From contig JAQBRD010000010.1 in the NCBI GenBank assembly GCA_028286665.1, positions 1 to 41,088 of the forward strand: DNA of 41,088 bases. The letters are read 5' to 3'. Shown here in pieces: positions 1 through 41,088 of this stretch. Below the pieces are notes generated by a model that did no database searches, was not told the DNA's origin, and saw nothing but the letters and a program-made list of their open reading frames with translations. A program made the translations under genes and the position numbers. Each line of letters starts with the position of its first letter. Position 1 is the first letter of the stretch. The stretch is from Candidatus Tayloriibacteriota bacterium. Its GTDB lineage: Bacteria > Patescibacteriota > Minisyncoccia > Phycocordibacterales > PALSA-1337.

Positions 1-441
1 GCCATCAAGTACTCGATCCTCAAGCAGGCAGCGGGCAGCGACATCATCTACGATTTCGAAAAATCCATCTCATTTGAGGGCGATTCCGGGCCATATCTCC
101 AGTATTCATGCGTCCGCGCTCGATCACTCATTGCCAAGGCAAAAGCAGCCAATATCGCCGAATTCTCATCAGTCGTGCCGCCGGAAGCGACGCTCCTCGA
201 GAAGATCATCTACCGATATCCTGAAGTCGTCGAGCGTGCAGGCCAGACCTACGAGCCGCATCATATCGTCACGTACCTCATCGAGCTTTCTGCAGCCTTC
301 AATAATTTCTATGCGAATGCGACCATCGTCGACGCGAAGGAGCCAGCTGCTCCGTACCGCGTCGCGCTTACAGAAGCATTCGCGACAGTCATGAAGAACG
401 GCCTCAATGTGCTCGGAATCAGAGTTCCTGAAAAAATGTAA
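1..441 (+). CDS. argS: Arginyl-tRNA synthetase, C-terminal part (5' end outside window)
   Basis: Frame 1 is open from base 1 to TAA at 441: ...DFEKSISFEGDSGPYLQYSCVRARSLIAKA...HHIVTYLIELSAAFNNFYANATIVD...LNVLGIRVPEKM, typical of the ArgRS C-terminal region. Confidence 0.93.
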   Translation, partial: AIKYSILKQAAGSDIIYDFEKSISFEGDSGPYLQYSCVRARSLIAKAKAANIAEFSSVVPPEATLLEKIIYRYPEVVERAGQTYEPHHIVTYLIELSAAFNNFYANATIVDAKEPAAPYRVALTEAFATVMKNGLNVLGIRVPEKM

Positions 442-546
442 TAGTTGAGCCATTCTCACGGCACAACAATCAGATAGGAAAACCATTTTAACAAAAGACG
501 GAAAAACCAAGTTCAAAGAAAACTCAATAGGAAGGAAATACAAAAT

Positions 547-1458
547 ATGATTGCGACAAAAAATCGCGTGGAACCGTTTCCTCGCGCTCGTAAGGTCGGC
601 CTCGGCGGACGTCGGCCTCAGTCGAAACAATACGGGGGAACTGATATGTTTATCGACTTTCCCCAGATCAATGACCTACTCGGGACGAATTATCTGCGTA
701 CTGATGTGCCGCAATATCCGTTCCGATTATGGGCAGAGGACATGGTTCAGTTGCATGCTCTCGGTCACTTCACGATCCTCATGAGTCCGAAGACCGGGGG
801 AGATATGGATATGACTCTCAAGCATCTGCAGTTCCAATTCAGAAACAAGCTCGGTTCCGGAAAGCTTTTCCATGACTATACGGTTTATGAGAAGCAAGAG
901 GTCTGGTTCGATCCGGATTGGTGCGCCAAGGAAAGATTTTTCATGGAGCAGACGCCCAAGTTCGAACGCAGGATTGTCGCGCCGGCTATCATCCCGGGCT
1001 CTGCAGACGAAGATTATTTCGTGCAGACGGAGATGATCGAGGATTTCCTCCTCGGGAAAGTCTACAAAAACATCAACAAGCTGCCGCTCGCATATGCTGA
1101 TGCGGTGCAGGAATTCAGATCCAGGAAGAAGGATCTTGCGAAGATGATCAAGCTCGTGGATTGGGATGTGTGCTCCCAGCATTACGTCAATCTCAAGCTG
1201 AATCGCATCTTCCGCATGACTCCCGTCGAGACTGCGTTTTGCGTGATCATATATCAGATGCTGAATGGGAAATGCATCCTCGAAAACACTGCGCATGCGA
1301 CTTCGGTACGGCCTTCATACGGCGATATCGTGAGCATCGGCGGCTTCAATCAGGATGGGGGACTCATTGTTCACGATAAGCCGAGTAAGAAAGATGCCTG
1401 TACTGGCGTCTTATTTTCACAGCCTGTCGATCCGGACAGCCTGATATTGGATATCTGA
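547..1458 (+). CDS. Hypothetical protein (303 aa; alternative start at 646)
   Basis: Long ORF with an SD-like AGGAAGGA upstream of ATG 547; terminator hairpin follows. Family not recognised. Confidence 0.75.
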   Translation: MIATKNRVEPFPRARKVGLGGRRPQSKQYGGTDMFIDFPQINDLLGTNYLRTDVPQYPFRLWAEDMVQLHALGHFTILMSPKTGGDMDMTLKHLQFQFRNKLGSGKLFHDYTVYEKQEVWFDPDWCAKERFFMEQTPKFERRIVAPAIIPGSADEDYFVQTEMIEDFLLGKVYKNINKLPLAYADAVQEFRSRKKDLAKMIKLVDWDVCSQHYVNLKLNRIFRMTPVETAFCVIIYQMLNGKCILENTAHATSVRPSYGDIVSIGGFNQDGGLIVHDKPSKKDACTGVLFSQPVDPDSLILDI

Positions 1459-1472
1459 GACATTCCCAAACA

Positions 1473-1502
1473 ACGCGCGTCGAGCTTCGGTTCGACGCGC
1501 GT
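1473..1502 (+). terminator. Hairpin ACGCGCGTCGA-GCTTCGGT-TCGACGCGCGT with a cUUCGg tetraloop
   Basis: Perfect 11-bp stem, extendable to a C(UUCG)G tetraloop, between a stop codon and the ileS promoter. Only a short U-rich tail. Confidence 0.65.
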
Positions 1503-1508
1503 CTTCAT

Positions 1509-1536
1509 TTGGAAATAGGTCGAAAAATGCTAGAAT
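1509..1536 (+). promoter_or_regulatory. Putative promoter of ileS (TTGGAA-N16-TAGAAT), 6 nt from ATG
   Basis: TTGGAA 1509-1514, TAGAAT 1531-1536, ATG at 1543. Confidence 0.5.
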
Positions 1537-1542
1537 ACGCCC

Positions 1543-4500
1543 ATGTCTGAAAACCCCATAAATCCCGAAAAGTCTCCTGCAGCTCTCCGCGAAGAGGCGA
1601 CTCTTGCATTCTGGAACCGCGAGAACATCTTCAAGCAATCGATCGAAAAGCCTGCCGGCCTCTCGGAACCGCGGGGCGATTTTGTCTTCTATGACGGACC
1701 TCCGTTCGCGAATGGCGTACCTCACTATGGCCACCTCCTTGCGGGGACGATCAAGGACGCTATCCCTCGATACAAGACCATGCGCGGCTACCGCGTCCGA
1801 CGCCGATGGGGATGGGATTGCCACGGCCTTCCGGTAGAGAATCTCATCGAGAAGGAACTCGGCTTGAAGAGCAAGAAGGACATCGTCACGTACGGAATCG
1901 AGCGTTTCAATGAAGCATCTCGCGCGAGCGTCATGCGCTACGCAGACGAATGGCGGAAGCTCGTGCCTCGTTTCGGACGCTTCGTCGATATGGATGATGA
2001 CTACAAGACTATGGACTGCTCCTATACGGAATCAGTCTGGTGGGCTTTCAAGACGCTGTACGACAAGAGCCTCATCTATGAAGGCTTCAAGGTCATGCAG
2101 CTCTGTCCGCGCTGCGAGACGACATTGTCGAATATGGAGGTCGCGCAGGGATACAAGGATATCGCTGATCTTTCGGTGTATGCGAAGTTCGAGCTCTCGG
2201 AAACTCCGGGGACTTTTATCCTCGCGTGGACGACGACGCCATGGACATTGCCGGGGAACGTCGCGCTTGCAGTCGGTCCTGAGATCGACTATGTGAAGGT
2301 TGCAGCTGCTTCTGCTCCGGCAGTCGAAGGAACTGAGGCTGCAAAATCCGCGGAGACTTTCATCATCGCGAAATCCCGTCTCGAATACATCAAGAATATT
2401 TCAAAATCAGACCTGAAGATCGTCGAAGAAATGAAGGGGTCGGCGCTCGTCGGCAAATCCTACAAGCCCGTCTTCGACTACTACGTTCACGATATCACCA
2501 TCAAGAACCGGGCGAATGCTTGGAAAATATACGGCGCGGATTTCGTCACGACTGAGGATGGCACCGGCGTCGTGCATATCGCGCCCGCATTCGGCGCAGA
2601 CGACTATGAGCTTTCGATACAAGCCGACTTGCCATTCATCCAGCATGTCTCGACGGATGGAAAATTCAAGAAAGAGGTGACGGACTTCTCCGGAATGGAA
2701 GTGAAGCCGAAAGACGGGACGATCCTCGATGCCGAAGGGAAGCCGCTCAAGGATGCGCATCAGAAAGCCGACATCGAGATCATCAAATACCTCGCGCATC
2801 ACGGATCGCTTTTCGCAAAGGAAAAGATCAATCACTCGTACGCGCATTGCTGGAGATGTGACACGCCGCTCCTCAACTACGCTACTTCGTCGTGGTTCGT
2901 GAAGGTCCCATCGTTCAAGGACAAGCTCGTCGCCGCGAACAAGAAAGTGAAGTGGGTTCCGTCGGAAGTCGGGGAAGGCCGTTTCGGAAATTGGCTCGAA
3001 GGCGCTCGCGACTGGGCGATATCGCGATCTCGATTCTGGGGCGCTCCGCTTCCTGTCTGGAAAGATGAGAAGACCGGCGAGGTGGAAGTCGTCGGATCGA
3101 TCGCCGATCTCAAAGCCCGAAGCAAGGCGCGCAATGCGTATTTCGTCATGCGCCACGGCGAGGCCGACAACAACGCGAAGAGCATCATCAGCTCGATCGC
3201 GACCGCCTCTATCCATCTCACTGAGAAGGGCAAAGAGCAGGTCCGAGCAGCCGCTCACAAGCTTCATGCTGAAAAAGCGAAATTCGATCTCGTAATCGTC
3301 TCTCCGTTCCTGCGAACGCAGGAGACAGCAGCTGTGATCGCGGCATCGCTCAAGATCCACAAGAACCACATCGTCACCGATGAGCGCATTCATGAAATCA
3401 ATTCAGGCGATTTTCATGGGAAATCAGCTGAGGCATATCATGCGTTCTTCAAAGGCGCCGATCGTTTCACCAAGAAGCCCAAGGACGGCGAGAATTTCGC
3501 TGACGTGAAGCGTCGCATGGGCGATTTCCTCTATGACATCGATTCGAAATACGAGGGCAAGCGCATACTTATCGTCACGCACGATACTCCGGGGTGGCTC
3601 CTCGCAGCAGCAGCAGCAGGCCTCGACGAGGCTCAGGCCAATGCGCTCCGCGGCACGACGAATTTCTTCACGCAGAATGCCGAGATCCGGAAGCTCGATT
3701 TCGTCCCGCTGCCGCACAACCGCGATTACGAGCTCGATCTCCATCGTCCGTATATCGATACCGTGAGCCTCACTTCGAAAGCGGGGAACAAGCTCGTCCG
3801 CGTGCCGGAAGTCTTCGACTGCTGGTTCGAGTCAGGCTCGATGCCGTTCGCTGAAGCGCACTATCCGTTCGACAAGAGCGAATTCGATCCGAATGCCGGC
3901 GGCTTTCTCGCGAAGCTCACCGGAGGAAAGTTCGGAAAATCGAAAGGCTTCCCGGCGAATTTCATCGCGGAAGGACTCGATCAGACTCGCGGATGGTTTT
4001 ATTCGATGCTCGTGCTCGGCATCGGCCTTTTCGGCCGATCGCCGTACGAGCAGGTCATCGTAAACGGACTCATCCTCGCCGAAGACGGCCAGAAGATGGC
4101 GAAGTCGAAGAAGAATTATCCTGATCCGATGGATATCGTGAATAAATACGGCGCCGATGCTGTCCGCTACTACATGCTTGCATCGCCGGTCGTCCATGGC
4201 CAGGATTTCTGCTTCGCAGAGAAGGGCGTCGACGAAGTCGCGAAGAAGCATATCGGACGCCTCAATAATGTCCTCACGTTCTATGAGATGTATGCGGACA
4301 GGAAAGCCGACGCGCAGTCTTCCGTTTCAAATTTCAATCCTGATTCTGCTGAGAATCTTCTCGACCAGTGGATGCTCGCGCGGCTTGCGGAGCTTTCAGC
4401 GCAGGTAACTGCAGCTATGGAAAGCTACGAGCTAGACCGGGCAACCCGTCCATTTGCTGATTTCATCGACGATCTTTCGACATGGTATCTCAGGCGTTCG

Positions 4501-5280
4501 CGCGATCGCTTCAAGGGCGACAACACGGAAGGCGGTGGAAGCGCAGAAGCTGTGGCTGACAAGGCTGCCGCGCTTGCAACGACCCGTTACATCCTCATGA
4601 CCGCTGCGAAGCTCCTTGCTCCGTTCATGCCGTTCTTCGCAGAAGAAGTCTACGGAAGGCTCAAGGCAGAGCAGTATCCGAAGAGCGTGCATCTGTGCGC
4701 ATGGCCCGAAGTCCCTGCAGCAAAGAATCCGCATATCATCGCCCTCATGGCCGAAGTCAGGCGAGTTTCGTCGCTCGGCCTCGAAGCCCGATCGAAAGCG
4801 AAGATCAATGTCCGACAGCCGCTCTCGACGCTGACCGTCAAGCAGGCCGTTCCTTCGGTCAAGGAAAGCAAGACTGCAGCTTCCATGCTCGCCGATATTC
4901 CCGGGCTCGTCGCGCTCATACTCGATGAGGTGAATGTGAAGAGTCTCGGATGGAAGACCGATCTCGTCGGCGTGGCCGACGCGACTGCCGAAGTCGAGCT
5001 CGATACGGCGATCACGCCCGAACTCAAGGAGGAAGGGAACGTCCGCGAGCTCATCCGCGGCATCCAGGATCTCCGGAAGAAAGCCGATCTCACGATTTCA
5101 GATATGGTCGTGCTTGAAATGTACACCGATGCGTCCGGGAAGGCGATCGTCGAGAAGCATATGGACGAATTGAAGCGGATCACCGGGCTTTCGAGCGTGG
5201 ATTTCGTCCCAGCAATTTCGGCCAATGCTGAAACGCTCAGTATCGGAGGGATACTCTTCGCGATCTCGATCAGGCGCTAG
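1543..5280 (+). CDS. ileS: Isoleucyl-tRNA synthetase with an inserted histidine-phosphatase domain
   Basis: PHYGH (HIGH-like), WGWDCHGLP, VFDCWFESGSMPFA, GLDQTRGWFYSM and KMAKSKK motifs. Extra segment with RHGEAD, SPFLRTQET and THDTPG. Confidence 0.96.
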   Translation: MSENPINPEKSPAALREEATLAFWNRENIFKQSIEKPAGLSEPRGDFVFYDGPPFANGVPHYGHLLAGTIKDAIPRYKTMRGYRVRRRWGWDCHGLPVENLIEKELGLKSKKDIVTYGIERFNEASRASVMRYADEWRKLVPRFGRFVDMDDDYKTMDCSYTESVWWAFKTLYDKSLIYEGFKVMQLCPRCETTLSNMEVAQGYKDIADLSVYAKFELSETPGTFILAWTTTPWTLPGNVALAVGPEIDYVKVAAASAPAVEGTEAAKSAETFIIAKSRLEYIKNISKSDLKIVEEMKGSALVGKSYKPVFDYYVHDITIKNRANAWKIYGADFVTTEDGTGVVHIAPAFGADDYELSIQADLPFIQHVSTDGKFKKEVTDFSGMEVKPKDGTILDAEGKPLKDAHQKADIEIIKYLAHHGSLFAKEKINHSYAHCWRCDTPLLNYATSSWFVKVPSFKDKLVAANKKVKWVPSEVGEGRFGNWLEGARDWAISRSRFWGAPLPVWKDEKTGEVEVVGSIADLKARSKARNAYFVMRHGEADNNAKSIISSIATASIHLTEKGKEQVRAAAHKLHAEKAKFDLVIVSPFLRTQETAAVIAASLKIHKNHIVTDERIHEINSGDFHGKSAEAYHAFFKGADRFTKKPKDGENFADVKRRMGDFLYDIDSKYEGKRILIVTHDTPGWLLAAAAAGLDEAQANALRGTTNFFTQNAEIRKLDFVPLPHNRDYELDLHRPYIDTVSLTSKAGNKLVRVPEVFDCWFESGSMPFAEAHYPFDKSEFDPNAGGFLAKLTGGKFGKSKGFPANFIAEGLDQTRGWFYSMLVLGIGLFGRSPYEQVIVNGLILAEDGQKMAKSKKNYPDPMDIVNKYGADAVRYYMLASPVVHGQDFCFAEKGVDEVAKKHIGRLNNVLTFYEMYADRKADAQSSVSNFNPDSAENLLDQWMLARLAELSAQVTAAMESYELDRATRPFADFIDDLSTWYLRRSRDRFKGDNTEGGGSAEAVADKAAALATTRYILMTAAKLLAPFMPFFAEEVYGRLKAEQYPKSVHLCAWPEVPAAKNPHIIALMAEVRRVSSLGLEARSKAKINVRQPLSTLTVKQAVPSVKESKTAASMLADIPGLVALILDEVNVKSLGWKTDLVGVADATAEVELDTAITPELKEEGNVRELIRGIQDLRKKADLTISDMVVLEMYTDASGKAIVEKHMDELKRITGLSSVDFVPAISANAETLSIGGILFAISIRR

Positions 5281-5299
5281 CGCTCCATAACGTCTTTCC

Positions 5300-5908
5300 A
5301 TGTCGCATCACGTGTATACAACTCCAGGCTTCGTCATAGACAGCCGGCCGAACGGCGAAGCGGGGAAGCTCCTGTATATCTTCACCCGGGATGTCGGCCT
5401 CGTGCTCGCCGCTGCGCAGGGCATACGGCTCGGCGTTTCGAAGCTGCGCTACCATACGCAGGATTTTTCGCACGCGCTTTTCTCCCTTGTTCGAGGCAAG
5501 GAAATATGGCGATTGACCGGAGCGACGTCGCTCGATGCTTTCCTTCCGACCAACGCGACGCTTGATCCGGTATATTTCCTCCGAGCACGCATATTCGCAG
5601 TGCTGCGGCGCCTCCTCCACGGGGAAGAAGCGAATGAGAAGCTTTTCGACGCGATCATGAGTTTCGAGAAATGGATAAGCTCGGCCGGATTCCTCCATGA
5701 CGATATCGAATCTGTCGAATGCATCATGGTGCTGCGGATTCTCCATATCCTCGGATACGCAGAACATGGCTCGAAGGGCAGTTCCCAGCTTTCCATATTC
5801 CTCGGCGATCCCTCGGACTGGTCTGCGCAGCTCATCATCGAGATGCAGGCGGCGCGCACGGCCGCGGTGAAGGCCATCAATTCAGGCTTGAAAGCGAGCC
5901 AGCTCTGA
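5300..5908 (+). CDS. recO: DNA repair protein RecO
   Basis: N-terminal YTTPGFVIDSRPNGEAGKLLYIFTRDVGLVLAAAQGIR...SKLR, typical of the RecO OB domain; about 200 aa. Confidence 0.85.
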   Translation: MSHHVYTTPGFVIDSRPNGEAGKLLYIFTRDVGLVLAAAQGIRLGVSKLRYHTQDFSHALFSLVRGKEIWRLTGATSLDAFLPTNATLDPVYFLRARIFAVLRRLLHGEEANEKLFDAIMSFEKWISSAGFLHDDIESVECIMVLRILHILGYAEHGSKGSSQLSIFLGDPSDWSAQLIIEMQAARTAAVKAINSGLKASQL

Positions 5909-5920
5909 CGCTCACTATGA

Positions 5921-5926
5921 TATAAT
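5921..5926 (+). promoter_or_regulatory. Extended -10 (TGA-TATAAT), 8 nt from ATG 5935
   Basis: TGATATAATATCCGTCTATG. Confidence 0.5.
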
Positions 5927-5934
5927 ATCCGTCT

Positions 5935-7881
5935 ATGGGCATCGAAGACAAAAGCAGGATAGAGGAATTGAAGAAATCCCTCTATTCGAGGAATGCGGTG
6001 GATATCCGCACGAAGCGCCGTGCCAATTTCAAGCACAAGGATTTTGACGTGAAGACCGGCTGGGACGAGCCGGACAAGATTCTCAATGAAGTCGATATGA
6101 CCAAGCTTAATGATACCTACGAAGATCACTCTATGTCTTTTTTTACAAAACTCCTCATCGCATCCGCCGTTTTCTTCATCATCGCTCTCGGCATCGGCAG
6201 CTATATCGTCTGGAACGGATCGAATATCGTTTCGGTGAATAATGTCGATATCCAGGTGACTGGACCGATCAATGTCGCAGGAGGTGAACCCGTCTCGCTC
6301 AACGTGCAGGTCTTCAACAAGAACAATATCAAGCTCGAGGTCGTCGACCTTTCGATGACTTTTCCTGACGGTACCGCGAATCCTGACAATGTGACGCAGG
6401 AACTGAAGACATACCGAGAACTCATGGATGACATCGAGCCGGGAGGCATGAGCCAGAAGACTGTCCGCGCCGCCATCTTCGGAGAAGAGAACAGCAAGAA
6501 GACCATTCGGGTGAAGGTCGAGTACCGCGTGAAGGGATCGAATGCGCTCAACTACAAGGAGAAGGATTATGAGGTCCTCGTGAGTTCTTCGCCGATCTCG
6601 CTCACCGTCGATTCGTACAAGGAAGTGACTTCCGGCCAGGAATTCAGCGTCGCAGTCACGATCAAGTCGAATTCGAATGACGTGCTGAAGAATCTCGTGC
6701 TCAAGGGCTCGTATCCGTTCGGCTTCACCTATCTCTCGTCGAGCCTCAAGCCGATCGGCGCAGATAACTCGTCATGGAAGATCGGCGACATCCCTCCGAA
6801 GAGCAAGCGCACCGTGACTATCAAGGGCAAGCTCGATGGTCAGAATGAAGAAAGCCGAATCTTCAGATTCGTCGCAGGAGCCGCATCTGCGAAAAGTGAC
6901 AAGGATATCGGAACCCAATACATCGCAAGCACGCAGGAATTGAAGATCAAGAAGCCGTTCATCAGCGTCAATGTCGCTCTCGGCGGCAATGAGCTCAGTC
7001 AGGAATATGTCGGCCGCTTCAATGATCCGATACAGGCAGAAGTCACGTGGTTCAACAATCTCGAAGTGCCGATCAGCGACGCTGAAATTCACGTGAAGCT
7101 TTCCGGCAGCGCATTCGACAAAGCAGCTGTTTCGCCGCAGCAGGGATTCTATAAGTCTGAAAATAACGAAATCATCTGGAACAAGGTGACGACGAGAGAA
7201 CTCGGCTCGATCGCAGCAGGCGAGAGCGGAAAGGTGACGTTCACGCTTACCCCGAAGGACCTCAGTTCAGGCGGGCGATCCGTCGTGAATCCCGGCATGA
7301 ACATCGATGTGAGCGTGAGCGGAAGTCGCTTGTCGGAGTCGAATGTGCCGCAGAGCATCGTTTCGAGCGCGACCCGCCATATCAAGGTGCCTTCGGAAGC
7401 GACCCTTTCCGGCGTCGCCGTACGATCCTTCGGTCCATTCGAGAATACCGGCCCAATGCCCCCGCAGGCAGAGAAGCCGACGACCTACACGGTGATCTGG
7501 ACTATATATAATGCCTCGGGCAATATCTCCAATGCGCAGGTTGCTGCCAGCCTTCCGCCGTATGTGAAATGGGCCGGCAGGACAAGTCCTGAGGGTGAGG
7601 ATATCCGCTACAATGCGGTCAATGGACAAATCATATGGAATATTGGTAGTGTAGGGGCATATACCGGATCGGGTGCCACGAAGAAAGAGGTGTCATTCCA
7701 GGTAGTGCTGCAGCCGAGCATTGCGCAGGTCGGTCAGGCGCTCACGCTGGTCAATGATGCGACGATGGCTGCAACCGATGATTTTACCGGGATAGAATTG
7801 AAAAGCGTGCAGCCTGCAGTGAACACGAACCTCGGTACCGATCCTGCATTCAAGGATGGCGATGGCGCAGTAACGAAATAA
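5935..7881 (+). CDS. Single-pass membrane protein with a large extracytoplasmic beta-rich region (648 aa)
   Basis: One TM segment (LLIASAVFFIIALGIGSYIVW) after about 70 polar residues, then repeated Ig/CARDB/DUF11-like beta segments. Confidence 0.8.
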   Translation: MGIEDKSRIEELKKSLYSRNAVDIRTKRRANFKHKDFDVKTGWDEPDKILNEVDMTKLNDTYEDHSMSFFTKLLIASAVFFIIALGIGSYIVWNGSNIVSVNNVDIQVTGPINVAGGEPVSLNVQVFNKNNIKLEVVDLSMTFPDGTANPDNVTQELKTYRELMDDIEPGGMSQKTVRAAIFGEENSKKTIRVKVEYRVKGSNALNYKEKDYEVLVSSSPISLTVDSYKEVTSGQEFSVAVTIKSNSNDVLKNLVLKGSYPFGFTYLSSSLKPIGADNSSWKIGDIPPKSKRTVTIKGKLDGQNEESRIFRFVAGAASAKSDKDIGTQYIASTQELKIKKPFISVNVALGGNELSQEYVGRFNDPIQAEVTWFNNLEVPISDAEIHVKLSGSAFDKAAVSPQQGFYKSENNEIIWNKVTTRELGSIAAGESGKVTFTLTPKDLSSGGRSVVNPGMNIDVSVSGSRLSESNVPQSIVSSATRHIKVPSEATLSGVAVRSFGPFENTGPMPPQAEKPTTYTVIWTIYNASGNISNAQVAASLPPYVKWAGRTSPEGEDIRYNAVNGQIIWNIGSVGAYTGSGATKKEVSFQVVLQPSIAQVGQALTLVNDATMAATDDFTGIELKSVQPAVNTNLGTDPAFKDGDGAVTK

Positions 7882-7884
7882 AAT

Positions 7885-9348
7885 ATGCCTGAAACAGAAA
7901 AAAAGGCAGCTCCGGCTGCAAAAGAAGAAACCAAGATGGAAAAGATCGTCTCGCTCTCGAAGCGGCGCGGTTTCATCTACCAGGGCTCTGAGATCTACGG
8001 CGGCCTCGCTGGTACCTGGGACTTCGGTCCGCACGGCGTCGCGCTCAAGAACAACATCAAGAACCTCTGGTGGAAGCGCTTCGTCGAAGATCGGGAAGAC
8101 ATGTACGGCGTCGACGCTGCCATCCTCATGAATCAGAATGTCTGGAAGGCTTCCGGTCACGTCGCGACATTCTCTGATCCGCTCGTCGAAGACATGAAGA
8201 CCAAGAAGCGCTATCGCGCGGACAGTCTCCTCGAGCAGCTTGGCCATGACCCGAAGGGAATGACTGATCAACAAATGGACGCCCTCATCAAGGAGAAGAA
8301 GCTCAAGAGCCCCGACGGCAATCCGCTCGGCGATGTCGGCCGTTTCAATATGATGTTCAAGACGCATGTCGGCGCGCAGCAGACAGAAGAATCTGTTTCA
8401 TACCTCCGGCCTGAGACCGCACAGGGCATGTTCGTGAACTTCAAGAACGTGAAGGATTCTTTCAATCCGAAATTGCCATTCGGCCTCGCGCAGATCGGCA
8501 AGGCTTTCCGAAACGAGATCGCTCCGCGCGATTTCATCTTCCGCCTTCGAGAATTCGAGCAGATGGAAATCGAATATTTCGTTGATCCTCGCGATCCGAA
8601 GAGGGTGAACGAAATCTTTGATGTATTTTTCGATGAACAGCAGCAATTCCTGAAGGAAATCGGCCTCAACCCTTCGAAGATCTACAAAGTCGAAGTTCCC
8701 GATGCTGACCGCGCACACTATTCGAAGCGAAGCATCGATACGGAGTTTGATTTTCCATTCGGCCAGAAGGAGCTCCTCGGCCTCGCATACCGCACAGACT
8801 ATGACCTCAAGGCGCATAGCGAAGCGAGCAAGGTAGATCTCTCATATTTTGATGAAGAAACGAAGGAGCGATTCATTCCGCACTGCATCGAGCCGACATT
8901 CGGCGTCGACAGACTCATGCTCGCGGTTCTTTCTGACGCGTATAGCGAAGAAGAAATGCCCGTTGAAGCTGGAGCTGGAGAAGGAAAGTCTGACGAAAAG
9001 CGCGTCTACCTCAAATTCTCTCCGAAGGTCGCTCCGGTGAAGGTCGCGGTCTTTCCGCTCCTGAAGAATAAGCCGGTCCTCGTCGAAAAAGCTCGCGCGC
9101 TCTACTCGACGCTCAAGAAAGAACTCTCATCAGTCGGCGTCCATGGCATCGAGTTCGATGACAACGGCAATATCGGCAAACGCTACCGCCGACAGGATGA
9201 AATCGGAACGCCATTCTGCGTGACCGTCGACTTCGATACGATCGAACAGGGAACAGGCGTCACTGTCCGAAACCGCGATACGGGAAAGCAGGAGCGAATG
9301 TCTGAAACCGATCTCACAGCGATGCTGAAGAAGGAGCTTGCAAAATAA
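7885..9348 (+). CDS. glyS: Glycyl-tRNA synthetase (class II, alpha2 type)
   Basis: KRRGFIYQGSEIYGGLAGTWDFGPHGVALKNNIKNLWW, YLRPETAQGMFVNFKNV, FRNEIAPRDFIFRLREFEQMEIEYF, HCIEPTFGVDRLMLAVL. Confidence 0.96.
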   Translation: MPETEKKAAPAAKEETKMEKIVSLSKRRGFIYQGSEIYGGLAGTWDFGPHGVALKNNIKNLWWKRFVEDREDMYGVDAAILMNQNVWKASGHVATFSDPLVEDMKTKKRYRADSLLEQLGHDPKGMTDQQMDALIKEKKLKSPDGNPLGDVGRFNMMFKTHVGAQQTEESVSYLRPETAQGMFVNFKNVKDSFNPKLPFGLAQIGKAFRNEIAPRDFIFRLREFEQMEIEYFVDPRDPKRVNEIFDVFFDEQQQFLKEIGLNPSKIYKVEVPDADRAHYSKRSIDTEFDFPFGQKELLGLAYRTDYDLKAHSEASKVDLSYFDEETKERFIPHCIEPTFGVDRLMLAVLSDAYSEEEMPVEAGAGEGKSDEKRVYLKFSPKVAPVKVAVFPLLKNKPVLVEKARALYSTLKKELSSVGVHGIEFDDNGNIGKRYRRQDEIGTPFCVTVDFDTIEQGTGVTVRNRDTGKQERMSETDLTAMLKKELAK

Positions 9349-9409
9349 CCCCAAGGAAGGTAATTTGAATATTGAAACAGTCGGTCAAACCACATTGTTC
9401 AAATACCTT

Positions 9410-9739
9410 ATGAATACGCCAAGTCCCGCACCAAGACTGCTTATTTTCGAGCAGCGACAGGATGGTGCATCAGCACAGCCGCGGAAGTTCTATGCCCGAT
9501 TCGACGGATTGCCAGACCGCAACAGCGCTCTTGCGGTAAGCGCAGAAAAGCAGCCTCCGCCTGTGAAAGTTTCGGCTTCTGCCCGCAAGATGCAGAAGGA
9601 GCGAGAAAAGCAGGAGTCGTCAATCGAACTCTGCCAGATCACTGCAGCCGCATTCGGCGCTCTCTCGGAGCCTGAACGGCAGAAAGCGCTCGACGGAGCC
9701 TCCGCGGCTTATCAGAGCTTCATTACGAGATCAGAGTAA
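9410..9739 (+). CDS. Hypothetical protein (start uncertain)
   Basis: ORF 9338..9739; the first ATG that does not overlap glyS is at 9410. A hairpin follows. Confidence 0.45.
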   Translation: MNTPSPAPRLLIFEQRQDGASAQPRKFYARFDGLPDRNSALAVSAEKQPPPVKVSASARKMQKEREKQESSIELCQITAAAFGALSEPERQKALDGASAAYQSFITRSE

Positions 9740-9753
9740 GTGAGTCATCAAGC

Positions 9754-9778
9754 CGGCCGCCTGAAATTCAGGCGGCCG
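9754..9778 (+). terminator. Strong hairpin CGGCCGCCTGAA/TTCAGGCGGCCG
   Basis: Inverted repeat between the stop at 9739 and the next promoter; weak U tail. Confidence 0.55.
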
Positions 9779-9846
9779 CTGTTCGTTTCGGCATGCCCTC
9801 ATGCCTAAGTTTGTATTTGAGGCTCGCCGCGTGCTACATTTGATAT

Positions 9847-11133
9847 ATGAAATTCACCAAAACCACCCTCAAGAACGGCCTTCGCCTCGTCACCGTGCCG
9901 ATGCCTGCAAATCCTGCGGTCACCGTGCTTGTCCTCGTCGAAGCTGGGTCAAAATACGAGTCGAAAGCCGAGAGCGGCATCTCGCATTTCCTCGAGCATA
10001 TGGTCTTCAAGGGCACCACGAAGCGCCCGAAGGCCTCGCTCATCTCCCGCGAGCTCGATTCGATCGGCGCGCACTACAATGCCTTCACAGGCCAGGAATA
10101 TACTGGTTACTATGCGAAAGTCGACAAGCGCCACACCGCGCTCGCACTCGACATCGTCTCGGACATGTATGCCGATCCGCTCCTCGATGCAGCTGAGATC
10201 GAAAAGGAGAAGGGCGTCATCATCGAGGAGCTTCGCATGTATCAGGATCTCCCGCATCGGCATGTGCAGGATCTCTTCCTGGAACTCGTCTACGGAGATC
10301 AGCCGGCAGGTTGGAAGATCGTCGGAAATGAGGGAACTATCAAGAGTTTCACCCGCGATCATTTCATCGACTATCGGTCGAGGCACTATGTCGCTCCAGC
10401 GACGACGGTTATCGTTTCAGGCTCATTCGATGAAGCCTCGATCGCAGGAGAAGTCGAGAAAGCCTTCGCGAAGATCAGCGGCGGCCCAGATATCGCAAAA
10501 GCACTGAAGCCGAAAGTCATCGAAGCTCAGGCGAAGCCCGAAGCCAAAGTCCATTTCCGCGAGACCGATCAGACGCATCTCGTCATCGGCGTCCGATCAT
10601 TCGATACGTTCAGCAAATACGATCCTGCGCTCAAAGTGCTCTCGACTGTCCTCGGAAAGGGCATGAGCTCGCGCCTCTTCACTATTCTCCGCGACGAAAT
10701 GGGCGTCTGCTACTATGTGAATGCGGATAATGACGGGTACACTGATACCGGACTCTTCACTGTCTCTGCAGGCGTCGACAATAAGCGCGTCGAGGAGGTG
10801 CTCAAGGTAATCATGCGCGAGTTCAGACGGCTCACGAATGAAGCTGTTCCCGCACACGAACTGCAGAAAGCGAAGGATTTCATGCTCGGCAGCACAGTGC
10901 TCGGTCTTGAGACATCGGATGCGCAGGCTGAATTCTTCGGCATGCAGGAAACAGTGAAAGGGAAGATCCGCTCGTTCGAAGAAATCTCAGCTGAAATCAT
11001 GGCGGTTACCGCGGAAGATCTGCAGAACGTAGCAAAACTCATCTTCGTCGATCAGGGCCTCAATCTCGCGCTCGTCGGCCGATACCAGGATGCATCGGCA
11101 CTCATGCCTGTCCTGACCTTCGCCGCGAATTAA
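9847..11133 (+). CDS. M16 family zinc metallopeptidase (insulinase/processing peptidase-like)
   Basis: Inverted zinc motif HFLEHMVFKGT, followed by the typical SRELDSIGAHYNAFTGQEYTGYYAKV. Confidence 0.93.
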   Translation: MKFTKTTLKNGLRLVTVPMPANPAVTVLVLVEAGSKYESKAESGISHFLEHMVFKGTTKRPKASLISRELDSIGAHYNAFTGQEYTGYYAKVDKRHTALALDIVSDMYADPLLDAAEIEKEKGVIIEELRMYQDLPHRHVQDLFLELVYGDQPAGWKIVGNEGTIKSFTRDHFIDYRSRHYVAPATTVIVSGSFDEASIAGEVEKAFAKISGGPDIAKALKPKVIEAQAKPEAKVHFRETDQTHLVIGVRSFDTFSKYDPALKVLSTVLGKGMSSRLFTILRDEMGVCYYVNADNDGYTDTGLFTVSAGVDNKRVEEVLKVIMREFRRLTNEAVPAHELQKAKDFMLGSTVLGLETSDAQAEFFGMQETVKGKIRSFEEISAEIMAVTAEDLQNVAKLIFVDQGLNLALVGRYQDASALMPVLTFAAN

Positions 11134-11155
11134 TGGCGATGCTATACTATCAACC

Positions 11156-12256
11156 ATGAATCAAGAAAGCCGCAATCTTATCGTCAATATCACCTCAGGA
11201 AGCATCGTCCGCACGATACTTTTCATCATCCTTTTCGTATTCCTCTACTATATCCGCGATCTGATCCTCGTCATCCTTGCGGCCGTAGTGATCGCGTCAG
11301 CAGTAGAGCCAGTCACCCGACGGCTTGCCCGATACAAGATCAAGCGCCTCCCAGCGGTCATCCTCGTCTACCTCGTCATCGCGGCATTGCTTGCGGTATT
11401 CTTCATATTCTTCCTCCCGTCGCTCCTCAATGAATCCATCTCATATCTCAATAATCTTCCGCAGAACATCAAGCTGAGCGATTTCTGGAGCCCGATCCGC
11501 GATTCCGGCCTTATGCCCTCGGGCACTGCCGGCAATGCGGTGACCGCGCTTTCGTCGCAGAGCTTCTCCATCAAGGAACTCATCGAAGGCATCAGGACGA
11601 TCGTCTCTGGCAGCGGGGAAGGAATATTGAAGACGGCGAGCGTCGTCTTCGGAGGCGCGCTCAGCTTCGTCCTCATGATCGTGCTCTCATTCTATCTCGC
11701 GGTGCAGGAAGACGGCGTGAGCAATTTCCTCAAGATCGTCAGTCCGGTCAAGCAGCATGACTATATCATCGGCCTCTGGAAACGTTCGCAGCGCAAGATC
11801 GGCTACTGGATGCAAGGCCAGATGCTTCTCGGACTGCTTGTCGGAATCCTCGTCTATCTCGGCCTCGTCATATTCGTCGATGCGAATCACGCGCTCCTTC
11901 TTGCTTCGATCGCTGCGATCTTCGAGCTCATCCCGATCTTCGGCCCGATCCTCGCGGCCATTCCGGCGATCCTCATCGCATTCGTCGACGGCGGGGCAGA
12001 GCATGGCGTCGCCAAAGCCTTCGCCGTCATCGTCATCTATCTCATCATCCATCAGTTTGAGAACCATCTGCTGTATCCGCTCGTCGTGAAGAAGATCGTC
12101 GGCGTCTCGCCGATCCTCGTCATCATCGCGCTCGTCATCGGCGCGAAGCTCGCCGGCTTCCTCGGGGCCATCCTCGCCGTCCCGGTCGCAGCGGCACTCA
12201 TGGAATTCATCGCCGATATCGAGAAGGACAAGAACGCCATGACCACGCAGATATAG
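11156..12256 (+). CDS. AI-2E family transporter (PerM-like)
   Basis: Multi-TM protein with FELIPIFGPILAAIPAILIAF, HQFENHLLYPLVVKKIVGVSP and GAILAVPVAAALMEF. Confidence 0.9.
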   Translation: MNQESRNLIVNITSGSIVRTILFIILFVFLYYIRDLILVILAAVVIASAVEPVTRRLARYKIKRLPAVILVYLVIAALLAVFFIFFLPSLLNESISYLNNLPQNIKLSDFWSPIRDSGLMPSGTAGNAVTALSSQSFSIKELIEGIRTIVSGSGEGILKTASVVFGGALSFVLMIVLSFYLAVQEDGVSNFLKIVSPVKQHDYIIGLWKRSQRKIGYWMQGQMLLGLLVGILVYLGLVIFVDANHALLLASIAAIFELIPIFGPILAAIPAILIAFVDGGAEHGVAKAFAVIVIYLIIHQFENHLLYPLVVKKIVGVSPILVIIALVIGAKLAGFLGAILAVPVAAALMEFIADIEKDKNAMTTQI

Positions 12257-12282
12257 GTCTCGCAGAATCCTCACCAAATCCC

Positions 12283-13737
12283 ATGTCAAAAAAACCATTC
12301 TATATAACAACGACGCTCCCGTATGTGAATGCCCGCGCGCATTTCGGCCATGCGCTCGAATTCATGCGCGCGGATATCATCGCCCGATACAAGAAGCTGG
12401 CAGGCTACGAGGTCTTTTTCAATACTGGCACTGATGAGCACGGACAGAAACTGTTCGACGAAGCCGCAAAAGCAGGGAAGCCGGTCCAGCAGTATGTCGA
12501 TGAGAATTCGCAGGCGTTCCGCGAGATCGTTAAGCTTCTCGGCGTTTCGGACGATATCCACTTCATCCGCACGACTGACGAGAAGCATGTGAAATGCGCC
12601 CAGGCATTCTGGAATCGGGTCAATGAGCGCGGCTATATCTACAAGAAGAATTACACTGCGAAATACTGCGTCGGCTGCGAGCTCGAGAAGAAGGACTCCG
12701 ACCTCGTCGACGGACGCTGCCCGCTCCATCCGAACCGAGAGCTTGAGCTCATCGAGGAAGAAAATTATTTCTTCAAGTTCTCGGCGTTCACCCAGCCGCT
12801 CCTTGACCTGTATGCGAAGAATCCGAATTTCGTCATACCGAATTCGCGTTTCAATGAGATCAGGGCCTTTGTCGAGCGGGGCCTCGAGGATTTTTCGATC
12901 TCTCGGCTCAAGAGCAAGATGTCATGGGGAGTTCCTGTTCCCGGCGATGACGAACATGTCATGTACGTGTGGTTCGATGCGCTCACAAGCTATATCTCAA
13001 CGCTCGGCTGGCCCGATGAAGCAACTGTGAAAGAGGGAGGGGACTTCGACCGCTATTGGGTCCACGGCACGCCGACGCAATATTGCGGCAAGGACAATCT
13101 CCGCCAGCAGACTGCGACCTGGCAGGCGATGCTCATGGCTGCAGGTCTCCCGAACAGCTTCCAGATCATCATAAACGGTTTCATTACTGGCGAAGGCGGC
13201 ATCAAGATGAGCAAATCACTCGGCAATGTCGTCGATCCGCTTGACCTCATCAAGGAATACGGCGCTGATGCGCTGCGATATTATGTCGCGCGAGAGGTGT
13301 CGATGTTCGAGGACAGCCCATTCACCCTTGAGGCTTTCAAGAATAGCTACAATGCAGGCCTTGCGAACGGCGTGGGCAATCTCGTTTCGCGAGTCGTGAA
13401 GATGGCTGAAACAAACGGCGTCCGTTACGATGTTCCGGTCGATGCGGCTGCGCTCACCTCGCTCTACGCTGAACATTATGAGAAGTTCGAAATCAACAAG
13501 GTCTGCGACGAGATCTGGAAAAAGATCGCAGCCGCTGACCGTTTCATCCAAGAGCAGGCTCCATTCAAGAAAGTGAAAGTCGACCTCGCAGCAGGGAAGG
13601 CTGATATCGCATATCTCCTCGGCGAAGTCGCAGCTATCGGCGCGCTCCTCCAGCCGATCATGCCGGAAACTTCCGCGAAGATCGCCATCGCTATCCGCGA
13701 CAACACCGTCGCTGCGCCGCTTTTCCTCCGAAAATAA
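12283..13737 (+). CDS. metG: Methionyl-tRNA synthetase
   Basis: TTTLPYVNARAHFGHALEFMRADIIARY, TGTDEHGQKL, CxxC zinc knuckle (YCVGCELEK), GGIKMSKSLGNVVDP. Confidence 0.95.
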   Translation: MSKKPFYITTTLPYVNARAHFGHALEFMRADIIARYKKLAGYEVFFNTGTDEHGQKLFDEAAKAGKPVQQYVDENSQAFREIVKLLGVSDDIHFIRTTDEKHVKCAQAFWNRVNERGYIYKKNYTAKYCVGCELEKKDSDLVDGRCPLHPNRELELIEEENYFFKFSAFTQPLLDLYAKNPNFVIPNSRFNEIRAFVERGLEDFSISRLKSKMSWGVPVPGDDEHVMYVWFDALTSYISTLGWPDEATVKEGGDFDRYWVHGTPTQYCGKDNLRQQTATWQAMLMAAGLPNSFQIIINGFITGEGGIKMSKSLGNVVDPLDLIKEYGADALRYYVAREVSMFEDSPFTLEAFKNSYNAGLANGVGNLVSRVVKMAETNGVRYDVPVDAAALTSLYAEHYEKFEINKVCDEIWKKIAAADRFIQEQAPFKKVKVDLAAGKADIAYLLGEVAAIGALLQPIMPETSAKIAIAIRDNTVAAPLFLRK

Positions 13738-13738
13738 G

Positions 13739-14596
13739 ATGAAGCCATTCGAGCTGAAATACATCGACATCCATTGCCACCTCAATTTTCCGGAATATGA
13801 GGCTGATATCGATGATGTCGTCATGCGCGCGCGAGATGCGGGCGTCGGCATGATCGTCGTCGGGACGGGGAAAGAGACATCCGTTCGTGCCGTCGAGCTT
13901 GCGCAGAAATACGACAATATCTGGGCGATCATCGGCCTCCACCCGGTGCATGCGCACGAGGAGGTGAAATCGGATTCCGGCGTTCGGTTCGACCGGGATC
14001 TGTATCTCGAGCTTGCCAAGCACCCGAAAGTCGTCGGCATCGGCGAATGCGGCTATGATTTCTTCAGATCCGAAGCGACGGCAGAAATCATAGCCGCTCA
14101 GGACGAGGCTTTCCGCGGACAGATCGATATCGCGCATGAAGTCGAAAAGCCGCTCATGCTTCACCTCCGTAATGACATGAAGGGAAGCGGCCCGCATGGC
14201 AAGAGCGCATATGCCGAGGCCATCGAGGTCCTCAGGTCGCTCAATGGCGGCAGCGGCCCGAAGATTGCCGGCGATGCGCATTTCTTTGCAGGAACGACCG
14301 ATGAGGCAAAGGCCTTCTTCGGGCTCGGTTTCAATATATCTTTCACCGGAGTCATCACGTTCGCGAAATCCTATGACGAAGTCGTCCGTCTGGCGCCTGC
14401 AGATCGGATCATGTCTGAAACGGATGCGCCGTTCGTCACGCCGGTGCCGCATCGCGGCGAGCGCAATGAGCCGTTCTTCGTCATCGAGGTCGCGCATCGG
14501 ATTGCCGCGCTCCGCGGAGCCATCCCTGGGTCAGATGCCGAGCAAGCCATGCTCAAGCAGCTCGTAGACAACGCTCGGAAGCTATTTTCAATATAG
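13739..14596 (+). CDS. tatD: TatD family metal-dependent hydrolase
   Basis: IDIHCHLNFPEYEADIDDV, GLHPVHAHE, VVGIGECGYDFF, LMLHLRND, SETDAPFVTP. Confidence 0.9.
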   Translation: MKPFELKYIDIHCHLNFPEYEADIDDVVMRARDAGVGMIVVGTGKETSVRAVELAQKYDNIWAIIGLHPVHAHEEVKSDSGVRFDRDLYLELAKHPKVVGIGECGYDFFRSEATAEIIAAQDEAFRGQIDIAHEVEKPLMLHLRNDMKGSGPHGKSAYAEAIEVLRSLNGGSGPKIAGDAHFFAGTTDEAKAFFGLGFNISFTGVITFAKSYDEVVRLAPADRIMSETDAPFVTPVPHRGERNEPFFVIEVAHRIAALRGAIPGSDAEQAMLKQLVDNARKLFSI

Positions 14597-14683
14597 GAAA
14601 CTCATATTCGCTTCATTCTTTTTTGACTGGAATTTCATTCTGCTCTGATACTCTCTGTGCATTAGAAAATAATCACAACGAAT

Positions 14684-15166
14684 ATGAAAATAGATATGAA
14701 TCAGAAGGGAGGCGAACAGTCGCGAGGTTTTACACTCATCGAAGTGCTCATCGTCATCGGCATCATCGCGGTTCTCGCTGCTGTCGTGCTCGTAGCAGTG
14801 AATCCGGCCCGGCAATTCAAGCTTGCCCGCGATGCGCAGCGCACCAGCAATGTGAATGCGATCCTCAATACTGTCGGGCAGAACATGGCAGAGCATCATG
14901 GGCTATTTGTCTGCGGTGCAGATACTTCGCCGACCGCCATACCGCTTACATCGACGATGATCAGGAGTACGGGAGGATTCGATCTCGCTCGATGCGTCGT
15001 GCCGGCATATATCTCGATTTTGCCGATAGATCCGACTGCTGATGGCGCGCATTTTACGACGATGACCGATTACGATACTGGCTATGTGATCTATTCGGAT
15101 GCGCAGGGGAGGATAACGGCAAGTTCGACCGGTGAAATTACAACATCAATATCAGTGACACGATAG
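14684..15166 (+). CDS. Type IV prepilin-like protein with N-terminal methylation motif
   Basis: RGFTLIEVLIVIGIIAVLAAVVLVAVNPARQFKLARDAQR. Confidence 0.9.
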   Translation: MKIDMNQKGGEQSRGFTLIEVLIVIGIIAVLAAVVLVAVNPARQFKLARDAQRTSNVNAILNTVGQNMAEHHGLFVCGADTSPTAIPLTSTMIRSTGGFDLARCVVPAYISILPIDPTADGAHFTTMTDYDTGYVIYSDAQGRITASSTGEITTSISVTR

Positions 15167-15202
15167 GGGGTAGTAGTACGGCATAGATTATACTAAAGAC
15201 AT

Positions 15203-16213
15203 ATGAAAAAGCCGAATGTGAAGACTGTATTCCTAACAATCATCGCATTTATGCTGATTACGACTATCGGGATATTTCATGCCAAATACGCTGCAGACCT
15301 TGGCGTGCTCCGTGCTGCGGAATTACTGAAAGTGTCCGACTCGAAACCAACGTACTCGAACCCATCTCTGAATCTAGAAACAGATGCTCTTCCAGTCCAC
15401 GCTCCGACCGGCGGCATCCCTAAAGCTGCTGTACTGAAGAGTATTCCCATTCCCCAGATTACTGCCGAATCATATCTAATAGGCGATCTCAACACTGGCG
15501 AAGTATTCGTTTCCAAATCTCCAGAAGCTGTCGTTCCGATCGCTTCGATCAGCAAGCTGATTACGCTGCTCACTGCAGAAGACATGAACTCGCAGGGAAT
15601 CCTTCGCGATGACGATCTCGTTACTATCACTGAAAAGATGCTTGAACCAATCGGCACAGAGGGCAACCTGGCTGTCGGGGAAGTATATGCTGCAAAAGAA
15701 CTCCGATACCCGCTCCTGCTCGAATCCAGCAATGATGCAGCCGACGCTCTCGCCGAAGCTTCAGGATACGATCATTTCATAACATCGATGAAGATCAAGG
15801 CGAATGAGATAGGCATGACGCATACTTCTTTCGAAGATCCGTCAGGGCTCAGCGATCAGAATATCTCGAATGCTCAGGATTTATTCGCGCTTGCCAGGTA
15901 TCTCTACAAGAACGAACCGAAGATCCTTGAATTGAGCCGGACCCCGACAGCGGATCTCGCTTCGACTACTGCCAGGATGGCGCACCATTATGCGAACACG
16001 AATCCTTTTGTCGGAGATCCGCATTATATCGGAGGGAAGACAGGGAGAACTGCAGCGGCAAAGGAATCGATGCTCTCGCTCTTCAATTACGAGGTCGGAA
16101 GCAAGACATATCCGATAGTCGTGATCGTGCTGCGCTCAGATTACAATTCGCGGCAGATCGACTCTTCGCTGTTGTTCGAGCAATTCTTCATGAAAGTCGA
16201 AGGCGCGCATTGA
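15203..16213 (+). CDS. D-alanyl-D-alanine carboxypeptidase (PBP5/S11-like)
   Basis: SISK (SxxK), SSN and GGKTGRTAAAKES (KTG) motifs; N-terminal TM/signal anchor. Confidence 0.9.
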   Translation: MKKPNVKTVFLTIIAFMLITTIGIFHAKYAADLGVLRAAELLKVSDSKPTYSNPSLNLETDALPVHAPTGGIPKAAVLKSIPIPQITAESYLIGDLNTGEVFVSKSPEAVVPIASISKLITLLTAEDMNSQGILRDDDLVTITEKMLEPIGTEGNLAVGEVYAAKELRYPLLLESSNDAADALAEASGYDHFITSMKIKANEIGMTHTSFEDPSGLSDQNISNAQDLFALARYLYKNEPKILELSRTPTADLASTTARMAHHYANTNPFVGDPHYIGGKTGRTAAAKESMLSLFNYEVGSKTYPIVVIVLRSDYNSRQIDSSLLFEQFFMKVEGAH

Positions 16214-16214
16214 T

Positions 16215-17102
16215 CTATATCTTGCATTGAGAAACGAGCGCGTCGATGTCTAGCTGAGTGAGTTCCAGGGAGTCTCCGCTATTGAGACGATACATGATCG
16301 CATCGGGATTGGCGATATGACTTAGTCCGAGCGCATGCCCGAGCTCATGCTCGAGGAGTCGGAGCAGGCGCTGCTTGTCATTGAACTGATAGATATTGAT
16401 CGATGCTCCGGTCTTGTCGCTCACGTATTCGCCCTCATCGAATTCCGGTCCGTTCGCAGCGCCGATCGTATTGTATGAAGTCACTGTTATATTCAGTTGC
16501 TTCCCGATAGCATTCAGGTCGGGTACAAGGGAATTGATGGCATTGACTGCATCGTTGTAATCGCTTTCTGCTGCGCGTATCCTCTGGACCAATTCCTCAG
16601 TGTGATTCTTCGAAGATCGATATATCGCCATAAGATCGTCGAGCGTTCCTTTCTTGCGAGCAAGCTCTTCTTTCAGCGCTACGTATTTTGATTTCAGAGT
16701 ATTGTATTTCGCGCGCGTCTGCTCGATAGACCCTCCGAGCACATCGAGCTTGTCGGTCGTCTTCTGTCGATAGTCATACTCCAAGTTGATCTTGATATCG
16801 CTGAATTGCTGGCTATTGTCCGGATCAAAGACGAACAGATCTTTTCCGAGAGCATTCTCCCATTTTCCTGCGGCGAGCTTCACATCGTCGAGCAATTCCT
16901 CCTGTGATATGTCGAACTGCTCATCGAACCTGCCGATTGAATATGTGAGAGGGAAGGCGCACGGCCGCACGATGCGCACGATGTTCTTCACGCTGCTTGC
17001 GATACGCTGATGATGTCCTTGATAGTAGAAGACGAAAGCTCCGAATATGAGCAGGAAAGACACTAGGCTCAATATGTCGCTTCGTCGGGATTGGTGTTTC
17101 AT
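16215..17102 (-). CDS. Membrane-anchored matrixin-like zinc metalloprotease with central coiled coil
   Basis: HELGHALGLSH (HExxHxxGxxH) plus Met-turn-like NPDAIMY; N-terminal TM; Lys/Glu-rich helical middle. Confidence 0.85.
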   Translation of the reverse strand: MKHQSRRSDILSLVSFLLIFGAFVFYYQGHHQRIASSVKNIVRIVRPCAFPLTYSIGRFDEQFDISQEELLDDVKLAAGKWENALGKDLFVFDPDNSQQFSDIKINLEYDYRQKTTDKLDVLGGSIEQTRAKYNTLKSKYVALKEELARKKGTLDDLMAIYRSSKNHTEELVQRIRAAESDYNDAVNAINSLVPDLNAIGKQLNITVTSYNTIGAANGPEFDEGEYVSDKTGASINIYQFNDKQRLLRLLEHELGHALGLSHIANPDAIMYRLNSGDSLELTQLDIDALVSQCKI

Positions 17103-17108
17103 GCGTCA

Positions 17109-17114
17109 ATCATA
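17109..17114 (-). promoter_or_regulatory. -10-like TATGAT, 6 nt from the start of the matrixin-like gene
   Basis: Minus strand TATGAT-TGACGC-ATG. Confidence 0.4.
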
Positions 17115-17219
17115 CCAGCATCTATCCGTTTCCGCTCGCCGCGCCAGATGATAAGGATACTCCTGTCTTTTTTCATAGGGCAATTATGACGTGGATGGGA
17201 AAAGGAGTACAATATATGT

Positions 17220-17333
17220 ATGCTAACACTCATCATTGCCGCCGCCGTAGTTGCCTTCATATTCTTCGGCCCGCATACCAAGAAGAAGGAAGAGAAGAAA
17301 GACGACAAGAAGGACGATAAGAAGAAGCATTAG
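17220..17333 (+). CDS. 37-aa TM microprotein with a Lys/Asp/Glu tail (not in ORF track)
   Basis: MLTLIIAAAVVAFIFFGPHTKKKEEKKDDKKDDKKKH*; preceded by AAGGAG and TACAAT. Confidence 0.55.
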   Translation: MLTLIIAAAVVAFIFFGPHTKKKEEKKDDKKDDKKKH

Positions 17334-17377
17334 TCGCTCATATTGATGATTTCTATCAATAGGGGTATACTTCATTT

Positions 17378-17479
17378 ATGAACTTCTTGCAGCGAACAAT
17401 TCTCCTTCAGCTCCTGGCCATTTTCGCGTATATTGCGAAAGGCCCTGTTGTGGAGTTTTGTCCCGTGCGCATCTCATAG
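17378..17479 (+). CDS. 33-aa hydrophobic peptide, possible leader peptide (not in ORF track)
   Basis: MNFLQRTILLQLLAIFAYIAKGPVVEFCPVRIS*; TATACT (17366-17371) ends 6 nt before ATG; a terminator hairpin follows. Confidence 0.4.
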   Translation: MNFLQRTILLQLLAIFAYIAKGPVVEFCPVRIS

Positions 17480-17502
17480 AAACCAGCAGATGATATGCTC
17501 AG

Positions 17503-17537
17503 GAGCCAGGACTTCACGAATGAAGCCTGGCTCTTTT
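17503..17537 (+). terminator. Intrinsic terminator/attenuator GAGCCAGG-A-CTTCA-CGAA-TGAAG-CCTGGCTC-TTTT
   Basis: 13-bp stem with a single bulge followed by TTTT, between a micro-ORF and the next small ORF. Confidence 0.75.
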
Positions 17538-17589
17538 GCTGATGCAGGAGGGTCGACAAAATAGCACCCCAAATTGGAGGATCCAATCA

Positions 17590-17760
17590 ATGAAATCAAA
17601 TGCAAAAATCCGCGTACCAGCTACCGTAAGTCCGCTCCGTTCCCAGAAATTTATCGTCCGGGTAAAGCCGGTCGAGCCTGGAGGCAAAGTCGATCTGTTC
17701 GCCGGCAACGATAGGCCGTCGCGCAATCTGTTCAAGAAGGCTAGAAATAGCCGCGCATGA
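17590..17760 (+). CDS. 56-aa basic hypothetical protein
   Basis: MKSNAKIRVPATVSPLRSQKFIVRVKPVEPGGKVDLFAGNDRPSRNLFKKARNSRA; GGAGG SD at 17576-17580; terminator downstream. Confidence 0.5.
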   Translation: MKSNAKIRVPATVSPLRSQKFIVRVKPVEPGGKVDLFAGNDRPSRNLFKKARNSRA

Positions 17761-17790
17761 TCTCGCGTCGTGCTGATCCCCAGGCATCGA

Positions 17791-17812
17791 GGGGTGCCAT
17801 CGCACCCCTTTT
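17791..17812 (+). terminator. Intrinsic terminator GGGGTGC-CATC-GCACCCC-TTTT
   Basis: Perfect 7-bp GC-rich stem with a T tract. Confidence 0.8.
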
Positions 17813-17842
17813 AATAAAAATCAAAAGCGTTAGCATATTCAT

Positions 17843-18961
17843 ATGAAAACAAAGAAAACTTCCAAGACCAAAAAGACCGCAAAAAAGGCTGCAGCAAAAA
17901 AGCGCATCGACACGATCGATTTCGCCAATCTCCAGTTCGGCAAGATCCATACGGATCATATGGTCGTCGTCAGATATGCTGCTGGAAAATGGGGCAAGAC
18001 CCAGCTCGTCCCGTACGGCCCGCTTGAACTCATGCCATCCATTTCTGCGCTGCATTATGGGCAAGCTGTCTTCGAGGGCATGAAGGTTTTCTCGGCTGAA
18101 GCGATTCCGTCTGCAAACGGAAAAGCCGCGGCTGGAAAAGGGAAGCGCCGTACGCTCGTCTATCGTCCTCTCGCGCATGTCGCCCGCTTCAATCGCTCGC
18201 TCGAGCGTCTTGCCATGCCGCAGGTCTCAAAAGAATTATTCGTCGGAGCCGTCGAGAAGCTCGTCGCGAAGGATGCCGAGTGGGCGCATCGCGCCGGCCA
18301 GCTCTATCTCCGGCCGTTCATGTTCTCAGTCGACACCGCGCTCGGCGTGAAAGTCGCTGATGAATATCTGTTCATGGTCTTCGCATGTCCGGTAGGTCCG
18401 TATTATTCGAAGCCGCTCAATCTGAAGATCGAAACAGAATACTCGCGATCAGCTCCTGGAGGCGTCGGCTTCTCGAAAGCTGCGGGGAACTACGCTGCAA
18501 GCATGCTTCCGACCAAGCTCGCCCAGCAGGCCGGCTTCGACCAGCTCATCTGGACTGATGCAGCGACGCATTCGTACGTCGAAGAATCCGGCACGATGAA
18601 CATCCTCTTCGTCATCGACGGCAAGCTCGTCACGCCGAATCTCTCGAACACGATCCTCGCCGGCATCACCCGCGACAGCATCATCGCGATCGCCAAAGAA
18701 TGGAATATCCCAGTCGAGGAGCGGAAGGTCGCCGTAGCGGAACTGGTCGAAGGGCTTGCGAAGGGAACAGTTACCGAAGTCTTCGGCGCAGGCACCGCCG
18801 CGACGATCATCGCCGTCGAATCGATCACGCATGACGGCAAGAAATATCCGCTTCCGAAAGCCGATGAGAAGTCTCTGTCTGCGAAAATCTACGCTGAACT
18901 CGAGGCGATCAAGCGGGGTAAAAAAGCGGATGCCCGCGGCTGGATGCATCAAGTCAATTAG
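17843..18961 (+). CDS. ilvE: Branched-chain amino acid aminotransferase with Lys-rich N-terminal extension
   Basis: ALHYGQAVFEGMKVF, AAGNYAASMLPTKLAQQAGFDQLIWTDAATHSYVEESGTMNILFVID; PLP fold-type IV. Confidence 0.93.
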   Translation: MKTKKTSKTKKTAKKAAAKKRIDTIDFANLQFGKIHTDHMVVVRYAAGKWGKTQLVPYGPLELMPSISALHYGQAVFEGMKVFSAEAIPSANGKAAAGKGKRRTLVYRPLAHVARFNRSLERLAMPQVSKELFVGAVEKLVAKDAEWAHRAGQLYLRPFMFSVDTALGVKVADEYLFMVFACPVGPYYSKPLNLKIETEYSRSAPGGVGFSKAAGNYAASMLPTKLAQQAGFDQLIWTDAATHSYVEESGTMNILFVIDGKLVTPNLSNTILAGITRDSIIAIAKEWNIPVEERKVAVAELVEGLAKGTVTEVFGAGTAATIIAVESITHDGKKYPLPKADEKSLSAKIYAELEAIKRGKKADARGWMHQVN

Positions 18962-19059
18962 TTAATAACAAGTTAATAGTGAGTGATTAAACTGTTTCTA
19001 ATCTGTGGATTACTGAGTGATTTCATGTGGATACCTTAATTGTCATTTAACCTATCGCG

Positions 19060-19088
19060 TTGCAGTATGTGGGCAAAAATGCTATAAA
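19060..19088 (+). promoter_or_regulatory. Promoter of the response regulator: TTGCAG-N17-TATAAA, 6 nt from ATG
   Basis: TTGCAG 19060-19065, TATAAA 19083-19088, ATG 19095. Confidence 0.6.
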
Positions 19089-19094
19089 TGTCCC

Positions 19095-19766
19095 ATGACA
19101 ATCCTCATAATCGAAGACGAAGCGAAACTTGTGGACATCTTGAAAAAAGCCCTCAAAGGCGAAAACTATGCAACGGATGCGGCGCTCGATGGGGAAGAGG
19201 GCCTTCAGAAAGCCCTGAAGAATAACTACGGCCTCATCATCCTCGACATCATGCTTCCGAAGCGAGACGGCCTTTCTGTCGCAAAGGAATTGCGAGCCCG
19301 CAATATCCATACGCCGATTCTCATGCTCACCGCTCGCGGCACAATGGAAGACAAGGTCGCCGGACTCGACATCGGCGCAGATGATTATCTCATCAAGCCG
19401 TTCGGCATCGACGAGCTCTTCGCCCGCGTCCGCGCCATCCTCCGACGCCGCAAGACCACTGATTCCGATATCTGGAAAGTCGCGGATCTCATCCTCGACA
19501 AGAAGAAGCACGAGGTTACCAGAGCGGGGAAGGTCATAGCGCTCACGCCGAAGGAATACCGGCTTCTCGATACGATGGTCACGCACCGAGACCAGGCGAT
19601 GAGCCGACGCCAGCTCATTGAGAATGCATGGGGGCCGGATTTCGTCGAAGCGAACAATGAGCTCAACGTGCACATCCGCTATCTCCGCCGAAAGATCGAC
19701 AGCGAAGGCCTCAAGCCGCTCATTCACACTGTTCGGGGAGTTGGCTATATCGTCAAAGAGGCTTAA
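19095..19766 (+). CDS. OmpR/PhoB-family response regulator (receiver + winged helix)
   Basis: MTILIIEDEAKLVDIL...LIILDIMLPKRDG...LTARG...GADDYLIKPFGIDELFARVRA...LTPKEYRLL...VHIRYLRRKID...TVRGVGYIV. Confidence 0.95.
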   Translation: MTILIIEDEAKLVDILKKALKGENYATDAALDGEEGLQKALKNNYGLIILDIMLPKRDGLSVAKELRARNIHTPILMLTARGTMEDKVAGLDIGADDYLIKPFGIDELFARVRAILRRRKTTDSDIWKVADLILDKKKHEVTRAGKVIALTPKEYRLLDTMVTHRDQAMSRRQLIENAWGPDFVEANNELNVHIRYLRRKIDSEGLKPLIHTVRGVGYIVKEA

Positions 19767-19797
19767 GTTTTCTCTATTTGTGTTGTGTGGTTATGTA

Positions 19798-19944
19798 TAT
19801 TAAGTACATATTAAGCTTATTAACAATTTATCAACAGCTTATCAAGAGTTATATCAACATTTATTCTTTACATTAATATTTTATTAAATTACTATATCAA
19901 CATCAGATTGAAATTTGATAGAAGAAATTAATAAAACTTTTAAT
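19798..19944. repeat. About 11-bp phased array of TAT(T/C)AA(C/G/A) heptamers
   Basis: Starts at 19798, 19809, 19818, 19829, 19840, 19852, 19882 and 19895, plus degenerate copies at 19862, 19871, 19906, 19926 and 19938. Confidence 0.7.
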
Positions 19945-19955
19945 TAAAAAAATAT

Positions 19956-20204
19956 ATGTTAAGAAAATTAAATGCGATCGTGAAGACAGCAGCAGCGAAT
20001 CAGATGAAGCGGGCATCAGCAGCGAAGAAGAGCCTCAAGAAGATAACCATGTGCAAGAAGTGCCACACATTCTTCTACAGGAACTCGTGGAGATTCGAAA
20101 GCCCAAGCTACCTCAATGATGTCATCGACGATGAGATCCCGGTACGATTCACCCAGTGCCTCGCGTGCATGGAACAGGACATGGCGCTCGCCAACAGCTA
20201 CTAG
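19956..20204 (+). CDS. Small zinc-ribbon protein (82 aa)
   Basis: Two CxxC pairs (CKKCHTFFYRNSW...TQCLACMEQD) with a basic N-terminus. Confidence 0.75.
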   Translation: MLRKLNAIVKTAAANQMKRASAAKKSLKKITMCKKCHTFFYRNSWRFESPSYLNDVIDDEIPVRFTQCLACMEQDMALANSY

Positions 20205-20249
20205 ATGCTGCGGTTGAAAGAAAGGAAGACTCCGATGAGTCGAAAAAAA

Positions 20250-20284
20250 GAGGCGCTGAGCGAATCGCACAGCGCCTCTTTTTT
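20250..20284 (+). terminator. Intrinsic terminator GAGGCGCTG...CAGCGCCTC-TTTTTT
   Basis: 9-bp perfect stem plus poly-T. Confidence 0.88.
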
Positions 20285-20389
20285 ATTTGATATGTTCATG
20301 CGGGATTCGGAACCGGGTAGGGATTCGGCAGCCATGATCAGCATTTGGATTTCCTTTGCCAATGGCCTTTTGCCTTGAAGTGGGGAAGT

Positions 20390-20412
20390 GTAGCGTATAG
20401 AAAATACGCTAC
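20390..20412. other. Perfect hairpin GTAGCGTAT-AGAAA-ATACGCTAC
   Basis: 9-bp stem, 5-nt loop in a non-coding spacer. Confidence 0.5.
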
Positions 20413-20456
20413 CCGCTCTTGTTTTATAGTCTTTTCCGCGGCCATAAAGTATGCTT

Positions 20457-20591
20457 TATTAACAATATATTAAAGTTATAAACAGGATATTAACAGTTTA
20501 TTCTATGTTTTAATGTTATAAGCCCTTGCAAATGTTAAGAATAAATACTATATTAAATCCATATTAAATTATATATTAACTTTACATTAGC
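20457..20591. repeat. Second phased TATTAAM heptamer array upstream of the sigma factor
   Basis: TATTAAC 20457, TATTAAA 20468, TATAAAC 20477, TATTAAC 20488, TATTCTA 20499, TGTTAAG 20533, TATTAAA 20551, TATTAAA 20562, TATTAAC 20574. Confidence 0.7.
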
Positions 20592-20592
20592 C

Positions 20593-21171
20593 ATGACTCG
20601 AAACCAAATCATCGAAAACCAGAATATGCTGGCGGTCGCGCACCAGGAATATGGACGAGGTCTCAGCAACTATTCGTATTTCAAGGTCTACAACCACGCT
20701 CTCGCGGAGGATCTTGTTCAGGACACTTTCCTCAAGACGTGGAACTATCTCATGAAGGGAGGGAAGATCGATGCGATGAAATCATTCCTCTATCATGTGC
20801 TCAACTGCCTCATCATCGACGAATATCGGCGGCGACGCGTTTCATCTCTCGACGACTTGCTCGAAAAGGGATACGAGCCGAGCTGCGATTGCGACGATCT
20901 CGAGCATAACACTGACGTTCTTGATGGAAAGGCGATCGCAGGCATGATCGACCTGCTCCCGAAGAAGTACAGCGAAGTCCTCAAGATGCGGTACGTGAAG
21001 GATCTCTCGATCGCCGAGATCGCCAAGGCGACCAAGCAGTCGAAGAACACCATCGCCGTGCAGATCCATCGAGGCCTCATGAAGCTGAAGGAACTCGTTG
21101 ATACTGACAAGACGGACATGCATAATCGGGCGTACAAGACGGATTCGTCGGAGATAGAAGCGGCTTATTAA
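20593..21171 (+). CDS. ECF-like sigma-70 family sigma factor
   Basis: Region 2 (AEDLVQDTFLKTWNYL...FLYHVLNCLIIDEYRRRR) and region 4 (LPKKYSEVLKMRYVKDLSIAEIAKATKQSKNTIAVQIHRGLMKLKEL). Confidence 0.92.
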   Translation: MTRNQIIENQNMLAVAHQEYGRGLSNYSYFKVYNHALAEDLVQDTFLKTWNYLMKGGKIDAMKSFLYHVLNCLIIDEYRRRRVSSLDDLLEKGYEPSCDCDDLEHNTDVLDGKAIAGMIDLLPKKYSEVLKMRYVKDLSIAEIAKATKQSKNTIAVQIHRGLMKLKELVDTDKTDMHNRAYKTDSSEIEAAY

Positions 21172-21199
21172 TTCGCATATACAAAATAAATACACATCT

Positions 21200-22342
21200 A
21201 TGAATAACAACAGCAAGAATCTCGTCATCAGCTTCCTCGTCCTGATAGTGCTCGTGGTCGCGGGATTCGCCATCTATGGCTGGAAGAAATCCGCTTCAGA
21301 TCAGGCTGCCCTGAATAATGCGCAGCCGCAGAATTCGACGACGACTGTGACTATTGCCCCTGGAACTGCGGCTCCTCAGCAGAACTCCCCGGCAGTTTCG
21401 ACTCCGAAGGCTGATGCTCCGATAGTTCGCACGAGCACGACCGTATCGACTTCGAACTCGACTGCCATGGTGAACGGGACAGTCAATCCGAACGGCGCAG
21501 CGACATCGTATTGGTATGAATATGGAGAGACGACAGCTCTCGGAACGCGTACGAGCGTCCAAGCCATGGGTTCAGGCTTCACCGCGATCACTGCTCCGGG
21601 ATATATCACCGGCCTTCGCGCAAATACGTCGTATTACTTCCGCCTGAGCGCAAGCAATCGATTCTCGACGGTGAATGGCGCTACGAACGTTTTCAAGACG
21701 AACAGCAATCCGGCACCGCAGGGGACGATTCCGAGCACGCGGACGAATGAGGTTTCCAATATTACGCGAGCATCTGCCGATCTTCATGGCCAGGTGAATC
21801 CTAATAATTCTGACACGAGCTATTGGTTCGAATACGGAGAAACGAAGGACCTCGGCAATGTCACGGGGATTCAGACGGTAGGCAATGGCAACGCATATGT
21901 TCCCGTCTCGGTCTCGCTTTCCGGCCTGAAGCCGCTTGCGAAATATTACTACCGCGTCAATGCGCAGAATCAATTCGGAACGGTCAATGGCGCTACTCTG
22001 AACTTCACGACTGCAGGTCCCCAGCCGCTCGTAGCTCCGACAGTCCATACGGATGATGCGACCTCGGTCGGCACATCTACTGCAGTGCTCAATGGCCATA
22101 TAACCCCGAATAGCGGCGAGACTAAATATTGGTTCCAGTACAGCAAGGATCGGTCGATGAGCACGGTCATCGGAACGATCTCGCCTTCTGCGACTATCGC
22201 AGCCAATGCTTCGAGCACAGCGCTCTCGACAAGCATCGGAGATCTTCAGGATAATACGAAATATTATTTTCGCATCGTCGGACAGAATGCGTATGGAACC
22301 GTCGAAGGAGATACCGTATCATTTGTGACAAAACCGCAGTAA
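21200..22342 (+). CDS. Membrane-anchored protein with three Fn3-like repeats
   Basis: N-terminal TM, T/S/P-rich linker, three modules with W(Y/F)xY and YYFR(L/V/I)xxxNxFGTVNGA-type motifs. Confidence 0.85.
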   Translation: MNNNSKNLVISFLVLIVLVVAGFAIYGWKKSASDQAALNNAQPQNSTTTVTIAPGTAAPQQNSPAVSTPKADAPIVRTSTTVSTSNSTAMVNGTVNPNGAATSYWYEYGETTALGTRTSVQAMGSGFTAITAPGYITGLRANTSYYFRLSASNRFSTVNGATNVFKTNSNPAPQGTIPSTRTNEVSNITRASADLHGQVNPNNSDTSYWFEYGETKDLGNVTGIQTVGNGNAYVPVSVSLSGLKPLAKYYYRVNAQNQFGTVNGATLNFTTAGPQPLVAPTVHTDDATSVGTSTAVLNGHITPNSGETKYWFQYSKDRSMSTVIGTISPSATIAANASSTALSTSIGDLQDNTKYYFRIVGQNAYGTVEGDTVSFVTKPQ

Positions 22343-22360
22343 GCCAATACGAAAGAGCAC

Positions 22361-22400
22361 AGCATCAAAATCGCCGCGCATATGCGGCGATTTTGATGCT
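22361..22400. terminator. 17-bp perfect hairpin AGCATCAAAATCGCCGC-GCATAT-GCGGCGATTTTGATGCT
   Basis: Perfect inverted repeat just after the 22342 stop. Confidence 0.75.
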
Positions 22401-22465
22401 CCAGCAGGTGCTCATTGCTTTATGTCTGTATCTATTGCATAATGAAAATTCATCCACAAACATAT

Positions 22466-22843
22466 ATGAATACATTTTCGATTTTTCCGCCGCTGCTCGC
22501 ATACGCATCCGTTGCGCCGCTCATCATCCGGGTCGTTCTCGGCCTTACGCTCATTCATTTCGGATATCGCAAGACGCAGGGAAAAGGCCAGAGCTCGGGC
22601 AGCAATAGCTCGACATACGGCATCCTCGAAATCATGATCGGAATCTTCCTCGTCGTCGGCATCTTCACGCAGCTCGCCGCGATGCTCAATGTCGTCATTC
22701 TTGTCATCAAGCTCAGCTTGAAAGTGCGCGAAGGAAAATTCCTCAATGACGGAGTCAATTATTACGTCCTTCTCCTCGCAATGGCCCTTTCGCTCTTGTT
22801 CAGCGCGCCAGGAGCCTTTGCTGTCGACATGCTCATCCGGTAA
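22466..22843 (+). CDS. DoxX family membrane protein
   Basis: APLIIRVVLGLTLIHFGYRKTQG...ILEIMIGIFLVVGIFTQLAAMLNVV...NYYVLLLAMALSLLFSAPGAFAVD. Confidence 0.75.
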   Translation: MNTFSIFPPLLAYASVAPLIIRVVLGLTLIHFGYRKTQGKGQSSGSNSSTYGILEIMIGIFLVVGIFTQLAAMLNVVILVIKLSLKVREGKFLNDGVNYYVLLLAMALSLLFSAPGAFAVDMLIR

Positions 22844-22924
22844 GAAACCTCGAAATGATTCGCCAGCTGCTACGGCTCATATAAGGTAGCAATAAACATA
22901 TTATTCATTAAATAAAACACTTAT

Positions 22925-23176
22925 ATGGGAATTATTCTCTGGATCGTTTTCGGGGCATTGGTAGGCTGGATCGCTTCGATGATCATGAAGACAAATAGCC
23001 AGCAGGGACCGCTCATCGATATCGTCGTCGGCATCGTCGGCGCAGTCCTCGGCGGCTGGATCATGAGCTTCATCGGCAAGACCGGCGTGAGCGGCTTCAA
23101 CCTGTATAGCTTCATCGTCGCGCTCATCGGCGCATGCATTCTCATCGCCATCGTGAAGGCCGTGCGACGGACATAG
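22925..23176 (+). CDS. GlsB/YeaQ/YmgE family membrane protein
   Basis: MGIILWIVFGALVGWIASMIM...GPLIDIVVGIVGAVLGGWIMSFIG... Confidence 0.88.
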   Translation: MGIILWIVFGALVGWIASMIMKTNSQQGPLIDIVVGIVGAVLGGWIMSFIGKTGVSGFNLYSFIVALIGACILIAIVKAVRRT

Positions 23177-23199
23177 CACTCCTGGAGGATGGGGCAGAA

Positions 23200-23235
23200 G
23201 AAAGCGGCCGGACATGAATATGTCCGGCCGCTTTC
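23200..23235. terminator. 16-bp hairpin between convergent genes GAAAGCGGCCGGACAT-GAAT-ATGTCCGGCCGCTTTC
   Basis: Perfect inverted repeat between convergent ORFs. Confidence 0.8.
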
Positions 23236-23252
23236 CTGATGAACCGATCCTC

Positions 23253-24266
23253 CTATTTTTTCATGCTACCCCTGAAATCGTAGACTGACTTCGAAACAGA
23301 GGCTATGGCGGATTCGAGCTTTGCAAAATCCGTTCCTCTCGTCATGACGCAGATGAAGTAGGGAGCTTCCGGGTAATAGACGATTCCGCAATCGTGCAGC
23401 TCTCTCTGCTCGCTCTGTCCGTCCGGGAAGATCGTCGTATTCTCTCCGAACTTGTGCGAAATCCGAGTATCTTTCGGCAGCCCTGCGACAAGGCCTTTCT
23501 TGAAATTGGTCAGGCTCAATAAGTCGAGAGCTTTTTCAGAGACAGGCCATGAGAGATAGCTCGAATTGTAGAGCGTCCTGAAGAGGACCGAGTATGATCT
23601 TGCCGACATGAAATCCGACATATCCTGGGGAGGATTCGGCAGATGCAGATCCCGATATAATTCATCGAATCCGTTCGGATTGTCTTTGAAGAGGGCGTTC
23701 GCAGCGTCATTGTCAGAATCGATGATCATCGATTCGAGCAATTGATGGATGGCATAGCTGCCTTCCGGAAGCTTCTTCGCCGGCTGATAATATTGGACGC
23801 TATCCTGTCCATGCGTATAAGGCACTTCCTTCAAAAGGAAATCGGTGTTTCCTTCAGCGATCTTCAGATCGGCGATCAGCAGCGCGACCTTGAGCATGCT
23901 CGACGGCTCGTATTTGGCATCTTCATTGACGCCTGTCCACCGGCCGCTATTCAGGTCCTTGAAATATACTGATATCGAATCTGCCGCATGGCTCGAAGCG
24001 ATCGCTGCTACGGATGATCCGATTGCCTTCCGGAGGTTCTCGTATTCGGGAGAAGAGTCTTTCGGATTTTCGATGAAGAGAAGCGGATTGATGAATTTAT
24101 ATGCAGGGGAATTCTTGCGCACCCGAGTGATTTGCTGGTCGGATGCGATCTGCCGCTGACCAGCGGTGCCTTTCAGCAGCCATCCTGCGGTGATTCCGCA
24201 TATGAGGATGGCGATGCCGAACGCGATTCGAGATCGTTTGCTGCTTGAATTATGAGCATGAGCCAT
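23253..24266 (-). CDS. Serine hydrolase, class A beta-lactamase-like, membrane anchored
   Basis: PSSMLKVALLIADL (SxxK), DSDNDAANAL (SDN), KFGE; N-terminal TM. Start at 24266 supported by TATAAT 6 nt upstream. Confidence 0.82.
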   Translation of the reverse strand: MAHAHNSSSKRSRIAFGIAILICGITAGWLLKGTAGQRQIASDQQITRVRKNSPAYKFINPLLFIENPKDSSPEYENLRKAIGSSVAAIASSHAADSISVYFKDLNSGRWTGVNEDAKYEPSSMLKVALLIADLKIAEGNTDFLLKEVPYTHGQDSVQYYQPAKKLPEGSYAIHQLLESMIIDSDNDAANALFKDNPNGFDELYRDLHLPNPPQDMSDFMSARSYSVLFRTLYNSSYLSWPVSEKALDLLSLTNFKKGLVAGLPKDTRISHKFGENTTIFPDGQSEQRELHDCGIVYYPEAPYFICVMTRGTDFAKLESAIASVSKSVYDFRGSMKK

Positions 24267-24304
24267 CAGGACATTATAGCAGGAAAAAATGCTCCCACGA
24301 AAAA

Positions 24305-24335
24305 GCCCGCCGATCGAGCTTCTCGTTCGGCGGGC
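24305..24335 (-). terminator. Hairpin GCCCGCCGA...TCGGCGGGC-TTTTTC
   Basis: 9-bp inverted repeat with a T tract in - direction. Confidence 0.8.
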
Positions 24336-24349
24336 GGGGGAATGCGCCG

Positions 24350-25015
24350 CTATTTCTTCGGCGCGACTGCCGTTTCTGTCACTTCGAGGATCTTCGTGAT
24401 CCTTACTTCGTACTTTTTCCGGCATTCATCGTGATGATCTTTGCGCCAGCGCTTGACGTCGATCTTCAGCCAGTCCTCCGGGATATGCTTGATATACCAG
24501 AGTCCTCCGCACGGGTCATCGATCTCTTTGATGACGATGAAGATGAGGCTCAGCAGATATGCCGTGCTCGTGATGACGATCATTCCGCTTCTGCAGTCAG
24601 CGTATTTCAGGCTCATGAATGAAACGAGTATCGCAGCCGAGAACACGAGCATCATGGTGTGCACGAGGGGAGACATCTCCTCGTCCCTCAGAGTGAGGAA
24701 CGTGTCGATGTTGTATTCCTTGACCGACGTGCGCATGGCTTTGTATTCGTTCCACACGGTGCCGAATATGACTGCTGCGAGGAGTCCGTACAATATGCCG
24801 AATATCGGAATCCATGCTGCGGTCAGGATGACCTCCATCCGCTCGTTGAAGCAGATGCCGCGCTTGAACATGGCATAGTACCAGAATATGCCGGCAGCGG
24901 CCGATACGGGCAAGGGAAACGACAGGAACAGCAAGCATTTTCCGAAGGTCTTCAGGCTCTGCTGCACGCGCTCCTTGAGCGTCTTCTGATGGAATTTCTT
25001 TCTGAATAGCTGCAT
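24350..25015 (-). CDS. Hypothetical multi-TM protein
   Basis: Several hydrophobic segments; start MQLFRKKF at 25015 preceded by AACGAAAGG. Confidence 0.7.
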   Translation of the reverse strand: MQLFRKKFHQKTLKERVQQSLKTFGKCLLFLSFPLPVSAAAGIFWYYAMFKRGICFNERMEVILTAAWIPIFGILYGLLAAVIFGTVWNEYKAMRTSVKEYNIDTFLTLRDEEMSPLVHTMMLVFSAAILVSFMSLKYADCRSGMIVITSTAYLLSLIFIVIKEIDDPCGGLWYIKHIPEDWLKIDVKRWRKDHHDECRKKYEVRITKILEVTETAVAPKK

Positions 25016-25113
25016 GACATGGCCTTTCGTTGGGTTGTTGAAGGAACTTTTCGATTCCTCTGTTTGAGAACATATAACCATATAATTCAATAAATATCAA
25101 TACTATGCAAAAG

Positions 25114-25145
25114 AAAAAGCCCGCCATGCGAACAGCGGGCTTTTT
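25114..25145 (-). terminator. Hairpin AAAAAGCCCGC...GCGGGCTTTTT
   Basis: 11-bp inverted repeat with a T tract on either strand. Confidence 0.85.
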
Positions 25146-25169
25146 CGCGTTCGGGGCGGACTTTGTTTA

Positions 25170-25556
25170 TCATGCGCGCAGCCACTTTCGCCACCAGCTC
25201 TTTTTCGCGGGCTGCGGAAGAGGAGGAGCCGGCATCGCATGTCGGGGCAGCGGAATCGATGCAGGTTTCGACTGATTGCTCATGATGAGCTCAACGAATC
25301 GCCCGATCGCTATGTCGACGGTGTCGGTCGGGAATTCGACTGCGCAGAAATCGTCATACTTTTCGCACCAGATCGGATAAGATCCGCGGTGAATCGTTGC
25401 GAATATGCGGCGGATCGCATCCCGCGTATCCCGATCGGGGTGTTCTGTCTTGAGGTTTTCAATAAGCTGATTCGGAATATACAACAGCCATCGTACTCGG
25501 CTGCTGCTTCCTCCGTTGTATAGGATGCAGGATCCGAAGCTCTGTCCGTCTCTCAT
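25170..25556 (-). CDS. Hypothetical protein (128 aa)
   Basis: ORF with an AAGGAGTG SD before ATG; terminator after the stop. Confidence 0.65.
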   Translation of the reverse strand: MRDGQSFGSCILYNGGSSSRVRWLLYIPNQLIENLKTEHPDRDTRDAIRRIFATIHRGSYPIWCEKYDDFCAVEFPTDTVDIAIGRFVELIMSNQSKPASIPLPRHAMPAPPLPQPAKKSWWRKWLRA

Positions 25557-25748
25557 AATCTGTCACTCCTTCTTGTGTATTTTTTGGTTGATATTGGCGT
25601 TCGTTAATAACATACAATATATATAATAATGTGTCGAATTGATATTCGAATTGCTAAACCTCCTGAAACGGATATACTCGCTGTAGGGAAGTGGGGTCTG
25701 ATCACACGACAAAAACCTGGAATCTTTCCGGGAGAAAGACAAACACAT

Positions 25749-26039
25749 ATGAATGTTCCTCGACCGTTTATCCGTTATATAGGGGCGCTCTTCTTCGCGA
25801 TCGCCATCTCGCCTCCATTCGCGTATGTCGCATATCAATGGCTGTCCCAGTCCAATATCGGGATGCCGCCAGTTTATATCGGCTTGCTCGCGAGCATCTT
25901 CGGAGTCGATGTCTGGTGGACGACGTTCTTCATGTTCAGCAGCGTTGAGGATTGGCGATTGCGCCAATTGCTCATCGTCATCGTCAATACCGTATTCGCG
26001 ATCATAGCTGCGTCGATATTCATCGCCTTCGCGCATTAG
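25749..26039 (+). CDS. Small membrane protein, about 3 TM
   Basis: MNVPRPFIRYIGALFFAIAISPPFAYVAYQW...; hydrophobic segments; SD-like GGGAGAAAG. Confidence 0.6.
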   Translation: MNVPRPFIRYIGALFFAIAISPPFAYVAYQWLSQSNIGMPPVYIGLLASIFGVDVWWTTFFMFSSVEDWRLRQLLIVIVNTVFAIIAASIFIAFAH

Positions 26040-26124
26040 GATAGGCGAGTTACGCAATGAGCCATCCTTTTCAGGATGGCTCATGTTGCATATGGAGAAG
26101 CGGCGCTTTCGGCGTGCCTCGTGC

Positions 26125-26613
26125 TTACTTTCCGTCTGCTGCGCGGCGCATCGCTTCGATGTCGAGCTTCTTCATGCCGAGCATCGCTTTCATGGCTCGC
26201 TCGGATTTCTCCGGATCATCGTTGCCGAGAAGATCGCTCAAGCCGCTTGGGACGACTTGCCACGAGAGGCCGAATTTGTCCTTGAGCCAGCCGCACTGGC
26301 TTTCTTCGCCGCCGTCTGCGGTGAGCTTCGACCAGAAATAATCCACCTCCTGCTGATCCTTGCAGTCGATGACGAATGATGTCGCTTCGGTGAATTTGAA
26401 TATCGGTCCGCCGTTGAGCGCCGCGAATTCCTGCCCGTCGAGCTCGAAACCGACTGTCATGGCCGAACCTTCAGGCCTGCCGGATACTTCCGCGCTTGCT
26501 TTGTCATAACGGGTGACTGCGGTTATCTTGGAATTCTTGAATATCGAAACATAGAAATTCGCTGCCTCTTCAGCCTGATTGTCGAACCAGAGGAATGGGG
26601 TTATTTTTTGCAT
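26125..26613 (-). CDS. VOC/PhnB-like protein
   Basis: MQKITPFLWFDNQAEEAANFYVSIFKNSKIT...CGWLKDKFGLSWQVVPSGL... Confidence 0.9.
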   Translation of the reverse strand: MQKITPFLWFDNQAEEAANFYVSIFKNSKITAVTRYDKASAEVSGRPEGSAMTVGFELDGQEFAALNGGPIFKFTEATSFVIDCKDQQEVDYFWSKLTADGGEESQCGWLKDKFGLSWQVVPSGLSDLLGNDDPEKSERAMKAMLGMKKLDIEAMRRAADGK

Positions 26614-26645
26614 GATTCGTATGGATTAGCTAGTTAATATGACTG

Positions 26646-27083
26646 TTATTTTTGCGCCTCGACGTATTGCTTGAAACTCTCCAAGATCGCCTGCCAGCCG
26701 CCGCGCTGCATCTCGATCGAGTTGATGCTTTCGGCTTCGAATGTTTCGGTCACTTCGCAGCCTTCTTCGCCCGGCTTCGCGGGATTTTCTTTTCTGGCGA
26801 ATACGACTGAAACCTTTCTGTCGTCATCGGTCTTGTATTCGATCTTCCGATGCTTCTCGATCTCGGTATATGTGCCGGTGAAGTCGAAGCCCGCGCTGCC
26901 GTCCTTCGCAGCCATCCGCGTCATGAATCTTCCGCCGACTCTGACATCGTTGATCGCAGCGGGAGCATGCCAGTCCGGGGAAGCCTGATACCATTTCATG
27001 ATATGTTCAGGCTGAGTCCAGCATCGCCAGACTTTCTCTGTGGGCGCATTGACGAATGTCGTTACGGTGATTTGCTGTTTCAT
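26646..27083 (-). CDS. SRPBCC (AHSA1-type) domain protein
   Basis: MKQQITVTTFVNAPTEKVWRCWTQPEHIMKWYQASPDWHAP...GGWQAILESFKQYVEA. Confidence 0.9.
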   Translation of the reverse strand: MKQQITVTTFVNAPTEKVWRCWTQPEHIMKWYQASPDWHAPAAINDVRVGGRFMTRMAAKDGSAGFDFTGTYTEIEKHRKIEYKTDDDRKVSVVFARKENPAKPGEEGCEVTETFEAESINSIEMQRGGWQAILESFKQYVEAQK

Positions 27084-27114
27084 ATGAATGAATATAAATA
27101 TGCCGATGCGAAAA

Positions 27115-27498
27115 CTAGAAAACCCCGTCCTCATTCGGACAATCGGCAGGGATCGCCTGACCGCAATCCCACATCTCGACGATCTTGCCGTCCTTGAAGC
27201 GGAAGATGTGCACGACGGTCATGCCGGGATCCTTCGGATCGTCAGATCTCATGCGGAGATGCGAATGCGCGACGACGAGATCGCCTTCCGCGATGACATT
27301 CTTCACCGCGAGCCGCTTGTTCGGGAATTGCGATTCGTTCTCCTTCATCGCATCGCGAAGCTTCTCGAATCCTGCAGGGAAGTATGCATTGTGATGCTTT
27401 CCGCCCATGTCGACATGCTTCGCATATGCTTCATCGATCTTGCTCGCGATGACGAGCTCGAGGAATCGCACCGCTGCTTTTTTATTGCTTTCGATCAT
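27115..27498 (-). CDS. SnoaL/NTF2-like ester cyclase family protein
   Basis: KKAAVRFLELVIASKIDEAYAKHVD...VVAHSHLRM...VVHIFRFKDGKIVEMWD. Confidence 0.85.
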   Translation of the reverse strand: MIESNKKAAVRFLELVIASKIDEAYAKHVDMGGKHHNAYFPAGFEKLRDAMKENESQFPNKRLAVKNVIAEGDLVVAHSHLRMRSDDPKDPGMTVVHIFRFKDGKIVEMWDCGQAIPADCPNEDGVF

Positions 27499-27519
27499 TG
27501 GTTTGAAATTATCTCGCGC

Positions 27520-27948
27520 TTACTTTTTTGCGGCTTCTTTGTCGAGCTGGCAATTGATCATCCATTCGACGCCGTACTTGTCGGTGAAGACTCCGAAGAT
27601 CGCTCCCCAGAATGCCTTTTCGAGCGGCATGAAGACCTCTCCGCCTTTCGAGAGCTTGGCGAAGAGGCTATTCGCTTCTTCTTCGGTGTCGCAATTGAGC
27701 GAGAGGGAGACGTTGTCGCCGATGACCGCCTTGTCGCGCATCATGTCGGAACCGTATAATTCCATCGAGCTGCTTTTCAGATCCGCGTGCATGATGCGGT
27801 CGTGGGTTTCAGGCGACATTTCTTTCGCCATCGGAGATTCGCCGACGGTCTGGAAGATGAGCTCGCCGCCGAGAGCTTCTTTGTAGAAAGTCATGGCTTC
27901 TCGGCATTTGGCGTCATTGAAGCGAACATAAGGATTGAGTTTGATCAT
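27520..27948 (-). CDS. VOC family protein, PhnB-like
   Basis: LNPYVRFNDAKCREAMTFYKEALGGEL...FWGAIFGVFTDKYGVEWMINC. Confidence 0.9.
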   Translation of the reverse strand: MIKLNPYVRFNDAKCREAMTFYKEALGGELIFQTVGESPMAKEMSPETHDRIMHADLKSSSMELYGSDMMRDKAVIGDNVSLSLNCDTEEEANSLFAKLSKGGEVFMPLEKAFWGAIFGVFTDKYGVEWMINCQLDKEAAKK

Positions 27949-28064
27949 ATATTTTTGAAATTATCGAATGAAGTAATAGGCCTTCTCATTATACTGCAAG
28001 ATGCAGCAAGGCGATGCATATATGAAGACGTGCGGGGAAGCTGCGAGTTACAGGAGACAGAAAG

Positions 28065-28111
28065 CCGCCGACCAGAATGCCTTTGCATCGAAGGCGGCTT
28101 CTGGTCGGCGG
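28065..28111 (-). terminator. Hairpin CCGCCGACCAGAA/TTCTGGTCGGCGG
   Basis: 13-bp perfect stem after the stop of 28143..28730. Confidence 0.75.
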
Positions 28112-28142
28112 AGGAGTTCGATCTCTCAGCTATCTTTCGCAT

Positions 28143-28730
28143 CTAGCGTTTCATCTGCCGTGCAGATCTTATTCGTCGCGCGCGCCGCAGTATCCGCGCA
28201 TTGAGAAGCATATCCCGAATTATTTTCGGAAATTCGCTCATGTGCGAACGGAACGAGAAGCGATCGTCGACTGCGGTGAACTGCACCTTCCAGGATTTCG
28301 GCATGTAGAGAGACGTGTAGAGCCGGATTCTTATCAGGTGCAGCCAATTCGAAGCGATGAGCACGCGGACCGGCTCATTCCTTCCGGCAAAGCCCGCGCG
28401 CTGAGCAAGCTTGATGCCGTTTCGTATCTCGTTCCTTGTGCTCCAGCAGAGAGGTTTGGCAAGGACGCGATCTTCCCATAGTACGGTATTGATCCGAACA
28501 TACCGCGCAAGCTGATCCGCCAAACTCACCATCCGATCAGGCTGGGGAACGAGCGGCTCATGCTTGCTGTAACCGGCGGTCGCGACGATGAGTGACGATC
28601 GATCGCGCGTCATCTGGCGAATGAGTCCGTCGAGCCGCGCGATTCCTCCATCGAGCGGCATGTGCAGCCGTCCGCTGCCTGCCGCTTCATAGATATCTCC
28701 GAGGGCGAGAGCGATTCCTATCGTTTTCAT
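28143..28730 (-). CDS. YdcF/DUF218-like protein
   Basis: MKTIGIALALGDIYE...VATAGYSKHE...WSTRNEIRNGIKLAQRAGF...VLIASNWLHLIRIRLY. Confidence 0.55.
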   Translation of the reverse strand: MKTIGIALALGDIYEAAGSGRLHMPLDGGIARLDGLIRQMTRDRSSLIVATAGYSKHEPLVPQPDRMVSLADQLARYVRINTVLWEDRVLAKPLCWSTRNEIRNGIKLAQRAGFAGRNEPVRVLIASNWLHLIRIRLYTSLYMPKSWKVQFTAVDDRFSFRSHMSEFPKIIRDMLLNARILRRARRIRSARQMKR

Positions 28731-28829
28731 CAAAGAGCCTTTCGTTCGGGGTTGTGTATCCATATGCTGCCGACGCGCCCGGCTGTCTATTTCAGAGTGC
28801 AGGATCAGCGGCTTGCCTGCATGCAAATT

Positions 28830-28863
28830 GGCCCCCGCAGACTCAGATGAGTCTGCGGGGGCC
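28830..28863 (-). terminator. 16-bp perfect hairpin GGCCCCCGCAGACTCA-GA-TGAGTCTGCGGGGGCC
   Basis: Immediately after the stop of 28876..29298; weak U tail. Confidence 0.65.
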
Positions 28864-28875
28864 ATTAGAGCTTTC

Positions 28876-29298
28876 TTATTCAACTATCTGCTTCTTGCTG
28901 AGAAGTGCGACAGTCACCGCTGCGGTCGCGTATCCGAGGCATTCCCTGAGCGACATGCTTTTGCTTTCGATCGATTTCCAGATCGCGGTAGTAACGATTT
29001 GGACGATCGTCATGAGGACGATGAGCTTCGCCACCTCCGACTTGGACGCTTTCGACAGCACTCCGCAGAAGCAGAGCATGCCGATTCCGCTCGCGACGCC
29101 GGCGCCGACGATCATCTTCCAGTTCGTCTTGCCCATTTCTCTCAATTCATTTGCGCCGAACATGGAGACGAACGCCCATACGACGAAAGTGAACATGGTG
29201 GCGCTGAGGAAGGGACTGGCTTTTCCTTGGCTGAGCAGCATCGGGTATATGCCGAAGAATATTCCGGCTATGACTGACAGTTTTTGCAATTGATTCAT
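28876..29298 (-). CDS. Small EamA/DMT-type membrane protein (single half)
   Basis: 140 aa, about 4-5 hydrophobic segments. Confidence 0.6.
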   Translation of the reverse strand: MNQLQKLSVIAGIFFGIYPMLLSQGKASPFLSATMFTFVVWAFVSMFGANELREMGKTNWKMIVGAGVASGIGMLCFCGVLSKASKSEVAKLIVLMTIVQIVTTAIWKSIESKSMSLRECLGYATAAVTVALLSKKQIVE

Positions 29299-29383
29299 TC
29301 GAAGATCTCCGTTGAGGGTTTCTCTGTTGGTTGGCTGAGGATACTATATAGGAAGTCAGGGAATAGGCAAGGGATACGGATCA

Positions 29384-30199
29384 TCAGCTTGTCGCCGCGA
29401 TGCTTTTCCTGATGACGTTGATCGGGATCAGAAATCCGAGGCCATTTTTCGCATCAATAGCGATGCTCATGCCGATGACGGCGCCATCGGCATCGATTGT
29501 CGGTCCTCCCGAAAATCCCGGTACCATCGGCGCGCTCGTCTCTATGAGCCCTGAGAGATTCTCGACTTCATTCTGGCGGGCGGCTGCAGCGATGCTTTTG
29601 CTGAAACCGACGACGCTGCCTTCAGATAGGCTTTTGCCGTACTGAGCTGCATTTCCGATGGCGGTGACATTTTGCCCCGGAATCAGCGCATCGGAGTTGC
29701 CGAGCGTTGCCGTCGTCGGATATTTGCCGTCGATCTTCACGACTGCGATGTCGTTGTCCGGATCCTTATATGCGACAGTTGCCGGTTTCTCGGTGCCGTC
29801 ATCGAGTATGACAGTGTAGTGCGCATCAGGATCATCGACGACGTGCTTCGCGGTTATGACGCGGCCGTCATGCGTGCCGATAAATCCGCTGCCGATGCCG
29901 ACAGGCTTGGTCACTGTGACGTTTTCATATCCCATAGGAACATAGACATGCAGGCCTTCAGAATCCGGATAATCGGCAGCCACGTCGCCATAGATGATGC
30001 GCGTCTGCTGCACCGGCTTCGAAATGAGGATCGAAACGGAAGCCGATTTTGCCTTCTTGATCGAGGGCGGAAGCTCGCTCGGCTGTATCGGCGTCAGGGA
30101 GTATTCCGTCGCAGCAAATGCGGTATTCAGAAGCGGCTGAAATGCATACATGCCAAGGGCAAGGAGTATTGATGCGATGTAAGCGATTATTTTTTTCAT
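29384..30199 (-). CDS. Secreted trypsin-like (S1C) serine protease
   Basis: VITAKHVVDD, DNDIAVVKI and MVPGFSGGPTIDADG supply His/Asp/Ser; N-terminal signal. Confidence 0.88.
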   Translation of the reverse strand: MKKIIAYIASILLALGMYAFQPLLNTAFAATEYSLTPIQPSELPPSIKKAKSASVSILISKPVQQTRIIYGDVAADYPDSEGLHVYVPMGYENVTVTKPVGIGSGFIGTHDGRVITAKHVVDDPDAHYTVILDDGTEKPATVAYKDPDNDIAVVKIDGKYPTTATLGNSDALIPGQNVTAIGNAAQYGKSLSEGSVVGFSKSIAAAARQNEVENLSGLIETSAPMVPGFSGGPTIDADGAVIGMSIAIDAKNGLGFLIPINVIRKSIAATS

Positions 30200-30317
30200 G
30201 GCGTGTGTAGAGTTAATGCCAGTAATGACTCAAAAACACGCGAGGCGAGATGGCGGATCTGACGATCGGCAATAGTATTCAGTTGTAGGAGACGCCTCGA
30301 GGTCTTTAAGTATCTTA

Positions 30318-30344
30318 ATTATACTCCTTATGTAATAGGGTCAA
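30318..30344 (-). promoter_or_regulatory. Putative promoter TTGACC-N15-TATAAT for the S1C protease with about 110-nt leader
   Basis: Minus-strand TTGACC (30339-30344) and TATAAT (30318-30323). Confidence 0.4.
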
Positions 30345-30395
30345 GCCCCCCTTTTTTTCAGGTAATATTTCTAATTTTTGAACGTCATACAACAT

Positions 30396-31577
30396 ATGAA
30401 AGCACTCAGATATCATGGAAAAGGAAATGTGAGCGTCGATGAGGTTGAAGAGCCGACGCTCGTCGATCCGAAAGACGCTATCCTCAGGGTGACCTCCACG
30501 GCCATCTGCGGTTCCGACCTGCATCTTTTCGGCGGGCTTATTCCTACGACTGAAGATGGCGATATCCTGGGGCATGAATTCATGGGGGAAATCATCGCTA
30601 TCGGCAACGACGTGCAGAAGCTCAAGATCGGCGACCGGGTAATCGTGCCGTTTACTATTTCATGCGGCAATTGCTATTTCTGCGAGAAGGGCGAATTTTC
30701 CCTCTGCGACAAGAGCAATCCGAACAAGCAGATGGCAGAAAAAGTCTATGGTCATTCGCCGGCAGGCATGTTCGGCTACTCGCATATGTTCGGCGGCTTC
30801 GCCGGCGGCCAGGCTGAGAAAGTCCGGGTTCCGTACGCGGACGTCGGCGCATTCAAGGTGCCTGACAATCTGTCGGATGAACAGGTGCTCTTCCTGACGG
30901 ATATTTTTCCGACAGGGTACATGGCGGCGGAGAACTGCAATATCAAGAAAGGCGATACTGTCGCGATCTGGGGCGCAGGTCCTGTCGGGCAGTTCGCTAT
31001 CCGGAGCGCTTTCATGCTCGGCGCCGGCAGGGTCATCTCCATCGACCGGATTCCTGAGCGATTGGAGATGGCCCGACAGTCCGGCGCCGAGACCATCGAC
31101 TATGAAGCGAACGAAGAAGTCTTCGATACGCTCAAAGCGATGACTGACGGACGAGGTCCTGACAGCTGCATCGATGCGGTCGGCATGGAAGCGCATGGAC
31201 ATGGCGGCGCAAACACCATTATGAATGTGCTCGATAAGGCAAAGCAGGCGGTCAGGCTCGAGACCGATCGTCCGACTGCGCTCCGTCAGGTAATCCATGC
31301 ATGCAGGAAAGGCGGCACGGTTTCGATCGCGGGAGTCTATGGCGGCTTCGTCGACAAATTTCCGATCGGCATCGGCTTCAATAAAGGCCTGACCTTCAAA
31401 ATGGGGCAGACGCATGTCCATAAATATATCCCGCTCCTTCTCGAAAAAATCGAGAAAGGGGAAATCGATCCGTCATTCGTCATCACACACCGCCTCAGGC
31501 TCGAGGACGCTCCGAAGGCGTATGAGATATTCCGCAACAAGGAAGACGGCTGCATCAAGGTAGTCCTGAAGCCGTAA
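30396..31577 (+). CDS. Zinc-dependent alcohol dehydrogenase (MDR superfamily; formaldehyde dehydrogenase-like)
   Basis: [54 protein letters not shown]. Confidence 0.93.
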
Positions 31578-31616
31578 ACGCATGCGATATATATCATCAA
31601 TAATCAAAAAAATCCT

Positions 31617-31850
31617 ATGAAAAATGAAAATAAAAAACAAGACATGGGCGGCGAAGGAAAGAAGGCGAATCCGATCCAGATCCAGACTTTCTTGAAGGGT
31701 GTCGATTATCCCGCAGACCGCACCGACCTCATCGATGCTGCAGAAGCGCAGGAGGCCCCCAAGGAAGTGCTTGGAGCACTCATGCAAGTTCCTGAACGGG
31801 AATATAAATCCCCCGCAGATCTCGAAAAGGAAATCGGCAAGCTCATGTAG
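31617..31850 (+). CDS. DUF2795 domain protein
   Basis: NPIQIQTFLKGVDYPADRTDLIDAAEAQEAPKEVLGALMQVPEREYKSPADLEKEIGKLM. Confidence 0.8.
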   Translation: MKNENKKQDMGGEGKKANPIQIQTFLKGVDYPADRTDLIDAAEAQEAPKEVLGALMQVPEREYKSPADLEKEIGKLM

Positions 31851-31865
31851 TCAGGCAAAAGAAGA

Positions 31866-31887
31866 AAGGCGAGCATATGCTCGCCTT
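31866..31887. terminator. Palindrome AAGGCGAGCATATGCTCGCCTT between convergent genes
   Basis: Perfect palindrome flanked by CAGGCAA/TTGCCTG. Confidence 0.6.
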
Positions 31888-31894
31888 GCCTGAT

Positions 31895-32518
31895 TCAGCG
31901 TGAGTGACGCTCCATTCTCGGCCGCGTCGCATCCTGCGTGTACTGCGGATTCCTCGTCTTGTACCAGCGCGTCCTCCGAGAGTAGGTTCCATCGAGTCGC
32001 TTGGCTACCATGCCTTCGAGGTCGTGCTTCAGCGTGAGCGCGAAGAGCTTGCAGCCCTTGCCTCTGACTGAGAATGCCTCTCTGATATGAGCGTAGTCTC
32101 GGGCGCGTTTTCTGACGACACGCCTGAGCAATTTCTTGCGCTCGCGAAGCGGCAGATCTCGAAGATCCTTTCCGTCGATCCACATGAGATCGAATGCGAC
32201 GTACGCGATAGGTTCCTTGAGCTTGATGAGATCCTTGAATATCGGACGGCCTTCCGCATTCAGGGAACAGGCTTCTCCGTCGAGGATCGCACTCCTAATT
32301 CCGAGGCTCTTGAAATGCTCCGCGAGCTTCTGCTCGAGCTTCGGGAAGCGGAGCCGCTTGCCTTGGCGGGATATCAGGCGGCATCTGCCTTTTTCGAAGT
32401 AGGCAACAGCTCGGAATCCGTCATATTTCAGTTCGAAGAGCCAATCACGATCATCGAATGGCTTCGGCCGCTTCATCGGCGCGATCGGCCGTATCTGCGG
32501 CAAGTCTTTTATATCCAT
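31895..32518 (-). CDS. Minimal ATP-dependent DNA ligase (LigD-type adenylation domain only)
   Basis: Motif I ELKYDGFRA, LISRQGKRL, AILDGEACSL, VAFDLMWIDGKDLRDLPLRERKKLL, LEGMVAKR, WYKTRN; AAAGGAGG SD. Confidence 0.88.
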   Translation of the reverse strand: MDIKDLPQIRPIAPMKRPKPFDDRDWLFELKYDGFRAVAYFEKGRCRLISRQGKRLRFPKLEQKLAEHFKSLGIRSAILDGEACSLNAEGRPIFKDLIKLKEPIAYVAFDLMWIDGKDLRDLPLRERKKLLRRVVRKRARDYAHIREAFSVRGKGCKLFALTLKHDLEGMVAKRLDGTYSRRTRWYKTRNPQYTQDATRPRMERHSR

Positions 32519-32589
32519 TCGTCATCCTCCTTTCCGATATATAAGACGGATGCCGGTGTCTTTTCATACAGATCTGAGGTCGGTCAAAA

Positions 32590-33369
32590 TCACTGCTTCG
32601 GATACCAATTCATCAGGATCACATCGATGTTCGGATCGCCTGCATTCACGAGTTCCTTGAATCTGCCGACGTCGCTCAGTCCGTCCTGTCCGCGATAGTG
32701 ATACGGATAGACATGCTTCGGCTTGAAGGCGAGGACTGCATCCGCAGCTTCATCCACGCTCATTGTGTAGGGGAGATTCATCGGAATGAATGCGATGTCG
32801 ATGTTTCGGAGTGCTCTCATTTCTGGAGTGCCTGCAGTGTCGCCTGCGACGTAGACGCGGAAGCCTCCGCGCTCGATGAGATATCCGTTGCCGCGGCCTT
32901 TGGTGTGCGGGCTTGTCGGCGATTCGGGAAGGTTGTACATCGGCACGCCGGTTATCGCGAAGCCCTGCTCAGTCATCGTCTCGCCGTTCTTGAGGACTTT
33001 CGCTTGCGCTGCGAGTGCTGGCGTCAGCAGGTCTTTCACTGCCTGAGGAACGATCAGCGTCGGGCTCGATGTCGATCCGCTCATGAGTGCGGAAAGCGTG
33101 GTCGTGCTGAAATGATCGCTGTGGATATCGGTGACGAGGATGATATTCGGCTTCGGCTGGCCTGCGAGCAGCTTCGCATCGGTCGGGTCAGTGTAGATGA
33201 TCGTGCCGCCCCAGTTGAGCATTGCGGTCGCGTGCATGATCGGCGTGACTTGCACGGGCAAATTCTTATTTGCAGTCTGCGGGTTTTTTCCGCCCATTGA
33301 TTTGTTCAAGGCTATTGCGGCAACGATAAGGATTATGAGGACGATCACGATGATGTAGGTGTTTTTCAT
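32590..33369 (-). CDS. MBL-fold (UlaG-like) metallo-hydrolase with N-terminal TM
   Basis: TDIHSDHFS, VYVAGDTAGTPEM, HVYPYHYRGQ. Confidence 0.88.
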   Translation of the reverse strand: MKNTYIIVIVLIILIVAAIALNKSMGGKNPQTANKNLPVQVTPIMHATAMLNWGGTIIYTDPTDAKLLAGQPKPNIILVTDIHSDHFSTTTLSALMSGSTSSPTLIVPQAVKDLLTPALAAQAKVLKNGETMTEQGFAITGVPMYNLPESPTSPHTKGRGNGYLIERGGFRVYVAGDTAGTPEMRALRNIDIAFIPMNLPYTMSVDEAADAVLAFKPKHVYPYHYRGQDGLSDVGRFKELVNAGDPNIDVILMNWYPKQ

Positions 33370-33484
33370 ATGATTGAAATTATATGTCTATTATGACGTA
33401 TCGGGTAAGGGAATGTTGCAGGTTTGAAATTTCCTTTACATTTAGCTGAAAAGAGGTAATCTGTGGCAAGCGGTTTTTTAAATT

Positions 33485-33982
33485 ATGAATCAAATATCAT
33501 TGAGTCCGTATTGGTCTGAGGAAGATCTGCATGTCTTGGCAGGCATAACTGACTTTCTCCAGATGGTCACCGTCGGCAATGGAATCCTCGACAGGATGGC
33601 GGTGAAATCCGACAAGCGCATTGTGCAACTCTGCGCTCCGATGAGCAGGGGAGGCAGAGGCTCTCTCGATGCGAACATGGCGTACTTCAGAAAGGCTCAG
33701 CGAGTCGCTTCTGATAACGGCCTGTACCTGTTCGATCAAGGACCGTTTCAAGAGGCGATGATTCGCCTTTCTGCAGCTCACGAAGAACGCAAGGAATATT
33801 GTTACGATATTCTCCACGTCTTCTATCGCGGGATATTCAAGAGCCGTCGTATCGGCGAATTGATGTTCCTTCCCGATTGGGAAACTTCGATCGGTGCGAA
33901 ATGGGAACGCGAAGAAGCTCCCGCGCACGGCCTCCTCATCACCGAGTATCCTGAAGAATGGCTCATGCTCATCGAAGAATAA
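33485..33982 (+). CDS. Hypothetical protein (165 aa)
   Basis: Intact ORF with a terminator hairpin after it; family not recognised. Confidence 0.65.
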   Translation: MNQISLSPYWSEEDLHVLAGITDFLQMVTVGNGILDRMAVKSDKRIVQLCAPMSRGGRGSLDANMAYFRKAQRVASDNGLYLFDQGPFQEAMIRLSAAHEERKEYCYDILHVFYRGIFKSRRIGELMFLPDWETSIGAKWEREEAPAHGLLITEYPEEWLMLIEE

Positions 33983-34011
33983 CTAATGTCTGTACCCTCG
34001 GCATCAAACCT

Positions 34012-34037
34012 GGCGCACCAAAAGTGCGCCGGATTTT
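34012..34037 (+). terminator. GGCGCAC-CAAAA-GTGCGCC-GGATTTTT
   Basis: 7-bp stem followed by a T tract. Confidence 0.75.
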
Positions 34038-34054
34038 TATAAGCACGATATCGC

Positions 34055-34528
34055 CTACCCATTCATCTTCCGCACGATCCGCTCGATCGTCTTCCACGTC
34101 CTTGTCGTTACATCCTTTCCATATTTCTTCTCGATGTCGCGCATGAATTCTGGCGTCTTCGCACTCGAGAGATCGATCGTGCTGAAGATCTCGTGGGGCG
34201 GTTGCTTCAGGAATGAGACGATGAGGTACGTTGCTCGATTATGCTCGACGCCTTTGAATGGATCGCTCGCAATCATCGATTCGAGCTGCTCCTTGCTGCG
34301 GATATACGCGGGGCTTTTTATGCCGAGCTGCTTCAGCAGAGCTTTCTCGATTTTCAGCTCGAGAGCGGAAATTGCCTTCGAGCTTGATTCGAATATGACA
34401 TTGCCGCTCGAGATGATCGTCTGCACATTCTTGAGGCCGAGCGATTCGAAGACTCCGCGCAATTTCTCATTGCGCATGTTCGGATTCATCGGCATGATTC
34501 CTCGGAGGAGGGCGGCGTAGCGGGGCAT
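34055..34528 (-). CDS. DUF1697 domain protein
   Basis: MPRYAALLRGIMPMNPNMRNEKLRGVFESLGLKNVQTIISSGNVIFES; TATCAT 6 nt before ATG. Confidence 0.88.
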   Translation of the reverse strand: MPRYAALLRGIMPMNPNMRNEKLRGVFESLGLKNVQTIISSGNVIFESSSKAISALELKIEKALLKQLGIKSPAYIRSKEQLESMIASDPFKGVEHNRATYLIVSFLKQPPHEIFSTIDLSSAKTPEFMRDIEKKYGKDVTTRTWKTIERIVRKMNG

Positions 34529-34558
34529 GGATATATGATAGCCTAAAAATGGCGGAGC

Positions 34559-34602
34559 GCATAAAAGAGAAACCCGCTGCAACGGGTTTCGTGCAGCGGG
34601 CG
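34559..34602 (-). terminator. Terminator hairpin of the repeated GCGGGTTTCTCTTTTATGC family
   Basis: CCCGCTGC/GCAGCGGG stem; 19-nt identity with 40391-40409. Confidence 0.75.
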
Positions 34603-34627
34603 GGATAAAACCTGCGCGCATAATGAA

Positions 34628-35890
34628 CTATTTGATTTCGTCGGCGCCTGGCATGATCGGCGTGACGAGAGCGATTGCGATCACTGCGATTCCGCAGAAC
34701 ATGAGCACAACAGGGCAGCCGTATGCTTTTGCGATATGGCCTGCCGCGTACGAGCCGATCATCATTCCTCCGAAGAAGATGGTGATGGTGAATCCTTGCA
34801 CCCGGGCAGCGCAATGCTTTGCTGTTTCGGCAGCGATATGCGTGATGGCCGTCCTCGTAGTGATGAGGCTCAGCATGCATCCGAGGCCGATGAAGAACAT
34901 GATGATCTTGGCGGCATGAGCGTCGGACGTCTTCGCCAGAAGGACCAGATTGGTCCCGAGGATCAGATTCCCGCTCACGACGAGCATCCGCAATTTCTTG
35001 CCGAAGATGAGCGTGATGCCGCATGCGAGCAGCGAGCCGATGCCGGCCCATGCTGCGAATTGGCTGTAGAGCTCGTTTCCTCCATTGAACATGGGTCCTT
35101 TCGCGATGATCGGCAGCAGGGCGTTATAGGAGAAGCCGAAGATGCAGAGCAGGGCGGTGAGGATGATGCATATCCTGATGCCCGGTTCGCAGAAGGTGTG
35201 TTTCGCGCCTTCGCGAATCGATTCCTTCCAGTTCGGAGTCTTCGGCCAGGGTCCGCTAGCCTTTCGTCGGATATATTTGATCCTTCCGAGCGTGAGGATC
35301 AGGACGAGGTACGATATGCCGTTGATGGCATATGTCGATGCGTAGCCGATATGGCTGATGAGGAATGCGGCCATTCCGCCGCCGATGACTTGGGCGAATA
35401 TGTAGAGGGAAGTGAACAATGTCGCTGCCTTCTGCGTATTTCTCCTGTCGACGAGTATGTGGCTCTGAACTCCATTTCGGGCTACCGCATCGATCGCATT
35501 CACGAAGCCGAGGAAGATACTCAAGCCTTTGAGCTGCAGAATGCTGATGCTGTGCACGTCTCCCATGGCAAGATATGCCAATGTGAATCCCTGGATCGCT
35601 CCGAGGACCGAGGTCGCTTTGAGGACCTTGAGCATGTTGACGGTGTCGAGCCAGATCCCTGCGAAGATTGCCAAGAAAACTCCTGGCAGATATCCTGCGG
35701 CGATGACGTCGCCGATGATTGCCGGCGCGAGCTCCTTGCCTACGATCGCTACGATCATGAGCGAGATCACTGAGATCTGCAGCGTGCTGCCGCTGAGCGA
35801 GATGAGCTGTCCGCCGAGATATCCGAGGATATTCGGCTCTTTGAAAAGAGGAAGCCGAGGCTCCTCAATGGGGGTCTGTGTCGATTGCAT
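34628..35890 (-). CDS. MFS transporter
   Basis: 420 aa, about 12 hydrophobic segments; AIDAVARNGVQSHILVDRRNTQKAATLFTSLYIFAQVIGGGMAAFL is typical of MFS. Confidence 0.85.
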   Translation of the reverse strand: MQSTQTPIEEPRLPLFKEPNILGYLGGQLISLSGSTLQISVISLMIVAIVGKELAPAIIGDVIAAGYLPGVFLAIFAGIWLDTVNMLKVLKATSVLGAIQGFTLAYLAMGDVHSISILQLKGLSIFLGFVNAIDAVARNGVQSHILVDRRNTQKAATLFTSLYIFAQVIGGGMAAFLISHIGYASTYAINGISYLVLILTLGRIKYIRRKASGPWPKTPNWKESIREGAKHTFCEPGIRICIILTALLCIFGFSYNALLPIIAKGPMFNGGNELYSQFAAWAGIGSLLACGITLIFGKKLRMLVVSGNLILGTNLVLLAKTSDAHAAKIIMFFIGLGCMLSLITTRTAITHIAAETAKHCAARVQGFTITIFFGGMMIGSYAAGHIAKAYGCPVVLMFCGIAVIAIALVTPIMPGADEIK

Positions 35891-36098
35891 ATTTCAACGA
35901 TCCTTTGTTCGTGCAGAGACTGTGTTCTGCGGGTTGTTTCCTGTCGAGCTTTTCTGAAATTCTACCTCAGTCAAATTATCATTTTTTTGCAGAAAGTCAA
36001 ATGACGTGCCAGGCTCCTTTTCAAGCTTCAAGGGCTGGATAGGCCGATTTCGTTCTCTTGTTGTTTTATTTAAACTATTGTGTAATAATGCGCGCAGT

Positions 36099-36716
36099 AT
36101 GCAATATCCAGATTGGTTTAACCGTCGCCTGACGGAGCGGTATCTTCGCCGGAAAGGCGTGGAATGGAGCGGGGAATTGCCTGTCATGGACATGCGGAAA
36201 CCCCCTCAATTTCTCAGATTCGGATCCGGAAGGATCAAATTGGGCTCGGGGGTGAGGATTTTCACCCACCTCGGCATACCGAAACTCCATGTCGGTCATG
36301 GGTCGGTCATCACTATCGGAGATCGCTCCGTGATCAATGGCGCTTTCCAGCTTCACGCTGAAAGCGAAGGCGGAATCACGATCGAGCCTCACGTGCTCAT
36401 CGCTCCCAGAGTCATCATCATGGACTCCAACATGCATCCCATATCGGAAGGGGAGACATGGTCTCCCAGACCGATCCTGCTGAAACGGAACTGCTGGCTG
36501 TGCGACGACTGCAAGATCATGCCAGGCGTCGAAGTCGGCGAACATTCCGTGGTAGGTGCCGGCTCGAAAGTCACCGACAGCGTCCCGTTGCGGACCGTCG
36601 TCGATGGCAATCCAGCTCGAATCGTCCGCCAGGTAGTATGCCGCGACGATTGGGTCAGGGAAACCGATCCTATCTGGATCGGGAGCCATGGCCGCGATTG
36701 GTTTCAAAAAAGATAG
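36099..36716 (+). CDS. Left-handed beta-helix acyltransferase (O-acetyltransferase-like)
   Basis: Hexapeptide repeats (ITIEPHVLIAPRVIIMDSNMHPI...MPGVEVGEHSVVGAGSKVTDSVPLRTVVDGNPARIVR). Confidence 0.87.
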   Translation: MQYPDWFNRRLTERYLRRKGVEWSGELPVMDMRKPPQFLRFGSGRIKLGSGVRIFTHLGIPKLHVGHGSVITIGDRSVINGAFQLHAESEGGITIEPHVLIAPRVIIMDSNMHPISEGETWSPRPILLKRNCWLCDDCKIMPGVEVGEHSVVGAGSKVTDSVPLRTVVDGNPARIVRQVVCRDDWVRETDPIWIGSHGRDWFQKR

Positions 36717-36727
36717 CTTTTTGCAAA

Positions 36728-36765
36728 GCGCGCCGGTATCGAAAGATACCCGGCGCGCCCTTTTT
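36728..36765 (+). terminator. Terminator GCGCGCCGGTATC-GAAA-GATACCCGGCGCGC-CCTTTTT
   Basis: 13-bp stem with one bulge, GAAA tetraloop, T tract. Confidence 0.85.
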
Positions 36766-36766
36766 A

Positions 36767-38278
36767 TTATTTGATCTGTCCTTTTTTAGGCAGGGGAAAG
36801 GAGATGGTGAATGCGCTGCCTTTTCCGAGGATGCTCCGCGCTTCGACGCTGCCTTCGTGAGCTTCCGCGATCCATTTGACGATCGCGAGGCCGAGGCCGC
36901 TGCCGCCGAAGTCCTTCGAGCGGGATTTCTCTCCTCGATAGAATCGTTCGAATATATGCGGAAGGTCTTTTTCCTCGATGCCGATGCCGTCGTCTTCGAC
37001 CACGATGTTCAGGCGATCCTTTTCGATCGCTCCGCTGATACGGATATGCCCGCCTTCTTTTCCATATGAAATTGCATTCGTGACGATGTTGGTGAAGAGG
37101 CGCTCGAGATAATATTCGTCGCCGACGATCTTCGATTGCGGAATGGCGGCCGTTTCGATGGAAATATTCTTTTTCGAAGCCATGCCTTTGTGCCGTCGAG
37201 CCACTTCCTTGACAACGCTTGCCACCTCGACCGTATGCGAGCGAACGTTCTTCCTGAAATCGCCTTCCTTCGTCGTGAGCAGGGAAAGATCTGAAAGGAT
37301 ATCGGTGAGATTCAGCACCTCGACGTTGATCGCCCGAAGAGCCTCTTTCGGATCAGTCTTCTTCTGGAGCGCGAGGTCGACGTTGCCGCGGATGATGGCG
37401 AGCGGCGTCCTGAGCTCGTGCGTCGCATCAGTGATGAAGCCGATCTTCTCCTGTTCCTGCTTCACGATGAGCGCGAGCTTTCCGGCTTCTTCGGCCTTCT
37501 TTCGCTCAGTCAGATCGAGATTCACCGCCACTGCGCCGATGACTTCTCCGAGCCGGTCGTGGATCGGCGCGCCGTAGGCTTCAGCAAGCCAGCGCTTGCC
37601 TGAAGGAAGTTCGACTTCCGCTTCGATCGGGCCGACGAGACGATTTTCGGCGATGGCACGCTGGAGCGTGAGCTCTTTCGGCTTCAATCTTTTTCCGTCC
37701 CTGATATGGCGATAGGTGTGGCCGACGACGAGCGTGTCTTTGTCAGTCACGGTGATCTGCGTGTCCGGTCCCATTTCCATCTTCTCCCGCATGTACGGGT
37801 TCGCTTCGATGCGCTTGCATTCAGGATCGAGAGAGAAGGTGACGCCGACCGGAAGGGCATTCATGAGCGCCTCGAGCCGCTGATTCGATTCGAAGAGCTC
37901 CTGCTGCACGGCCCGCTTCTCCGTGAGGTCGCGGATGAGGCACTGTATCATCGTCTTTCCATTCGCTTTGAACGCATGCGTGCTGACTTCCACCGTCTTC
38001 TTCGGTCCTGTCTTCGGCACGAGTTCCAGGTGCTCATAGAAAGCTTCGTCTGATCGGCGGAGATCGTCGAAGATGCGCTTGCCGGTGAAGTTCTTGTTGA
38101 AGACCCGAAGCTCGGAGATCTTTTTGCCGATGAGCTGCTTCTTGCCGTGGCCAGAGAGCTTCTCGATGAAAGGGTTGGCTTCAGTTATGACCCGGGTCTT
38201 GGCGTCCAAGACCAAGATGCCGATTCTTGTCGTTTCGAAAAGTCTCTTGTAGTTCAATCCTTCGGGGGTGGGGGACAT
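36767..38278 (-). CDS. Soluble PAS-PAS sensor histidine kinase
   Basis: Two PAS-like segments, DATHELRTPLAIIRGNVDLAL (HisKA), VEDDGIGIEEKDLPHIFERFYRGEKSRSKDFGGSGLGLAIVKWIAEAHEG (HATPase). No TM. Confidence 0.95.
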   Translation of the reverse strand: MSPTPEGLNYKRLFETTRIGILVLDAKTRVITEANPFIEKLSGHGKKQLIGKKISELRVFNKNFTGKRIFDDLRRSDEAFYEHLELVPKTGPKKTVEVSTHAFKANGKTMIQCLIRDLTEKRAVQQELFESNQRLEALMNALPVGVTFSLDPECKRIEANPYMREKMEMGPDTQITVTDKDTLVVGHTYRHIRDGKRLKPKELTLQRAIAENRLVGPIEAEVELPSGKRWLAEAYGAPIHDRLGEVIGAVAVNLDLTERKKAEEAGKLALIVKQEQEKIGFITDATHELRTPLAIIRGNVDLALQKKTDPKEALRAINVEVLNLTDILSDLSLLTTKEGDFRKNVRSHTVEVASVVKEVARRHKGMASKKNISIETAAIPQSKIVGDEYYLERLFTNIVTNAISYGKEGGHIRISGAIEKDRLNIVVEDDGIGIEEKDLPHIFERFYRGEKSRSKDFGGSGLGLAIVKWIAEAHEGSVEARSILGKGSAFTISFPLPKKGQIK

Positions 38279-38342
38279 AGGTCCTTATGTTATATATTAA
38301 ATTTAGATGAAAATCAAGGGGCAGTCGCTTTTCCTCACTCAT

Positions 38343-38765
38343 TCAGCGAATGCCGGTATCGCAGGAGACAGTTGTGTCGGCAAACATGCCCGCCTTCACG
38401 TTCACTGTGCCGCTGCTGCAGCGCGGATACATATTGCCTGAAGCGGCTGAGCGTATCGCGTATTCTCCAGGCGGTATGCGCACCGTAAATTTTCCTTGTG
38501 CATCAGATTTGAATTCCGCAATGATGTGAGTTTCATCCGGCGTCATAGCGACAAGGGAAGTCGCATATGGCTTATCTGCGCATTGCGCTTCTGGAGGATC
38601 GCGCATTACAGGACATGACGGGCCGAGCAGGACGGTTCCGCTGATGCCGCTCGTCGCTGAGCTGTCAGGAGATTTCGGTTTCGCCATTCGAATACTGCTG
38701 ATGACGGCAGGGCTGATCAGTGCGACTGCGAGTATGCCGATGAGCGTGATTTTTATTATTTTCAT
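38343..38765 (-). CDS. Secreted prealbumin-like/carboxypeptidase-regulatory-like protein
   Basis: Signal-like N-terminus, then SGTVLLGPSCPVM...FKSDAQGKFTVRIPPGEYAIRS and four Cys. Confidence 0.65.
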   Translation of the reverse strand: MKIIKITLIGILAVALISPAVISSIRMAKPKSPDSSATSGISGTVLLGPSCPVMRDPPEAQCADKPYATSLVAMTPDETHIIAEFKSDAQGKFTVRIPPGEYAIRSAASGNMYPRCSSGTVNVKAGMFADTTVSCDTGIR

Positions 38766-38769
38766 ATAG

Positions 38770-39330
38770 TTATAAGCTCTTTTTTATAGGCTCGTAATAC
38801 AGAACTTCAGCGCCGCAATTAAATGTTTTTGTTTTCAAGAGCCTGAGATCAACTCTGTCCCTGATGTTTTTAAATAATGGCAAGCCGCTCCCTAAAATAA
38901 CCGGATTAACATTGATCTGGTATTCATCAATCAAGCCAAGCTGCGTGAAGGCCACTATCATACTCGGGCTCCCAACTAAAATGTCCTTGCCTGTTTGCTG
39001 CTTGAGTTCCAGAATTTCATCTTCGATGATCTCGTGCTTCAATGTCGTATTTTTCCAATCGACATTCGTCAGCGTGCGGGAATAGACGATCTTCTGAATA
39101 TTGTCTGCCAAGACTGCGAATTCATCTTCCGGTTTGTTGCCGGAAGGTTCTTTGACGAGAGACGGCCAATACCTTTCCATAAGCTGATAGGTTATCCTGC
39201 CCCATATCATGATGTCCGCGCTCTTCAGCAGCTCGTTGTAATGCTGATGCATTTCGTCATCAGCAGTCATTGCCGTATGGTCGCAAAACCCATCAAGCGT
39301 CATATTGATTGCTGCGATTATTTTTCTCAT
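38770..39330 (-). CDS. Dihydrofolate reductase-family (RibD C-terminal-like) protein
   Basis: MRKIIAAINMTLDGFCDHTAM...IMIWGRITYQLMERYWPSL...DILVGSPSMIVAFTQLGLIDEYQINVNPVILGSGLPLF. Confidence 0.9.
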   Translation of the reverse strand: MRKIIAAINMTLDGFCDHTAMTADDEMHQHYNELLKSADIMIWGRITYQLMERYWPSLVKEPSGNKPEDEFAVLADNIQKIVYSRTLTNVDWKNTTLKHEIIEDEILELKQQTGKDILVGSPSMIVAFTQLGLIDEYQINVNPVILGSGLPLFKNIRDRVDLRLLKTKTFNCGAEVLYYEPIKKSL

Positions 39331-39334
39331 GATC

Positions 39335-39703
39335 TTATTTGATTAGGCTCGGATCATGAAAGACAGCCTCTATGTTATTTCCATCAAGGTCGTACGCGAA
39401 TGCCGCATAGTATCCTGGGGAATAGTCCTTCTGATATTCTGGTTTTCCATTGTCTTTTCCTCCGGCGTGTATCGCTTCTGCGTAAAAAGCATCGACGACA
39501 TCCTTATTCGCTGCTGCAAAAGCCACATGTGTTTGACCGGGCTTTCCTTCGCTTACCCAGAACATCGGTCGCTCTTTGCCGAAACCGACCACTTCGCCCT
39601 CGAACTCCATCTTGATCGCTATCCCGAGCGGATTCAATGCTGCGGCATAGAATGCTTTCGACTTTTCGAGATTGCTGACGCTGATGCCGATATGATCAAA
39701 CAT
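39335..39703 (-). CDS. VOC family (glyoxalase-like) protein
   Basis: MFDHIGISVSNLEKSKAFYAAALNPLGI...YYAAFAYDLDGNNIEAVFHD. Confidence 0.92.
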   Translation of the reverse strand: MFDHIGISVSNLEKSKAFYAAALNPLGIAIKMEFEGEVVGFGKERPMFWVSEGKPGQTHVAFAAANKDVVDAFYAEAIHAGGKDNGKPEYQKDYSPGYYAAFAYDLDGNNIEAVFHDPSLIK

Positions 39704-39823
39704 GTGTTTATTGATTAGAAATTGTAATTACAATGAATGCCGAAATTTTATCACATTTGTGACAGGCGTCTCTTCGCAGTTTTCGGTTTTTCTTACGTTG
39801 TCTCCAGAATCAAAAAAAAGCGG

Positions 39824-40333
39824 TTATTCAGGATTCATTGCGAGTTTCTGCAAAGTTTGCTCTGCTTCTCTCCGGTTTTTGATCACGAACACATCTTTGC
39901 CGGCTGTTTTTTCAATCTGCTCTCGGACCTTTCTTGTTGGAAATTTGAAAATGCTTTTTACAAGTTTAAAAAAGCCGACCTCGCTATGCAGCCTCTCAAC
40001 CGTATCTCCAGATTCCTTTGGAGGGAGGTGCTTGCGCATGCACGCGTTTACCAAAGTCCTGAAAGGATTAAAGTCAAAAAAGATCACCGTGTCCGCTCTT
40101 TGAAGCCGCATAGCCAATGTGTTGTGGTAATTCCCATCAAGTATCCATTCCTCCTTTTCAGTCAGATCGTTTATTTTCTTTTGCCACTCATCTGAAGTGA
40201 ATGCGCGTACCCATCCCGGTTTCCAGAAAATATTATCCAGATGAATGACATCTCGATTTAGGACTTTCCCCAACTTGCCTGCAAAGGTAGTTTTTCCAGC
40301 TCCGCTTCTTCCAATGATCAGAATTCTTTTCAT
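39824..40333 (-). CDS. P-loop kinase-like protein (adenylate kinase/topology-modulation family)
   Basis: ILIIGRSGAGKTTFAGKLGKVLNRDVIHLDNIFWKPGW...EEWILDGNYHNTLAMRLQRADTVIFFDF; TATACT 6 nt before ATG. Confidence 0.87.
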   Translation of the reverse strand: MKRILIIGRSGAGKTTFAGKLGKVLNRDVIHLDNIFWKPGWVRAFTSDEWQKKINDLTEKEEWILDGNYHNTLAMRLQRADTVIFFDFNPFRTLVNACMRKHLPPKESGDTVERLHSEVGFFKLVKSIFKFPTRKVREQIEKTAGKDVFVIKNRREAEQTLQKLAMNPE

Positions 40334-40390
40334 GTGCGAAGTATATCAAAACTTTCAGTTAGCGTTAGAAGCTGTGCGGGGCGGGGAAGT

Positions 40391-40447
40391 GCATAAAAGA
40401 GAAACCCGCCGCGAACGACGGGATTTACTCCTGTGTTCGGGGCGGGC
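40391..40447 (-). terminator. Hairpin of the repeated terminator family
   Basis: CCCGCC...GGCGGG stem; shares GCATAAAAGAGAAACCCGC with 34559-34577. Confidence 0.65.
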
Positions 40448-40941
40448 TAATTCAGGACCAGCAGATCTGCCAATGACTTCGGCGTCTCGGGCAATTCGCG
40501 CATTCTTCCGTGAGCGACCGCAAGGTTTCGGGGAATTGCTGGGATCTCTTCGCCCCAGATGAATTCCTGAAAATCCCGAAAGACTTCCTCGCAGCCGTGA
40601 CAGTCGTCCCAGCGGATTTGATATGCGATAGGCGTCAATTCAGTGCCGTGCCATCCGCCGACGATTACTTCCTGGAGGTTGTAATCTCCGAATCGCTTGA
40701 ATCCGCAGTAACTGCTTTTGGTCTGCAGATCATAGAACTTGAATTTTCGCGGATCGATTTCCTCTGCCATTGTGATGGCGAGAATAATACTCTCTGCTCC
40801 ATTCAGGGTCGATGTCCGTGCATTTGCCTTGCCGTCATATGTTCCTGTGAACACGATCTGGTTGCCGTAGATGGCGTAGGCTACTTCATTGAAGGGATTC
40901 TCCGATTTGTTGGATCTCTTGTAATTGACTTTGGTTTTCAA
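40447..40941 (-). CDS. Hypothetical protein (164 aa, TTG start)
   Basis: ORF with AAAGGA SD 7 nt before TTG; TATAAT upstream. Confidence 0.65.
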   Translation of the reverse strand: MKTKVNYKRSNKSENPFNEVAYAIYGNQIVFTGTYDGKANARTSTLNGAESIILAITMAEEIDPRKFKFYDLQTKSSYCGFKRFGDYNLQEVIVGGWHGTELTPIAYQIRWDDCHGCEEVFRDFQEFIWGEEIPAIPRNLAVAHGRMRELPETPKSLADLLVLN

Positions 40942-41088
40942 TCTGCATTCCTTTCGTTTCAGGGTTATGGCTAGTATTATACTACTTTAATATATTATAG
41001 TCAAGTATATGAAACGGTAGAAGAAATCAATTGGATTTTAATATCCAGGATGCTATATTTGATTCAGAAGCGGGGGAAACGGAAGTAC

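Follow-up and report, generated by a model that had tools for sequence, protein, structure and literature searches.

Few enzymes are as tightly constrained as the aminoacyl-tRNA synthetases. Mycobacterial MutT1, which has a role in nucleotide clean-up, consists of a Nudix domain and a histidine phosphatase (HP). A second enzyme fused to a synthetase has been described from Mycoplasma penetrans, in which the methionyl-tRNA synthetase (MetRS) carries an aminotransferase domain that is active by experiment (PMC7694997), and an ATP sulfurylase-histidine phosphatase fusion has been reported from a Sulfolobus genome (PMC11237513). In the literature searched there was no description of an HP fused to isoleucyl-tRNA synthetase (IleRS), and AARS Online carries no mention of a phosphatase.

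The window, a 41,088-nucleotide stretch of DNA from a Candidatus Tayloriibacteriota bacterium (contig JAQBRD010000010.1), encodes such a protein, a type-2 IleRS with a complete HP domain inside. The features of the locus are as follows.

547..1458, + strand: upstream open reading frame, no Pfam match, by eye like 2'-deoxycytidine 5'-triphosphate deaminase
1543..5280, + strand: ileS, type-2 isoleucyl-tRNA synthetase with embedded phosphatase, 1245 aa
1543..3126, + strand: IleRS N-terminal half, with the HIGH-type motif HYGH at aa 61 and the CP1 editing domain
3064..3096, + strand: first half of the Zn-ribbon-like element, aa 508-518 (DEKTGEVEVVG), preceding the insert
3133..3690, + strand: HP core, aa 531-716, defined by PF00300, the catalytic motifs, and the structure model
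3691..3735, + strand: exit linker, aa 717-731, KLDFVPLPHNRDYEL, defined by conservation comparison
3736..5277, + strand: IleRS C-terminal half, with the second ribbon half, the KMSKS loop, the anticodon-binding domain, and DUF5915
5300..5908, + strand: recO, RecO_N match

The ileS frame is unbroken from its ATG at 1543 to its stop at 5280 and is the only copy in the genome (0.93 Mb). It matched the ileS equivalog profile TIGR00392 at 854 bits (cut-off, 621), with the match split by the insert, and class I synthetase Pfam matches lie on either side of a His_Phos_1 match (PF00300; aa 534-704, 109.6 bits, E 2e-31 in the whole protein; cut-off, 21.7). All of the type-2 motifs tested for were found, including HYGH, a KMSKS loop that reads KMAKS (aa 851), and the CP1 editing motifs TTTPWTLPGN (aa 230) and GTGVVHIAPAFG (aa 340), and the type-2 IleRS structures 8c8v and 1ile outranked 8c9e and 1qu2 in a Foldseek search with the model of the fused protein. 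The protein falls well below the cut-off of the NCBIfam model for an IleRS with an acetyltransferase domain (NF040702, ileS_w_GNAT; 307.9 against 1999) and has no GNAT domain. Among the compared loci, the recurrent neighbours of ileS are, by eye, argS-like upstream and recO-like downstream, and a family of same-strand genes downstream of ileS recurs in about 100 loci.

The initial annotation had described a complete HP at 3127-3735 of an uninterrupted frame with IleRS on both sides, and the profile matches, a confident structure model, and class-wide catalytic conservation bear this out; the coordinates are right, refined to an HP core followed by an exit linker to aa 731, and the motifs RHGEAD (from aa 537, with His538), SPFLRTQET (from aa 587), and THDTPG (from aa 679, with His680) lie where they had been placed. 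The flanking segments had also been taken to be normally close together. The insert is bounded by GSxxDLK and DLHRP, which are neighbours in solved type-2 IleRS, the last profile position of TIGR00392 before it is 501 and the first after it is 509, and in alignments with solved eukaryotic IleRS chains the residues on its two sides are 494-496 and 498. An ordinary IleRS thus has these flanks side by side. GC and GC3 of the insert (0.558 and 0.690) are equal to those of the flanks (0.548 and 0.678; 0.563 and 0.680). AlphaFold, which had been proposed as a check, modelled the isolated HP domain with a pLDDT of 96.6 (pTM, 0.92) and a 1120-residue fused protein with a pLDDT of 89.6 (pTM, 0.86). The domain of about 185 aa has the alpha/beta fold of the superfamily, and its best Foldseek matches were PspA (4ij6), PhoE (1h2e), GpgP (4qih), and CobC (6e4b), with TM scores of about 0.7-0.77.

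The catalytic set of the window HP consists of His538, R591, the acidic residue E618, and His680, and the core also contains G649-E650. Across the phylum, 115 of 116 embedded HP domains retain the full R-H...R...E/D...H set, and this near-perfect conservation agrees with the earlier expectation that the domain is probably active. The sole exception is the valyl-tRNA synthetase (ValRS) of locus L053, in which the second His is replaced by Ser. PhoE-type enzymes have a substrate lid and SixA-type enzymes do not; the modelled window domain has a lid of about 45 residues, which indicates a small-molecule substrate, and the short, lid-less form is absent, with the SixA-type phosphohistidine phosphatase model scoring 47 bits (cut-off, 74.5). 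No NCBIfam subfamily was found above its cut-off for the window HP, the best being dPGM_arch at 87 bits against 225. Overall, conservation and the structure model suggest that the embedded HP is probably a maintained, active phosphatase of a small-molecule type.

The insertion point is the loop of a Zn-ribbon-like element of the synthetase, a splayed CxxC...CxC that is degenerate in the window protein. In 31 of 48 orthologues the four-cysteine ribbon is present around the insert, with CxxC before it (Cys508 and Cys511) and CxC after it; the window IleRS has lost the ribbon cysteines, with D and T at the first two positions. By mean column score, the HP is a little more variable (0.44) than the synthetase (0.50-0.55), and aa 716-740, which span the exit linker, score highest among the four regions of the comparison (0.65). 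This argues for a fixed docking of phosphatase and synthetase, such that the exit linker probably holds the HP in a set position.

The architecture is widespread among the Patescibacteria related to the window genome. An HP was found inside the IleRS frame in 93 of 100 related genomes, a count taken from frame lengths, and all 80 of the named loci retrieved from GTDB genomes (Taylor-, Nomura-, and Campbellbacteria, and others, including the complete Campbellbacteria chromosome CP011215.1) carried exactly one HP in IleRS. These two samples rule out a misassembly or one-off, and the possibility raised in the initial annotation, that the architecture occurs only in this assembly, fails with them. 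A class sample of 138 IleRS frames included 86 of at least 1100 aa, 39 of 900-1099 aa, and 13 cut by contig ends, where the figure of 86/138 reflects frame length and the domain was checked in 20 long frames (19 of the 20 fetched had the HP). About two thirds of the class carries the fused form. In an even sample of the phylum, HP was present in the IleRS of 24 of 140 genomes, including all ten from the class of the window; most other classes had no HP and no visible replacement, so aminoacylation in itself does not require the HP. In one locus the IleRS-HP frame is open for 2195 aa to the locus end (L200:3013-9597), and the extra part has no recognised domain. A viral origin or carriage was rejected, as 34 pattern matches in viral contigs yielded no relatives.

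Across the phylum, HPs occur at four places in IleRS, in some cases after the part that holds KMSKS, and also in ValRS (n = 7). One family (f127) has two HPs within the same IleRS region, and a 1572-aa IleRS (L036:2167-6882) has three at three places. A single clade of all HPs at site A of IleRS was rejected (AU p 4e-5), as was a single clade of the ValRS HPs (AU p 0.011). The HP trees have about 180 columns and are short and noisy and the IleRS core tree was built by a quick method, in which the fused or unfused state needs 23 changes and gain, loss, and gene transfer are inseparable, such that statements on origins rest on the AU tests. HP was recruited to IleRS and ValRS more than once, with no exact number implied. 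In another Patescibacteria family (L052, L054), an HP is the C-terminal part of a membrane protein of about 450 aa that is DedA-like by eye.

Across the loci, HP may be inside IleRS, adjoining it, elsewhere, or absent. In five loci with an insert-free ileS (L069, L074, L102, L103, and L107), a separate HP gene, which belongs to the subfamily of the embedded HP, abuts or overlaps the ileS start, with junctions from an overlap of a few bases to a spacing of 14 bases. A sixth locus (L094; 4426-6051) has the order argS, HP, an open reading frame, an HD protein, and an insert-free ileS. Of the 44 insert-free loci, 6 had an HP gene no more than 2.5 kb away, compared to none of the 167 fused loci (Fisher p 6e-5, a test that treats loci as independent, which they are not). 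Two free HP genes lie away from ileS (L075, L088), and their neighbours give no functional clue.

Other enzymes are embedded in sibling synthetases. The leucyl-tRNA synthetase (LeuRS) of the window genome (L260:645-4040, G000:C10, minus strand) has two embedded Nudix domains, and related Nudix domains occur in long frames of about 20 of 143 class genomes. A ValRS (L048:1827-5657) combines an HP and a serine hydrolase with a HAD domain that lies in its editing region; an IleRS (L043:3138-7490, minus strand) carries a GNAT acetyltransferase domain and an HP at two different sites; and two IleRS (L247:2977-7053 and L234:2893-7020, one of them from a Nomurabacterium) carry the usual HP and a C-terminal HD domain that interrupts DUF5915. 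No NCBIfam subfamily was found for the LeuRS Nudix or the IleRS HD domains. Of the six types of added domain, four act by cleaving phosphate bonds. A broader proposal, that IleRS, ValRS, and LeuRS with embedded HP, Nudix, HAD, and HD domains constitute self-cleaning class Ia synthetases in the Patescibacteria, is doubtful; if true, the embedded hydrolases would break down adenylylated by-products or alarmones at their site of production and would stand in for free enzymes in minimal cells.

The reading favoured here, and held tentatively, is of a bifunctional IleRS in which the HP clears an adenosine-nucleotide by-product linked to aminoacylation. One gene would yield a type-2 IleRS with a PhoE/CobC/PspA-like HP seated in the Zn-ribbon-like surface loop, and the synthetase fold would run on undisturbed on either side. 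Under standard HP chemistry, His538 would be phosphorylated, Glu618 would act as acid/base, and His680 with two arginines would hold the phosphate of what is predicted to be a small phosphorylated molecule. That this molecule may be an adenosine nucleotide which the synthetase itself produces or sets free (AMP, or the breakdown products of an Ap4A-type by-product), to be cleared at source, is a guess and the weakest part of the scheme, and no sequence features in the HP single out AMP or Ap4A products. A link between the HP and aminoacylation is made more likely by the repeated recruitment to IleRS and ValRS and by the abutting HP-ileS gene pairs.

The main rival is that a housekeeping metabolite phosphatase is parked in a tolerant loop, with no tie to isoleucine charging, which is possible though on balance not what would be expected. 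The GNAT and serine hydrolase inserts suggest that these synthetases may simply be tolerant of insertion, and the diversity of inserts in kind and site (HP, Nudix, HAD, HD, GNAT, and serine hydrolase) is what parking would give, as is the retention of the HP catalytic residues; the separate HP gene overlapping ileS is a plausible precursor or break-up product. Parking accounts poorly for the repeated choice of IleRS and then ValRS, with the HP dominant among recognised inserts, and for the more than one origin indicated by the AU tests, the conserved docking linker, and the lack of an HP gene beside any fused ileS. In another order-level genome, a motif scan likewise placed HP in IleRS only (about 80% scanned, with a crude filter). 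A regulatory role, in which the HP would dephosphorylate IleRS, a partner protein, or a signalling nucleotide such as an alarmone and so tune translation, could draw on the HP and small RelA/SpoT-type HD protein between argS and the insert-free ileS of L094, and on full RelA/SpoT-like genes near ileS in L040 and L041. The lid, however, is PhoE-like and not the open SixA form, the association with HD is rare (at most 6 of 219 loci), and HP-type phosphatases are not known to hydrolyse alarmones, such that this role is improbable.

The remaining alternatives fit less of the evidence. The HP as the phosphoglycerate mutase of the cell, or as a stand-in for a lost central enzyme, was suggested by the archaeal dPGM model being its closest NCBIfam neighbour; with the score so far below the cut-off, an iPGM in the window genome, and HP-bearing relatives both with and without iPGM (22/41), it is most unlikely. 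An inactive or structural insert, with no role beyond shaping the synthetase or the way it contacts tRNA, would suit the conserved linker and the confident joint model, and is just as hard to credit when the whole catalytic set is retained in all but one domain, class-wide and beyond, and many close synthetase relatives work without the insert. Self-protection linked to aminoacyl-tRNA synthetases is known, and GNAT, Nudix, and HP inserts sit in the antibiotic-target synthetases for Ile, Leu, and Val; a role in resistance, through the destruction of nucleotide-type inhibitors that target class Ia synthetases, is nonetheless very unlikely for a domain that is near-universal in an order without a known inhibitor. 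Compensation for a lost soluble pyrophosphatase was rejected, with inorganic pyrophosphatase present in 15 of 85 fused and 7 of 39 unfused cases and no association.

Overall, it seems that these Patescibacteria, a large group of tiny and for the most part uncultured bacteria, carry out a second reaction within one of the core enzymes of translation. An active site kept across a bacterial class would imply a real link between charging and phosphate removal, one that is undescribed in the literature searched, and could reveal either how nucleotide by-products are handled in minimal cells or how essential proteins host parked enzymes. The coupling is directly testable, as the domain is discrete, relatives that naturally lack the insert or have it as a separate gene can serve as controls, and other hydrolases sit in the sibling synthetases.

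Compared to known systems, the window HP has the fold, the RHG motif, the second Arg, the acidic residue, the second His, and the lid in common with PhoE, CobC, PspA, and GpgP (1h2e, 6e4b, 4ij5, and 4qih), but those enzymes are free-standing, whereas the window HP lies inside another enzyme and below every subfamily cut-off. The type-2 IleRS of Thermus (1ile), Priestia (8c8v), and yeast (8wnd) have the same core, editing and anticodon domains, and DUF5915, with an unbroken Zn-ribbon-like loop and no phosphatase insert. The proteins of NF040702 are also IleRS with an extra enzyme domain, though an acetyltransferase and not a phosphatase, and MutT1 ties an HP to a Nudix domain without a synthetase part. 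The Sulfolobus fusion joins an HP to an adenylate-forming enzyme, as in IleRS-HP, but is a single archaeal case with no synthetase, and an internal conserved insert was not reported. Among systems studied by experiment, the aminotransferase-MetRS of M. penetrans comes closest. There, too, a class Ia synthetase of a bacterium with a reduced genome bears an additional active enzyme, which differs in being an N-terminal appendage, known from a single organism, that supplies the amino acid. Embedded enzymes in synthetases are thus already known, and it is the IleRS-HP architecture that is new among them.
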